From Sphingobium quisquiliarum P25 (GTDB lineage: Bacteria > Pseudomonadota > Alphaproteobacteria > Sphingomonadales > Sphingomonadaceae), in the NCBI RefSeq assembly GCF_000445065.1, contig NZ_ATHO01000055.1, positions 1-64,000 on the forward strand: 64,000 bases of DNA, read 5' to 3'. The notes under the pieces were generated by a model. It was given only the letters and a program-made list of their open reading frames with translations, ran no database searches and had not been told where the DNA came from. The translations under genes and the position numbers were made by a program. Numbering within the stretch: position 1 is the stretch's first letter; the number at the start of each line of letters is the position of its first letter. Below are positions 1 to 64,000 of the stretch, piece after piece.

Positions 1-477
1 ACGCCCGCCGCCGCTTCGGGCACCAATGGCGGGGCCAGCGAAGCGCGCAAGGCGGCCGTGGCGGCGATCGAGCGGCCCTCCACGGGGAATGAGGCGGATG
101 ACGCCTACACCTACGGCTTCCGCCTGTGGGACGCGAAATTCTATCCCGAAGCGCAGGCGCAGTTGAAGGCCACGGTCGAGAAATACGGATCATCCTCCAT
201 CGCGAGCCGGGCGCATAATCTGCTGGGCCGCGCCTATCTGGACGATGGCAAGCCCGCGCTGGCATCGGTCGCCTTTTACGAGAACTACCAGAAGCGCCCC
301 CGTGGCGACCGTGCTGCCGACAGCCTGGCCTGGCTGGGCGAGGCGCTGATCCAGCTCAAGAAGCCCGCCGACGCGTGCAAGGTCTATGCGGAGCTTGAGC
401 AGGTCTATGGCGCGACCTTGCCCGCGAACCTGCGCGGCATGATGGACAAGGGGCGCGCCAAGGCCAAGTGCAGCTAG
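1..477 (+). CDS. cpoB: CpoB/YbgF-like TPR protein, 3' part only
   Basis: The reading frame is open from the first base of the window, so the start lies upstream; 158 codons are present. The visible part holds TPR-like helical repeats (YTYGFRLWDAKFYPEAQ, then ARAHNLLGRAYLDDGKPALA, then a third repeat with DACKVYAELEQVYG) and ends in a short basic, Cys-containing tail. This matches the C-terminal domain of YbgF/CpoB, the periplasmic factor of the Tol-Pal system that links peptidoglycan synthesis to outer-membrane constriction. tilS follows after 6 nt, so the two are probably cotranscribed. tol-pal genes would be expected upstream but are outside the window. The N-terminal signal peptide and coiled coil cannot be checked. 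Confidence 0.8.
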   Translation, partial: TPAAASGTNGGASEARKAAVAAIERPSTGNEADDAYTYGFRLWDAKFYPEAQAQLKATVEKYGSSSIASRAHNLLGRAYLDDGKPALASVAFYENYQKRPRGDRAADSLAWLGEALIQLKKPADACKVYAELEQVYGATLPANLRGMMDKGRAKAKCS

Positions 478-483
478 GGCCAG

Positions 484-1437
484 ATGGCCAGCCCCGAACC
501 GGAGGAGACCGGCCTTAATGCCCTGTTGGAGCGGGCGGCGGGGCGGCTTGCCGGACCGGGTGAGGGCTGGCGTTTCGGGGTGGCGGTATCCGGCGGCCCC
601 GACAGCATGGCCTTGCTGGACCTGAGCGCCCGGCTGTTCCAGGGGCGGGTCGAAGCCGCGACGGTGGATCATGGCTTGCGGCAGGCTTCGGCGGAGGAAG
701 CGGCGATGGTCGCCGCCTGGTGCGGGGACCGCGCCATTCCCCATGCCATCCTGCATCCCGCCGAGCCGGTCACGGGCAATGTCCAGCAATGGGCCCGCGA
801 GCAGCGCTATGCCGCGCTGGAACAGTGGCGCACCGGGCGAGGGATCGACTGGATTTTCACGGCGCATCACGCCGATGACCAGTTGGAAACCATGGTGATG
901 CGGCTCAATCGCGGGGCCGGGGTGGGCGGCCTCGCCGGGATCAGGGCGCGGCAGGGCAGGGTGCTGCGGCCGCTGCTGGGCGCGCGGCGGTCTCACCTGC
1001 TCGCTTATGTGCGGCGGCGGGCGATCCCTTATGTAGAAGACCCATCGAACAGCGATCTTCGCTTTGACCGGGCATCGATTCGGCAGCGGCTGAGCGGCGT
1101 GGACTGGCTCGATCCCGTCACGGCGGCGCGCAGCGCTGGCGCACTGGCGGAAGCGGCCGAGGCGCTGGATTGGATGGCCGACGATCTTGCGGCGCGCCAT
1201 GTGCGGCAGGATGGGAATGCGTGGATCCTTGATGACGCCGGCTTCCCGCGCGAGATCATGCGGCGTCTGCTGCTGCGCATGATCGCCCTGGCCGCGCCGG
1301 ATGCGCAGCCGCCGCGTGGAGAAGCGCTCGACCGGGCAATGGCCGCGCTATCGGCGGGGCAGCAGGTCAGCCTGGGTCCTGTGCTGCTGAAAGGCGGCGA
1401 ACAATGGGGGGTGAGGCTGGCTCCTCCGCGACGGTAA
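484..1437 (+). CDS. tilS: tRNA(Ile)-lysidine synthase TilS
   Basis: ATP-dependent enzyme that attaches lysine to C34 of the CAU-anticodon tRNA-Ile, changing its decoding from AUG to AUA. The N-terminal PP-loop signature SGGPDS sits at residues 36-41, followed by the family motifs TVDHGLR and AHHADDQLET. At 317 residues the protein is of the short type with a reduced C-terminal region, as in many alphaproteobacteria. It starts 6 nt after the cpoB stop codon. The gene is essential in most bacteria, and identification is secure. Confidence 0.95.
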   Translation: MASPEPEETGLNALLERAAGRLAGPGEGWRFGVAVSGGPDSMALLDLSARLFQGRVEAATVDHGLRQASAEEAAMVAAWCGDRAIPHAILHPAEPVTGNVQQWAREQRYAALEQWRTGRGIDWIFTAHHADDQLETMVMRLNRGAGVGGLAGIRARQGRVLRPLLGARRSHLLAYVRRRAIPYVEDPSNSDLRFDRASIRQRLSGVDWLDPVTAARSAGALAEAAEALDWMADDLAARHVRQDGNAWILDDAGFPREIMRRLLLRMIALAAPDAQPPRGEALDRAMAALSAGQQVSLGPVLLKGGEQWGVRLAPPRR

Positions 1438-1571
1438 ATGGATCGTTTCGGAAAGGTTCCACGGGTTATCGCGCATGCCCCACGGTCCGTCGAATTGATG
1501 CAGCGCAATGACCTTTCCTTAATAGCCTGCATGCTTAAGGGAACAGCCCCCTCCAGCTTGGAAAGTGAGTC

Positions 1572-1763
1572 ATGTTCGAATTTGCGGCGCTGACCTATGG
1601 CGTGCTCGCCAGCGTTATCCTTTCGGCAGCGCAACGTAACCGGAAACTGGCGCGCCCGCACCCGCCCCTGCTGCTTTATGCAGGCTATTTGCTGTGCGGC
1701 CTTTCGGCGGGGGTGGCGTTGATCCTGGGCTATATCGGCCTCTCGCAATTTGTGGGCGGCTGA
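1572..1763 (+). CDS. small two-helix membrane protein, function unknown
   Basis: 63 residues. There is an N-terminal hydrophobic stretch (about residues 3-20), a basic loop (QRNRKLARPH), and a second hydrophobic segment (about 31-57). An A/G-rich ribosome-binding site (ggaaagtgag) precedes the ATG. It lies between tilS and ftsH in the same orientation, with 134 bp upstream that could hold its own promoter. No family was recognised. The position before ftsH could suggest a membrane-quality-control link, but that is only inference from neighbourhood. Confidence 0.6.
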   Translation: MFEFAALTYGVLASVILSAAQRNRKLARPHPPLLLYAGYLLCGLSAGVALILGYIGLSQFVGG

Positions 1764-1838
1764 CCGCAGCGCATCCTTCTACGCCAGCTTGCGATTTTGC
1801 CGGAGCATCCTATCTTGCCCGGTGAAAGAGAGTGTTGA

Positions 1839-3788
<1,950 letters not shown>

Positions 3789-3806
3789 GGTTTAGCTGAA
3801 TGGTGC

Positions 3807-3839
3807 AAAGGGGGCGTGGCCGGTGGCTGCGCCCTTTTT
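3807..3839 (+). terminator. rho-independent terminator after ftsH
   Basis: An A-run and G-rich left arm (aaagggggcg) is followed about 13 nt later by the complementary cgcccttttt, ending in five T residues. It lies 19 bp after the ftsH stop codon and is correctly oriented for it. Confidence 0.65.
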
Positions 3840-3842
3840 GAT

Positions 3843-4049
3843 TCACGCGGAGGCGCGGAGACGCGGAGAGATGACGGCGGAGAGGTCGTGCCGTGGCGTT
3901 GGCGGCCGCTGCCGGGTCACAGGTCATCCGTTCGGGGTGAGCTTTTCGAAGCCCTTCCTTTTTTGATCAAAATGATGGCCCGCCGGAGCCAGGATTGAAA
4001 TGTTCAGCCCGGCAGGCTGGATACCCCCATTCTCCGCGCCTCCGCGTGA
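3843..4049. repeat. 19-bp perfect inverted repeat pair (ftsH-guaB gap)
   Basis: The arm at 3843-3861 is the exact reverse complement of the arm at 4031-4049. The arms are rich in cgcgga/ctccgcg units and are separated by 169 nt without a convincing ORF. It sits directly before a second, related inverted pair (4056-4147). The whole gap 3789-4290 (502 bp) contains no credible gene, only these repeats, the ftsH terminator and the guaB upstream region. Confidence 0.75.
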
Positions 4050-4055
4050 TTTTTT

Positions 4056-4147
4056 CGCGCAGAGGCGCAGAGAGCGCAGAGGGTTTGAGGGGCTGCGCCG
4101 CTTTTGAGCGGGGAGGAAGGCTTCTGCGTCCTCTGCGCCTCTGCGCG
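4056..4147. repeat. near-perfect 25-bp inverted repeat pair (ftsH-guaB gap)
   Basis: The arm at 4056-4080 (cgcgcagaggcgcagag core) is mirrored at 4123-4147; the outer 17 bp are perfect and the inner part has one or two mismatches. It resembles the adjacent 3843/4049 pair, with gcagag replacing gcggag units, so both look like members of one dispersed repeat family. Confidence 0.75.
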
Positions 4148-4200
4148 TAAAATTACATCCACAGCGGCTTTTCGCGCTTGCGCAACAAAATGCCCGCTAA

Positions 4201-5748
<1,548 letters not shown>

Positions 5749-5886
5749 CATCTTCATTCCTCTCCCGCACGCGGATGAGGTCAGGGGTGGGCGCGAGCGA
5801 AGCGGGCCTTACTGCTCTCCGCCCAAAGCGCCGCTGGCGTGGCAGACACCCCCGGCCCCTCTCTGCCGTGGGAGGGGGAGTAGTAT

Positions 5887-7062
5887 ATGACCCCATCTGC
5901 CCGCATTCAGGCTGCGATCGAACTGCTCGACGCCATCATCGCGTCGGCGCGGGATGGTGGACCGGCGGCGGACACGCTGATCGCGCGCTATTTCAAGGAG
6001 CGCCGCTATGCGGGATCGCGCGACCGGCGGGCGGTGCGCGATCATGTCTATGATGCGGTGCGCCGCGCGGCGGAACGGCCTTCATCAGGGCGCGCCGCGA
6101 TGGTGGGGCTGGCGCGGGAGCGGGGCGATCTGGCCGCCCTGTTCGACGGGTCCGCTCATGGGCCAGCGCCGATCGACGCGCGGGAGGCGGGGGCAGAGGC
6201 AGGCGATGTGCCGCAATGGTTGCAGCCGCTGCTGGCCGAACCTGCCGAGCAGCAGGCCCTGCTTGGCCGCGCGCCGGTCGACCTGCGCGTCAATCGGTTG
6301 AAGGCCGCGCGGCAGGAGGTCGCGCCCCTGTTGCCCGAAGCCGTGCCGGTCGACGGGCTGGACGACGCGCTTCGCCTGCCTGAGGGCTGGCCCGTCGAGC
6401 AGAGCGACGCCTGGAAACAGGGTCTGGTGGAAGTGCAGGATGCCGGAAGCCAGTTGATTTCCACCGCGTGCGGAGCGGGGCCGGGGATGACGGTCGTCGA
6501 TCTCTGCGCGGGCGCGGGGGGCAAGACGCTGGCGCTGGCGAGCGCGATGGGGAGCCAGGGCACATTGATCGCGGCGGACACCATCCGGTCGCGTCTCGCC
6601 CGGCTGGAGCCGCGGGCCGTGCGGGCCGGGGCGACCTTCATCCAGACATTGCTGCTGGATCAGGGGCATGAGGAAAGGGCGGTGCGCGATCTGCACGGAA
6701 GGGCCGATGCCGTGCTGGTCGATGCGCCCTGTTCGGGCACCGGCACCTGGCGGCGCAATCCTGAGGCGCGCTGGCGGCTTACCCCCGCCAGGCTTGACCG
6801 GCTGGCGCAGGAGCAGGCGCGGATACTCGACTTTGCCGCGCCGCTGGTGGCTCCGGGCGGCGCGCTCGTTTATGCCACTTGTGCGCTGACGGACAGGGAA
6901 GGGCGCGATCAGGTGGACAGTTTCCTGGAACGCCATGATGGCTGGACGCCTGAGCCCGTCATGACGCCGATGGGACGGGCGCATGGGCACGGCATCCTGC
7001 TGACGCCGGGGCATGATGCGACGGACGGCTTTTATTTCGCCCGGCTGCGGCGGACGGGCTGA
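5887..7062 (+). CDS. rsmB: RsmB/Sun-type RNA (cytosine-5-)-methyltransferase
   Basis: Member of the RsmB/NOL1/NOP2 family, which forms m5C in RNA (RsmB modifies C967 of 16S rRNA). The SAM-binding motif I VVDLCAGAGGKT is near 202-213. The two catalytic cysteines are in DAPCSGTGTWRRNPE (C282) and YATCAL (C332). The 391 residues match the family minus a full NusB-like N-terminal domain, whose remnant occupies the first 150 residues or so. The 138-bp gap before it contains only CT/GA-rich repeat-like sequence. The exact target cytosine cannot be set from sequence alone. Confidence 0.85.
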   Translation: MTPSARIQAAIELLDAIIASARDGGPAADTLIARYFKERRYAGSRDRRAVRDHVYDAVRRAAERPSSGRAAMVGLARERGDLAALFDGSAHGPAPIDAREAGAEAGDVPQWLQPLLAEPAEQQALLGRAPVDLRVNRLKAARQEVAPLLPEAVPVDGLDDALRLPEGWPVEQSDAWKQGLVEVQDAGSQLISTACGAGPGMTVVDLCAGAGGKTLALASAMGSQGTLIAADTIRSRLARLEPRAVRAGATFIQTLLLDQGHEERAVRDLHGRADAVLVDAPCSGTGTWRRNPEARWRLTPARLDRLAQEQARILDFAAPLVAPGGALVYATCALTDREGRDQVDSFLERHDGWTPEPVMTPMGRAHGHGILLTPGHDATDGFYFARLRRTG

Positions 7063-7139
7063 AAGAGACCATGGACAAGCCCCGGCAAAATGGCGACACT
7101 TGGGCGGAATCATCGCCTGAAACATGGCTGGAGTTGTGC

Positions 7140-7658
7140 ATGCGTTTTACCCCCGCCTCGATCGCCCTTGCCGCTTTGCTGACCACCGTGTCGAGCGCGG
7201 GCCTTTCCCAGCGCCCCGACGCGCAGATTTCGGCCCTGTCGGTCGAATGGCAGCATGCGGGCACGGCGGCGCGCAAGGCAGGTAATTATCAGGCAGCGAC
7301 CGATGCGCTGGAAACCGCGCTGGCGGTCGATCCGCGCAACCGCAGCGCCTATATAGAACTGGCGCAGGTGGCGCGGGCGCAAGGATTGCAGGGCAAGGCC
7401 ATCCGCCTTTATCGTGAAGCGCTGCTGCTCGATCCGACCGATGTCGGCGCGCTGGTGGGCCAGGGCGAGGCGATGGTCGAAAAGGGCGCGATCGCCAAGG
7501 CCAAGGAAAATCTGGCCCAGGCGCAAAGCGTCTGCAAGACCGACTGCGCGGTGGTCGGAAAGCTGGCCGCCGCGATCGAGAAAGGCCCGCCCGCGACCGT
7601 GCTGAGCGCCAAGGACGGGGTGGCGGTGCCCAAGGCAGTGGCGACAGAAACGCCCTGA
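7140..7658 (+). CDS. exported TPR protein
   Basis: 172 residues from the ATG at 7140, which places a Sec-type signal peptide (MRFTPASIALAALLTTVSSAG) at the N-terminus; an in-frame start 69 nt upstream would bury it. Two to three TPR units follow (AARKAGNYQAATDALETALA, then AYIELAQVARAQGLQGKAIR, then LVGQGEAMVEKGAIAKAKEN), with a cysteine pair (VCKTDC) and a low-complexity tail. It is probably a periplasmic scaffold protein. The specific role is unknown; the position after rsmB is probably only operon packing. Confidence 0.75.
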   Translation: MRFTPASIALAALLTTVSSAGLSQRPDAQISALSVEWQHAGTAARKAGNYQAATDALETALAVDPRNRSAYIELAQVARAQGLQGKAIRLYREALLLDPTDVGALVGQGEAMVEKGAIAKAKENLAQAQSVCKTDCAVVGKLAAAIEKGPPATVLSAKDGVAVPKAVATETP

Positions 7659-7733
7659 GCCAAGCTACCTGCCGCGCCGCCCATGGTGCCAGCCGGTTCG
7701 GCGGAGTTGGCGGCGCATCATGGGCAACACCGC

Positions 7734-8198
7734 ATGTTCGATATTCGGCAGGACGATCTTAGCAGTGACGGGACGCGCGAACTGCTGGCGCTGCATCTTG
7801 CGGATATGCACGCCAGTTCGCCGCCAGGCAGTGTGTTTGCCCTAGACCTGCCGGCTTTGAAAAATCCTGCGGTCACGGTCTGGACGGCTTGGCACGGCGA
7901 TTACATTGCGGCGGTCGGCGCCTTGAAGATTTTGGAAGAGGGCTTGGCCGAGATCAAATCCATGCGCACGCATCCGCATTTTCTGCGAAGAGGCGCTGGA
8001 GCGGCGATCCTGGAGACCATTATCGCTGCCGCAGTTGCGCGTGGCATCCGGCGGCTGAGCCTGGAAACGGGCAGCGGGGCGGCATTCGAACCGGCTCTGG
8101 CGCTATATCGGCGGCGGGGCTTCAGAAATGGGGCCGCTTTCGGCAGCTATGAGAAAAGCGCGTTCAACCAGTTTCTGCATCTTGACCTTGCGGAGTGA
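7734..8198 (+). CDS. GNAT family N-acetyltransferase
   Basis: 154 residues with the GNAT fold: EIKSMRTHPHFLRRGAG carries the acetyl-CoA pyrophosphate-binding R/Q-x-x-G-x-G/A segment, and LALYRRRGF is motif B. The start at 7734 gives MFDIRQDDLSSDG, whereas the longer frame from 7683 has an atypical N-terminus. It resembles the YsnE/PhnO branch that acetylates small amines or antibiotics, but the substrate cannot be deduced. It converges with rsmA across an 81-bp gap. Confidence 0.85.
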   Translation: MFDIRQDDLSSDGTRELLALHLADMHASSPPGSVFALDLPALKNPAVTVWTAWHGDYIAAVGALKILEEGLAEIKSMRTHPHFLRRGAGAAILETIIAAAVARGIRRLSLETGSGAAFEPALALYRRRGFRNGAAFGSYEKSAFNQFLHLDLAE

Positions 8199-8279
8199 GG
8201 GGACTGGTTGAGTCAGATGCTGAAGGGCAAGGTTTGAAGGGTTATAGACCGAACGGTGCAGGGCGAGCCCGGTCTGTAG

Positions 8280-9122
8280 CTAAACCCGGTCCATAAGGCG
8301 CGCCACTTCGACATATTCGTCGACGCTGACGGTTTCGGCGCGGCGTTGCGGGTCGATGCCTGCTGCTTCCAGCGCTTCCAGAGCGCCGGGCAGGCCCTTG
8401 AGGCTTTGGCGCAGCATCTTGCGGCGCTGGCCGAAGGCGGCGGCGGTGAGGCGTTCGAGCGTCTTGAGTTGCACCCCTTGCGGCGCTGCCTTGGGCGTGA
8501 TGTGGACAACCGCCGACATGACCTTGGGCGGCGGGGTGAAGGCGCTGCGGTGCACCTTCATGGCGATGCGCGCGTCGCTGCGCCATTGGCCAAGCACGGC
8601 GAGGCGGCCATAATGATCGCTGTCTGGTCTGGCGACGATCCTTTCGGCCACTTCCATCTGGAACATCAGCGTGAGCGACGACCACCAGGGAAGCGGCTCC
8701 CATGCCGCCGACAGCCAGCCGACAAGCAGCGCCGTACCGACATTATAGGGAAGGTTGGCGATGATGTGCGCGCCGTCGCCAGCTTCGGCGCGGGCATCGA
8801 CCTGCATGGCGTCGCCGGAAATGACGCGCAATTGGGCGGGAAAGGCTTCGGCAAGTTCGGCCAGCGCGGGCAGGCAGCGGGCATCGCGCTCGACCGCGAC
8901 GAGCCGGGCTCCGGCGCGCAAGATCGCGCGGGTAAGGCCGCCCGGCCCAGGTCCGACTTCGAACGCGGGGGCATCCTTGAGCGGTCCCGGAATGGCGGCG
9001 ATGCGGTCGAGCAACTGTTCATCGAGCAGGAAATTCTGGCCCAGCGCCTTGCTCGCCTGAAGCCTGTGCGCGGCGATCACATCGCGCAGCGGCGGCAATG
9101 CCGGCCGCGTGTCAGCAGCCAT
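8280..9122 (-). CDS. rsmA: 16S rRNA (A1518/A1519-N6) dimethyltransferase RsmA (KsgA)
   Basis: Dimethylates two adjacent adenines in helix 45 of 16S rRNA, a late small-subunit maturation checkpoint. Motifs in order are [10 protein letters not shown] (about 24-33), the SAM motif [11 protein letters not shown] (about 54-64) and [11 protein letters not shown] with the catalytic NLPY. The length of 280 is typical. Its start overlaps the 3' end of pdxA by 11 bp, so the pair is translationally coupled; pdxA-rsmA is a widespread arrangement. Confidence 0.96.
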
Positions 9123-10149
9123 GGGTCAGGCGTGCGCGCGCGGCTTCGGCGGCCATCTTGAGCGCCGCCATCATCGCGCCGGGATTGGCGCTGTCGGTTC
9201 CGGCGATGCCGAACGCCGTGCCATGATCGGGCGAGGTGCGCACGATCGGCAGGCCGAGGGTGATGTTGACGCCTTCATCGAAATGCAGCGTCTTGAGCGG
9301 GATCAGCGCCTGGTCATGATACATGCACAGCACCGCATCATAGGTTTCGCGGGCGCGGCTGTGGAATAGGCCGTCAGCCGCCAGCGGGCCGCGAATATTC
9401 ATGCCCTCCGCCTGCAACGCCTCGATCGCGGGGCCGATAATTTCGATTTCCTCGCGGCCGAGCGCGCCGCCTTCGCCCGCATGGGGGTTGAGCCCGGCCA
9501 CCGCGATCCGGGGGCGGGGAATGCCGAAATTGCGTTGCAGGCCTTTTACGGTCGTGACCGCGCGCGCGCGGATCAGGTCGGCGGTCAGGACGGACGGCAC
9601 ATCGGCAAGGGGGATGTGGATCGTCACCGGCACCACCTTGAGCGACGGTCCCGCCAGCATCATCACGGCGTTATGGGGCGCGACGCCGCAGCGTTCGGCG
9701 ACGAATTCCGTCTGGCCGGGATGGGTGAAGCCGACGCCGTACAGCTGCTCCTTGCCGACCGGCGCAGTGACGATGCCCGCGGCCGATCCGGTCCTGGCAA
9801 GGCCGACCGCTACTTCCAGCGCCTGAAAGGCCGTGCGGGCCCCGTCGATGCTGGGGGTTCCCGGCACGACCGGACCTGCGTCGGCGACCTGAAGGCATGG
9901 CAGCGCGCGGTTGAAGACCGATGCGGCTTCCTCTGGCGCGGCGATCTGCTCTACCGGCCCCAGCCATACCGCGCGCAGAGACGCCATGTCCCCCACCGCG
10001 AAGAAGGCGGGAAGACCGCGTGCTTCGCGCATGACCCAGCTTTTCGCGACGATTTCCGGCCCGATGCCCGCCGGGTCGCCCAGCGGAACGGCGAAGGGCG
10101 CAAGCTGCGGCCGGTCCGCCGCAGGATCAGTTATAGTCGATGACGGCAT
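9112..10149 (-). CDS. pdxA: 4-hydroxythreonine-4-phosphate dehydrogenase PdxA
   Basis: NAD-dependent step of the DXP-dependent pyridoxal phosphate pathway. The N-terminal substrate-binding [12 protein letters not shown] motif and the metal/substrate segments [21 protein letters not shown] and [11 protein letters not shown] are all present. The ATG at 10149 gives 345 residues and overlaps the surA 3' end by 23 bp; a longer in-frame extension upstream is Trp/Arg-rich and lies inside surA. It is part of the lptD-surA-pdxA-rsmA run, an order conserved across proteobacteria. Confidence 0.95.
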
Positions 10150-11512
10150 CGCGGCGGAGATCTCGCAGGTAGATGCGCGCGCGCTTGTTGACCCGTTCTT
10201 CCTCAAGCTGCGCCATGATCTGCGCGGGATTGGGCGCGGCCGCCGAAGCCGCATCGTCGCGGCCGCAGACCACCAGCACGCGCACGCCATCGCTGATCGA
10301 ACCGAAAGGCGGCGTCGCTTCGCCCACTTGCAGGCCGAGCAGGATGTCCTGCAACTGCGGCGGCAGGTCGCGCACCTTCACATTGTCATTGTCGACGACA
10401 TCAGCGCCGATCTTCGCGCCAAGGTCATTGGCCTGGCCACAGCCCTTGATCGCCTTCACCTGCGCGGCGAAGCTGGCGGCCCTGGCGCTGGCCTGTTCCT
10501 TGGTCGTGCCCGCTGGAAAGTTGACCGACAATTGCTTGAGGCTGAGCAGGGCATCGCGCGGATCGGCGGTCAGCACCTTGCGCTTGTCCATGACGTAGAT
10601 GACCGACACGCCGCCCGGAACGCTGATGGGACCGGCGATCTGGCCGACCTGCATTTCGCCCGCCGCCTTCGCCAGTTCGTCGGGAAGCTGGGCAGGGCGC
10701 ACCCAGCCAAGGTCGCCGCCGACCGCCGCCGTGGACGCTTCGGAAAATTGCCGGGCATAGGCCGCGAAGCTGCCGCCCTGCTTGATCTGTTCGATGATGT
10801 TGCGCGCGTTGGCGACGATCTGCTGCTGATTTTCAGGGGTCGCGGACAGATAGATTTCGCCGATGCGATATTCGTCGCTGCCCTTGGCCGCGTTCATCCG
10901 GTCGATGACGGACTTTACCTCATCCTCCGACACGTTGACGAAGGGCTGGATGTTGCGGCGGAGCAGGCGGCTCCAGGCGAGTTCGCCTTCAATCTGGCGC
11001 CTGATGCTGGCGGGAGAGCTGCCCTGCTTACGCAGATACTCGTCAAACTGTGCGGGCGACTGGCGGAAATTGGCGGCCACGCGCTCATAGCTCTGGTCGA
11101 TTTCCGCCTTGTCGATGCGGATGTCGTTGGCGGCAGCTTCCTGAATCTGGAGCGTTTCGTCGATCAGGTTGCGCAGCACCTGGACGCGCAGCCGCTCCTT
11201 TTCCTCCGGCGCGACCTTGCCGCCATTGGCGGCGACGATCAGGGCAAGCCGCTGATCGACGTCGGTGCCGGTGATGATGCGGCCGTTGACGATCGCCGTG
11301 GCCTTGCGGACATTGGGGTCGCTCTTGCCGAAGACGGTGACATCCTTGGGCAGGTTCAACTGCTGCGAGGCGACGCCGTCATCGTCGTCCACGGTCTGCG
11401 CGGACAGGGGCGATACGGTTGCGCCTGCCAGCAGGGAGGACAGTATAAGGGCATGCATGCCCGCGCGCAGGGAATGGCGAAGGCGGGCAGACGGGGAAAC
11501 GACTGGGTGCAT
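10127..11512 (-). CDS. surA: periplasmic chaperone/peptidyl-prolyl isomerase SurA
   Basis: Chaperone for outer-membrane beta-barrel precursors. A signal peptide ends near SPLSAQ. The SurA N-domain (AIVNGRIITGTDVDQR) is followed by a parvulin-type rotamase domain (YRIGEIYLSATPENQQQ, then GGDLGWV) and a degenerate C-terminal parvulin region (VRDLPPQLQDILLGLQ). I chose the ATG at 11512 because a GGAGAG ribosome-binding site lies upstream; a TTG at 11521 is too close to it. The neighbour lptD encodes a classic SurA-dependent client. Confidence 0.93.
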   Translation of the reverse strand: MHPVVSPSARLRHSLRAGMHALILSSLLAGATVSPLSAQTVDDDDGVASQQLNLPKDVTVFGKSDPNVRKATAIVNGRIITGTDVDQRLALIVAANGGKVAPEEKERLRVQVLRNLIDETLQIQEAAANDIRIDKAEIDQSYERVAANFRQSPAQFDEYLRKQGSSPASIRRQIEGELAWSRLLRRNIQPFVNVSEDEVKSVIDRMNAAKGSDEYRIGEIYLSATPENQQQIVANARNIIEQIKQGGSFAAYARQFSEASTAAVGGDLGWVRPAQLPDELAKAAGEMQVGQIAGPISVPGGVSVIYVMDKRKVLTADPRDALLSLKQLSVNFPAGTTKEQASARAASFAAQVKAIKGCGQANDLGAKIGADVVDNDNVKVRDLPPQLQDILLGLQVGEATPPFGSISDGVRVLVVCGRDDAASAAAPNPAQIMAQLEEERVNKRARIYLRDLRRDAVIDYN

Positions 11513-11537
11513 CGTCGACAAAACTCTCCAATACGGT

Positions 11538-11556
11538 CCGGCGCGTGATGCGCCGG
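11538..11556. other. small perfect hairpin between lptD and surA
   Basis: A 7-bp GC stem (ccggcgc / gcgccgg) with a 5-nt loop and no T-run, in the 87-bp gap between lptD and surA. It may stabilise or partly attenuate the operon transcript; nothing more can be said. Confidence 0.5.
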
Positions 11557-11599
11557 TCCGCCTTAACCGGTCCTGAGCGGAGGGCGGGAAGGATGATCC

Positions 11600-13870
11600 T
11601 TATATACCGATATTCCGAAAAGCCAGCCGTAGTTGGTAGCTGTTGCCCTTTCGCGCGTCACCGGCGGCCTGATAGTCGCGCCGCCATGTCAGCCCCAGCG
11701 TCAGGCAGTCATCCTCATAGGTGATGCCGAGGCGGTGGCGCACGGGTTCATATCCGTCCGCGACGCTCAGCGGGTCTTCCTTCGCATCGGTGAGGTCGAT
11801 GACGGTCGATCCGTAAAGCGACCAGAAACGCGCGAACTGGACCCGGCCGCCCAGGCGCAATTCCTCGCGGTCCTGCAAATCCTCCAGGCCCGTTGCGGCG
11901 TTGCGGTTGAGCCGCAGATAGCCGACGAGCGCATAGGTCTTGCGCGTGCCGATGGTCGCGTCGATCTCATTACGGCGGACCGAGAGGCCGTCCTTGTCCA
12001 GGCGGAAGCGGTGGATGAGGCTGATGAAATCCTTGTAGCGGACGGTCGTGCGGCCGACCACGTCCGACATGCGGTCGGAAAGGCCGGTGCCGTCCGGCAG
12101 GATGCTTTCGCGATTGTTCAGGCGATAGCTTTGCCCAAGCACGCTTTCGAGCGAGAAGCCGGGCAGCGACAGGCTATATTCCAGGCCATAGGTGATGCGG
12201 GTCGAATCTTCGAACCGGTCATAGCCCGCGAAGCGATTGAGCGCGAAAAGGTTGCTGTCCTCCAGGTCGATGGCGCGCGCATCCTCATTGGGCACGGACA
12301 GGTTGGCAAGGCGCGGGGCGGCGACGATCTGAACGCGCGGCGCGATGCGTTGCACCCCGCCAAAGGCTTCGCCCATGAAGGGCCAGCGCACATCGACCGC
12401 CGCCGCGGCGATGCCGCGCGCTTGCCAGCCGGGATCACCGGCATAGAGCGGGATGGTGTTCAGTCCCCTGTCGCTGCTGTGATAGATGTCGCCGCGCAGA
12501 TAGGTGGTGAAGGTGACTTCCTGTCCCATGCCGGTCAGCTTGCGCAGGTTCCATTCGAATGCGGCGAAGGCGCGCTGCGTGTCCTGCCCATGGGTGCGGG
12601 TGATGGCGAGGCTGTTCGCCTGCAACTGGATGCGCCCGCCCAGCAGCGGGTCGGTCATGCGCAGACGGTAATCGATGGCGGGCAGGGCGATCGGGGTCTG
12701 CCCCTGCGAATCCCCCAGGCGCAGCGTCTGGACGGCCCATCCGGCGATGGAGAAATAGCTGTTCTGCCCGATCCGCTGCGCCCCAAGGGTCGAACGCAGC
12801 CGGTCGTCGCGGTTGATGTCATAGCGGCGCAGGAAGGTGCGGTCGCTGACCACCCGGATCGACCCGTTGACGCTCCATTCCGGGGTTAGCTGCATGCCGC
12901 CGCTGGCGTCCAGATAACCGCGGAAATCCTTCTGCGACTCATCGGATACCGTGGCGTTGGGCAGCGAGCTGCTGGCGTCCTGGCGGCTGGCATGGGTGGC
13001 ATAGCCGGTGATCTGGTATGCGCCGCGATCCCAGCGATGGCGGAAATTCGCCTCCAGCATCGGCAGCGTGCCGGAATAGACGTGCGGCGTGATGGTCAGG
13101 TCGCGATTGGGCGCGAGCTTCAAATAATAAGGAAGCGCGACCTCCACGCCGTTGGTGCGATCATAACGGATGTTGGGCACCAGCAGGCCGTTGCCGCCCT
13201 CGCCGCCCACCGGATGCGAAAAGCCGGGCAGCGGGATCAGCGGCAGGCCGAATATCTCTATATTGGCGTTGGTGTACCGGACCCGCGCCTGCACCGGATC
13301 ATAGACGACCCTCACCGCCTTGATCTGCCATGTCGGTTCCTTGGGGCAGCCGTCCGAATCCTCCACCGCGCATCCGGTATAGGCGGCCTTGTGCAGCGTA
13401 TAGACGCCGTTCGCCCGCTCACCGCGCGCCGCCGCCAGCCGCCCGCCGGATTCCAGCACCAGCAGCATATTGTCGACCACGCCGTCCTTCAGCGTGTCGG
13501 TGACTTCGAAACGGTCGCCATAGGCGATGTTGCCTTCCGGGTCGGTGACCGAGACATTGCCCTGCGCCTCGACCTTTCCGGTGGTGCGGTTCCAGACCAC
13601 CGCGTCGGCGCGCAACCGGTTGCCTTCGCGCAGCAACTGCACATTGCCGCTGGCGGTCACGACCTCGCTATTGCTGTCATAGTCCAGCCGGTCGGCGGCA
13701 AAGCCGATCTGATCATCGCTTTGCGGCACAGGCGCGTCGGGCGCGCTGACCGGCACCGGCGGCGCGTTCAGTTCCTGCGCCGCGCCGTGCTGGGCACAGG
13801 CAAGGCACGCCAAGGCCGCGCCTGTAGCCAGCGCCAGTCTGGAACGTTGGAGAAAGGTAAAATCGTGCAA
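11600..13870 (-). CDS. lptD: LPS-assembly protein LptD
   Basis: Outer-membrane beta-barrel that, with LptE, inserts lipopolysaccharide (here possibly glycosphingolipid-rich outer leaflet components) into the outer leaflet. After a signal peptide (LALATGAALACLACAQHGAAQ) comes an OstA/LptA-like jellyroll domain (about 55-160: FAADRLDYDSNSEVVTASG), then a large barrel with Gly/aromatic strands ending at RLAFRNIGI. The 756 residues match the family. The best start is a TTG at 13870; no ATG or GTG precedes the signal peptide. It heads the surA-pdxA-rsmA run and is divergent from pepA. Confidence 0.93.
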   Translation of the reverse strand: MHDFTFLQRSRLALATGAALACLACAQHGAAQELNAPPVPVSAPDAPVPQSDDQIGFAADRLDYDSNSEVVTASGNVQLLREGNRLRADAVVWNRTTGKVEAQGNVSVTDPEGNIAYGDRFEVTDTLKDGVVDNMLLVLESGGRLAAARGERANGVYTLHKAAYTGCAVEDSDGCPKEPTWQIKAVRVVYDPVQARVRYTNANIEIFGLPLIPLPGFSHPVGGEGGNGLLVPNIRYDRTNGVEVALPYYLKLAPNRDLTITPHVYSGTLPMLEANFRHRWDRGAYQITGYATHASRQDASSSLPNATVSDESQKDFRGYLDASGGMQLTPEWSVNGSIRVVSDRTFLRRYDINRDDRLRSTLGAQRIGQNSYFSIAGWAVQTLRLGDSQGQTPIALPAIDYRLRMTDPLLGGRIQLQANSLAITRTHGQDTQRAFAAFEWNLRKLTGMGQEVTFTTYLRGDIYHSSDRGLNTIPLYAGDPGWQARGIAAAAVDVRWPFMGEAFGGVQRIAPRVQIVAAPRLANLSVPNEDARAIDLEDSNLFALNRFAGYDRFEDSTRITYGLEYSLSLPGFSLESVLGQSYRLNNRESILPDGTGLSDRMSDVVGRTTVRYKDFISLIHRFRLDKDGLSVRRNEIDATIGTRKTYALVGYLRLNRNAATGLEDLQDREELRLGGRVQFARFWSLYGSTVIDLTDAKEDPLSVADGYEPVRHRLGITYEDDCLTLGLTWRRDYQAAGDARKGNSYQLRLAFRNIGI

Positions 13871-14054
13871 GGGGATCGTGCCTCTTCAGGGGCGCTTCTT
13901 TGCCCGCCTATCGCACTGCTTTGCTCAGGCCGCAATCTTTCGTCATGCTTCTTTTGCAGGAAATCGGGCGAACGGCTTTGCCAGACGGTGCAAGCGCCAT
14001 TATCTGACGCAGACAGATTTGAGCTTCACGACCGACAGAAAAGAAGGACCCCAG

Positions 14055-15500
14055 ATGGAAATCGCGTTCAGCCCGCAGCGTCCAGACGCAGACACCCTGG
14101 TCCTGGCCGTGCCGAAGGGCCGCCTTGACGGCCTGCCGCTCGCCGCCGCCACGACGCTGTCGGCAGGGGCAACGGCGGCGCGCTTCACGGGCGAGGCCGG
14201 GTCGAGCTTCGAAAGCTTCGCGGAAGAAGGCGGCAAGGTCGTCCGCATCGTGCTGCTGGGCACCGGCGGCGGCGGCGAGGGCGATTATGAAAAGGCGGGC
14301 GGCGCGCTGGCCGCGCGGCTGCTGACCAGCGGGGCCGTCCATGCGGCGGTGGAATTTCCCGGCGGCGTCAGCGGCGAGGATGCGGCGCGCCTTGCCTTTG
14401 GCGCCCTGCTGCGCAGCTGGCGCATCGACACCTATCGCACGCGGCAGAGCGAAAAGGCGAAGCCGACGCTGGCCACGGTGACGCTGGTTGGATCGGACGG
14501 CGCGGCGGCATGGGAAAAGCTGTCGGCGGTGGCGGACGGCGTCGCCTTCACGCGCGAGCTTGTTTCCGAACCGGCCAATATCCTTTACCCCGAAAGCTTC
14601 GTCGAACGCTGCCGCCATCTGGAACAGCTTGGCGTCAAGATCACCGTCCTCGATAAGGCGGCGATGGCTGAACTGGGCATGGGCGCCCTGCTGGGCGTGG
14701 CGCAGGGTTCGGTGCGCGAGCCGCGCCTGATCGCGATGGAATGGGACGGCACCGGCGGCGCTGCGGACAAGCCGGTGGTCTTCGTCGGCAAGGGCGTCAC
14801 CTTCGACACGGGCGGCATATCCTTGAAGCCCGGCGCTGGCATGGAAGACATGAAGTGGGACATGGGGGGCGCGGGCGCGGTCGCCGGAGCGATGAAGGCG
14901 CTGGCGGGGCGCAAGGCGAAGGCGCGCGTCGTCGGCATCTGCGGCCTCGTCGAAAACATGCCGGACGGCAATGCGCAGCGGCCGGGCGACATCGTCACGT
15001 CCATGTCGGGCCAGACGATCGAGGTCATCAATACCGACGCGGAAGGGCGGCTGGTGCTATGCGACGTCATCACCTGGGCGCAGAAGACCTATGCGCCGGA
15101 GGTCATCATCGACCTTGCGACGCTGACCGGCGCGATGATCGTGGCGCTGGGTGATCAATATGCGGGCCTGTTCGCCAATGACGATGGCCTTGCCGATGAC
15201 CTGATCGCGGCGGGGAAGGCGGCGGGCGACCAGCTGTGGCGCTTCCCGCTGTCCGACGCCTATAACAAGCTGATCGACAGCCCGATCGCCGACATGAAGA
15301 ATATGGGCGCCCGCTATGCGGGGTCGATCACCGCCGCCCAGTTCATCAAGCGCTTCGTCGATGATGGCGTGAAATGGGCGCATCTGGACATTGCAGGCAT
15401 GGTGTGGGCGGACAAGCCCGGAGCGACATGGGACAAGGGCGCGACGGGCTATGGCGTGCGCCTGATCGATCGCCTGGTGGCGGACAGGTTCGAGCGGTAA
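14055..15500 (+). CDS. pepA: cytosol (leucyl) aminopeptidase PepA, M17 family
   Basis: Two-metal aminopeptidase. Motifs include VGKGVTFDTGGISLKP (metal-binding Lys and Asp) and NTDAEGRLVL (signature NTDAEGRL), with the catalytic Arg in the latter. The ATG at 14055 with an aagaagga ribosome-binding site gives 481 residues; upstream in-frame sequence to 13878 looks non-coding. The 184-bp divergent region to lptD presumably carries both promoters. It is followed by holC, the widespread pepA-holC arrangement. Confidence 0.96.
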   Translation: MEIAFSPQRPDADTLVLAVPKGRLDGLPLAAATTLSAGATAARFTGEAGSSFESFAEEGGKVVRIVLLGTGGGGEGDYEKAGGALAARLLTSGAVHAAVEFPGGVSGEDAARLAFGALLRSWRIDTYRTRQSEKAKPTLATVTLVGSDGAAAWEKLSAVADGVAFTRELVSEPANILYPESFVERCRHLEQLGVKITVLDKAAMAELGMGALLGVAQGSVREPRLIAMEWDGTGGAADKPVVFVGKGVTFDTGGISLKPGAGMEDMKWDMGGAGAVAGAMKALAGRKAKARVVGICGLVENMPDGNAQRPGDIVTSMSGQTIEVINTDAEGRLVLCDVITWAQKTYAPEVIIDLATLTGAMIVALGDQYAGLFANDDGLADDLIAAGKAAGDQLWRFPLSDAYNKLIDSPIADMKNMGARYAGSITAAQFIKRFVDDGVKWAHLDIAGMVWADKPGATWDKGATGYGVRLIDRLVADRFER

Positions 15501-15522
15501 GGGGCGGACTGACGGGATCGTG

Positions 15523-15544
15523 CGGCAGGACCGGATTCCTGCCG
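15523..15544. other. hairpin between pepA and holC
   Basis: A perfect 8-bp stem (cggcagga / tcctgccg) around a 6-nt loop, 22 bp after the pepA stop. No T-run follows, so readthrough to holC seems likely. Confidence 0.5.
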
Positions 15545-15580
15545 TCGCAGGAACGATTGCCCCCCTCAGACAGGTGAAAG

Positions 15581-16018
15581 ATGCAGGTCGACTTCTATCA
15601 GTTGAGCCGTGATCCGGTGGATCAGGTGCTGCCCGCCATCGCGGCGCGCGTCCTGAGCCTTGGCGAGCGGCTGCTGGTGGTGGCGGCGGATGACGCGCAG
15701 CTTGGCCGCATCTCCACTGGCCTGTGGGAAGGGCCGCCGGAAAGCTTCCTGGCGCATGGACGGGCGGGCGAGGGGGCGGAGTCGATCCAGCCGGTGCTGC
15801 TGTCGCAGGATTGCGATGCCGCCAATGGCGCGCGCCATGTCGCTATCGCGGATGGCCTGTGGCGGGACGAGGCGCTGAATTTCGAGCGCGCCTTCTACTT
15901 CTTCGATGCGGCGAGCGTGGACGGCGCGCGGGAAAGCTGGCGCGCTTTGTCCAGGCGGGACGGGGTAATGCCCCGTTTCTGGCGGCAGGACGGGCGCAAA
16001 TGGGTGCAAGGACCCTGA
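15581..16018 (+). CDS. holC: DNA polymerase III chi subunit HolC
   Basis: Clamp-loader accessory subunit that links the polymerase III holoenzyme to SSB. 145 residues, start MQVDFYQL preceded by aggtgaaag. Family features are the MQVDFYxL N-terminus, the AARVLSLGERLLVVAADDAQLGRI region, WEGPPESFLAHG and the C-terminal ARESWRALSRRDGVMPRFWRQ. The partner HolD is typically absent in alphaproteobacteria. The position after pepA supports the call. Confidence 0.92.
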   Translation: MQVDFYQLSRDPVDQVLPAIAARVLSLGERLLVVAADDAQLGRISTGLWEGPPESFLAHGRAGEGAESIQPVLLSQDCDAANGARHVAIADGLWRDEALNFERAFYFFDAASVDGARESWRALSRRDGVMPRFWRQDGRKWVQGP

Positions 16019-16112
16019 TATACGCGGCCGGATAACGCCCCTTGCGGCGGCGGAGCGCCCGGTCTAAAGGCGCGCCATTCTCTTTCCAAACAATTCGGAG
16101 CTTTTGAGCCTC

Positions 16113-16535
16113 ATGGCCGTCACCCGCACCTTTTCGATCATCAAGCCCGACGCGACCCGTCGCAACCTGACGGGCGCCGTGACCAAGAAGCTGGAGGAAG
16201 CGGGCCTGCGTGTCGTCGCATCCAAGCGCATCCGCATGAGCCGCGAGCAGGCCGAAGGCTTTTACGCCGTTCACAAGGACCGCCCCTTCTTCGCCGATCT
16301 GGTCGCCTTCATGATTTCGGGCCCGGTCGTCGTGCAGGTGCTGGAAGGCGAAGACGCCGTGAAGCGCAACCGCGACATCATGGGCGCGACCAACCCCGCC
16401 AATGCCGATGAAGGCACGATCCGCAAGGAATATGCCGAATCGATCGAAGCCAACTCGGTCCATGGTTCGGACAGCGAGGAAAATGCCGCGATCGAGATCG
16501 CCTATTTCTTCAAGCCGGAAGAAATCGTCGGCTGA
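16113..16535 (+). CDS. ndk: nucleoside diphosphate kinase
   Basis: Transfers the gamma phosphate among nucleoside triphosphates through a phosphohistidine. Features: [16 protein letters not shown] at the N-terminus, [21 protein letters not shown], and the active-site His in [13 protein letters not shown]. The ATG at 16113 gives 140 residues, the canonical size. A strong terminator follows. Confidence 0.98.
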
Positions 16536-16556
16536 TCCGTCAGCCGATGGGATGAA

Positions 16557-16592
16557 GAGGGCCGGGGCGAATGCCTTCCGGCCCTTTTTCTT
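16557..16592 (+). terminator. rho-independent terminator after ndk
   Basis: Stem gggccgg / ccggccc with a 12-nt loop, followed immediately by tttttcttttg. It starts 24 bp after the ndk stop; a second small hairpin (cggctgatccgtcagccg) overlaps the stop codon itself. Confidence 0.8.
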
Positions 16593-16641
16593 TTGGCTTC
16601 CTGAAATCCCCCCTTGCCATGAATGGGGAGGATTGAAGGGG

Positions 16642-17316
16642 CTATCCCAGTTGCGGCGGGGCTTCGAAGCGGTCGATGACCCATTCTTCCGCCTGCGCGC
16701 CGCCGATCCATTCCTGCATCCAGGGATGGGCGATCACCGCCTGCATATAGGCCTGGGCAAAGCGCGCCACGGGAAGCTGATAGGTGATGAAGCGCGTCAC
16801 CACCGGCGCGAACATCACATCGGCCGCGCCGAATTCGCCGAACAGAAATTCCCCCTGGCCGCCATAGCGTGCGCGGGCCTGCGCCCATAGTTGCATGATC
16901 CGGCCAAGGTCCTGCGCCACCGCTTCCGATGGCGGCACCGGGGAATATATCTGGCGGATGTTCATGCTGTGCTCGCGCCGAAGCGCGGCGAAGCTGGAAT
17001 GCATTTCCGCCGCCATGGAGCGGGCCATGGCGCGCGCGGCCGGATCGGCGGGCCAGAACTTCTCGTCATCCGTCTTTTCATTGAGATATTCGATAATGGC
17101 CAGGCTGTCCCAGACGACGATGTCGTCGCCGTCCCACAGGATCGGCACCTTACCGGACGAAGGGGCGAATTCGTCCCCTTCGCGCCGCTTTTCCCAGGCT
17201 TCGTCATACAGAGGAACGACGACCTCCTCAAAGGGCAGGCCGCTGAGCTTGCACGCCAGCCAGCCGCGCAGCGACCAGCTCGAATAGGCCTTGTTGCCAA
17301 TGAAAAGCTTCATCAT
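16642..17316 (-). CDS. glutathione S-transferase family protein
   Basis: 224 residues with a thioredoxin-like N-domain (MMKLFIGNKAYSSWSLR, KVPILWDGD, DSLAIIEYL with the glutathione-contacting Ser-Leu after the cis-Pro loop) and an all-alpha C-domain. The SSWS motif near residue 13 suggests a Ser-type active site. Substrates of bacterial GSTs cannot be set from sequence. It lies alone between convergent ndk and tesA. Confidence 0.88.
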   Translation of the reverse strand: MMKLFIGNKAYSSWSLRGWLACKLSGLPFEEVVVPLYDEAWEKRREGDEFAPSSGKVPILWDGDDIVVWDSLAIIEYLNEKTDDEKFWPADPAARAMARSMAAEMHSSFAALRREHSMNIRQIYSPVPPSEAVAQDLGRIMQLWAQARARYGGQGEFLFGEFGAADVMFAPVVTRFITYQLPVARFAQAYMQAVIAHPWMQEWIGGAQAEEWVIDRFEAPPQLG

Positions 17317-17386
17317 CCGACCTCTTTAGACGGAGCCGGGAAGGGAAGTCGATAGCGGCATTGCGTTCGCGCGGTCAGCCGCGTTC

Positions 17387-18091
17387 CTACGGCGCCGCAT
17401 CCAGGCTGCGGCTGACCAGAGGCGCGATCTTGCCGGTGATGACGTCCACGCCCGCGGGATTGGGATGGATCGAGTCCGGCTGCATGAAGCGGGGATTGCC
17501 GATCACGCCGTCAAGGAAGAAGGGATAGAGCGGGACGCCATAATCCCTGGCGAGCGCGGGATAGATCGCGTTGAACCGCCCGGCATAGTCCGCGCCCATG
17601 TTCGGCGCCGCGAGCATGCCCGTCAGCATCACCGGCACATTGCGCGCCTTCAATATATCCAGCATCGCGCGCAGGTTCTTCTCGCTCTGCGCCGGGTCCA
17701 GGCCGCGCAGCATGTCGTTGCCGCCCAGCCCCAGCAGCACCAGATCGGGCTTGCGGGGCAATCCGTCCAGGGTGAAGGCCAATCGCTGCAAGCCGCCCTG
17801 CGTCGTTTCCCCCGAAACCCCGGCGTTGCGCACCTCGACCGCATCGCCACGTGCCTTCAGGGCCTTTTCCAGCTCATGCGGGAAGCTTTCATTCTGGGCG
17901 ACGCCATAGCCCGCATACAGGCTGTCGCCGAAAGCCAGGATCAGCTTTCGCTCGCTGGCGGGGGTGGTGCTGTTTTCCTGATGCGTGGCGGTGCTTGCGG
18001 CATTGTGGTTCGACGCCGGATCGCCAGAGCAGGCGGTGAGCAATTGCACAATCAGTGCAGCGGCCACATATGTTGGCCAACGTCGCGCCAT
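17387..18091 (-). CDS. tesA: TesA-like GDSL lysophospholipase/arylesterase (lipoprotein)
   Basis: SGNH hydrolase with block I FGDSLYAGYGV (catalytic Ser), block III GGND and block V DSIHPN (catalytic Asp/His pair). The N-terminus has a hydrophobic segment ending in LLTAC, a lipobox, so the protein is probably membrane-anchored in the periplasm. The ATG at 18091 has an aaggaa ribosome-binding site; the start at 18106 is less likely. It is divergent from the ABC ATPase by 17 bp, the same tesA/ybbA/ybbP grouping seen in enterobacteria. Confidence 0.9.
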   Translation of the reverse strand: MARRWPTYVAAALIVQLLTACSGDPASNHNAASTATHQENSTTPASERKLILAFGDSLYAGYGVAQNESFPHELEKALKARGDAVEVRNAGVSGETTQGGLQRLAFTLDGLPRKPDLVLLGLGGNDMLRGLDPAQSEKNLRAMLDILKARNVPVMLTGMLAAPNMGADYAGRFNAIYPALARDYGVPLYPFFLDGVIGNPRFMQPDSIHPNPAGVDVITGKIAPLVSRSLDAAP

Positions 18092-18108
18092 CAGGATTTC
18101 CTTCATTC

Positions 18109-18798
18109 ATGCACGGTTCGTCCGATCCCACCCATATCGCCATCCAGGCGCGCAATGTCACCCTGTCGTTGGGCGGGACCGGAATATTGAAGGGCATCGA
18201 CCTTTCGATCCTGCGCGGCGAGAGCGTTGCCATCCTGGGACGATCCGGGTCGGGCAAGTCGTCGCTGATGGCGATCCTGTCGGGGCTGGAGCGCGCGACG
18301 GGGGGAGAGGTGCGGGTCGCGGGGGTAGATTATGGCCCGCTGGACGAGGATGGGCTCGCGCGGGCCCGGCGGGGGCGGATAGGCATCGTCCTGCAAAGCT
18401 TTCACCTGCTGCCGACCATGACGGCGATCGAGAATGTCGCCGTGCCGCTGGAGCTTGCGGGCAAGGGTGATGCGTTCGACCGCGCGGCTGCGGAACTGGA
18501 GGCTGTCGGCCTTGGCCACAGGCTGCATCATTATCCGGCGCAGCTGTCCGGCGGCGAGCAGCAGCGGGTCGCCATCGCCCGCGCCGTCGCGCCCGGCCCT
18601 GAGATATTGTTCGCCGACGAGCCGACCGGCAATCTGGACGGGGGAACGAGCGGCGCGATCATCGACCTGCTGTTCGCGCGGCAGGCCGCCAACGGCGCAA
18701 CTCTGGTCATCATTACCCATGATCCCACGCTGGCGGAGCGGTGCGACCGCATTGTCGAGATGCGCGACGGCCTGATCCTGACCCAAGGCCGGTCATGA
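18109..18798 (+). CDS. ABC transporter ATP-binding protein, YbbA/LolD type
   Basis: 229 residues with Walker A GRSGSGKSS, the Q-loop around VLQSFHLLP, signature LSGGEQQR, Walker B ILFADEPTGNLD and a switch His in ITHDP. It belongs to the MacB/LolD/FtsE class that energises mechanotransmission rather than direct transport. The stop codon overlaps the next start (atga), so it is coupled to the permease. The substrate in the YbbA-YbbP system is not firmly known. Confidence 0.92.
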   Translation: MHGSSDPTHIAIQARNVTLSLGGTGILKGIDLSILRGESVAILGRSGSGKSSLMAILSGLERATGGEVRVAGVDYGPLDEDGLARARRGRIGIVLQSFHLLPTMTAIENVAVPLELAGKGDAFDRAAAELEAVGLGHRLHHYPAQLSGGEQQRVAIARAVAPGPEILFADEPTGNLDGGTSGAIIDLLFARQAANGATLVIITHDPTLAERCDRIVEMRDGLILTQGRS

Positions 18799-21326
18799 GC
18801 CGGGGGCTTGGCTGGCGGGGTTGCTGGCGGATCGCCCGGCGTGACCTGCATCGCGGGCTGCGAGGATTGCGCCTGCTGTTCATCTGCCTTTTCCTGGGCG
18901 TCGCGACATTGGCGACGATCGGCAATCTGACCGCAGCGATCACGGGCGAGATCGCCAGCAAGGGGCAGTTGCTGCTGGGCGGCGACGTTGAAGTGGCCAT
19001 GTCGCAGCGTGAAGCAAGCGCGGCGGAAAAGCAGGCCTTCCGCCGCGCCGGGCACCTTAGCGAAACCATCCGGCTCCGCGCCATGGCGCAACGGCCGGGC
19101 CAGGGCAGCGGCGGCGGCCCTGCGGCGGTGCTGACGGAATTGAAGGGCGTCGATCGACCTTATCCCCTCTACGGCACATTGATGTTGCGTGCGGGTCCGG
19201 CCGGGGCGCTCAAGGCCGGTGAACTGGTCATCGGACAGGCGCTGGCTGACCGGCTCGCCGTCCGGCCGGGCCAGTATCTGCGCTATGGCAGCGCTGATTT
19301 CCGCATCCGCGACATCATCGTGGATGAGCCCGACCGCGTGGGCGAAGGCTTTACCCTGGGGCCGGTGGCGATCACGTCGCTGGAAGGGCTGCGGCGCACG
19401 GGCCTGCTCCAGCCCGGAAGCCTTTATGAAAGCAAATATCGCATCCGGCTATCGCCCGGCACGGACGCCCGCGCCACGGGCGAGGCATTGAAGCGGGCTT
19501 TTCCGGCGGCCGGGCTGGAGATCAAGGACCGCGATCGCGCGGCGCCGGGGACGAGCCGCTTTTTCGAGCGGATGGGCCAGTTCCTCTCGCTCATCGGGCT
19601 CAGCGCCCTTGCCATTGCCGGGATCGGCGTGGGCAACGGCGTCACTTCCTATCTTGCGATGAAGCGCGACGGCATCGCGACGCTCAAGATATTGGGGGCG
19701 TCGTCGAGCGACATCACGCGCATCTACCTGATGCAGATCGGCGTGATCGCGCTGCTGGCGACAGGCTGCGGCCTGCTGGTGGGGGCGGGTCTTCCTGCGC
19801 TGCTGCTGATGGCGGTTGGCGGCCTGCTTCCCGTACAGCCTTCCTTCGCCTTGTCTCCCTGGCCGTTCCTTGTCAGCGCTGCCTATGGGCTGCTGGTCGC
19901 CTTCATCTTCATCATGCCGCCGCTGGCGCGTGCGCGGACGCTGCCTGCCGCGGCGCTGTTCCGGGAAACGGTCGACCGGCGGCGCGGGATGGACAGGGCG
20001 AGCACGATCGCCGTCGGGGTCGCGGCTCTGGCGGCGGTCATGCTCGCCCTTGGCACCGCGCGCGAGCCGCTATTCGCCGCATCGGTGCTGGGCGCTATCG
20101 GCGCGGCGCTGGCGATATTGCTGGGCATCGGCCTGATCGTCAGAAGGATCGCGCGGCGGATGCGCAGGCCCCGGACGCCGCTTCTGCGCCTCGCCATCGC
20201 CAACCTGCATCGCCCCGGCGCGCAGACGAGCGCGCTGGTGGTCGCGCTGGGGCTGGGCCTCACCCTCTTCGTCACGCTGGCGGCCATCCAGTCGAGCCTC
20301 AGCGCCGAAATCCGCAACACCGTTCCCCGCACGGCGCCGGACCAGTTCGTGCTCGACATCCCTGTCGATCAGAGGCCATCATTCCAGAATCTGGTCGCGC
20401 GTCATGCGCCGGGCGCGGAGGTCAACATCGTGCCCACGCTGCGCGGCACCATCATCGCCTATGGCGCGACGCGGGTCGCGGACCTGGAAGAATTGCCCAA
20501 GGATGCGTGGTTCCTGCGCGGTGAGCGGGGCGTCACCTACAGCGACAGCCTGCCTGAAGGGTCCGACCTGGTGGAGGGGCAATGGTGGCCGCGCGACTAT
20601 AGCGGGCCGCCGCTCGTGTCGCTCGACCGGGAGGCGGCGAAAGTCATGGGCGTCGGCGTCGGCGACCGTCTGCTGGTATCAGTCCTGGGGCGCGAGATTG
20701 AAGCGCGCATCGCGTCGCTGCGGCAGGTGAATTGGGAGACGATGGGCTTCAACTATATCATGGTCTTCTCCCCCAACAGCCTGCGCGGCGCGCCCCACAG
20801 CCTGGCGGCGACGATCACCGCCGGGGCATCCAAGCCTTCGGAAGCAGGGCTGACCCGCGCCTTGCTCTCCGCCTTTCCGTCCATCTCGATCATCGAGGTG
20901 GGGGAAGTGGTAGGGCAGGTCACGCTGCTGCTGGGCCAGATGGCGACGGCGATCATCCTGGCGGGATCGGTCGCGATCCTGGCGGGCATAGCCGTGCTGA
21001 TCGGCGCGATCGCCGCATCACGGCAGACCCGCGCCTATGACAGCGTGATCCTGAAGACGCTGGGCGCGACGCGCTGGCAGATATTGGGCAGCCAGGCGAT
21101 CGAATATGCGCTGCTGGCGGCGATCCTGGCCTTCGTGGCCCTGGCGCTGGGACTTGGAGCGGCGTGGTTCGTGATCGTGCGGATATTCGAATTCACCTGG
21201 TCGCCGGACTGGATGCTGGTGGCGGGCACGCTGACGGCGGGCGGGGTGCTGACCCTGGCCATCGGCCTGCTGGGATCGATCCCGCTCATGTCCGTCCGCC
21301 CCGCACGCGCGCTGCGGTCGCTTTAA
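18795..21326 (+). CDS. FtsX-like ABC permease, YbbP type
   Basis: 843 residues with one N-terminal helix, a large periplasmic domain, and two sets of FtsX-like membrane segments (near 260-400 and near 715-835). This gives the ten-helix topology of YbbP. The start at 18795 overlaps the ATPase stop codon by 4 nt. The clustering with tesA suggests a shared role in lipid or thioester processing at the inner membrane, which is inference from synteny only. Confidence 0.88.
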   Translation: MSRGLGWRGCWRIARRDLHRGLRGLRLLFICLFLGVATLATIGNLTAAITGEIASKGQLLLGGDVEVAMSQREASAAEKQAFRRAGHLSETIRLRAMAQRPGQGSGGGPAAVLTELKGVDRPYPLYGTLMLRAGPAGALKAGELVIGQALADRLAVRPGQYLRYGSADFRIRDIIVDEPDRVGEGFTLGPVAITSLEGLRRTGLLQPGSLYESKYRIRLSPGTDARATGEALKRAFPAAGLEIKDRDRAAPGTSRFFERMGQFLSLIGLSALAIAGIGVGNGVTSYLAMKRDGIATLKILGASSSDITRIYLMQIGVIALLATGCGLLVGAGLPALLLMAVGGLLPVQPSFALSPWPFLVSAAYGLLVAFIFIMPPLARARTLPAAALFRETVDRRRGMDRASTIAVGVAALAAVMLALGTAREPLFAASVLGAIGAALAILLGIGLIVRRIARRMRRPRTPLLRLAIANLHRPGAQTSALVVALGLGLTLFVTLAAIQSSLSAEIRNTVPRTAPDQFVLDIPVDQRPSFQNLVARHAPGAEVNIVPTLRGTIIAYGATRVADLEELPKDAWFLRGERGVTYSDSLPEGSDLVEGQWWPRDYSGPPLVSLDREAAKVMGVGVGDRLLVSVLGREIEARIASLRQVNWETMGFNYIMVFSPNSLRGAPHSLAATITAGASKPSEAGLTRALLSAFPSISIIEVGEVVGQVTLLLGQMATAIILAGSVAILAGIAVLIGAIAASRQTRAYDSVILKTLGATRWQILGSQAIEYALLAAILAFVALALGLGAAWFVIVRIFEFTWSPDWMLVAGTLTAGGVLTLAIGLLGSIPLMSVRPARALRSL

Positions 21327-21337
21327 TCGGGGATTTT

Positions 21338-21411
21338 TGGAGGCCCGAGCCGGAATCGAACCGGCGTATACGGATTTGCAGTCCGCTGCGTCACCACTCC
21401 GCCATCGGGCC
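21338..21411 (-). tRNA. tRNA-Cys (GCA)
   Basis: Reading the minus strand from 21411: a 7-bp acceptor stem (ggcccga / tcgggcc), D-arm, anticodon stem-loop with GCA, T-arm with ggttcgattcc, the discriminator T typical of tRNA-Cys, and an encoded CCA at 21340-21338. It stands alone downstream of the permease gene, on the opposite strand. Confidence 0.95.
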
Positions 21412-21600
21412 TCGCCAAGTGGGACGCCGCAAATGTGCGGCTTTCGCTGCAAAGTCAAGCATGGCTCTTGCCAGCGATCCCAAGATTCTCGCTCCGCGGC
21501 GTGGAAAGCCGCTTGGCGTTGCCTGCATGCTGATTTAGAGGTCCGGTAATGTCAGCGCTGTATTGCTTTCACAATACAGTTGTGCAATCGAGGAAATATC

Positions 21601-22233
21601 GTGACCGAGCAGAATTTTTCATCGATGCGGGCCGCCATGGTCGAAAGCCAGCTTCGCACCAGCGATGTCGATGACCAGCGGGTGATCGCGGTGATGGCGC
21701 GGGTGCCGCGTGAGGAATTCGTTCCGGCTGAACGGCGCTTCATGGCTTATGTCGATCGCGCCATTCCGCTGCCGGGCGGCCGGGCGCTCAACCCGCCGCT
21801 GGCGACGGGCCGTCTGCTCAAGGAAGCGCAGGTGGAGCCGGGCGATCGCGTGCTGCTGATCGGCGCGGCGACGGGCTACAGCGCGGCGCTGCTGAAAGCG
21901 CTTGGCGCGCAGGTGACCGCGGTGGAAGAGGCCGACGGACCGGAGCCTGCCGGATTTGACGGCACGCTGGTGCGTGGACCGCTCAGGGATGGCGCGCCGG
22001 AGGGTGCGCCTTATGATCTTCTGTTTATCGATGGCGCGGTGGAGGAAGTGCCTGCCGCGCTCGTTGAGCAGCTTGCCGATGGCGCGCGGGTCGTGACGGG
22101 CATCGTAGAGCGCGGCGTCACGCGCCTGTGCAGCGGCCGCGTCGTCGGAGAGACATTGGGGCTGGCCAGCCTCACGGACGTGGAAATGGTGGTCCTGCCA
22201 GGTTTCGCTGCGCCGAAAGGTTTCGTTTTTTAA
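21601..22233 (+). CDS. pcm: protein-L-isoaspartate O-methyltransferase-like protein
   Basis: Repairs isoaspartyl residues in damaged proteins, or is a close paralogue. N-terminal MVESQLR and VPREEFVP are hallmark Pcm segments, and the SAM motif is LLIGAATGYSAALL. The GTG at 21601 has a gaggaaa ribosome-binding site and yields 210 residues; the earlier ATG at 21580 is less plausible. It runs directly into a TolC-like gene 14 nt later. The motif-I sequence departs from the classic GTGSGY, as in other alphaproteobacterial homologues. Confidence 0.85.
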   Translation: MTEQNFSSMRAAMVESQLRTSDVDDQRVIAVMARVPREEFVPAERRFMAYVDRAIPLPGGRALNPPLATGRLLKEAQVEPGDRVLLIGAATGYSAALLKALGAQVTAVEEADGPEPAGFDGTLVRGPLRDGAPEGAPYDLLFIDGAVEEVPAALVEQLADGARVVTGIVERGVTRLCSGRVVGETLGLASLTDVEMVVLPGFAAPKGFVF

Positions 22234-22247
22234 CAGGTCGGGGGATC

Positions 22248-23741
22248 ATGACGGCAAGGCAGGTCTTTTTACGGCGCTCCGCCGCGACGCTTCTGCTGCT
22301 CGTGTCCTCCGCCATGCCGGCCGTTGCGGGCGCGGAAACGCTCCAGGGCGCGCTAGCAAAGGCCTACCGCTCCAACCCCACATTGACGGGCGCGCGGGCG
22401 CAGCAGCGCGCCAATGATGAGAATGTGCCGATCCGCAAGGCGGATGGACGCCCGAATATTGATGTCGATGCACAATATCAGGAGCAGGTGGTAAAGCCGA
22501 CTCGCGCCTTTCTGGCTCCAGACCGGCAGGTTAATGGAACCGCCAACCTCAATGTGCCCATTTATCAGGGCGGAGCAGTGCGGAACGGGGTCAAGGCGGC
22601 GAAAGTGCGGGCGGAAGGGGGGCGAGCAGACCTGCGCGGCACGGAGGCATCGATATTCTCACAGGTTGTCGCCGCCTACATGGATGTCATTCGCGACAGC
22701 GCGATCGTGTCGCTCAACATGGCGAATGTGAACGTGCTGGAGGTGAACCTTCAAGCCACCAACGACCGGTTCGAGGTGGGTGACCTTACCCGGACCGATG
22801 TAGCGCAGTCGGAATCGCGGCTGGCGCTGGCCCGGTCCGATCTTCAATCGGCGGAAGCGAACCTGATCGCCAGCCGGGAAAATTACATAGCGCTGGTCGG
22901 AACGCCGCCGGATGATCTGCAACCGCCGCCGCCGCTGCCGGGTCTTCCCGCATCGCCACAGACGGCGGTGCAAGTGGCGTTGACCGATAATCCCGATATT
23001 CTGTCAGCAAAGAAACTGCGCGAAGCCGCTCGCTATGATGTGCGCGTTGCGAAAGCGGGCGTGCTTCCGACGCTGTCCGGCTTTGCACAGGGCAGCTATA
23101 CCCATTTTCTGGGCACGCTTCATGATGCGCCTGACCAGAATGGCGTGGTCCCGCCCGACCCCTCTCAGGTCAATACCCAAGTCGTGGCGGGAGCGAGGCT
23201 GACAATTCCCCTGTATCAAGGCGGACGCCCGGCGGCGCAAGTGCGTCAGAGCCAGGCGCTGGAAGCGCAAGCGATCGAACGGGAAATCGAGGCCGAACGC
23301 AGCGTGATCGCGCAAACCCGGTCCGCCTATGCGAGCTGGCAGGCGTCGCTCCAGACGATCCAGTCCAGCCAGAAAGCGGTTGAGGCCGCTAACCTGTCGC
23401 TGGAAGGGGTGCGGGCGGAAAACTCGGTGGGTAGCCGCACCATCCTGGACATTCTGAACGCGGAGCAGGAGGCGTTGAACGCCAAGGTGGAACTCGTGTC
23501 CGCGCGCCGGAACGCCTATGTCGCGGGGTTCAGCCTGCTGGCGGCGATGGGCCATGCCGAAGCGGATGATCTGAGCTTCGACACGGGCGCGCTTTATGAC
23601 CCGATCGTCAATTACAAGCGGGTCGATGGCAAATGGTTCGATTGGGATTTTGATCCCGCGCCGCAACCTCAGGCGACGCGAACCGTTGACACACCGGCAC
23701 AAAATGCCAATGTGCCTGCTGGATTGGCGCAGCAACCTTAG
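22248..23741 (+). CDS. TolC family outer-membrane efflux protein
   Basis: 497 residues with a signal peptide (ending near AVAGA) and two tandem outer-membrane-efflux repeats. It has the family phrases ALAKAYRSNPTL, NVPIYQGG and the repeat-two counterpart LTIPLYQGG, and RTILDILNAEQE, typical of type I secretion/TolC proteins. The Pro/Gln-rich tail is variable. It shares an apparent operon with pcm and the PopZ-like gene. The matching inner-membrane pump is not adjacent; the protein may serve several exporters. Confidence 0.92.
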   Translation: MTARQVFLRRSAATLLLLVSSAMPAVAGAETLQGALAKAYRSNPTLTGARAQQRANDENVPIRKADGRPNIDVDAQYQEQVVKPTRAFLAPDRQVNGTANLNVPIYQGGAVRNGVKAAKVRAEGGRADLRGTEASIFSQVVAAYMDVIRDSAIVSLNMANVNVLEVNLQATNDRFEVGDLTRTDVAQSESRLALARSDLQSAEANLIASRENYIALVGTPPDDLQPPPPLPGLPASPQTAVQVALTDNPDILSAKKLREAARYDVRVAKAGVLPTLSGFAQGSYTHFLGTLHDAPDQNGVVPPDPSQVNTQVVAGARLTIPLYQGGRPAAQVRQSQALEAQAIEREIEAERSVIAQTRSAYASWQASLQTIQSSQKAVEAANLSLEGVRAENSVGSRTILDILNAEQEALNAKVELVSARRNAYVAGFSLLAAMGHAEADDLSFDTGALYDPIVNYKRVDGKWFDWDFDPAPQPQATRTVDTPAQNANVPAGLAQQP

Positions 23742-23759
23742 GACGATTGGGGACAATTC

Positions 23760-24239
23760 GTGGGTGACATGAGCAAGGAACCCTCGATGGAGGACATCCT
23801 CTCGTCCATCAAGCGCATCATCGCGGAAGAGGGTGAGGAAGCCGCGCAGTCCATGTCCCGCCGCGGCCGGGCCGAGGCGAAGCAGGCTCCAGCCGAGCAG
23901 CCGATGCCCGAAGAAGTGCTGGAACTGACCGACGAGGTCCATGTGGAGGAGCCGATGCCCGCCCATAAAGCTCCGCCCGCCGATGCCGTGTCCGCCGCCG
24001 CGCCGCCGCCGCAGAAGGATGAGTCCATCCTGTCGGTCGAAAGCGAAGTCGCCGCGCGCCATTCGCTTTCCGCTCTGTCGTCCATGCTCGTCACGCCCAG
24101 GGATGGGGAAGACAATACGCTGGACGGGCTGGTCCGGTCGATGTTGAAACCGATGCTCAAGGAATGGCTCGACGCGCGCCTGCCTGCGCTGGTCGAGGAC
24201 ATGGTCGCCAAGGAAATCGCCCGCATCACGGCGCGCTGA
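23760..24239 (+). CDS. popZ: PopZ-like polar organizing protein (DUF2497)
   Basis: 159 residues with the PopZ pattern: a short N-terminal helix (SMEDILSSIKRIIAEEGEE), a long disordered acidic/Pro-rich middle (about 30-105), and a conserved C-terminal oligomerisation block (LVRSMLKPMLKEWLDARLP...VEDMVAKEIARI). In Caulobacter PopZ forms a polar condensate that captures ParB-parS and signalling proteins. The location just upstream of valS is conserved among alphaproteobacteria. The start may be GTG 23760 or ATG 23769. The middle domain is much shorter in acidic content than in Caulobacter. Confidence 0.8.
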   Translation: MGDMSKEPSMEDILSSIKRIIAEEGEEAAQSMSRRGRAEAKQAPAEQPMPEEVLELTDEVHVEEPMPAHKAPPADAVSAAAPPPQKDESILSVESEVAARHSLSALSSMLVTPRDGEDNTLDGLVRSMLKPMLKEWLDARLPALVEDMVAKEIARITAR

Positions 24240-24303
24240 TATTTCGTGAATTTGTAACATCTTTTTCGCAGGCGATGCTATCATCGGGCGGAAGGGGTGT
24301 TCC

Positions 24304-24892
24304 ATGAAATCGATTTTAGCTGGTGGCGGGCTGCTGATCCTGGCGGCTTGTCCTGCTTTCGCGCGCGAACCTGTAGGGCCGACGCCCCGGGCCAGCCCAG
24401 GCAGCTGGTTCAGCGACAAGGATTATCCCACATCCGAAAGCGCGAAGGGGTCGAGTGGGACGGCTGCCTTCAATCTGCTGGTTCAGGAAGATGGGGCGTC
24501 AAGGATTGCCGCATCGTGCAGAGCAGCGGCTCCCCTGCGCTGGATGCGACGACTTGCGCCCTGTCAAGGAAAGGGCCTCCTTCTATCCCGCGCGGGACGG
24601 GAAGGGCCGGAAGATCGAATCCATCTATTCCGGGCGTATCACATGGCGCCTGCCAGCGGGTTCGGTGGTCCCGTTTCCCGAACCCCAGACGCTGATCATC
24701 ACGGTCGACATCAGTAGCGAGGGAGTGGTGGAAAAATGCAGCAGCGTCAAATCTGGAGAGTTTGAGGTGCCTGTCGACCCGTGCATGCGTTATCCGGTGG
24801 GGCTTAAGGGGCGCGTCTATGCGGGGCCGGACGGCAAGCCCGTAGCGGCGCGCTATATCGAGCGGATCACGCACGAAATACAATCGCGGTAG
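24304..24892 (+). pseudogene. TonB C-terminal-domain protein broken by two -1 frameshifts
   Basis: The first frame from ATG 24304 gives a signal peptide (KSILAGGGLLILAACPAFA) and runs to FNLLVQEDG. The TonB-like text then continues in a second frame (VKDCRIVQSSGSPALDATTC) and finally in a third (VKERASFYPARDGKGRK...) to a stop at 24890-24892. Each step needs one missing base, near 24493-24498 (a G run) and near 24561-24563. The third frame ends with a second TonB-like repeat (ITVDISSEGVVEKC). As read, the protein cannot be made whole: it is a young pseudogene or the result of two sequencing errors. Confidence 0.75.
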
Positions 24893-24945
24893 GACCGGGA
24901 ACGGCGCTATTTGATCTTCCCGCCCTTGCCGCTAAAGCGCCTCCC

Positions 24946-27645
24946 ATGACCGAACTGCCCAAGACCTTCGACCCCGCTGAAATCGAATCCCGCTGGTATG
25001 CCCATTGGGAGCAGAATGGGCTGTTTCGCCCGGAACGGCCGGACGCGGAACCCTTCACCATCGTGAACCCGCCGCCGAACGTCACGGGCAGCCTGCACAT
25101 CGGCCATGCGCTCGACAATACGTTGCAGGATATCGTTATCCGGTACGAGCGGCTACGCGGCAAGGATGCCTTGTGGGTGGTCGGCACGGACCATGCGGGC
25201 ATCGCGACGCAGATGGTGGTCGAGCGGCAGATGGAGGCGCGACAGGACAAGCGCACCAACTATACGCGTGAGCAGTTCATCGAGAAGGTGTGGGAGTGGA
25301 AGGCGGAAAGCGGCGGCGCGATCACGCGGCAGCTGCGGCGCCTGGGCTGCTCGATGGACTGGGCCAATGAGCGCTTCACCATGGATGAGGGCTTTTCGCG
25401 CGCCGTCATCAAGGTGTTCGTCGAACTGCACCGGCGGGGCCTGCTTTATCGCGACAAGCGGCTGGTGAACTGGGACCCGCGTTTCCGCTCAGCCATCTCC
25501 GATCTTGAGGTCGAAACGCAGGAAGTGAAGGGCGGCTTCTGGCATTTCCGCTATCCCCTGGCCGATGGCGTTCGCCTCGCCGATGGAGCGGACCATATCG
25601 TGGTCGCGACCACGCGGCCCGAAACCATGCTGGCGGACATGGCGGTCGCGGTGCATCCCGAAGACCCGCGCTACAAGGACGTCATCGGCAAGGACATCCT
25701 CCAGCCGATCACCGGCCGCCGCTTCAAGGTGATAGGCGACGAACATGCCGACCCCGAACTGGGATCGGGCGCGGTCAAGATCACGCCGGGGCATGACTTC
25801 AACGATTTCGAAGTGGGCAAGCGGGCGGGCTTCCGTCCGGCGGAAATGCTCAATATGTTCGATGCCGACGCCAATGTGATCCAGACGGCGGACGGGCTGA
25901 TCCCTGAACGGTTCCTGGGCCTGCACCGCTTCCGGCGCGACGGCGTGGACGGCGCGCGCGAACTGGTCGTGGCGGAGATGAAGGCGCTCGGCCTGCTGGT
26001 GCCGCATGTGTCGAAGAACAAGGATGGCGAGGAAATCCTGTCCGACGCGGAGCCGCGCACCATCCAGACGCCCTTTGGCGACCGTTCGGGTGTGGTGATC
26101 GAACCCTGGCTGACCGATCAATGGTATGTCGATGCGGAGAAGCTGGCGGTCGCGCCGATGCAGGCGGTGCGCGACGGGCGGATCGAGATCGTGCCCAGGA
26201 CGTGGGAAAAGACCTTCTTCAACTGGATGGAAAATATCCAGCCCTGGTGCGTGTCGCGCCAGCTTTGGTGGGGGCATCGGATCCCGGCCTGGTATGACGA
26301 GGATGGCAATCCTTATGTCGCGGAAAGCGAGGAAGAGGCGCAGGCACTCGCCGGTAACAAGAAGCTGACGCGCGATCCCGATGTGCTCGACACCTGGTTC
26401 TCCTCCGCTCTGTGGCCCTTCGGCACGCTGGGCTGGCCGGAAGAGAGCGACACGCTCAAGCGCCATTATCCCAATGACCTGCTGATCTCCGGCTTTGACA
26501 TCCTGTTCTTCTGGGATGCGCGCATGGCGATGCAGGGGCTGGAGTTCATGGGCGATGTGCCGTGGCGCAAGCTCTACCTCCACGGTCTCGTGCGCGCGGC
26601 GGACGGGCAGAAAATGTCCAAGTCCAAGGGCAATGTCGTCGATCCGCTGGGGCTGATCGACAGGTTCGGCGCCGACGCGCTGCGTTTCTTCATGGCGGCG
26701 ATGGAAAGCCAGGGCCGCGACGTGAAGATGGATGAGAAGCGGGTCGAGGGCTATCGCAACTTCGCGACCAAGCTGTGGAACGCGGCCCGTTTCCTGCAAG
26801 CCAACGGCGTCGCCGGATCGGCCACCCACGAAGCGCCGCATGCGCAGGCGCCGGTCAACCGCTGGATCGTCGCAGAGACCGTTGCGACGGTGCAGGCGAT
26901 CGACACCGCCATGGCCGAATTGCGCTTCGATGCGGCGGCCAACGCCATTTATCATTTCGTCTGGGACCAGTTTTGCGACTGGTATATCGAACTCAGCAAG
27001 GGGCAGATGGACGAGGAAACCCGCGCTGTCGCGGGATGGGCGTTCGACCAGATTCTGGTCATGCTGCACCCTTTCATGCCGTTCATTACCGAAGAGTTAT
27101 GGCATGCCATGGGCGAGCGGGACTGCGACCTGATCGTCGCGCGCTGGCCGCAGGCTCTCTATGCCGTGGACAGCGAGGCGCAGGCGGAGATCGATTGGCT
27201 GATCCGCCTGATCAGCGCCATGCGCACCGCGCGGACCGAACTCAACGTGCCCCCCGGCGCGAAGCTGCGGGTCGTGGTCAGCGACGCGTCGGACGAAACA
27301 CGCCGCCGGATAGACCGGCAAGGCGCTGCGCTCGCGCGGCTTGGGCGGGTCGAAAGCCTGTCCTTCGGTGAGGAGGTCACTGGCGGCGCGGCGCAGATCG
27401 TCGTCGATGAAGCGACCTTCATCCTTCCGCTGGAAGGGGTGATCGATATCGCGGCTGAAAAGGCGCGGCTCGCCAAGGCGCTGGCTGCTGCTGAAAAGGA
27501 GCGGGATGCGCTGGGCGGCCGCTTGTCGAACCCGGCTTTCGTGGAGAAGGCCAAGCCCGAAGCCGTCGCCAAGGCGCGCGAGGACCATGCGGAAAAGACG
27601 GCGGAGGCGGAAAAGTTGAAGGCGGCGCTGGACCGGCTCGCCTGA
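24946..27645 (+). CDS. valS: valyl-tRNA synthetase
   Basis: Class I synthetase, 899 residues. The HIGH motif is in [16 protein letters not shown], the CP1 editing domain lies near 200-350, and KMSKS is in [16 protein letters not shown]. The C-terminal coiled coil (about 835-899, [19 protein letters not shown]) packs against the tRNA elbow. The start [14 protein letters not shown] matches the family. It is preceded by the PopZ-like gene and the broken TonB-like gene. Confidence 0.98.
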
Positions 27646-27687
27646 TCCGCTACGGTCGGGCGACAGAACAGCGAAGGGGAGAAAAGC

Positions 27688-29130
27688 GTGGCGGCCGGCC
27701 AGAGGGATTTGACGCAGGGGCCGATCGGATCGACGCTGCTGCTTTTCGGCCTGCCCACGCTTGGGTCAAACATCCTCCAGTCGCTCAACGGGTCGATCAA
27801 CACCATCTGGGTCGGCCGCTTCCTGGGGGAGCAGGCGGTGGCGGCGACGGCCAACGCCAACCTGATCATGTTCCTGATGTTCTCCATCGTTTTCGGCTTC
27901 GGCATGGCGTCGACCGTGCTGATCGCGCAGGCGACGGGAGCCAGGGACATCGACGCCGCGCGCCGCGCCTTCGGCTCGGCGGTGGGTTTCTGCTTCCTCT
28001 TCGCGCTGCTGGTCGCCACCGCCGGATGGATCGGCGCGCCCGCTCTGCTGCGCCTGCTCGCGACCCCGGCCGAAGCCTTCGACCTGGCGCTGGCCTATCT
28101 GCGCGTCATCTTCATTTCCATGCCCGCGACGCTGCTGAGCGTCATGATGACGATGGGAGTGCGCGGCACGGGGGACGCGCGCACGCCCTTTTACTTCATG
28201 CTGCTCAATGTCGGGCTGGACCTGATCCTCAACCCGGTGCTCATCCTGGGTCTGGGTCCAGCGCCAGCCTGGGGCATAGCGGGCTCCGCGGCGGCCACGG
28301 CCTTTGCGGGTTTCATCAGCTTCGCCGCGCTGGTCGCCTACACGTATAGCCGCGATCTGCCGCTGCGGCTGAGGGGAGCGGAGTGGAGCTATCTGCGCCC
28401 CGCCATGGCGCAGCTACGCATATTGGTGGTCAAGGGACTGCCCATGGGATTGCAGATGATCGTCGCTTCGGCATCGGGGCTGGTGATGATCGGGCTCGTC
28501 AATCGCGAAGGGCTGCTGGCGACGGCGGCCTATGGCGCGGCGCAGCAGCTCTGGTCCTATCTCCAGATGCCGTCCATGGCGATCGGCGGGGCGGTCAGCG
28601 CCATGGCGGCGCAGAATCTGGGGGCAGGACGCTGGGACCGGATAAGCAAGATCACGGCTTATGGCCTTGTCTATCTGGTCGGTTTCACCGGCCTGATGGT
28701 GGCGCTGATGCTGTGGTTCCACCATCCGCTGCTGGCGCTTTTCCTGGGCGACAAGAGCGCGGCCATCCCGCTTGCCTGGCGCATGCAGGTGATCGCGAGT
28801 TGGAGCTTCATCCTGTTCGGCGGGGCAATGATCTATTTCGGCATCATGCGCGCCAATGGCGTGGTGGTGCGGCCGCTGATCATCATGATCGTGGCGCTGT
28901 TCGGGGCGCGGCTGGGCTTTTATGCCGTCGCCTACCCGTATATGGGCGCGGATGCGCTGTGGTGGAGCTATCCCGCCGGGTCGCTGACGGCCCTGCTGCT
29001 CGCCGGATATTCCTATTATCGCGGCGATTGGCGCAGCGCGAAACTGATGGTGCCGCCCAGCGAGGAAGAGTGCATGGAAAACGTCAATTCCGAAGCGGAA
29101 GCCACGGGGCGGATCGCGCCGGTGGGCTGA
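27688..29130 (+). CDS. MATE family efflux transporter
   Basis: 480 residues with about twelve hydrophobic segments in two MatE halves; QGPIGSTLLLFGLPTLGSNIL and VRGTGDARTPF are typical of the NorM/DinF family, which exports drugs or metabolites against Na+ or H+. GTG start at 27688 behind a ggggag ribosome-binding site. It follows valS by 42 bp and converges with the HerA-like gene, ending 16 bp from its stop. The substrate is unknown. Confidence 0.9.
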   Translation: MAAGQRDLTQGPIGSTLLLFGLPTLGSNILQSLNGSINTIWVGRFLGEQAVAATANANLIMFLMFSIVFGFGMASTVLIAQATGARDIDAARRAFGSAVGFCFLFALLVATAGWIGAPALLRLLATPAEAFDLALAYLRVIFISMPATLLSVMMTMGVRGTGDARTPFYFMLLNVGLDLILNPVLILGLGPAPAWGIAGSAAATAFAGFISFAALVAYTYSRDLPLRLRGAEWSYLRPAMAQLRILVVKGLPMGLQMIVASASGLVMIGLVNREGLLATAAYGAAQQLWSYLQMPSMAIGGAVSAMAAQNLGAGRWDRISKITAYGLVYLVGFTGLMVALMLWFHHPLLALFLGDKSAAIPLAWRMQVIASWSFILFGGAMIYFGIMRANGVVVRPLIIMIVALFGARLGFYAVAYPYMGADALWWSYPAGSLTALLLAGYSYYRGDWRSAKLMVPPSEEECMENVNSEAEATGRIAPVG

Positions 29131-29146
29131 TCCGCCACCTGAAAGC

Positions 29147-30802
29147 TCAGCGGCCCTGGCTGCGCCAGCGCGTGATGGTGCGGTCCAGAATATCCGCTTC
29201 GCCGCCTGTTTCGCGCCATTGCTGCGTGAAGCTGGGGTCGCCCGACGCGGGACGCCGCGCTTCTTCCAGATTGTCGAGCGCCACGCGGATCGGTACGGCA
29301 ACGCCTTCGCCGCAGATGATCGCTTCCCGGTTGCGCAGCGCCGGAATGGTATCGAGGAAACCGCGCGAGCCTTCGGGCATGGCGGCCTTCACGAATGCCT
29401 GGTCGCGATCATTGTTGAGGCGCATGGAAATGATGGTGCCGCATTGCGACAGCACGCCTTCGGCCAGGTCCGACGGCCGCTGGGTGATGAGGCCCAGCGA
29501 AACGCCATATTTGCGGCCTTCCTTTGCGATCCTTTCCAGGATGCGGCGAACCGCCTGGCCATTGCCGGTGGTGGAGGCGGGGATATAGCGATGCGCTTCC
29601 TCGCATACCAGCAGCAGCGGGCGCTGCGCTTCGTCCCGCGCCCAGATGGCATAGTCGAACACCAGCCGCGACAGAACCGAAACGACGACCGATGTGATGT
29701 CCGACGGCATCGCCGACACGTCGATGATGGAGATAGGCTTGCCGTTGGAGGGCAGGCGGAAGATCTTGGCAATGAACTCCTGCATGGTGTCGGCGACCAG
29801 CATGCCGGAGAACATAAAGCTGTAGCGCGGATCGGTCTTGATCTCGTCGATCTTGGTCTTGAGCCGCATATAGGGCAGGGCGCCGGTGCCCTTGTCCAGC
29901 TTCCCCATTTCATTTTGAAGGATGTTGGTGAGGTCGGACAGCATATAGGGGACGGGCGAATCCACTGTCAGCCTGCCGATGCTTTCGGCCAACCTGTTCT
30001 TCTGCCGCGCGGCAAGCAGACATTTGGCGAGGATGTCGCAATCGACGGTGCGGTCGGAGCCGGAGGAGGTCACGAAAACCTCGCAATGCTCCTCGAAATT
30101 CATCAGCCAATAGGGCAGGTTCAGGTTGCCCACGTCGAACACCGCGCCATTCTGGGCGAAGGCCGCGCCATATTCGCCATGCGGGTCGATCATGACGATA
30201 TGGCCTTCGGGCGACAGGTCGCAGATGCGGTGCAGGATCAGGGCGGCGCTGGTCGACTTGCCGGTGCCGGTCGAGCCAAGCAGCGCGAAATGCTTGCCCA
30301 GCATCGCATCGACATAGAGCGCGGCGCGTGTGTCGGCGGTGGGGAAGACGGTGCCGATCTGCACATGCGGCCGGTCATCGGCGGCGTAGATCTGGCGCAT
30401 GTCTTCGCTGGACAGCGGATGGATTTCGGTTCCGGGCGGAGGATAATGGGTGACGCCCCGGCGAAAGCGGCAGATGCGGCCCGTGACTTGTTCCTCATCC
30501 CCTTCGCCCAGAAAGTCGATGTCGGCGATGATCAGGCCGCTATTCTGCCGGTCCAGCGCCATGGACCGGACGCTGGCGATCAGCCAGGCCGCGCCCACGC
30601 GCATCTTCACCTGACTGCCCACCTGTCCCGCCATCGCTATGCAGGGATCGCCGTCCCGCGCCAGCGTCTGCACGCAGGCCGCGTCGATCAGCACCTTCGA
30701 ACTGGAACCGGCGATTTGAAACACCTCGCCGATCGAGCCGGGCAGCGCCGCGGCCTGGGGTAGGGCGTCGGCGAATTCGGCTGCCGCAGGCATGAGACTC
30801 AT
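29147..30802 (-). CDS. HerA-like ATPase (DUF87/DUF853 type)
   Basis: 551 residues. An N-terminal HAS-barrel-like region (about 20-115) precedes a RecA-like/FtsK-HerA ATPase with Walker A GSTGTGKS (176-183), Walker B LLLVCEEAHRY (around 400), the sensor-like GLITQRP and an arginine-rich C-terminus. HerA proteins are hexameric DNA translocases involved in end resection or, with partners, in defence. No NurA-type nuclease or Sir2 gene is adjacent, so the role is open. The start overlaps the stop of a small upstream ORF by 4 nt. Confidence 0.88.
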   Translation of the reverse strand: MSLMPAAAEFADALPQAAALPGSIGEVFQIAGSSSKVLIDAACVQTLARDGDPCIAMAGQVGSQVKMRVGAAWLIASVRSMALDRQNSGLIIADIDFLGEGDEEQVTGRICRFRRGVTHYPPPGTEIHPLSSEDMRQIYAADDRPHVQIGTVFPTADTRAALYVDAMLGKHFALLGSTGTGKSTSAALILHRICDLSPEGHIVMIDPHGEYGAAFAQNGAVFDVGNLNLPYWLMNFEEHCEVFVTSSGSDRTVDCDILAKCLLAARQKNRLAESIGRLTVDSPVPYMLSDLTNILQNEMGKLDKGTGALPYMRLKTKIDEIKTDPRYSFMFSGMLVADTMQEFIAKIFRLPSNGKPISIIDVSAMPSDITSVVVSVLSRLVFDYAIWARDEAQRPLLLVCEEAHRYIPASTTGNGQAVRRILERIAKEGRKYGVSLGLITQRPSDLAEGVLSQCGTIISMRLNNDRDQAFVKAAMPEGSRGFLDTIPALRNREAIICGEGVAVPIRVALDNLEEARRPASGDPSFTQQWRETGGEADILDRTITRWRSQGR

Positions 30803-30993
30803 AAGCGCTCCCGTTGCGCCGCCGGAACCAGCTTCAGGCAGCCGTCACCCTTTTTATCGCGCCAGTGGTAAAGAATATGCTTATGAGCGCCATCCGGCGT
30901 GATCAGGGCTCCGCCCGGCGCGTCAAACCGCCGCCCGATATGGCGCTGCCAAGTGCGGGACCATATCCATTCATGGGAAAGCGCCGCCAGCAA
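30799..30993 (-). CDS. small hypothetical protein coupled to the HerA-like gene
   Basis: The stop TGA overlaps the ATG of the HerA-like gene (atga), which is a typical coupling arrangement. Codon choice and composition look coding (SHEWIWSRTWQRHIGRRFD, then ITPDGAHKHILYHWRDK). The start is unclear: a TTG at 30993 gives 64 residues, while an ATG at 31089 would give 96 but would run into the divergent acyltransferase start. No family was recognised. It is basic and Trp/His-rich, so nucleic-acid contact is possible but unproven. Confidence 0.4.
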   Translation of the reverse strand: MLAALSHEWIWSRTWQRHIGRRFDAPGGALITPDGAHKHILYHWRDKKGDGCLKLVPAAQRERL

Positions 30994-31030
30994 TGGGGCA
31001 TTTACACAGGATAGCTGCTTGCGCGAATTG

Positions 31031-32101
31031 ATGAATGCCAGTGCGTCCCGCCGGTCCGATGCGATTTCCATTGCCCGCGTCATCTGCATATTGGGCGTCG
31101 TCTATGTTCATGCATGGACGGGACTGAACGGCCATGACCTGGAAATCGCGCGGGGAACGCCGCAGGAAAATCTGCGCTGGCTGCTGATGGAAATCTTCGG
31201 CCGCAGCGCCGTGCCCCTGCTGGGCATCATTTCCGGCTGGCTGGTGGGCGGATCGGCGCAGACGCTCGACTGGCCGCGCCACATCGCGCGCAAGGCGCGG
31301 ACGATATTGCTGCCCATGGTCATGTGGAATGCGCTGGCGATTTTGTTCGTGTCGGGCGCGGCCTTGCTGTTGCATCTGCCAGCGCCGGTGCCTGTGTCGC
31401 TGGACTGGCTGGTGCAGGAGCTGTTCATCGTCAGCCGCAACCCGGACATCAATGTGCAGATGCCCTTCCTGCGGGACCTGTTCCTCTGCATGGTCGCTGC
31501 GCCGCTGCTCGTCCGCTTGCCTGGCGGGGCGCTACTAGGGGTGGCGGGCGCAGCCGCCTTTGCACAACTGATGGGATGGGGGCCGCCGGTGCTGATGCGC
31601 CCGGCGATCCTGTTCTTCTTCACTATCGGCATGATGGCGCGGCGGGGCGGCCTGGCGGACCGGGTGGCGGCGCTTTCCTGGCCCAGGGCGGCGATGCCCT
31701 TCCTCCTGCTGATGACCGTACAGCTTTACTTCTCGCTAAAGGCGGCGCCGGGCGCGGGGCTGGGCGTCGGCATGCTCGACCTGGCCGTGCGGGTGGCGGC
31801 CGCCACCTGTTTCTGGCGGTTGTCATGGGCGCTGGCGGCGAGCCCCGCGCGGGCGATGCTGTTGCGGATCGAGCCTTTCGCCTTCTTCCTCTTCTGCTCG
31901 CACCTCATCCTCATCTGGCTGGGCGGGCCGGTGCTGGGCGCGTTGTTCGGCAAGCTGGGGTCGCCGCTCTATCCTGCCTATCTGATCGTTCAGCCGCTGC
32001 TGGTGCTGATCGCGGTGCTGCTGCTTGGCTCGCTGCTGAACCGGGCCTGGCCGGGCCTTGCGGGCCTGTTGAGCGGCGGGCGATTGCGCGCGACAGCCTG
32101 A
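31031..32101 (+). CDS. acyltransferase 3 family membrane protein
   Basis: 356 residues with about ten membrane helices. The N-terminal helix ISIARVICILGVVYVHAW contains the family His (YVHA) followed by the conserved GRSAVPLLGIISG with an Arg-Ser pair. Members O-acylate sugars, lipids or antibiotics at the membrane (OafA/NodX-like). The ATG at 31031 was chosen because it begins just before the first helix. The gene is a singleton between the HerA-like and LLM genes; its substrate is unknown. Confidence 0.85.
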   Translation: MNASASRRSDAISIARVICILGVVYVHAWTGLNGHDLEIARGTPQENLRWLLMEIFGRSAVPLLGIISGWLVGGSAQTLDWPRHIARKARTILLPMVMWNALAILFVSGAALLLHLPAPVPVSLDWLVQELFIVSRNPDINVQMPFLRDLFLCMVAAPLLVRLPGGALLGVAGAAAFAQLMGWGPPVLMRPAILFFFTIGMMARRGGLADRVAALSWPRAAMPFLLLMTVQLYFSLKAAPGAGLGVGMLDLAVRVAAATCFWRLSWALAASPARAMLLRIEPFAFFLFCSHLILIWLGGPVLGALFGKLGSPLYPAYLIVQPLLVLIAVLLLGSLLNRAWPGLAGLLSGGRLRATA

Positions 32102-32114
32102 ACGGGCCGCGCGC

Positions 32115-33110
32115 CTACTCGCCGGTAAGGCGCCGGATGGCAGCCATGGTGATGTCCAGGCTCCGCTTGCGCGCCTCGAAATCGTAGATCTGCCCGCCGA
32201 TGATCAATTCATCGACGCCGGTGCGTTCAATGAAGGCGGCCAGATCGCGCTCCACCTCCGCTTGAGTGCCGATGCTGGTGGCGCTCCGTGCCGCCGCCAT
32301 CTGGGCCTGAACGACCGGGGGAAGGCTGTCGAGATAGCCAGGAACCGGGGGCGGCAGCTTGCCCGGTTGCCCGGTGCGCAACTGCACGAACATTTGCTGC
32401 ATCGATGTCGCCAGCAATTGCGCTTCGCCAAGATCATCGGCGGCGCAGACATTGTAACCAGCCATGACATAGGGGCGGTCTAGCTGCGCCGAGGGGCGGA
32501 AATCACGGCGATAGATGGCGATCGCCTCGTCCAGAGCCGCGGGCGCGAAGTGGGAGGCAAAGGCGTAGGGCAGGCCAAGCGCGGCGGCGAGCTGCGCGCC
32601 GTAGAGGCTTGATCCCAATATCCAGATCGGCACCTGTTCGCCCGCGCCTGGCGTCGCCTGAAATCCAAGGCGCGGGTCGCCTGCAAAATAGGCCTGCAAT
32701 TCCATGACGTCGCGCGGGAACTCATCGGGTCCGCCGGACAAGCCGCGCCGGATCGCTTGCGCGACGCGCTGGTCGGAACCGGGCGCGCGGCCGAGGCCAA
32801 GGTCGATGCGGCCGGGAAACAGGGCGCTCAACGTGCCGAACTGCTCCGCGATCAGCAGCGGGGCATGGTTGGGCAGCATGATGCCGCCAGCACCGATGCG
32901 TATGCGGGACGTCGCCGCGCCGATATGCGCCAGGACGACGGACGTGGCCGCCGATGCGATGCCGGGCATGCCATGATGTTCGGCCACCCAATAACGGTGG
33001 AAGCCCAGCGCTTCGGCATGGGCGGCGAAGGCGGCGGACTGACGAAGCGCGGTGCCTGCTTCGCTGCCTTCGGTGACGGGGACAAGGTCCAGAACGGAAA
33101 AACGGATCAT
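32115..33110 (-). CDS. LLM class flavin-dependent oxidoreductase (luciferase-like)
   Basis: 331 residues. The (beta/alpha)8 barrel begins with [13 protein letters not shown] and contains [30 protein letters not shown], and the phosphate-binding [13 protein letters not shown], as in the YhbW/MsnO8 group. Such enzymes use reduced FMN supplied by a separate reductase, and the substrate here is unknown. The start at 33110 gives the usual family N-terminus; the longer frame upstream is an artefact of GC-rich sequence. It converges with the acyltransferase, 13 bp apart. Confidence 0.88.
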
Positions 33111-33165
33111 CGCCCGCATATGGGGGCATGATCCGTTTCGTTTCAATATGAAATGTGAGTCTGCG

Positions 33166-33606
33166 TCAGACGGAGCGTCCGAAGCCCTGCGGTCCCGCAT
33201 CGGTGCGGCGGCCGAAGGCGGGCTGACGCCGCGCCACCAGCGGATTGGAATCGCGATCCAGCAACGCCATGGTTTCAGTGAAGCAGGGACGCAGCGCCAC
33301 GACGATCTCAATCAGTTCGTCCGGGCCTTCCCGCGATTCCACGCAGCGGCGGGCGACCATTTCGATGCGTTCAGCCATGCTGCTCAGGCGATGGGCGCCG
33401 AACTGAGCCGATTCGCCCTTCAATGTATGGGCAGGCGTCACCAGCGCGACGGCATTGCGTTCGCGAATGGCCTGTTCGATCGCGCTGATCGCCTTTGCGC
33501 CATCTTCCCGAAAATAGCCGAGGATGCGGAGGAAGGCGCTGCCCAGCTCCGCCCGTGTTTTAGCAAACTCGTTCCAGTTTACCAGTTCCGCCTCTTGATA
33601 GGCCAC
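33166..33606 (-). CDS. histidine phosphotransfer (Hpt) domain protein
   Basis: A stand-alone Hpt bundle of about 110 residues carrying the phospho-acceptor His in [13 protein letters not shown] (HTLKGESAQ matches the Hpt consensus H-x-L-K-G-x-S). It is followed by a Pro/Arg-rich tail with no known domain. GTG at 33606 has an AGGGA ribosome-binding site 9 nt away; an earlier GTG at 33615 is too close to it. No kinase or response regulator is adjacent, so the phosphorelay partner is elsewhere. ChpT-like shuttling is one possibility, but ChpT is larger. Confidence 0.82.
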
Positions 33607-33693
33607 CCGCGACACTCCCTGAATTTCTGCTCAGGATAAGTTGCGCGCGTAAACAGCCGGTTAAGCTGTTACGGTTCCAGCGTGATTTTTCCT

Positions 33694-33909
33694 TCAACCC
33701 TGCCGTTCCAGCCTGAAATGATGGCCGCCATTCGCCGTGAACGCCCAGCCTTGCTGCACGGCGAGCGCCTCCAGTTCGCCCGGCGCGACCGGATCGTCGG
33801 CTTCGATCGTCACGGCGCTCGCCGATCGCATGGCGCGCGCGGCGCGCAGGGCAGGCCAGGGGCATTTCATGCCGCGCGCGTCGATATGAAGCGCGTCACT
33901 TGCTGGCAT
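33694..33909 (-). CDS. TusA-like sulfurtransferase
   Basis: 71 residues with the SirA/TusA fold. The conserved GMKCPWP box at residues 13-19 carries the sulfur-relay Cys (here Trp follows in place of the usual Leu or another residue of CPxP). It overlaps der by 14 bp on the same strand. The family passes persulfide sulfur to tRNA thiolation or other acceptors; the partners are not in this window. Confidence 0.85.
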   Translation of the reverse strand: MPASDALHIDARGMKCPWPALRAARAMRSASAVTIEADDPVAPGELEALAVQQGWAFTANGGHHFRLERQG

Positions 33910-35266
33910 AGGGGTTCTTCGCGCTTCGCAGCGTCAGCCGCACAGGCACCGCACCGAAGCCCAATTCCTTGCGGATGCCGTTCACCAGATAGCGGCGATA
34001 GCTTTCGGGCAGGTCCTCCAGCCGGGTCCCGAACAGGACAAATGTCGGCGGCCGGGTCTTGTTCTGCGTGATGTAGCGCAGCTTGATGCGCTTGCCGCCC
34101 GGCGCCGGGGGCGGGTTCGCTTCCAGCGCGCGCTCGAACCAGCGGTTGAGGATGCCGGTGGACACGCGCTGCGACCATGCCGTGCGCGTTTCGAAGGCGA
34201 CGCGGATCAGGTCGTCCAGCCCTTTGCCGGTGGCGCCTGATACGGTCATGATCGGCACGCCGCGCACCTGGGCGAGGCCATCGGACAGCGCCTGCTTGAT
34301 GCCCTGATAGAGCGCCGAGCCATTTTCCACCGTGTCCCATTTGTTGAGGCCGATGACGAGGGCGCGTCCTTCCTCCAGCACCTTGTCCGCGATGCGCAGG
34401 TCCTGTGCTTCCAGCCCGCGCGTCGCGTCGAGCAGCAGTACGACGACTTCGGCGAAGTTGACGGCGTTGAGGCCATCTGAAACCGCCAGCTTTTCCAGCT
34501 TGTCCTGCACCTTGGCGCGCTTGCGCATGCCCGCCGTGTCGATCAGGCGGACCGGGCGTTCCTCGCCCTCCCGGCTGGTCCATGTCCAGTCAACGGCGAT
34601 GCTGTCGCGGGTTATGCCCGCCTCCGGCCCGGTCAGCAGCCGGTTTTCGCCCAGCAGCCGGTTGATGAGTGTCGATTTGCCTGCATTCGGGCGGCCGACG
34701 ATCGCCAGCTTGAGCGGCGCGGCTTCCAGGTCGGCTTCGCTCGGTTCGGCTTCCTCCTCTTCCTCTTCCTCGCGGTCGATATAGGGCAGCAGCGCCTGGA
34801 ACAGGTCGGCCAGGCCCTGGCCATGTTCGGCCGACAGGGGCACTGGTTCGCCAAGGCCCAGGCTGAACGCTTCCATCACGCCGTCCGCGCCCGTTTTGCC
34901 CTCCGCCTTGTTGGCGACCAGCACCACGGGGGCGTCGCCTTCGCGCAGCCAGCGGGCGATTTCCTCGTCCAGCGGGGTGATGCCCGCGCGGGCGTCGATC
35001 AGGAACAGCGCGACATCGGCGCTTTCGACCGCCGCCTGCGTCTGCAACCGCATGCGGCCGGGCAGGGTCTGCGGATCTTCATCCTCATAGCCCGCCGTGT
35101 CGATGATGGTGAAATCGACGCCCAGCAGGTTCGCCTGCCCCTCCCGCCGGTCGCGCGTCACGCCGGGCTGATCATCGACCAGCGCCAGCTTCTTGCCGAC
35201 GAGGCGGTTGAAGAGGGTGGACTTGCCCACATTGGGCCGCCCTACAATGGCAACTGTGGGCAGCAT
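33896..35266 (-). CDS. der: ribosome biogenesis GTPase Der (EngA)
   Basis: Two tandem GTPase domains plus a KH-like C-domain, 456 residues. The first has GRPNVGKSTLFNRL, DTAGYED and NKAEG; the second has GRPNAGKSTLINRL, DTAGMR and NKWD, and lies after an acidic linker (about 157-172, REEEEEEEAEPSEAD). It acts in 50S subunit assembly and is usually essential. A long inverted repeat lies just upstream, between bamB and der. Confidence 0.97.
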   Translation of the reverse strand: MLPTVAIVGRPNVGKSTLFNRLVGKKLALVDDQPGVTRDRREGQANLLGVDFTIIDTAGYEDEDPQTLPGRMRLQTQAAVESADVALFLIDARAGITPLDEEIARWLREGDAPVVLVANKAEGKTGADGVMEAFSLGLGEPVPLSAEHGQGLADLFQALLPYIDREEEEEEEAEPSEADLEAAPLKLAIVGRPNAGKSTLINRLLGENRLLTGPEAGITRDSIAVDWTWTSREGEERPVRLIDTAGMRKRAKVQDKLEKLAVSDGLNAVNFAEVVVLLLDATRGLEAQDLRIADKVLEEGRALVIGLNKWDTVENGSALYQGIKQALSDGLAQVRGVPIMTVSGATGKGLDDLIRVAFETRTAWSQRVSTGILNRWFERALEANPPPAPGGKRIKLRYITQNKTRPPTFVLFGTRLEDLPESYRRYLVNGIRKELGFGAVPVRLTLRSAKNPYASK

Positions 35267-35290
35267 AAAGCCCTATTCCTTAAAATATGA

Positions 35291-35356
35291 GTGCTCCTGC
35301 GCAGGCTGGAGCCCAGTTCCGTCGCTTGGACCGGGCTCCAGCCTGCGCAGGAGCAC
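35291..35356. repeat. perfect 24-bp inverted repeat (bamB-der gap)
   Basis: The arms at 35291-35314 and 35333-35356 are exact reverse complements, separated by 18 nt. The core reads gcgcaggctggagccc. It lies 23 bp after the bamB stop and 24 bp before the der start, so the transcript would fold into a very stable hairpin between the two reading frames. No T-run follows on either strand. It looks like a REP/MITE-type dispersed palindrome rather than a terminator. Confidence 0.85.
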
Positions 35357-35379
35357 ATTATCTAACATTATCAGCGGAG

Positions 35380-36714
35380 TCAGCGAAACGCCGTCAGTTT
35401 CCCGTCATCCGCCAGGATGTACAGCATGTTGTTGGCGACAACGGGCGAAAGCGACATGGAACGGTCCATGTCGACGGCGGCCTGCACCGTTCCCGTCGCC
35501 GGATCGACATAGTTGAGGTCGCCATGCGTCGATACCAGGATCAGGCGGCCGCCAGCGAGCACAGGTCCGGTCCAGCGGATCGCGTTGGTCTTCTTCTTTT
35601 CCTTTTCCCAGCGGCGAAGCTGGCTGATCCAGCGGATCTTGCCGGTGGCGCGGGCGACGCAGAGCAGCTTTGCGTCGCTGGTCACGACGAACACCCATTC
35701 GCCCACCACCCAGGGGGTGGAGATGCCCGCGATATTGATTTCCCACAGGCGCTGGCCGCTGACCAGTTCATAGGACGCCATGCGGCCGCCCTGGCCGATG
35801 GCGAACACGCGCCCGCGATCGATCACCGGATCGGCGTCGATGTCGGTCAGTGTCGCCACGGCGGTGGAGATGCTGGTCCGCGACAGGGCGTCGCCCCACA
35901 AGGTCCGGCCATTTTCGTAGCGATAGGCGGTCAGTTCGCCCGAGCTGTATCCGGCGATCACCGTGCCTTGCGCAGCAGCGGGCGCCGCGACGCCAAAAAC
36001 GCCGGTGACTTGCAGCGTGCCGCTGTCCGTCCACTGCACCTCGCCATCGCTCTGGTTCAGGGCGAAGATCTGGTTGTCCTGCCCCATCACATAGACATGG
36101 CCGTTGGCAAGGGTCGGCGCGCCGCGTAGCGGGCCGCCGGGGCGCTTTTTCCACAGGATCGAGCCATTGGCGGCGTTGAGCGCGGCGACATCGCCCACGC
36201 CCGTGCTGGCATAGACCTTGTCATCCACCACGCTGACGCCGCCGCCGAACAGCGCGCGTCCGCTGCCTTCGGCAGGCAGGGCGGTCTGCCACAGCTTGGC
36301 CCCGCTGTTGGCGTCGAAGGCGATGACATGCGCGGCCGCGTCGATCACATAAAGCTTGCTATTGGCGACGACCGGGGCGGAGGCCAGGCGCGCGCGCGGC
36401 GTGCTGCCTTCGATCGAGGCGGTCCAGGCAGTCCGCGGAGACGCGCTGAGCGCCAGATGGCCCATCGCCTTGGAACTGTTGCCCGCCGGTTGCGTCCAGT
36501 CGGGGTTGGCCACCGCTTCGGGCAGCGTGACCGGCACGTCGGCCAGCGCCGGATCGACCTCGATCCCCTGCTCATTGGTCAGGATCGACACGCGGTTGCC
36601 GACCACCGGCGTCTTGGGTCCGCCCTTCTTGCCGCCGATGATGCCGCAGCCTGCCAGCAGCGCAACCATTGCGGCCATCGTCACGGCGCGGCGCGTGCCC
36701 GCGAATTTCGTCAT
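35380..36714 (-). CDS. bamB: outer-membrane assembly lipoprotein BamB
   Basis: 444 residues. A signal peptide ends at a lipobox (LLAGC). Eight beta-propeller (PQQ-type) repeats follow, with recognisable units such as LYVIDAAAHVIAFDANSGAKLW and VYASTGVGDVAALNAANGSILW. It is part of the BAM complex that folds outer-membrane proteins. I used the ATG at 36714 because a GGGGA ribosome-binding site is 8 nt upstream; 36723 is an alternative. The order YfgM-like, BamB, Der is conserved in proteobacteria. Confidence 0.93.
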   Translation of the reverse strand: MTKFAGTRRAVTMAAMVALLAGCGIIGGKKGGPKTPVVGNRVSILTNEQGIEVDPALADVPVTLPEAVANPDWTQPAGNSSKAMGHLALSASPRTAWTASIEGSTPRARLASAPVVANSKLYVIDAAAHVIAFDANSGAKLWQTALPAEGSGRALFGGGVSVVDDKVYASTGVGDVAALNAANGSILWKKRPGGPLRGAPTLANGHVYVMGQDNQIFALNQSDGEVQWTDSGTLQVTGVFGVAAPAAAQGTVIAGYSSGELTAYRYENGRTLWGDALSRTSISTAVATLTDIDADPVIDRGRVFAIGQGGRMASYELVSGQRLWEINIAGISTPWVVGEWVFVVTSDAKLLCVARATGKIRWISQLRRWEKEKKKTNAIRWTGPVLAGGRLILVSTHGDLNYVDPATGTVQAAVDMDRSMSLSPVVANNMLYILADDGKLTAFR

Positions 36715-36742
36715 GCTGTGCATCCCCATGCGCTTTTTTCCG

Positions 36743-37441
36743 TTATTCCTGTCCCGGAACGGCCGGTATTTCGACCGCGTCCACCCCCAATAAGCCCGCC
36801 ATCTGTCGCGCGCGTGAACGGATCGACTGTGGCACGCTGTCATCCTTGGCCATGGCAGCGAACATCGGCCCGGCAAGGTCGGGCTTACGCATCTTCATAT
36901 AGGCTATGGCGACCATCTCGCCCGCGCTGCCGAACCAGGGCGCGCCTTCGACCGCGAGGGGTTTCAGCCGGTCGACGACCTGCTGCGGCTTGAGCGCTTC
37001 AAACTCCAGCGCCGTCTGCCTGATGAGGGCGAGGTCGCGATAGGGCTTGTCCAGCTTGCTGTCGGCGACCATCGCCTTATAGGCGGCGATCGCGGCCTTG
37101 GCGTCGCCCTTCTGGGAAGCAACGCCAGCCTTCACCAGCAAGGCCGAAGCGCGGAAGCCCGGCTGGCTGGCGTTGGTCAGCGCCTCAAGCTGCTTGGCAT
37201 CCGGCGTGCCGCCCCCTGCGGCCGCCGTGATCACCTTGTCCATCTCTTCGGACACGGCCTGCGACTGCGTCTTGCTGTGATGCTGCCAGTAAAGCCAGCC
37301 AGCGAACGCCGCCAGGCCGACGACGACGGCGATGACGATCCACCGGCCGAAGCGCTGCCAGAATGACAGCAACTGGTCCTGGCGCACCGCCTCATCGACT
37401 TCGCGCATGAACACTTCGCTATTTTGCGGCGTCAGGGCCAC
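36743..37441 (-). CDS. YfgM/AncA-like tetratricopeptide membrane protein
   Basis: 232 residues. The N-terminal cytoplasmic segment (SEVFMREVDEAVRQDQLLSFWQR) is followed by one transmembrane helix (about 31-51) and a periplasmic TPR domain. The N-terminus and synteny with bamB-der match YfgM, an ancillary subunit of the SecYEG translocon that links to periplasmic chaperones. It probably forms an operon with bamB. Confidence 0.85.
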   Translation of the reverse strand: MALTPQNSEVFMREVDEAVRQDQLLSFWQRFGRWIVIAVVVGLAAFAGWLYWQHHSKTQSQAVSEEMDKVITAAAGGGTPDAKQLEALTNASQPGFRASALLVKAGVASQKGDAKAAIAAYKAMVADSKLDKPYRDLALIRQTALEFEALKPQQVVDRLKPLAVEGAPWFGSAGEMVAIAYMKMRKPDLAGPMFAAMAKDDSVPQSIRSRARQMAGLLGVDAVEIPAVPGQE

Positions 37442-37513
37442 ATCAGTCTCCAGATACGTCAGAAAAGGCAGGCGGAAGGCGCGATCAATAGCGGGGGCGC
37501 GGCCACACGCAAA

Positions 37514-38386
37514 TCACTTTTTGGGGCGATAGACCTGATCTTCGGTCGGAAAGCTGCGGCTGCGCACGTCGGCGGCATAACGCTCCGCCGCGCCGCTGAT
37601 GGTTTCGGCTATGTTTTCATAGCGTTTGACGAAGCGCGGCGTGCGTTCGAACATGCCCAGCATGTCTTCGGCCACCAGCACCTGCCCGTCGCAATGGGCC
37701 GATGCGCCGATGCCGATGACGGGGATGTCGATCCCGTTGGTGATCTCCACCGCCAGATCCTCCATCACGCCCTCCAGCACCAGGGCGAAGGCTCCGGCAT
37801 TCGCCACGGCCCTGGCGTCGTCCATGATGCGGGCATGTTCTTCCAGGCTCTTGCCGCGCGCGCCATAGCCGCCCAGCGCGTTGACCGCCTGCGGGGTCAG
37901 GCCGACATGCGCCATGACGGGGATGCCCCGGCGGGTGAGGAAGCTGATGGTTTCCACCATCGCCTGCCCGCCTTCCAGCTTGACGGCGGCGCAGCCCGTT
38001 TCGGCCATGACGCGGCTGGCGCTGGCGAAGGCCTGGGCAGGGGAGGCTTCATAGCTGCCGAAGGGCATGTCGACCAGGACGACGCTGTGATAGCTGCCGC
38101 GCACCACGGCAGCGCCATGGGCGATCATCATGTCCAGCGTCACCGGCAGGGTGGATGGCAGGCCGTAAATCACCTGGCCCAGCGAATCGCCGACCAGCAG
38201 CATGTCGCAATGCGGGTCCAGCAATTGCGCCTGACGGGCGGTGTAGGCCGTCAACATCACCAGCGGTTCGGCCGTCTTGCCTTCGACCTTGCGCCGCTGG
38301 ATCGCGGGGACGGTCAGCCGCTTCATCGGCGCGGGCGTGGGATTGGCGCGGCTGGTTGACGTGTCGAGCGTGAAGGTGGTGGACAT
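37514..38386 (-). CDS. panB: 3-methyl-2-oxobutanoate hydroxymethyltransferase PanB
   Basis: Makes ketopantoate from alpha-ketoisovalerate and methylenetetrahydrofolate, the first step in pantothenate synthesis. Family motifs are [15 protein letters not shown], the metal-binding [11 protein letters not shown] and the C-terminal [10 protein letters not shown]. The start at 38386 (ribosome-binding site aagg) gives 290 residues with an extra N-terminal extension of about 30 residues before the barrel. panC is not adjacent. Confidence 0.95.
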
Positions 38387-38451
38387 GACCTTGCGCTCTA
38401 CCCCACTCGCCGGATCGGCGCAAATCATGCGGGATCAAGGGCTGCGGAAGG

Positions 38452-38489
38452 AAAAAATGCGGGAGCGACGGGCCTGTGCCGCTCCCGCA
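38452..38489 (-). terminator. rho-independent terminator after the TonB receptor
   Basis: Read on the minus strand: a perfect 10-bp stem (tgcgggagcg / cgctcccgca) with a 12-nt loop, then ttttttcc. It lies 24 bp after the receptor stop. Confidence 0.85.
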
Positions 38490-38512
38490 GGGGGTGAACC
38501 TCGAAAGAAGGA

Positions 38513-40984
38513 TCAGAACGAGAATTTGATCGTTCCGCCCCATGTCCGCGGATCGCCCACCTGACCGGCGATCAGACCGGTGTTGCCGGGCGCAACCTGT
38601 AGATTTTCGATGTAGTTCACGTCGAAAGCATTGCGGACCCAGCCGAAGACATCGAAGCCTTCGCCACGGAAGCCAGCGCGGAAGTTGGTGAGGGCATATC
38701 CCTTCACTTCCGTGTAGCGCGACGGCGACGCGTTCGAATTCCAATGCGAGCGGTAATTGCCGTCGACGCCCAGATAGACCTGACCTTCCTTCGCCAACAG
38801 CGTGACCGGAATATTATATTCCGCGCCGTAGGAGAAAGCCCATTTGGACACGCCGGGCAGATCCTGGCCGGAAATGTCGCACTGACGGGGGCTGGCCGCG
38901 CCCGGGACGCCCGGTTGTGAGTAGTCGGGGGCTGCATTAGCTGGCTGAGACGGACCGCCGGACAGTTCGGGCGGGCACGGAGCGTTGGTGAACTTTTCAT
39001 ATTTGGCGTCGGTGTAGGCGCCGTTGGCGTAAGCGGTGAAGCGATCGCTGGCCACGACCTTGAAGTCTGCTTCTATGCCTTGTGACCGCACCTTTTCCGC
39101 ATTGGCAAGATAGCCGCGAACCGTACCGAACTGCCCGCCATTCACCGTCGCCTGGAAATTCTTGATTTCTGTTCGGAAGGCGGTGATGTTGAAGGTGGCG
39201 CGTCGATCCCAGAACTGGGTTTTCAGCCCGATTTCATAATGATGGACCGATTCCGGCTTCACGGTGCCTGCGTCGGTGTTGACCGTATTATCGGCGTTCA
39301 GCGGCAACCCGTTCTGGTTGATGCCCAGCGTCTTGAAGCTCTTGGCATAGGTCGCATAGGCGAGGATATCCGGAGCGATCTTGTAATTGACGTTGAGGTC
39401 GTAAGTGAAGTTCCAGGCGCTGTCAGATGGCGCGCTGACCTGCGGTTGATACACGCCACACTGTGCCGCCAGATCGGAGCCGGTCGGAGGCGTAGGGGTG
39501 CAGGAAATCACCTGGCCCTGGCCATTGGTGACAACGCGCTCATAAAAGCCCGACTTCTTGTCATAGTTGAGGCGAGCGCCCGGCTGAATGGTCAGCGCGT
39601 CGTTCACATGCCAGCTCAACTGCCCGAACAGCGCGGCGCTGCTGCTCTTGAGATATTGCGTATTGCTGGCGGTCAGTCCAGCCAGCACCTCAGGGCGGTT
39701 GTAGGGATTGTTCTGATCGGTGGACGGCGACAGGCTGAAGCGCGTGGCGTCAAGGCCCTGCTGCTCGGTGCCCTGCGTGTCGATCCGCTGTTTGAAGCCG
39801 AACAGGCCGACCACGAAGTCGATCTTCTCGCCGTCATAGTTGTAGCGGAATTCTTGACTGTACTGGTCCTGCTGCGACGGATTCTGCGAGCGGGAAACGA
39901 CCGACAGACCAGTGAAGTCCCGGTCATTTTCCGGCTTCCAGTCCCAGAAGCGCCACGCCGTTACCGAGGTCAGCGTGCCGGGTCCAATATCCCACTTCAC
40001 GCGTGCGGACACGCCGCCGATCTTGTTACCCGCGTTCAGGCTCGAATCGAGATCGGTCAGGCGGTCATAGGGGTTTCGGCTGGGGACCGCATAGTTGCGG
40101 CCGGGATTGGCGGCATTGATAGCCGCAATGATCGCATCATACTGACGCGTAAGTGGACGCTGCGTCCGGCCCACGCGGACGAAGGTGGTGCCGCAGCATT
40201 CGGGGTCCTGCTTGCTGTAGTCGCCTGACAATGTGATGCTCAGGTCGTCATTGGGCTGGAACAATATCTGGCCCCGCAGGCCCAGATTGTCCTGCTCGTT
40301 GATCCAGCGGTTCGTGGTTACATTGTAGAGCGTGCCCCGGCGGCTGGTCGCTGCGACGGCAAGACGTGCGGCGACGGTGTCGGACAGCGGGCCAGAAATG
40401 GCGGCCTTGGCCTGCCGGTAGTTGAGGTTGCCGACGGACAGTTCGGCGCGGCCTTCAAAGTCGAAGGTCGGCTGGTTGGTCGTGATGTTGATCGCGCCAG
40501 CGGTCGTGTTCTTGCCGTACAGCGTGCCCTGCGGGCCACGAAGCACTTCGACCTGGCTCACGTCCAGAAAGTCGAAGGTCGCGGCGGCGACACGCGAATT
40601 GTAGACGTCATCGACATAGATGCCGACGCCCTGTTCGAAACCGTCGCTGGTCAGGCCGAAGGGCACACCAAGGCCGCGAATGTTGACGGAGGTATTGCGC
40701 GGATTGGTAGTGTAGACCTGCAAAGTCGGCGCGAGCTGCTGGAGCTTCACCACGTTGAAATTGCCGGTGGCCTCGATGCTGTCGCCGCGGATCACGGAGA
40801 TCGCCAGCGGCACTTCCTGCGCGGTTTCCGCGCGGCGGCGGGCGGTGACGATGATCACGTCTCCGCGCGGGCTGGATTGTTGGGCGGCGTCGGCGGCTGG
40901 CTGGACCGCGTCCTCGGCCTGAGCGCTGGACGCGATGATGGAGGCGCTCGCCGCGGAGGCGAGCAACAGGAAACGCGCAATCAT
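38513..40984 (-). CDS. TonB-dependent outer-membrane receptor
   Basis: 823 residues. Signal peptide (IARFLLLASAASASIIASSAQA), then a plug domain with the TonB-box-like region and DVIIVTARRRAETAQEVP, the LRGPQGTLYGKNTTAGAINI plug motif, and a 22-strand barrel ending in the terminal Phe (GGTIKFSF). It is of the sphingomonad type that imports diverse substrates, and the ligand is not predictable. A structured leader region lies upstream, and YezD and a hydrolase are the next genes on the same strand. Clusters of this kind in sphingomonads often serve scavenging of organosulfur or aromatic compounds (inference). Confidence 0.94.
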   Translation of the reverse strand: MIARFLLLASAASASIIASSAQAEDAVQPAADAAQQSSPRGDVIIVTARRRAETAQEVPLAISVIRGDSIEATGNFNVVKLQQLAPTLQVYTTNPRNTSVNIRGLGVPFGLTSDGFEQGVGIYVDDVYNSRVAAATFDFLDVSQVEVLRGPQGTLYGKNTTAGAINITTNQPTFDFEGRAELSVGNLNYRQAKAAISGPLSDTVAARLAVAATSRRGTLYNVTTNRWINEQDNLGLRGQILFQPNDDLSITLSGDYSKQDPECCGTTFVRVGRTQRPLTRQYDAIIAAINAANPGRNYAVPSRNPYDRLTDLDSSLNAGNKIGGVSARVKWDIGPGTLTSVTAWRFWDWKPENDRDFTGLSVVSRSQNPSQQDQYSQEFRYNYDGEKIDFVVGLFGFKQRIDTQGTEQQGLDATRFSLSPSTDQNNPYNRPEVLAGLTASNTQYLKSSSAALFGQLSWHVNDALTIQPGARLNYDKKSGFYERVVTNGQGQVISCTPTPPTGSDLAAQCGVYQPQVSAPSDSAWNFTYDLNVNYKIAPDILAYATYAKSFKTLGINQNGLPLNADNTVNTDAGTVKPESVHHYEIGLKTQFWDRRATFNITAFRTEIKNFQATVNGGQFGTVRGYLANAEKVRSQGIEADFKVVASDRFTAYANGAYTDAKYEKFTNAPCPPELSGGPSQPANAAPDYSQPGVPGAASPRQCDISGQDLPGVSKWAFSYGAEYNIPVTLLAKEGQVYLGVDGNYRSHWNSNASPSRYTEVKGYALTNFRAGFRGEGFDVFGWVRNAFDVNYIENLQVAPGNTGLIAGQVGDPRTWGGTIKFSF

Positions 40985-41068
40985 AAGATTCCCCTTCCGG
41001 ATGTCCGGTTGATGTTGATCGCGGCTTTTCCGGCGGTCCGGTCAAAACCGATGGTCTGGGAATGGTAT

Positions 41069-41116
41069 CGGGCAGTCGGCGGCCACCCCTGCCGCCTTCC
41101 AATCACCGCCTGCCCG
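41069..41116 (-). promoter_or_regulatory. putative structured leader of the TonB receptor gene
   Basis: In the 172-bp gap between yezD and the receptor, two nested stems can form: cgggcag (41110-41116, minus strand) with ctgcccg (41069-41075), enclosing ggcggc (41091-41096) with gccgcc (41078-41083). It is not a clear match to any riboswitch consensus I know, including cobalamin, and lacks a T-run. It may be a regulatory leader or just a processing or terminating structure for yezD. Confidence 0.4.
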
Positions 41117-41156
41117 GCGGCTTAGTCTCGCAACCCTGATATTCTTCCGCAGCCTT

Positions 41157-41348
41157 TCAGGCTGTCAGGCGTGTTTTTTCTGTTACGTCGATCTGCACCA
41201 CGCGGGCGTCGTGCACAGTCAGGGTCACCGACCCGAACCGAAGCGCCTCCAGAACATTGCGCAGCTTTTCGATGCTGATGGCAATGTCATGGCGTTGACC
41301 ATCAGCCCGGCCGTTACGTGCATTCTCAACGGATCTTGTTTCACTCAT
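41157..41348 (-). CDS. YezD family small protein (DUF2292)
   Basis: 63 residues. The core LRFGSVTLTVHDARVVQIDVTEK matches the DUF2292/YezD family, whose members often sit beside sulfur-acquisition genes. I used the ATG at 41348 with a gagg ribosome-binding site; a GTG at 41354 would add two residues. The gene has its own apparent upstream region after a terminator. It runs towards the TonB receptor gene, which suggests a shared regulon. The molecular role of YezD is unknown. Confidence 0.75.
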   Translation of the reverse strand: MSETRSVENARNGRADGQRHDIAISIEKLRNVLEALRFGSVTLTVHDARVVQIDVTEKTRLTA

Positions 41349-41398
41349 AAACACCTCAAGGCCGTTCTTAACTCAACTATTACGATAGACAAAGAAAC

Positions 41399-41435
41399 AA
41401 AAATAGGGGGCGTGCAAGTTCAACTTGTCGCCCCC
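41399..41435 (-). terminator. rho-independent terminator after the hydrolase gene
   Basis: On the minus strand the hydrolase stop is followed by gggggcg ... cgccccc with an inner caagtt/aacttg extension, then tattttt. This separates the hydrolase transcript from yezD. Confidence 0.85.
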
Positions 41436-41440
41436 AGCGC

Positions 41441-42109
41441 TTAGCCGATGCTCCTCATCGCGCTGACCCTGCGATCCTGATGCGCTGACGCCACGGCGGG
41501 GCGGATCTGGCGCATTGCAGAGGCCTGCTCGCGCGCATTGTCGATCAGGCTTTCCAGCAGGCTTTGCCCGAACGCCCATTCGCCAAGGCCGGAATCCGCG
41601 TTGATGTGGCCGCTATAGCCAGCGTCAACGAACGCGCTTCCCCAGTTCTTCGCTATGCTGTGAGCGCGCTCGAAGAAGATATAGGGGTCGTTGCGGCTTC
41701 CCACGACGATGGAGGGGAAGGGTAGCTGGCCTCTGGGGGTGGGGCCAAAACCGCCGATCGTCTCCGGCGTTTCCATCCGGTCGCAATCGGGTGGGGCGAC
41801 CAGCAACGCGCCAGTCACCGGCCAGCCATAGGCCTGGCTCTGCAACGCGCCCCACCAGGCGACAGCCAGGCAGCCCAGGCTGTGCGCCGCCAATATGATC
41901 GGCCCGTCAGCTTCCCTGATGGCGGCGTCCAGCCGCGTCACCCAGCTGTTGCGGTTGGGGCTTGCCCAACTGCCCAGATCCACGCGCTCGCAATCGCCTC
42001 GCGTCTTTTCCCAAAGGGTCTGCCAATGTCCCGGCCCGCTATTGTTCAGGCCGGGTATCGTCAGCACCACAGGCTGGCGTGCATCGTCCATATGTCCGAA
42101 TCGGTCCAT
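41441..42109 (-). CDS. RBBP9/YdeN-type alpha/beta hydrolase
   Basis: 222 residues. The N-terminus VVLTIPGLNNSGPGHWQTLWE is the family oxyanion region, and the nucleophile elbow is AAHSLGCLA with Ser near residue 80. Asp and His complete the triad around NDPYIF and SGHIN. The ATG at 42109 has a gagga ribosome-binding site and was chosen over 42139. Its upstream region carries the heptamer ttgtcta, which also precedes yezD. Members are serine hydrolases with poorly known natural substrates. Confidence 0.85.
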   Translation of the reverse strand: MDRFGHMDDARQPVVLTIPGLNNSGPGHWQTLWEKTRGDCERVDLGSWASPNRNSWVTRLDAAIREADGPIILAAHSLGCLAVAWWGALQSQAYGWPVTGALLVAPPDCDRMETPETIGGFGPTPRGQLPFPSIVVGSRNDPYIFFERAHSIAKNWGSAFVDAGYSGHINADSGLGEWAFGQSLLESLIDNAREQASAMRQIRPAVASAHQDRRVSAMRSIG

Positions 42110-42228
42110 GGTGAGATCCTCGTCCACTTTATCGAGCATCAGAAATAATTCTATTTTTTAAGTAGACAATAGTCCAGCGCCAGAATGTGGCGAAATATGG
42201 GCAACCTGAAAGCCGCCGCTCCAGCAAA

Positions 42229-42262
42229 GGAAAAAGGCTCGGAAAACAGCCTTCCGAGCCTT
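42229..42262 (-). terminator. rho-independent terminator after the PRC-barrel gene
   Basis: Minus-strand stem aaggctcggaa / ttccgagcctt (11 bp, 7-nt loop) is followed by ttttt. It lies 22 bp after the PRC-barrel stop. Confidence 0.9.
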
Positions 42263-42284
42263 CATCCGCTGCTATATCATCACC

Positions 42285-42656
42285 TTACCAGGGATATATC
42301 AGGCCATAATATTGGAAGACGCTGCGGCCATAGGCGTCAGTGTAATCGGGCCGCTCGTCAGGCAGATGTTTGGGCGCATTATCCAGCGCCTCCCGGCTGA
42401 GATCGACGACATAGCCGCCCTTGTCCGTGTCGTAATTCAGCATCGACCAGGGCAGCGGATAATGATCCTGCCCCAGCCCCAATATGCCGCCGAACGACAG
42501 CACCGCGTAGCGGACCTGCCCGCTCAGCTTGTCGACCATGAAGTTGGAGATATGACCCAGCCGTTCGCCTTCCCGGTTGTAAACGGCGGTTCCTTCGACC
42601 CGGTCCGACGCAATCAGATCGCCAGGATTTCCGGTCATCGCGTCAGTCATCGTCAC
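42285..42656 (-). CDS. PRC-barrel domain protein
   Basis: 123 residues. The PRC-barrel (about 10-85) is built from strands VEGTAVYNREGERLGHISNF and VRYAVLSFGGILGLGQDHYPLPW, with a Tyr/Pro-rich C-terminal tail. PRC-barrels occur in photosynthetic reaction-centre H subunits, RimM and stress-linked cytoplasmic proteins; this small form is often near stress-response or membrane genes. It is divergent from osmC, so a shared stress-responsive promoter region (42657-42737) is plausible. Confidence 0.85.
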   Translation of the reverse strand: MTMTDAMTGNPGDLIASDRVEGTAVYNREGERLGHISNFMVDKLSGQVRYAVLSFGGILGLGQDHYPLPWSMLNYDTDKGGYVVDLSREALDNAPKHLPDERPDYTDAYGRSVFQYYGLIYPW

Positions 42657-42737
42657 TCTCCTGTGAAAATCAGGCTATAAGGATGAAACCGGGCAGGACA
42701 GACCGAGTTCCTCCCTGAACGGAAACAGGAGGGTAAG

Positions 42738-43169
42738 GTGAAGATCAATCGCAGCGGATCGGCCGTCTGGAGCGGCGGATTGAAGGACGGCAAGGGCGCG
42801 ATCTCGACCCAGAGCGGCGCGCTGGACGCCCATCCCTATGGCTTCGCCACGCGGTTCGAAGGCGTGCCGGGCAGCAACCCGGAAGAATTGATCGCCGCGG
42901 CGCATGCGTCCTGCTTCACCATGGCGCTCTCGCTGATATTGGGCGAGGCGGGCTTCACGGCCGAGAAGATGGAAAGCAACGCCGTCGTCACGCTGGAGCA
43001 GAAGGATGGCGGCTTCGCCATCACCGCGAGCAAGCTCAGCCTGAAGGCGTCGATCCCCGGCATAGACGACAGCCGCTTTCAGGAGCTTGCCGCCAAGGCC
43101 AAGGCGAACTGCCCCGTCTCGAAGCTGCTGAACGCAGAAATCAGCCTTGACGCGGAACTGCTAGGCTGA
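42738..43169 (+). CDS. OsmC family peroxiredoxin
   Basis: 143 residues with the OsmC fold. The two redox cysteines are in HASCFTMALS and NCPVSKLL, the pair that reduces organic hydroperoxides. Start MKINRSGSAVW. The gene overlaps the EamA transporter gene (convergent) by 9 bp. Thiol-dependent peroxidase activity is inferred from the Cys pair. Confidence 0.92.
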   Translation: MKINRSGSAVWSGGLKDGKGAISTQSGALDAHPYGFATRFEGVPGSNPEELIAAAHASCFTMALSLILGEAGFTAEKMESNAVVTLEQKDGGFAITASKLSLKASIPGIDDSRFQELAAKAKANCPVSKLLNAEISLDAELLG

Positions 43170-44066
43170 CCGCTGCCGCCGGGCATGGAGATGCTCCCGC
43201 CAGGCGATATAGAGGCCACTCACCATGATCAGGGATGCGCCGATCCAGGTCGTCGCTGGCGGCCATCCCTGACCGATCAGCAGGCCAAGCAGCGCGATCC
43301 ACAGGATGCTGGAATAATCCATCGGCAGCACCACTGACACCGGCGCCCAGCGCAGCGCGCCGGTCAGTAGCATTTGCGCGGCGCCTCCGCTCAGGCCGAT
43401 GAACAGCAGCAGGGCCCAGGTGAGGGGATCATGGCCGCCGCCATAAAGCACCGCGCCAAGGCCCAGCGGCGGCAGGGACAGGGCGGTGAACCAGAAGACG
43501 ATGTTTCCAGCATTCTCCGTCCGGCCCAGCTCACGCAGGATCAGGCTGACGCAGGCCGTCATGAAGGCAGCGGCGATCGCGACGGCGACGCCCAGGGGCA
43601 GCAATTCGCCCGCGTCGGGCCGCTGAGTGACCAGCACGCCCAGAAAGCCCACCAGCACCGCGCTCCAGCGATGCAGCCCCGTCTTCTCCTTCAGGATCGC
43701 GGCTGACAGGATGGTGCCGAAAATCGGCATGGTGAAGCCGATCGTCACCGCTTCGGCAGGGGGCAGCAGGATATAGGACAGGAAATTGAGCGCCATCCCC
43801 GCAACGCCCACGACCATACGCGTGGCATGCGCCCCGATCCTGCGGGCGCGGATAGAGCCGAACCCGCCCGTCATCGCGATCCAGCTCAGCACCACCGGCA
43901 GGGCCAGCAACTGCCGGTAGAAAAGCGTTTCGACGATATGGACGCCGCGCGTGCTGGCGACGCGCCCGGCGATGAACATGGCCGATACGCAGACCGCCGC
44001 CCCCAGGCGCAGCGCCATGCCCAGCAAGGGCCTGTGGGGGCGGGGATCGGCAGGACTGGCGGACAT
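43161..44066 (-). CDS. DMT superfamily (EamA) transporter
   Basis: 301 residues and ten predicted helices in two EamA repeats. The second half has the marked LTQRPDAGELLPLGVA and SVVLPMDYSSILWIALLG segments. The family exports amino acids, nucleosides or drugs, and the substrate is not predictable. It is a convergent neighbour of osmC and is 52 bp downstream of the exported methyltransferase-like gene on the same strand. Confidence 0.88.
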   Translation of the reverse strand: MSASPADPRPHRPLLGMALRLGAAVCVSAMFIAGRVASTRGVHIVETLFYRQLLALPVVLSWIAMTGGFGSIRARRIGAHATRMVVGVAGMALNFLSYILLPPAEAVTIGFTMPIFGTILSAAILKEKTGLHRWSAVLVGFLGVLVTQRPDAGELLPLGVAVAIAAAFMTACVSLILRELGRTENAGNIVFWFTALSLPPLGLGAVLYGGGHDPLTWALLLFIGLSGGAAQMLLTGALRWAPVSVVLPMDYSSILWIALLGLLIGQGWPPATTWIGASLIMVSGLYIAWREHLHARRQRSA

Positions 44067-44118
44067 CAGCCCGCATTAGTGCGGCTGCGCATTTGCGCAA
44101 CCGCGCAATGGCCCGCCG

Positions 44119-44937
44119 TCAGCCGGGCTTGCGGAACTTCAGCGTCATGCGATCGCTTTCGCCGATCGCCATATATTTCGCCTTGTCCACCTCACCATTG
44201 CTGAGCACGGGCGGCAGGGTCCAGACCCCCTTTGGCCAGTCGGCGCTGTCCTTGGCGTTGGCGTTGATCTCGGACGCTCCTACATATTCGAACCCGGCGG
44301 CTTCGGCGATCCGGCGAACGGTGGAGGTCTTGAGATAGCCGCTGCTCTTTTCCAGCGCGGCATCGCGATCTTCCGGCAGGCGATGGTCGACGATGCCAAG
44401 GATGCCGCCCGGCTTGAGCATGTCGTAAAAGCTCTTGAAGGCGGATTCTTCCGTCCCGGACATCACCATATTGTGCACGTTGCGGAAGGTGAGGACCGTG
44501 TCGACGCTGCCCGCCGGAATGGCGGATGTCTCTTCGGGGAAGGCGACCAGCTTCACCTTGGCATAGGCGTCCGGCTTGGCGGCGAGAAACTTCTTATATC
44601 CGTCAAGATAGCGCCCGCTGGGCTGCAATGCGATCAGATTGCCCTTGTCGCGCAGCAGCGGAGCGAGGATTTCGGTGTACCAGCCGCCGCTCGGCGAATA
44701 TTCCACCACCGTCTGTTGCGGCGTGATGCCAAAGAAGCTCAGCGTTTCGGCGGGATGGCGATATTTGTCCCGCGCGGCATTGGCTGGCGTGCGCGTGGGT
44801 GCCGCTACAGCGGCCGCGATAGGGTCAGCCGCCCTGTGCGCTGCATGACCGGCATGATCGCCATGCTGGGCGGTAGCGGAAGCGAGAGGCAGGATCAGCC
44901 CTGCGGACAGCATGCTGATGCGGATCAGGCGGTTCAT
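44119..44937 (-). CDS. exported class I SAM-methyltransferase-like protein
   Basis: 272 residues. A signal peptide (ISMLSAGLILPLASATA) is followed by a His-rich segment (QHGDHAGHAAH) and a methyltransferase-like fold: motif I degenerate (VVEYSPSGGWYTEIL, normally ExGxGxG), motif IV near DTVLTFRNVHNM, and a post-motif region MLKPGGILGIVDHR. Proteins of this type are found in several proteobacteria; with an exported location, true SAM-dependent catalysis is doubtful. Alternatives include a ligand-binding role. The His-rich part could bind metal. Confidence 0.8.
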   Translation of the reverse strand: MNRLIRISMLSAGLILPLASATAQHGDHAGHAAHRAADPIAAAVAAPTRTPANAARDKYRHPAETLSFFGITPQQTVVEYSPSGGWYTEILAPLLRDKGNLIALQPSGRYLDGYKKFLAAKPDAYAKVKLVAFPEETSAIPAGSVDTVLTFRNVHNMVMSGTEESAFKSFYDMLKPGGILGIVDHRLPEDRDAALEKSSGYLKTSTVRRIAEAAGFEYVGASEINANAKDSADWPKGVWTLPPVLSNGEVDKAKYMAIGESDRMTLKFRKPG

Positions 44938-45019
44938 CGGAATCCTCCTTATGTGGAAATTCCGATGTGCCGGTCATACGCCCGCCATGCAAGCCGCAGC
45001 ATGCGGCCGCGCGATCGGA

Positions 45020-46546
45020 TCAGAGGCACGCTTCCAGGAAAGGCTGGTCGAAACCGAACTGCCGCGCCTTGTCCAGCGTGTAGGGGCGCAGGCCCATGGA
45101 GCGATATTCGCCCACGATCCGGCCATTCTCATCCTCGTCATGATATTCGAACTTGAACAGTTCCTGCGTGACGATGACGTCGCCTTCCATGCCGATCACT
45201 TCCGTCAGGTTGGTGACGCGGCGCGAGCCGTCGCGCAGGCGCTTCACCTGGACGATCAGGTCGACCGAATCGGCGATCTGCTTGGAAATGGCTTCCTTCG
45301 GGATCTTGATGTCACCCATCATGATCATGTTTTCCATACGGCCCAGGCATTCGCGCGGACTGTTGGAGTGAAGCGTGCACATGGAGCCGTCATGGCCGGT
45401 GTTCATCGCGGCGAGCAGGTCGAAACACTCCGCGCCACGAATTTCGCCCAGGATGATGCGGTCAGGACGCATACGCAGGGCGTTCTTGACGAGGTCGCCG
45501 ATGGTGATCGCGCCCTGGCCTTCCAGGTTCGGAGGACGGGTTTCGAGGGGAAGCCAGTGCGGCTGTTGCAGGCGCAGTTCGGCGGCGTCCTCGATGGTCA
45601 GCACGCGTTCGCCGGGGTCGATCATCTTCGACAGCGCATTGAGCATGGTGGTCTTGCCCGATCCGGTGCCGCCCGAAATGACGATGTTCATCCGGCACGC
45701 ACCCGCGATCTTGAGCGCGGTGCACATCTTCTGGCTCATCGCGCCCCATTGGGCGAGCATGTCGAGCGTGATCGGCTTGGCGGAGAATTTACGGATGGAG
45801 ATGGCGGTGCCGCGCAGGCTGAGCGGCGGCACGATGACGTTGACGCGGCTGCCGTCGGGCAGGCGGGCGTCGGCCAGCGGCGTGGTCTGATCAACGCGGC
45901 GGCCGACCTTGTTCACGATGCGCTGGGCGATCTGAAACAGATGCTCCTCATCCCGAAACTTGATGGGCGCGATCTGGAGCTTGCCTTTCTTTTCGATATA
46001 GGTCTGCTCCGGGCCGTTCACCATGATGTCGCTGACGTCCGGGTCGGCGAGAAGTTCTTCGAGCGGGCCGAGGCCCAGAAGCTCGTCCACCAGCACCTTT
46101 TCCAGCGCGAACTGCTCGCGGCGGTTAAGGGTGAGCTTGAGTTCGGCCAGCACCTCCATGATGATGGGCCGAAATTCCTCGGCCAGTTCATCCTTGCTGA
46201 GCGTCGCGGCCGCTTCGGGATCGACGCGTTCGAGCAGGCGGGGGAGGACCTGTTCCTTGATCTTGTGGACCGACGCCTCGAAGCCCTGCGGCCCGGTGTC
46301 GGCGATATGTTCGGCATTGGCGCGATCGGACAGGCGCTGCATCGCGTCGGCGTTACGCTGCATCTGGCCGGTAGGAGCGGAAAGCGGATCAATGGGCGTT
46401 TCGGCGGGCAGGGGCGCCATGTCCAGGGGCGGGAACTGATCCCCGCCGCGTATCTCTTCACGCGGCGCGCCGCCCTGCATAGGCCGGGCCACGCCAAATC
46501 CCGGCTTGATGCCGGCCGGTCCATTCTTCCGTCCAAACGCGCTCAT
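45020..46546 (-). CDS. cpaF: CpaF-type secretion ATPase (Flp/Tad pilus)
   Basis: 508 residues. The N-terminal part is variable and Pro/Gly-rich, and a helical middle region precedes a VirB11/CpaF ATPase core with Walker A GGTGSGKTT, the Asp box TIEDAAELRL, Walker B ILGEIRG and the His box CTLHSNS. Such ATPases drive Flp/Tad pilus assembly. No other tad gene lies within the window, so it is an isolated locus or the end of a cluster elsewhere. The start MSAFGRKNGPAG at 46546 was chosen; a start 15 nt earlier is also possible. Confidence 0.9.
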   Translation of the reverse strand: MSAFGRKNGPAGIKPGFGVARPMQGGAPREEIRGGDQFPPLDMAPLPAETPIDPLSAPTGQMQRNADAMQRLSDRANAEHIADTGPQGFEASVHKIKEQVLPRLLERVDPEAAATLSKDELAEEFRPIIMEVLAELKLTLNRREQFALEKVLVDELLGLGPLEELLADPDVSDIMVNGPEQTYIEKKGKLQIAPIKFRDEEHLFQIAQRIVNKVGRRVDQTTPLADARLPDGSRVNVIVPPLSLRGTAISIRKFSAKPITLDMLAQWGAMSQKMCTALKIAGACRMNIVISGGTGSGKTTMLNALSKMIDPGERVLTIEDAAELRLQQPHWLPLETRPPNLEGQGAITIGDLVKNALRMRPDRIILGEIRGAECFDLLAAMNTGHDGSMCTLHSNSPRECLGRMENMIMMGDIKIPKEAISKQIADSVDLIVQVKRLRDGSRRVTNLTEVIGMEGDVIVTQELFKFEYHDEDENGRIVGEYRSMGLRPYTLDKARQFGFDQPFLEACL

Positions 46547-46989
46547 AATTCTCCGCCGCATTATTCCGATGGGCCAGCCGTTCAGAACAGGCCGATCCGA
46601 TTTGGCTGCAATGGTGAATAGGGCGGAAACTTTGACAAATGGCTAATGGCGCGCAGACCGCGCAAGGCGGTTCTGCACCGGGCTAGAGCCGATATTTCAT
46701 ACAAGTGAATGGAGCACCGGCGCCGTGCGCCGCGACTGGGCGACAGAAGAGAAAGGATGAAAGTCTGATGACCAGCTTTTGTGATCCGCCCTGTCGCGAA
46801 ACCGCAGATCGCGGACAATGGCTACGGCTGGGATCAGGAGCGGCGGATGATTGACGTCATTCGCCGTCGAAACTGGCTCTGATCCGGCATTTCAGGTCGG
46901 CCGAGGAAGCTGCGCCTGGAGCAGCAAAAAGGCTGCGTCTCCGGCGGAGCGCAGCCTTTTTTTACATGGTGGGATATGTCAGGCTGCGA
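46547..46989. other. 443-bp gap between cpaF and atpC
   Basis: No gene passes inspection. It holds the cpaF upstream region and the atp operon terminator. One open stretch on the plus strand (GTG 46781 to stop 46882) encodes 33 residues with a plausible composition (YGWDQERRMIDVIRRRNWL) but has no clear ribosome-binding site or recognised family, so I did not call it. Confidence 0.6.
46927..46964 (-). terminator. rho-independent terminator of the atp operon
   Basis: On the minus strand: a 12-bp stem of aaaaaggctgcg type, an inner ctcc/ggag extension, and a T-run on the atpC side. It begins 26 bp after the atpC stop. Confidence 0.85.
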
Positions 46990-47244
46990 TCAGCCCGCAT
47001 GTTCCGCGAGGACGGTGAGGCCTTTTTCGTTCACTTCCGCAAAGCCGCCCTGAACGGGGATGACTTCGGGGGCCGCACCGGCGCTGGCGAAGATCTGGAT
47101 CGCGCCGTCGCGGACGGTGGACATGAAGGGCGCGTGGCCTTCCAGCACGCCGAAGTCGCCATCGGTGCCGGGGACGACCACCTGATAGACCTCTTCCGAG
47201 CGGACGAGCTTTTCGGGGGTCACGAGTTCGAAATGCAGTGCCAT
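46990..47244 (-). CDS. atpC: F1Fo ATP synthase epsilon subunit (short form)
   Basis: 84 residues from ATG 47244 ([14 protein letters not shown]). The N-terminal beta-sandwich is complete ([26 protein letters not shown]) but the C-terminal helical hairpin is absent. That domain can block the rotor in other bacteria. The short form appears usual for sphingomonads (from memory). It is last in the operon. The long in-frame extension upstream runs through a repeat element and is not coding. Confidence 0.93.
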
Positions 47245-47255
47245 CAACATAACTC

Positions 47256-47392
47256 CCCCCTCCCTTTCAAGGGAGGGGCAGGGGGTGGGTGCGATTGCGT
47301 GAGCAATCGCCTGCAACTTGCTGGGATAGGTAGCCGGTTCGCTCCGCTCACCACCCACCCCAACCCCTCCCTTGAAAGGGAGGGGCTAGTTT
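47256..47392. repeat. nested palindromic element between atpD and atpC
   Basis: The outer arms both contain a self-complementary core (cccctccctttcaaggga, near 47257-47278, and its counterpart near 47364-47385) flanked by ggggtgggt / acccacccc. Inside lies a perfect 8-bp hairpin (gcgattgc gtga gcaatcgc, 47291-47310). The whole element fills the atpD-atpC gap of about 150 bp. It looks like a MITE or REP-type insertion that is transcribed with the operon. Confidence 0.75.
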
Positions 47393-47401
47393 TCCGTCAG
47401 C

Positions 47402-49165
<1,764 letters not shown>

Positions 49166-49169
<4 letters not shown>

Positions 49170-50050
49170 AGCGCTTCCGCGCCTGAGATGATTTCAACCA
49201 ATTCGGTGGTGATCGCGGCCTGGCGGCTGCGGTTATACTGAATGGTCAGCCTGTTGATGAGGTCACCGGCATTGCGGGTCGCATTGTCCATGGCGGTCAT
49301 CGATGCGCCCTGTTCGGACGCGTTGTTTTCCAGAAGCGCCTTGAAGATCTGCACCGTGACGTTGCGCGGCAGCAGGTCATCGAGAATCGCTTCCTCGCTT
49401 GGTTCATATTCGACCGTCGCGCCGATGGCGTCGCGGTTGGCGTCCGCCGGGATTTTCACCGGGATGATCTGCTGTTCGGTCGGGATCTGGGCAAGAGCCG
49501 ACTTGAAGCGCGAGAAGAAGAGGTGGGCGACGTCGAACTTGCCGTTCAGATACATCTCCGTCAGTTCATGCGCGATCGCCTCGGCCTGCGCATAGCCGGG
49601 TTCCTTGACCCCGGTCGTGTCGAACTGAGCGACGATCATGCCGGGAAAGGTGCGGTTGATCACCGGACGGCCCTTGCGGCCGATCAGATAAAAGCGCACC
49701 GTCTTGCCCTGCTGGATCAGTTCATCCGCCTTGGCGCGAGCGGCCTTGACGATGTTGGCGTTGAACGCGCCAGCAAGGCCGCGGTCGGAATTGGCGACGA
49801 CCAGCAGATGCACGTCATCCTTGCCGGTGCCTGCCAGCAGCGGAGAGGCGCCTTCGCCCGAACCGCCAGCGATCTTCGAAGCCAGGCTCGCCACGACCGA
49901 TTCCAGACGGCTGGAATAGGGGCGAGCGGCTTCGGCGGCAGCCTGCGCCTTGCGCAGCTTCGCGGCGGCGACCATCTGCTTCGCCTTGGTGATCTTCTGG
50001 GTCGATTTCACCGACCCGATGCGGAGCTTCAGTTCCTTGAGGCTGGCCAT
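49166..50050 (-). CDS. atpG: F1Fo ATP synthase gamma subunit
   Basis: 294 residues. The N-terminal coiled coil ([33 protein letters not shown]) and the C-terminal helix with the family [27 protein letters not shown] form the rotating shaft. Between them is the Rossmann-like domain ([19 protein letters not shown]). It is separated from atpA by a palindromic element and is coupled to the small downstream gene. Confidence 0.97.
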
Positions 50051-50070
50051 GCTACCTGTTTCAACCTTTT

Positions 50071-50163
50071 GTCGTCATCCCCGCGGAGGCGGGGATCCAT
50101 CTCCCTTGCGGTGCGTCCAGACGCTCGGCCCGGAGATGGGTCCCCGCCTGCGTGGGGGCGACG
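50071..50163. repeat. long imperfect inverted repeat between atpA and atpG
   Basis: The arm at 50071-50104 (with ccccgcggaggcgggg, itself palindromic) is mirrored with a few mismatches by 50132-50163 (tccccgcctgcgtggggg). The loop is about 27 nt. It fills most of the 120-bp gap between the atpA stop and atpG start. The gtcatccccgc...gcgggga core resembles the dispersed repeats commonly seen between genes in alphaproteobacteria. Confidence 0.8.
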
Positions 50164-50170
50164 GTTTTCG

Positions 50171-51730
<1,560 letters not shown>

Positions 51731-52285
51731 TCAGCCTTTCATCGCGTGGGCGAGACTATTCAAACGGGTGCGGATGGAGGAATCGATCATCTGGCTGCCG
51801 ATCTTGACGACCAGCCCGCCAAGGATCGCAGGATCGACCTTCGCATCGAGCGCGACTTCGCGGCCGACGCGCGTCCGCAGATTCTGTTGCAGGGCAGTGA
51901 TCTGGTTCGAATCGAGCGGATGCGCGCTGGTCACTTCCGCACGCACTTCGCCCTTGTGATTCGACAGCAGCGTCTCATAGGCGCGGATGATCGCGGGCAG
52001 CTGAGACAGGCGGCGGTTTTCCGCCAGCACGCCCAGGAATTTCGTCGTCAGCGGATCGATCCCCATGGAGGATGCGACGGCCGCGATCGTCTTTCCCGAA
52101 GCATCGCGGCTCAGCACGGGGTTGTTGATCAGGCTCCTGAAATCCGCCGATTCGGCGATCGCGCCCTTGATCCCGCCGAGGCTGGCCGCCACGGTGTCGA
52201 GGGCGTTGCCGTCACGGGCCAGATCGAACAGCGCAACCGCGTAGCGTCCGCTGAGGCTAGCCTGAATGCCGCCGGTAGTCTCCAC
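51731..52285 (-). CDS. atpH: F1Fo ATP synthase delta subunit
   Basis: 184 residues from a GTG at 52285 with a GGAGGA ribosome-binding site upstream; an ATG at 52303 would overlap that site. The six-helix N-domain begins GGIQASLSGRYAVALFDLARD, and the C-domain has the conserved GREVALDAKVDPAILGGLVVKIG. It forms the peripheral stalk between F1 and Fo. First gene of the operon; the Fo genes (atpB, E, F) are elsewhere, as usual in alphaproteobacteria. Confidence 0.93.
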   Translation of the reverse strand: METTGGIQASLSGRYAVALFDLARDGNALDTVAASLGGIKGAIAESADFRSLINNPVLSRDASGKTIAAVASSMGIDPLTTKFLGVLAENRRLSQLPAIIRAYETLLSNHKGEVRAEVTSAHPLDSNQITALQQNLRTRVGREVALDAKVDPAILGGLVVKIGSQMIDSSIRTRLNSLAHAMKG

Positions 52286-52483
52286 GCGCTTACCGTCCTC
52301 CAATTTCTGTCACTGGCACTTGATTTGCCGGTCATGCAAAAAGAGGGGAGCAGTAGCTGCCCGTTCCCCTGTTGCCGGGCCGGTTAGCAGCGGGATTATG
52401 ACTATGCAAGTCATGGAACGCGATTCCGTGACAAGGATGGAATCGATGCGATTTTCCGGTGCTTCCTGGCGCCGGAAATCGGG
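52286..52483 (-). promoter_or_regulatory. upstream region of the atp operon
   Basis: 198 bp between the protease stop and atpH that must hold the operon promoter. I see no unambiguous -35/-10 pair and mark the region only as the likely site. Confidence 0.35.
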
Positions 52484-54046
52484 TCAGTCCGGCGCGTCCC
52501 CCGGCGACAGGCGGCCCTTGGTGCAGTGATAGACGAGCCGTTCATTGGGCTGGACGGGCAGCAGGGAGGCGAGATCGGACCGCAGGCTGGCGATTTTCGC
52601 GAGAAGGCCGGCATCGGTCCCGCACGCCTTGGCCGGGCCGTCCTTCAAGAACGCGCGCGCCTTGTCCATCGTCTCGCCGTCAGGAAGCCAGCGCTGGACG
52701 CGCAGCGTGCCGGTCGCCGGATCGAAGCGGCTGACCGTGATGAAGTTGCCGGATTCGGGGACGGTGGCGCGTTCCCACTCATTCCCGGCGCTGACATATT
52801 GGCTGTTGCCGTTGACGCAGCCATTGCCGGTCCAATGGAATGGAATGTCATTGGCTTCCGACACGGTGAGGCGGCTGCGGTTGAGGTCTATGCGGCAGAT
52901 ATTGTCGCCTTCCCATGCGAAGGCGCTGTTGCCGCTGACCCGATCGTCGTCGGCCAGCTTCACCCGTTCATCGATGCCGGAAAAGCTTGGCTTGAGGAAG
53001 AAAAGGGCGAATGCTCCCAGCAGCAGGACGCCGCCGCCTGCCAGGAACCATGTCGCGTGGCGTTCGCGGCCCTGGCTGTAGTAGAGGCCGCCAGCTCCCA
53101 AGCCAAGCACCGCGAGGGCGAGAAGGACCGCCGCCCCCGCCATCGCATTTTCGCGGGCGGAGATGATATCGCGTTCGGCCGTGTCGCGGGCCTTTTCCAG
53201 CGCGGCCTCCCGCGCGTCCGCCTTCGCCCGCTCTGACTGCTCGCTCTGCTGCGCCTCGCGCTGGGTCAGCGCGGCTTCGGCGGCGTCGGCTTCCGCCATG
53301 GAGCGGCAAGGCACGACCGTATGCAGGGAGGAAACGCCCGCCTGCCGCAGGAAGGAGGCGACTTCCCGCCAGGAAACGGCGAAACCGAATTCCGCGTCAT
53401 TGCCGTCGGATACGGATCCGAAGCTGTTGACGCCCAGCACCCGCCCGCAATCGTCAACCAACGGCCCGCCGCTGTTGCCCGCGGCGAGCGGGGCGGTGTG
53501 CAGGATGGTGTCGAAGCTGTGGCTCGACCGGCCCGACGAAACGTTGCCGCTGGTCTTCACCGTACCCAGCGGCTCGATCATGTCCTTGAGGCCAAGGCCC
53601 TGCGCCCGGTCGACATTGCCGGGATAGCCGATGGCGGTCACATGCTGCCCGTCGCTGACCGCCCCGGCATAAAATGTGCTGACGGGAAGGTGGCCTTCCT
53701 CAAGCTGGATCAGCGCCAGGTCGTTGCCGGGCGAATAGGCGATCACGCGGCCGCCATAGCTTTTGCGCCCTTCCGACGGGATGACGCCGATGACGAGATT
53801 TTTTTCCTCGCGCGTCAGTTCCACAACATGGGCGTTGGTCAGCACCTTGTCGGGCGCGACGGCAAAGCCGCTGCCATGCCCGACGAAATAGGCGTCGCTG
53901 CCGTCCGTTGCGACGATGACGACGCGGACGACCCCGCGCGCGGCGGCGGCGATGTCCTGCTGTTCCGCCTGCGCGGCGGCGGGCAGCATGAGGGCGAGCA
54001 CGAGGCACAGGCGGCGGAGGATGGCGACCATATGCGGCGCATTCAT
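52484..54046 (-). CDS. membrane-anchored trypsin-like serine protease
   Basis: 520 residues. Signal peptide (LCLVLALMLPAAAQA), then a trypsin/DegP-type domain with His in TNAHVV, Asp in NDLALIQL and Ser in GNSGGPL. Next is a charged alpha-helical linker (EADAAEAALTQREAQQ...) near 260-310, two hydrophobic helices (about 310-330 and 335-360) forming a hairpin, and a C-terminal domain of about 160 residues with four cysteines and no family I recognise. No PDZ domain is present. Start options are 54046 and 54031. It is divergent from ada. Confidence 0.82.
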   Translation of the reverse strand: MNAPHMVAILRRLCLVLALMLPAAAQAEQQDIAAAARGVVRVVIVATDGSDAYFVGHGSGFAVAPDKVLTNAHVVELTREEKNLVIGVIPSEGRKSYGGRVIAYSPGNDLALIQLEEGHLPVSTFYAGAVSDGQHVTAIGYPGNVDRAQGLGLKDMIEPLGTVKTSGNVSSGRSSHSFDTILHTAPLAAGNSGGPLVDDCGRVLGVNSFGSVSDGNDAEFGFAVSWREVASFLRQAGVSSLHTVVPCRSMAEADAAEAALTQREAQQSEQSERAKADAREAALEKARDTAERDIISARENAMAGAAVLLALAVLGLGAGGLYYSQGRERHATWFLAGGGVLLLGAFALFFLKPSFSGIDERVKLADDDRVSGNSAFAWEGDNICRIDLNRSRLTVSEANDIPFHWTGNGCVNGNSQYVSAGNEWERATVPESGNFITVSRFDPATGTLRVQRWLPDGETMDKARAFLKDGPAKACGTDAGLLAKIASLRSDLASLLPVQPNERLVYHCTKGRLSPGDAPD

Positions 54047-54134
54047 ATGGCAAAGCCCGGCTGAGGCAATCGAGAAATGCTTTGAGAGCAAGCAGCGGGA
54101 AGGCTGGCGGCACGCGCCATGCTAATCCATAAGC

Positions 54135-55196
54135 ATGAACCGGATGACCGACCTTTCCGCCCCGACGCCGATGGCAATGGATGACGATGCCTGCTGGGAC
54201 GCGTTTCAGCGGCGCGATCGCGGCATGGACGGGCTGTTCGTCGGCGCGGTGCTCACGACCGGCATCTATTGCAAGCCAAGCTGCGCGGCGCGGCGGCCCC
54301 TGAGGGAAAACATGATTTTCCTGCCCGGGCCTGAGGCGGCGCGGGAGGCGGGTTTCCGGGCTTGCCTGCGGTGCCGGCCCGACGGAGTGGGGCGAGACCG
54401 GCTGGCGGTGGAGGCGGCGAAGGCCTTCATCGCCGCCGCTGAGACGCCGCCTTCGCTGGAGGATATCGCGGCCCATGCCGGCTATGCGCCGCATCATTTC
54501 CACCGGCTGTTCAAGCGGGAGACGGGGCTGACTCCCGCTGCCTATGGCCGGTCCCTGCGGACGCAGCGGTTGAAATCAGCGCTGGAGGAGGGCGAGAGCG
54601 TCACCAACGCCATCTATGAGGCGGGCTATAATGCCCCCAGCCGCGCCTATGCCGATGCGCAGCGGCATCTGGGCATGAGTCCGAGTGCGTGGAAGGATGG
54701 CGGGCGGGGCGTCACGATCGGCTATGCAGTGGTGGGATCCAGCCTTGGCCCCGTGCTGGTGGCCGCCACCGCGAAGGGGCTGTGCCGCATCAGCTTCGAT
54801 GAGGATGAGAGCGCGTTGCGGCGGCGCTTTCCCAAGGCGGAGCTCGTGCCGGGCGACGCCGCCCTGGCGGGACTGGCGGCGCAGGTCGTGCGCCTGATCG
54901 AGGATCCCGCGGCGCCCGTCGACCTGCCGCTGGACATATGCGGCACGGCCTTCCAGCAGGCGGTCTGGGCGGCTCTGCGCGCCATCCCTGCGGGCGAGAC
55001 GCGCAGCTATGGCGAGATCGCGGCCGCGATCGGCAGGCCCGGCGCGGTGCGGGCGGCGGGCACGGCCTGCGGCGACAATGGACTGGCGGTCCTGATCCCC
55101 TGCCACCGGGTTTTGCGCAGCGACGGCAGTCTGGGCGGATACGCCTATGGGCTGGAGCGCAAGAAGGCCCTGCTGGAGCGGGAAGGCGGCGGATGA
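54135..55196 (+). CDS. ada: Ada: methylphosphotriester sensor, regulator and O6-alkylguanine-DNA alkyltransferase
   Basis: 353 residues with all three parts of Ada. The N-terminal zinc domain contains GIYCKPSC and ACLRC (methyl-acceptor Cys plus zinc ligands). The AraC-type HTH is near 95-175 (LEDIAAHAGYAPHHFHRLFKRETG). The C-terminal O6-alkylguanine transferase has IPCHRVLRSDG with the acceptor Cys in PCHR. Methylation of the N-domain activates its own promoter in enterobacteria, so self-regulation is likely. It is divergent from the protease by 88 bp. Confidence 0.95.
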   Translation: MNRMTDLSAPTPMAMDDDACWDAFQRRDRGMDGLFVGAVLTTGIYCKPSCAARRPLRENMIFLPGPEAAREAGFRACLRCRPDGVGRDRLAVEAAKAFIAAAETPPSLEDIAAHAGYAPHHFHRLFKRETGLTPAAYGRSLRTQRLKSALEEGESVTNAIYEAGYNAPSRAYADAQRHLGMSPSAWKDGGRGVTIGYAVVGSSLGPVLVAATAKGLCRISFDEDESALRRRFPKAELVPGDAALAGLAAQVVRLIEDPAAPVDLPLDICGTAFQQAVWAALRAIPAGETRSYGEIAAAIGRPGAVRAAGTACGDNGLAVLIPCHRVLRSDGSLGGYAYGLERKKALLEREGGG

Positions 55197-55267
55197 ACAT
55201 CGCCTTTCCCCTTTCTTTTCCGCCGCATGACGGGCAATGATGAGGGGTATGCCGTCGGGGGGCGTTG

Positions 55268-56779
55268 ATGGGAAAAGGATTGAAAGGGCTGCTGGCCCTG
55301 GCATTCATGGTGGCGCTGCTGCCCGATACGGCCCATGCCGCATGGTTGCAGGCCAAGAGCAGGCATTTCACCATCTACAGCGAAAGCAATGAAGCGAAGC
55401 TGCGGGACTTTGCGGAAAAGCTGGAAAAGTTCGACTGCCTGCTGCGCCGCGTGACCGGGATCGACGATCCGCAAGCGGGCAGTCCGGTGCATGTCTACCT
55501 GCTGTCGAACGATGCGAAGGTGAAGGCGATTGCCCGCAACCCGCATCTGTCGGGCTTCTACACGACATCGGACAGGTTCGCATTCGCCGTGCTGGGGCGC
55601 GGCCAGAAGACGGGCCAGTTCGATGCGGGCGCGGAAGAAATCCTGTTCCACGAATACAGCCATCACTTCATGCTGCACCATTTTCCGGCGGCTTATCCAG
55701 CTTGGTATGTGGAGGGATTCGCCGAATTCTTCTCGGTCGTGAAGTTCCCGAAGGACGGCTCCATAGAGTTCGGCCACATCCCCCTGATGCGCGCGCCGGG
55801 GCTGATCATGGCTTCGCCCTATCCGCTCAAGCAGCTGTTCGCCCGCGATACCGAAGGGCTGGGGCTGCGCGATGGCGACCGCTATTACGGCACGGCCTGG
55901 CTGCTCACCCATTATTATCAATATCGCCCCGACCGGCGGGAGGAGATCAGCCATTATCTGAAGGACCTGTCGGCGGGCGTGCCCGACATGAAGCTGGACA
56001 GCTATTTCGCCGGAGGCGTCGACGGGTTGGAAAAGGACCTGCGCGCCTATATGCGTCAGCGGCTGACGGCGTCCCGCCTGGCGGCCAACGCAGTCACCGT
56101 TGGCGAGATTGCGATCAGCCCTGTCGATCCCGTCCGGGGCGCGCTGATCGAAGACGAACTGCGGTTGATGAACCATCCTCCGGCGGACGAGCTTCCCCTG
56201 ATCGCTGATTCGATCCGCGCCACCTCCGCCAAATTCCCGCCAAACGCCTATGCGCTGACGCTGCTGGCCGAAGCGGAATGGAAGGCGGAGAAAAAGGACG
56301 AGGCGCTTGCCGATGCGGATCGCGCCATCGCGCTCGACCCCGCTCTGTCGCGCGCCTACGGCGTCCGCGCCAATGTGCTGCTGGACCGCGCCTATGACAG
56401 CGATGCCGAGGCGGACTGGAAGGCCGCCAGGTCCATGATCGTGAAGGCCAACCGCGCCGACACGGAAGACCCGGTGCCGCTTGCCCTCTATTACCGCTAT
56501 CATCAGATGAGGGGCGGGGAGATGCCGGACGTTGGCTATGACGGCCTTGCCAAGGCCTATGCGCTGTTGCCGCAAAATCCCGAATATCGCGCCAACTATG
56601 CCGCTTCCATGGCGGCGAGGGGCGATTACGCCCGCGCGTCCCGCCTGCTGGATCCGCTTGCTTTTTCGCCCCACCCATCGGGCATGCGGGAATGGGCGGT
56701 GGGGCAGAAGGCCGAATATGACGCCAGGGCGAAGGAGAAAGCGCCTCCGGCTAAACCGCCCGCCTCAGCCGCTCCATGA
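55268..56779 (+). CDS. exported gluzincin-like metalloprotein with TPRs
   Basis: 503 residues. A signal peptide (LKGLLALAFMVALLPDTAHA) is followed by a thermolysin-fold motif HEYSHH (HExxH) with a candidate third ligand in EGFAEFF, the arrangement seen in M1/DUF1570-like peptidases. The C-terminal half holds TPR-like repeats (ALADADRAIALDPALSRAYGVRANVLLDRAYD). Start at ATG 55268. It is probably a periplasmic peptidase or scaffold, and the substrate is unknown. The 3' end overlaps a convergent DUF1289 gene by 29 bp. Confidence 0.8.
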   Translation: MGKGLKGLLALAFMVALLPDTAHAAWLQAKSRHFTIYSESNEAKLRDFAEKLEKFDCLLRRVTGIDDPQAGSPVHVYLLSNDAKVKAIARNPHLSGFYTTSDRFAFAVLGRGQKTGQFDAGAEEILFHEYSHHFMLHHFPAAYPAWYVEGFAEFFSVVKFPKDGSIEFGHIPLMRAPGLIMASPYPLKQLFARDTEGLGLRDGDRYYGTAWLLTHYYQYRPDRREEISHYLKDLSAGVPDMKLDSYFAGGVDGLEKDLRAYMRQRLTASRLAANAVTVGEIAISPVDPVRGALIEDELRLMNHPPADELPLIADSIRATSAKFPPNAYALTLLAEAEWKAEKKDEALADADRAIALDPALSRAYGVRANVLLDRAYDSDAEADWKAARSMIVKANRADTEDPVPLALYYRYHQMRGGEMPDVGYDGLAKAYALLPQNPEYRANYAASMAARGDYARASRLLDPLAFSPHPSGMREWAVGQKAEYDARAKEKAPPAKPPASAAP

Positions 56780-56903
56780 CCGCGCGGCGTTCGGCCTTGC
56801 TCATGCCGCGCCAGCGCCGGATTTCCTCCATGGTCCGGCCGCAGCCGGTGCAGACGCGGCCCGCCTTGTCCAGCGTGCAGATGTTGACGCAGGGGCTTTC
56901 CAT
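56751..56903 (-). CDS. DUF1289 cysteine-rich small protein
   Basis: 50 residues, from ATG 56903 to TAG at 56751. It reads MESPCVNICTLDKAGRVCTG and continues CGRTMEEIRRWRGMSKAERR, with the DUF1289 pattern of four cysteines (PCVxIC, then CxGC) and the E-I-x-x-W block. The Cys set suggests a zinc ribbon or Fe-S site. The gene is 14 bp downstream of the priA stop on the same strand and overlaps the convergent gluzincin gene. Function of the family is unknown. Confidence 0.8.
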   Translation of the reverse strand: MESPCVNICTLDKAGRVCTGCGRTMEEIRRWRGMSKAERRAVMERLRRAV

Positions 56904-56917
56904 TGCAGTTCAGGCCC

Positions 56918-59089
56918 TCACATGAAGCTGTAGGGATCGACATCCACCGCGACGCGGGTGCCGGATTTCCATGTGATGTTGCCCAGCCATTCGCGGATCG
57001 CCGCCTGTACGTCGATCGCCCTTGTGGCGTGGATCAGCAGGCGGTGGCGATGACGGCCGCGCAGGACGGATAGCGGCGCGGGCGCGGGGCCGTAGACGCG
57101 CATGCCATCGATCATCGGCGCGGACTTGCCGATCAGCCGGGCGACCTGCGCCGCCTCGTCCGCATCTTCGCTGGAGATGATGATCGCGGCGAAGCGGCCG
57201 AAGGGCGGGGCGTTGGCGCGGCGGCGGTTTTCGGTCTCGACTTCATAGAAGCGTTCCGAATCGCCCGCGATCAGCGCCTTGATGACCTCCGCCTCCGGCA
57301 TGCGGGTCTGGATGAAGACGCGGCCCGGCTTCTGTCCCCGCCCCGCGCGCCCCGCGACCTGCACGATCTGCTGGAAGGTGCGTTCCGACGCGCGAAGGTC
57401 GCCGCCTTCCAGGCCCAGGTCCGCATCGATCACCCCCACCAGCGTCAGGTTGGGGAAGTGATAGCCCTTGGTGACAAGCTGGGTGCCGATGATGATGTCG
57501 ATGGCGCCTGCCTCCACCGATTTCACGAACTCGGCCGCCTTGGCGGGCGACCAGAGCGTGTCGGACGTAACGATGGCGGTTCGCGCCTGCGGCCAGAACG
57601 CCTTCACCTCATCGGCGATCCGCTCCACGCCGGGGCCGCAGGCGACCAGGCTGTCCTCCTCCTTGCACTCCGGGCAGAAGCGCGGGGACGGGATGACATG
57701 GCCGCAATGATGGCAGGCAAGGCGGCGCGTCAGCCGGTGCTCGACCATCCAGGCGGTGCAGTTGGGGCATTGGAAGCGGTAGCCGCAATGGCGGCAGAGG
57801 GTGAGCGGCGCATAACCCCGCCGGTTGAGGAACAGCAGGCTCTGTTCGCCCTTCTCCATCGTCTCGTCGATCGCGCGGATCAGCGGCGGCGCGATCCAGC
57901 GGCCGCGTTCGGGCGGGTCGGTGAGGAGGTTGATGCCCTCGATCGCGGGCATTTCAGCGCCGCCGAACCGGGCGGGCAGCTTGATTTCGCGATAGCGGCC
58001 CAGCTCCACCTGATGCCGGGTTTCGATGGCGGGCGTGGCGGATGCGAGGATGACGGGGAATTTCTCCATCAGCCCGCGCATCACCGCCACGTCGCGGGCA
58101 TGATAATGAACGCCGTCCTCCTGCTTGAAGCTCGCCTCATGCGCCTCGTCCACGACGATGAGGCCCAGATTGGGATACGGCAGGAACAGGGCGGAGCGCG
58201 CTCCGACGACCACCGCCGCGTCGCCTGCCGCGATGGCGCGCCACGCCCGCCGCCGCTCGCTCTGGCGCAGGCCGCTATGCCAGCTCACTGGCACGGTGCC
58301 GAACCGCTTTTCGAACCGTTCTAGAAAAGGCTCGGTCAGCGCGATTTCGGGCAGGAGGACCAGCACCTGCCGCCCTTCGCGGATGGCGGCGGCGATGGCT
58401 TCGAAATAGACCTCCGTCTTGCCGGAGCCGGTGACGCCGTCGAGCAGGAAAGGGGCGAAGTCGCGCTGCCGGACGGCTTCGATGAACTCGCCCGCCGCAT
58501 CGGCTTGGCCATCGGAAAGCTGCGGCGGCGCGTGATCGGGGTCGGGCCGGGGAAAGGGCGTGTCGATGCTGACTTCCACCGGCTCGAACGCGCCCGCCTT
58601 GACGAGTCCGCGGATCACCGCATCGCTGACCCCGCCAATCAGCGCCAGTTCGCGGATCAGGCCCTGACGCTCGCCAATGCGCTCCATCGCCTGGGCGCGC
58701 TGTTCGGTCATGCGGTCCGGCAGGTCCCCGGTGGCGCGATATTCGATGACGGTGCGCGCGCCCTCCAGCGCGGGCATGGACGCCAGCGTCATGCGCAGGA
58801 CCGAAGCGACGGGAGCCAGATAATAGTCCGCCGTCCATTCGATCAGGCGGCGCAGCGTTTCAGGGACAGGCGGCGCATCGACCGGGCCGATGATGTTGCG
58901 CAGGCGATTGTCGCCGACGCTTTCTACATCGGGAAAGGCATCCTCTTCCCACACCACGCCGACCAGTTGCCTGGGGCCGAGCGGCGCGACGACGATGCTG
59001 CCGGGCTTGACGCTCATGCCATGAGGCACGCGGTAATCGAGTGGCCCAAGGGCGGCGTTCAAAAGGATGACACGGGCGCGCGAACTCAT
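56918..59089 (-). CDS. priA: primosomal replication protein N' (PriA helicase)
   Basis: 723 residues. N-terminal 3'-DNA-binding domain, then a DEAH-type helicase with Walker A GVTGSGKTE and VDEAHEAS. The zinc-binding cysteine cluster is CRHCGYRFQCPNC...CHHCG...CPEC, and helicase motifs V/VI are at TQLVTKGYHFPNLTLV and QVAGRAGRG. It restarts stalled replication forks by loading DnaB. It ends 14 bp before the DUF1289 gene. Confidence 0.97.
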   Translation of the reverse strand: MSSRARVILLNAALGPLDYRVPHGMSVKPGSIVVAPLGPRQLVGVVWEEDAFPDVESVGDNRLRNIIGPVDAPPVPETLRRLIEWTADYYLAPVASVLRMTLASMPALEGARTVIEYRATGDLPDRMTEQRAQAMERIGERQGLIRELALIGGVSDAVIRGLVKAGAFEPVEVSIDTPFPRPDPDHAPPQLSDGQADAAGEFIEAVRQRDFAPFLLDGVTGSGKTEVYFEAIAAAIREGRQVLVLLPEIALTEPFLERFEKRFGTVPVSWHSGLRQSERRRAWRAIAAGDAAVVVGARSALFLPYPNLGLIVVDEAHEASFKQEDGVHYHARDVAVMRGLMEKFPVILASATPAIETRHQVELGRYREIKLPARFGGAEMPAIEGINLLTDPPERGRWIAPPLIRAIDETMEKGEQSLLFLNRRGYAPLTLCRHCGYRFQCPNCTAWMVEHRLTRRLACHHCGHVIPSPRFCPECKEEDSLVACGPGVERIADEVKAFWPQARTAIVTSDTLWSPAKAAEFVKSVEAGAIDIIIGTQLVTKGYHFPNLTLVGVIDADLGLEGGDLRASERTFQQIVQVAGRAGRGQKPGRVFIQTRMPEAEVIKALIAGDSERFYEVETENRRRANAPPFGRFAAIIISSEDADEAAQVARLIGKSAPMIDGMRVYGPAPAPLSVLRGRHRHRLLIHATRAIDVQAAIREWLGNITWKSGTRVAVDVDPYSFM

Positions 59090-59167
59090 CTGCCCCTCCC
59101 TATCGCGTGAGGGGCGGGAGGCAAGGCGGGATTCCCGAAGAATGCGAGGATGCGGGCGCGCAGCCGG

Positions 59168-59833
59168 TCAGATCTTCCAGTTGAGGGTTAGCCAGGGGAC
59201 ATGGACCACGGCGTCAGGAGCGCTGTCGCGAACGCTTTGCTGCCGCATGTAGAGCAACTGCGCATCGAGCGACCTGCCCAGCGGCTGGCGCAGGCCGATC
59301 TGCTGGCGCATGGCGGCCACGCCCGTCTTGTCGCCGGGCCGCGCGCGGTTGAGGTGGAAGAAGAGTTCGGCTGCGGCGATGAGGACCGGGGCTTTTGGGG
59401 AGCCCAGGGGCAGGGACGCCTGCACTCGCTGGCGAAGCCGCCAGCTTGCACCATCGGCCGTGTCGAAGAAGCGCTGCTCTATCCGGGTGCGGGCAAGAAA
59501 GATGCCGCGCGTGACGGTCGCCTGCTGGAACAGGCGCAGCTCCTGTTCGGGGCCGGAGTGGAAGAAGGCGAAGCCGCCGCCGATCTGGAGCCCGTTGGCG
59601 ATGCGGTGATCCAGAAGGATGCGCGCGGTCTGCTGCTCTCCATTGGAACTGTCGCGGCGGAAACGCTGGCTGAGGTCGAGCGAGATGCTGTCGGCCGGTG
59701 TCGCGGCGATGGTCAGGGATTCGGTGATCCACGCCTGCGTTTCTTCGGTGGCGGCTGTGGCTGGCGGGGCAGCGATCGCCGCCAGCAGGGGAAGGGCGCC
59801 CGATATGTGGCGTGGGCGCAAGGGGCGGGGCAT
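59168..59833 (-). CDS. DUF2490 domain outer-membrane-type protein
   Basis: 221 residues. A signal peptide (about 1-27, ending PPATAA) is followed by a beta-strand-rich repeat (WITESLTIAATPADSISLDLSQRFRRDS, LDHRIANGLQIGGGFAFFHS, ARTRIEQRFFDTADGASWRLRQRVQAS), and the C-terminus ends in an aromatic-containing strand (VHVPWLTLNWKI). This fits the DUF2490 family of predicted outer-membrane barrels. Function unknown. It lies between priA and the transaldolase gene, divergent from the latter. Confidence 0.82.
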   Translation of the reverse strand: MPRPLRPRHISGALPLLAAIAAPPATAATEETQAWITESLTIAATPADSISLDLSQRFRRDSSNGEQQTARILLDHRIANGLQIGGGFAFFHSGPEQELRLFQQATVTRGIFLARTRIEQRFFDTADGASWRLRQRVQASLPLGSPKAPVLIAAAELFFHLNRARPGDKTGVAAMRQQIGLRQPLGRSLDAQLLYMRQQSVRDSAPDAVVHVPWLTLNWKI

Positions 59834-59973
59834 TGGCGGGTCCTTTGGAAAGGTGCCGCCGTCATAATGTTACGCGGCTGTTTCCGTAAAGCCTGCCGCT
59901 GGCAATAATGGCTAATCCGGGCATCAGCCGCTAAAGGGGAGCCGATTCGCACATCCCGCCCCGGAGCATAGCC

Positions 59974-60627
59974 ATGAAGTTCTTCGTCGATACCGCCGAC
60001 ACCAACGAAATCCGCGACCTTGCCGCCACCGGCCTGCTCGACGGCGTCACCACCAACCCATCGCTGATCCACAAGTCGGGCCGCAAGTTCGTGGAAGTGG
60101 TGGAGGAAATCTGCGGCATCGTCGACGGCCCCGTGTCGGCAGAGGTCGTCGCGCTCGACCATGAGACGATGATGAAGGAAGCCGCCGTGCTTCGGAAGAT
60201 CGCGGACAATGTCTGCATCAAGGTGCCGCTGACCATCGACGGGCTCAAGACCTGCAAGGCGCTGACCAGCGAAGGCACGATGGTCAATGTGACGCTCTGC
60301 TTCTCCGCCAATCAGGCGCTGCTGGCGGCCAAGGCGGGCGCGAGCTTCATTTCGCCCTTCGTCGGGCGGCATGACGATAATGGCTTCGACGGCATGAAGC
60401 TGATCGAGGATATCCGCCTGATCTACGACAATTATGCTTTCGACACGGAAATCCTGGTGGCGAGCGTACGGCACCCGATCCATGTGCTGGAAAGCGCCAA
60501 GATCGGCGCGGACGTGATGACCGCGCCGCCCTCGGTGATCAAGGCGCTGTTCAACCATGTGCTGACGGACAAGGGCATTGCGGGCTTCCTGGCGGATTGG
60601 GAAAAGACCGGGCAGTCGGTTCTTTAA
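59974..60627 (+). CDS. tal: transaldolase/fructose-6-phosphate aldolase-type protein (TalC family)
   Basis: 217 residues, the short class of transaldolase. The start is [20 protein letters not shown]. It has the [13 protein letters not shown] motif, the Schiff-base Lys in IKVPLTIDG, and the phosphate-binding SPFVGRHDD. The enzyme exchanges dihydroxyacetone units between sugar phosphates in the pentose-phosphate pathway; distinguishing the transaldolase and aldolase branches needs the residue in the Gln/Glu position. A long hairpin repeat follows the stop. Confidence 0.93.
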
Positions 60628-60645
60628 TCGTCAGGCCGACCGCCT

Positions 60646-60720
60646 CCGTTCGTTTCGAGCGCAGTCGAGAAACGGAAAGGCACCCTCAAACCGTTTCTCG
60701 ACTACGCTCGAAACGAACGG
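60646..60720. repeat. 30-bp near-perfect inverted repeat after tal
   Basis: The arms 60646-60675 and 60691-60720 differ at one position (a G-T wobble in RNA) and flank a 15-nt loop. The core is ttcgtttcgagcg. A related shorter version lies at 62896-62950. The hairpin could act as a bidirectional transcription barrier downstream of tal. Confidence 0.85.
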
Positions 60721-60788
60721 GGGATGTAAGTGATTGCCGCAACCTCTGGCCGCGCGCATCATTCTCTCATCCGTGAAGGAGAGGTGTG

Positions 60789-61139
60789 ATGTTCGTCGCG
60801 GTCTATTGGTGGCGGGTGCATCCGGGCAAGGAGGACCAGTTCCGCGCGGCATGGCGGCGTGGAACTGACCTGATCCGGGAGAAATATGGCAGCTACGGCT
60901 CGCGCCTGCATCGCGATGCCGATGGGCGCTTCGTCGGCTATGCGGAATGGCCGGACGAGGAGACCTGGCGCGCGGCCTTTGACCGCAAGATGGTCTATGA
61001 CGACCCGGAAACGCGTGCCGCCTTTGTCGATGCGATCGCCGAAGTGCCCGCCGATGCCGATCCCATCTTCACCATGACCGTGACCGACGACCTGCTTCTG
61101 CGCGCGCGGCCCGATGACAGCCCGCTCGATGGCGAATAG
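60789..61139 (+). CDS. antibiotic biosynthesis monooxygenase-like (ABM) domain protein
   Basis: 116 residues. It starts MFVAVYWWRVHPGKEDQFRAAW, the dimeric alpha/beta barrel (ABM) signature, and has GSYGSRLHRDADGRFVGYAEWPDEETW typical of small ABM members. Start at ATG 60789 with a ggagagg ribosome-binding site. Many such proteins are cofactor-free oxygenases or simple ligand-binding dimers, so the reaction is unknown. Confidence 0.85.
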   Translation: MFVAVYWWRVHPGKEDQFRAAWRRGTDLIREKYGSYGSRLHRDADGRFVGYAEWPDEETWRAAFDRKMVYDDPETRAAFVDAIAEVPADADPIFTMTVTDDLLLRARPDDSPLDGE

Positions 61140-61227
61140 GGGCGGCCTTGATTTCGGCTGGGGATTCCTGGCCTTCGCGATGCTGATTGCGGGCGTGCTG
61201 CTGCTGGGCCTGGGCTGGCTCTGGTAA
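61129..61227 (+). CDS. possible 32-residue membrane mini-protein
   Basis: ATG 61129 overlaps the last residues of the ABM gene in another frame and reads MANRGGLDFGWGFL, then a hydrophobic stretch (AFAMLIAGVLLLGLGWLW), ending in TAA at 61225-61227. It would form a single membrane helix with a short soluble N-terminus. Overlap with the preceding gene would allow coupled translation. No family was recognised, and the open frame could be chance in GC-rich DNA. Confidence 0.4.
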   Translation: MANRGGLDFGWGFLAFAMLIAGVLLLGLGWLW

Positions 61228-61247
61228 CAGGCGGCGGAAGCAGCCGA

Positions 61248-61324
61248 TGGCGACCCCGACAGGATTCGAACCTGTGACCATTCGCTTAGAAGGCGAATGC
61301 TCTATCCAGCTGAGCTACGGGGCC
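61248..61324 (-). tRNA. tRNA-Arg (TCT)
   Basis: On the minus strand: acceptor stem ggccccg / cggggtc (one G-T pair), anticodon loop cttctaa with TCT (decodes AGA), T-arm acaggttcgaatcctgt, discriminator G, and encoded CCA at 61250-61248. It lies between the mini-protein and the queuosine-precursor transporter. Confidence 0.95.
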
Positions 61325-61411
61325 GCACCGGCGCTTCGATAGCGGGGCTTGTGCCCGCGCGCAATCATGCGCGCCATTGCATTTGCGCGGCGGCCCGATA
61401 TGCAAGTGGCC

Positions 61412-62131
61412 ATGACGGATATGGGGGTTCGGAAAATCGATGCGCAGGCGCTCGCAGAGCGGCCGATGCGCTATTTCGATTTCTTCATCGCCGCCTTCGT
61501 CGCCATATTGCTGCTGTCCAACCTGATCGGCGCGGCGAAGCTGTCGACGCTGTTCGGCTTCACCTTTGGCGCCGGCATCCTTTTCTTCCCGCTGGGCTAT
61601 GTGCTGGGCGACGTGCTGACGGAGGTCTACGGCTATGCCCGCGCGCGCCGCTGCGTCTGGGCGGGGTTCGGCGCGATGCTGTTCATGGCGCTGATGAGTT
61701 GGGTGGTGGTGAAACTGCCCCCGGCGCAGGGCTGGCCCGACCAGAAAGCCTATGAGGCGGTGTTCGGCAGCACATGGCGCATCGTCTTCGCGTCGCTCAC
61801 CGCCTTCTGGGCGGGCGAGTTCGCCAACAGCTTCGTGCTGGCGAAGATGAAGCTGCTGACGGAGGGCAAGCATCTCTGGATGCGGACCATCGGTTCCACC
61901 ATCGTCGGGCAGGGGGTGGACAGCCTGCTGTTCTACCCGCTCGCCTTCTACGGTGAGTGGACCAATGCCCAGGTGCTGACCGTGATGGTCACCAACTGGC
62001 TGCTGAAGGTCAGCTGGGAAGCGGTGCTGACGCCGGTCACCTATCTGATGGTCAACAGCCTGAAACGCGCCGAAGGGCTCGACATCTATGACGAGGGCAC
62101 GGACTTCACCCCGTTCCGCACGCGGCTTTAG
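61412..62131 (+). CDS. queuosine precursor transporter (YhhQ/QPTR family)
   Basis: 239 residues with about six membrane helices. Family markers are ILLLSNLIGAAKLSTLFGFTFGAG, FPLGYVLGDVLTEVYGYARARR with the conserved Glu/Tyr, and WLLKVSWEAVLTPVTYLMV. It imports queuine precursors (preQ0/preQ1) for tRNA modification. I chose ATG 61412; 61400 or 61421 are alternatives. It converges with truA across 10 bp; both deal with tRNA modification but are not cotranscribed. Confidence 0.88.
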   Translation: MTDMGVRKIDAQALAERPMRYFDFFIAAFVAILLLSNLIGAAKLSTLFGFTFGAGILFFPLGYVLGDVLTEVYGYARARRCVWAGFGAMLFMALMSWVVVKLPPAQGWPDQKAYEAVFGSTWRIVFASLTAFWAGEFANSFVLAKMKLLTEGKHLWMRTIGSTIVGQGVDSLLFYPLAFYGEWTNAQVLTVMVTNWLLKVSWEAVLTPVTYLMVNSLKRAEGLDIYDEGTDFTPFRTRL

Positions 62132-62141
62132 GGGAAGAACG

Positions 62142-62885
62142 TCAGCCGGGATACCGCGCCCGCACGAAATACAACCCGTCCGGCGGAGCATTGAGCCCCA
62201 GCGCCGCGCGATCCTTTGCGTCGCGCGCGGCGCGCATGTCCTCCACGGTCCAGCGCCCCATGCCCACCAGCGCGAGGCAGCCGACCATCGAGCGAACCTG
62301 ATGATGTAGGAAGGAGCGCGCCTCCGCATGGATGGCGATGCGGTCGCCGTCACGTTCCACGTCAAGCCGGTCGAGCGACTTGAGCGGGCTCTCCGCCTGG
62401 CAATGCGCCGATCGAAAGGTGGTGAAGTCATGCCGTCCCACCAGCAACTGCGCAGCCTCCTGCATCGCGGCGGCATCCAGCGGCTGGATGACGCGCCAGA
62501 CGAGCCCGCTTTCGAAGGTCAGCGGCGCGCGCCGGTTGGCGATGCGATAGACATAGGAGCGGCCGGTGCAGGAAAAGCGCGCATGCCAGTCACCAGGCAC
62601 GATCTCGCAGCCCATTATGGCGACGGGCTGGGGCCGCAGCCGCGCATTCATCGCTTCCATCAGGCGGAAGGGCGTGATCGGCTTTTCAATGTCCGCATGG
62701 GCGTGCATGGCGAGGCCGTGGACGCCCGCATCGGTGCGGCCAGCCGCGTGGATCACCGCCTGTTCGCCGGTGATGGCGTGGATCGCGTCTTCCAGCGCCT
62801 GCTGCACGCTCGGCCCATGCGCCTGCCTCTGCCAGCCCATGAAGGGGCGGCCGTCAAATTCGACGGTGAAGGCGAAGCGGGTCAT
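62142..62885 (-). CDS. truA: tRNA pseudouridine(38-40) synthase TruA
   Basis: 247 residues from ATG 62885 ([21 protein letters not shown]). The catalytic Asp is in [12 protein letters not shown]. The C-terminal domain has the [13 protein letters not shown] segment. Converts uridines in the anticodon arm. The longer frame starting at 62963 passes through a repeat element and was rejected. It probably shares a transcript with fmt. Confidence 0.96.
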
Positions 62886-62895
62886 GCGGTCACTT

Positions 62896-62950
62896 CCGTT
62901 CGCTTCGAGCGTGTCGAGAAGCGCTCCCCGGCCTCGCTCGAAACGGACGG
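62896..62950. repeat. inverted repeat between fmt and truA
   Basis: The arm starting at 62896 (ccgttcgcttcgagcg) pairs with 62935-62950 with two G-T-type mismatches. It is the same family as the 60646-60720 hairpin. It fills the 74-bp gap between the fmt stop and the truA start, so it is transcribed within the fmt-truA pair. Confidence 0.75.
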
Positions 62951-62959
62951 TGAACGGCT

Positions 62960-63868
62960 TCAACCATCGACGCGGGTGCCTGCGGGCATGTCGTAGCCGC
63001 GAAGCAGTTCGCCCGGCGGCATGGCCCCCTTGCCCGCGCGCTGGATAAGGGCGGGGCGGATCGAACCATGGCCGCAGCCGATGAGCAGGCTGTTGTCCAG
63101 CAGTTCGCCGCTCGGGCCGCCATGCTCCTCGACATGGGCGGCCAGGATGCGGAAGCGTTCGCCGCGATATTCGAAGAAGGCGCCGGGAAAGGGATTGAAG
63201 GCGCGGATTTGCCGTTCGACCTGATGCGCATCGCGGGTGAAGTCGATCCGCGCCTCGCTCTTTTCGATCTTGGCGGCGTAGGTGACGCCGTCCTCTGGCT
63301 GGGGCACAGGCGGGTGAGCAGGCAGGTCGTCCAGCACCTCCACCATCAATTCCGCTCCGGCCTGCGCCAGTTCCCCGGTCAGCGCGCCTGCCGTCTTGTC
63401 CTCGATCGGGGTCACATGCTTGGCGCGCATGGGCCCGGTGTCGAGTCCCGCTTCCATGTCCATGATGGTGACGCCGGTGACATTATCGCCCCACAGGATC
63501 GCGCGCTGGATCGGCGCGGCGCCGCGCCAGCGGGGGAGCAGCGAGGCATGAATGTTGAGGCAGCCGAAGCGGGGCGCCTCCAATATGGCTTGCGGCAGGA
63601 TCAGGCCGTAGGCGGCGACCACCGCCACGTCTGCGTTCAGCGCGGCGAAGGCGGCCTGCACCTCCGCATCCTTGAGCGAAACCGGCGTGCGCACCTCTAT
63701 GCCCATTTCCTCGGCCTGGCTTTGCACGGGTGAGGGGCGCAGCGCCTTGCCGCGCCCTGCCGGACGGGGCGGCTGGCTGTAGACCGCCGCGACCTCATGC
63801 CCGGCTTTGGCCAGCGCGACGAGCGCGGGGACGGCGAAATCGGGGGTTCCCATGTAGATGATGCGCAT
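62960..63868 (-). CDS. fmt: methionyl-tRNA formyltransferase
   Basis: 302 residues. [19 protein letters not shown] at the N-terminus, the catalytic region [22 protein letters not shown] (Asn, His) and [16 protein letters not shown] (Asp). Formylates initiator Met-tRNA using 10-formyltetrahydrofolate. The peptide deformylase gene is not visible within the window; recR begins on the opposite strand. Confidence 0.97.
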
Positions 63869-63921
63869 GGCGGCCTCTCAACTCTTTTGACCCCGGACTT
63901 GCAAGCCCCTATCTCGGTTCC

Positions 63922-64000
63922 ATGGCTTCTCCCGAGATCGATGCGTTGACGCAGGCGCTGTCCCGTCTGCCCGGCCTTGGCCCGCGTTCGGCGCGGCGCG
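63922..64000 (+). CDS. recR: recombination protein RecR, 5' part only
   Basis: The frame opens with ATG 63922 and reads [20 protein letters not shown] followed by PRSARR before the window ends. This is the RecR N-terminal helix-hairpin-helix signature ([12 protein letters not shown]). RecR with RecF/RecO loads RecA at gaps. Only 26 codons are visible, so its length and zinc finger cannot be checked. It is divergent from fmt. Confidence 0.85.

Follow-up and report, generated by a model that had tools for sequence, protein, structure and literature searches.

A TonB-like gene divided among three reading frames upstream of valS in Sphingobium quisquiliarum P25, a probable recent pseudogene

The window, that is, the whole stretch of 64,000 nucleotides of contig NZ_ATHO01000055.1 that was analyzed, contains a TonB-like gene whose protein can be read only by passing through three reading frames. 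Such a gene may have been disabled in the living genome, or the bases may be missing only from the draft sequence. The question here is which of these accounts for the gene. The current work indicates that it is probably a recently disabled gene, an ordinary case of a pseudogene, and that an error in the draft is the less likely answer.

Two frame breaks and two intact orthologues

The gene occupies 24304-24892 of the forward strand and consists of 586 coding bases and a stop codon distributed over three frames (Table 1). A single protein of 196 codons requires two frame changes, near 24495 and near 24563. At each junction, one base is both the last of one piece and the first of the next, leaving every step one base short. 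Beyond the first break, the open reading frame from 24304 is no longer in the ancestral frame, and it meets a stop at 24717. No in-frame stop was found across the 196 codons of the reconstructed gene, and the coding potential of the read-through is positive by only a small margin (0.055 per codon), too little to be informative.

Table 1. Features of the TonB-like gene and its neighbors in the window
Feature	Position	Strand	Remarks
DUF2497 gene	23760..24239	+	upstream neighbor; PF10691, E 1.5e-23
Piece 1	24304..24495	+	start codon, hydrophobic N-terminus, beginning of the TonB_C domain; corresponds to residues 1-64 of both orthologues
First frame break	24493..24498	+	one base short; beside GGGG at 24493-24496; frame step from piece 1 to piece 2
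Piece 2	24495..24563	+	middle of the TonB_C domain; aligned to both orthologues
Second frame break	24560..24566	+	one base short; frame step from piece 2 to piece 3
Piece 3	24563..24892	+	end of the TonB_C domain, second lobe and stop codon 24890-24892 (piece itself 24563-24889)
valS	24946..27645	+	downstream neighbor; PF00133, E 7.3e-143; PF10458, E 6.7e-13

The two breaks are 68 bases apart. The first-pass annotation had noted a G run at the first and suggested a base-calling problem in GC-rich runs. The first break does adjoin a GGGG; at the second, the nearest run is a CCC, and none reaches four bases. Elsewhere in the gene, nine runs of four or more are intact, four of these being GGGG. 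The hexamer TCAAGG directly follows both breaks.

In two genomes of the same genus, G005 (L059) and G012 (L060), a copy of the gene in a single open frame lies directly before valS; G012 matches Sphingobium chungbukense DJ77 NZ_LBIC01000021.1. The two orthologues, each of 196 residues, share an identity of 54%. The three pieces align with each of them without gaps and in a single continuous frame, over residues 1-64 of piece 1, residues 2-23 of piece 2 and residues 1-109 of piece 3, with exactly one codon between the aligned parts of pieces 1 and 2 and none between those of pieces 2 and 3. The identity of piece 2 is 77% to G005 and 64% to G012, and that of piece 3 is 54% to each over 109 residues. 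In alignments to the two orthologues, scores were 140 and 154 for the mature part of piece 1, 84 and 77 for piece 2, and 340 and 338 for piece 3; the maxima from 500 shuffles were 47 and 45, 43 and 38, and 69 and 51, respectively.

The DNA, the list of open reading frames and these gap-free alignments thus confirm the three-frame gene and the two breaks, each requiring one base, that the first-pass annotation had described. Its view that the pieces form one coherent protein is borne out by the single frame of both orthologues; as for the signal peptide that it named, the N-terminus of piece 1 looks signal-peptide-like by eye.

Conserved residues are retained about as in the orthologues, with 74 of 100 in the window and 74 of 103 in each orthologue when the six codons at the breaks are omitted. 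The lack of an in-frame stop and of excess decay is as compatible with a very recent loss as with a sequence error.

Gene loss before valS and frame breaks elsewhere

In a sample of 13 stretches around valS from relatives, in which G012 was included because it had already been matched, the TonB-like gene was present and intact before valS in G005 and G012 and absent from that place in the other 11. The gene order is DUF2497, S9 peptidase (PF00326), TonB-like gene and valS in G005, and peptidase, TonB-like gene and valS in G012. The DUF2497 neighbor in the window is presumably PopZ-like. Six stretches (G020, G041, G066, G025, G077 and G019) have the S9 peptidase without the TonB-like gene, and five (G042, G086, G054, G039 and G085) have neither; in three of the latter (G042, G086 and G054), DUF2497 and valS are separated by only 109-117 bases. 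Outside G005, the peptidase was recognized by eye from similarity. A valS tree (537 bases, 14 genomes), which served solely to view this patchy presence, groups the window with G020 at a weak support of 0.38. The window therefore sits at a place where the TonB-like gene and the peptidase are often lost.

The S9 peptidase gene of the relatives is absent from the gap at 24239-24304 of the window. No close copy of the peptidase was found in the genome to which the window belongs, where the best match, located on another contig, has an identity of 31% (E 2.3e-8).

The assembly is a draft of 181 contigs with a completeness of 100 and a contamination of 0.04. An initial orthology scan of the window, with the stretches of G041, G042, G005 and G012 as the reference, gave 25 frame joins, six of them at the TonB-like gene. 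When only the frame with the best score was retained at any position, five joins were left. Most of the joins dropped in this step, which included two near 11581 and 36732, resembled open frames lying upstream or on the opposite strand; the only one inspected singly, near 60770, was rejected since it is in a region whose genes lie on the opposite strand. After filtering, the TonB-like gene was the only real break. The join at 4267 was a short stretch before an open reading frame, that near 8047 was a weak match of 25-28%, and two fell at tRNA-Cys (21338-21411, reverse strand). Around this tRNA gene, mechanical open reading frames on both strands look conserved.

A codon-model scan was extended beyond the window. 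Without filtering, the numbers of transitions at penalty 12 were 15 for the genome itself and 12 for the control; of the former, 13 lay no farther than 28 bases from a stop, as overlapping genes would. After filtering, at penalties 10, 8, 6 and 4, it made 0, 1, 2 and 15 calls in 278,699 bases of the genome itself and 1, 4, 4 and 13 calls in 200,000 bases of two relatives. At the same penalties, 87, 87, 81 and 80 of 142 planted breaks were recovered, meaning that about 4 in 10 are missed; the TonB-like gene itself was not called. Within these limits of the scan, the assembly shows no excess of frame breaks.

At penalties 8 and 6, the calls in the genome itself, which are possible frame transitions, were at L070 18836 (both penalties) and L071 7108 (penalty 6). 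In the control, frame transitions were called at L081 5575 to 6297 of the relative G041, one of which was kept at penalty 10; a broken gene may be present there.

Pseudogene, draft error or a product still made

Two properties of a pseudogene were found for this gene: an intact orthologue at the same place, in both G005 and G012, and a disabling change that truncates the product, namely the two frame breaks. A recent loss, the probable explanation, would have begun from an ancestor in which valS was directly preceded by genes for an S9 peptidase and for a two-lobed, secreted protein of the TonB_C type. In the window lineage, the peptidase gene would have disappeared and the TonB-like gene would have lost one base at each of two places, presumably in that order, with both bases lost in the living genome. 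Translation from 24304 would then run off-frame to 24717, such that the second lobe would be missing entirely from the product, along with the greater part of the TonB_C domain. The product of the broken gene is likely not functional.

The first-pass annotation had left the choice between a recent pseudogene and a base-calling problem in GC-rich runs. Both alternatives were apt, and the losses at this locus together with the lack of another real break in the window now lean toward the recent pseudogene. A local sequencing or assembly error, in which the living strain would have an intact gene and the draft would be short of one base at two near places, is unlikely but has several points in its favor: the fragmentation of the draft, the GGGG adjoining the first break, and the lack of both stops and excess decay among conserved residues. 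A patch of poor sequence would likewise produce two breaks at a distance of only 68 bases, which counts against a pseudogene. According to PMC3711429, moreover, a singleton frameshift validated by BLASTp is expected to reflect a sequencing error and not a genuine indel. The TonB-like gene resembles the frameshifted pseudogenes and singleton frameshift genes of PMC3711429, in that its breaks are absent from orthologues and the whole protein is matched in relatives; it differs from them in having two breaks within one short gene. An error is opposed, however, by the orthology scan, in which the window has no other real break, by the 279 kb codon-model scan without an excess, and by the completeness and contamination values of the assembly. 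The TonB-like gene, furthermore, is often absent in relatives anyway. The idea of miscalled runs in particular is weakened, as a single break lies beside a run of four, the second is outside such runs and the nine others in the gene are intact. A recent pseudogene was rated the probable explanation and an error the unlikely one because the context of gene loss and the lack of excess breaks were given more weight.

Explanations in which a useful product is still made have far less probability. Programmed or tolerated frameshifting, by which ribosomes or RNA polymerase would slip at both places and yield the full protein, would agree with the conserved residues being kept in the three pieces as well as in the orthologues; it is extremely improbable, however, as both orthologues use one plain frame and thus have no conserved frameshift site, and two independent slips within 68 bases would be required. 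The hexamer at the breaks was rejected as a frameshift motif and is regarded as a chance feature: it also occurs in the intact gene of G005, a hexamer was common to 1121 of 20000 random pairs of sites 68 bases apart, and 175 of the 215 TCAAGG sites in the sample are inside single-frame open reading frames of 150 aa or more. A shortened functional product from an internal start is also very improbable. An open reading frame of 145 aa does run, for example, from GTG 24455 to 24892 with the second lobe retained, but it enters the ancestral frame only at 24563 and lacks the N-terminal hydrophobic segment, and a simple scan of 24150-25000, which is weak evidence, found no promoter-like or terminator-like site.

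A real loss, which appears probable, would add another instance of gene decay at a locus where Sphingobium-type genomes repeatedly lose the peptidase and the TonB_C-type protein; in the case of an error, one draft gene is to be corrected. Neither outcome alters general understanding.

The intact protein and its distribution

Each intact orthologue has one Pfam TonB_C (PF03544) match, at residues 39/40-117, with E 2.1e-15 and 2.2e-16 and scores of 57.3 and 60.5 bits, both above the cut-off of 24.6. The window copy, in contrast, is split, and no separate piece reached the curated cut-off in the profile search; piece 2 alone gave E 0.0046, under that cut-off. In a predicted model of the S. chungbukense protein, of modest quality and low confidence (mean pLDDT 66.5, pTM 0.44), the TonB_C domain is followed by a second lobe of similar appearance, both with the order strand-strand-helix-strand. 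In this second lobe, by which the model differs from the TonB_C family, the helix is very short and the final strand is of low confidence. When the model was compared with solved structures, the first 12 matches were TonB or FusB C-terminal domains, and none of the 164 matches was at E 0.001 or better.

Classical TonB has a three-part layout, as described in PMC7142613. The orthologues resemble the energy transducer in their one TonB_C domain; by reading, however, their spacer from the hydrophobic N-terminus to the domain is about 13 residues, no long proline-rich linker is present, and an extra C-terminal lobe follows. The short spacer and the lack of a linker do not suit the layout of a classical energy transducer. 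Thus, the description of the gene as TonB-type is appropriate for its domain and not for a classical energy transducer. It is conceivable, though rather doubtful, that the orthologues represent a small family of two-lobed TonB_C proteins lacking an anchor, which would be exported to the periplasm and would act there on transporters of the outer membrane but not as energy transducers, and that the window lineage is losing its copy along with the S9 peptidase. This little-studied two-lobed protein would itself merit a look.

In the genus, a DNA search matched 7 of 94 genomes, the own genome counted, and most of the gene was covered only in the own genome, G012 and G005. A protein search with piece 3 gave matches at E 0.001 or better in 60 of the 94; besides the own genome, the strong ones were G005 and G012 only (E 8.5e-39 and 1.5e-38), followed by one at 1.2e-11. 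Among 72,556 plasmid records, five matched, and none reached a query coverage of 80%. A scan of public genomes with piece 3 returned 60 stretches with no relative among them. With the orthologue pair, 63 stretches were returned, with two relatives among them, S. chungbukense DJ77 and, at a greater distance, an Erythrobacter MAG; the 223-aa open reading frame of the latter has a proline-rich N-terminal half and was set aside as looking like a classical TonB. The family-wide search gave matches at E 1e-25 or better in 67 of 397 genomes. The best match outside the genus (G298, L089; E 5.3e-49) is an open frame of 221 aa that is not beside valS, with neighboring open reading frames that are taken to be groEL-like and der-like.
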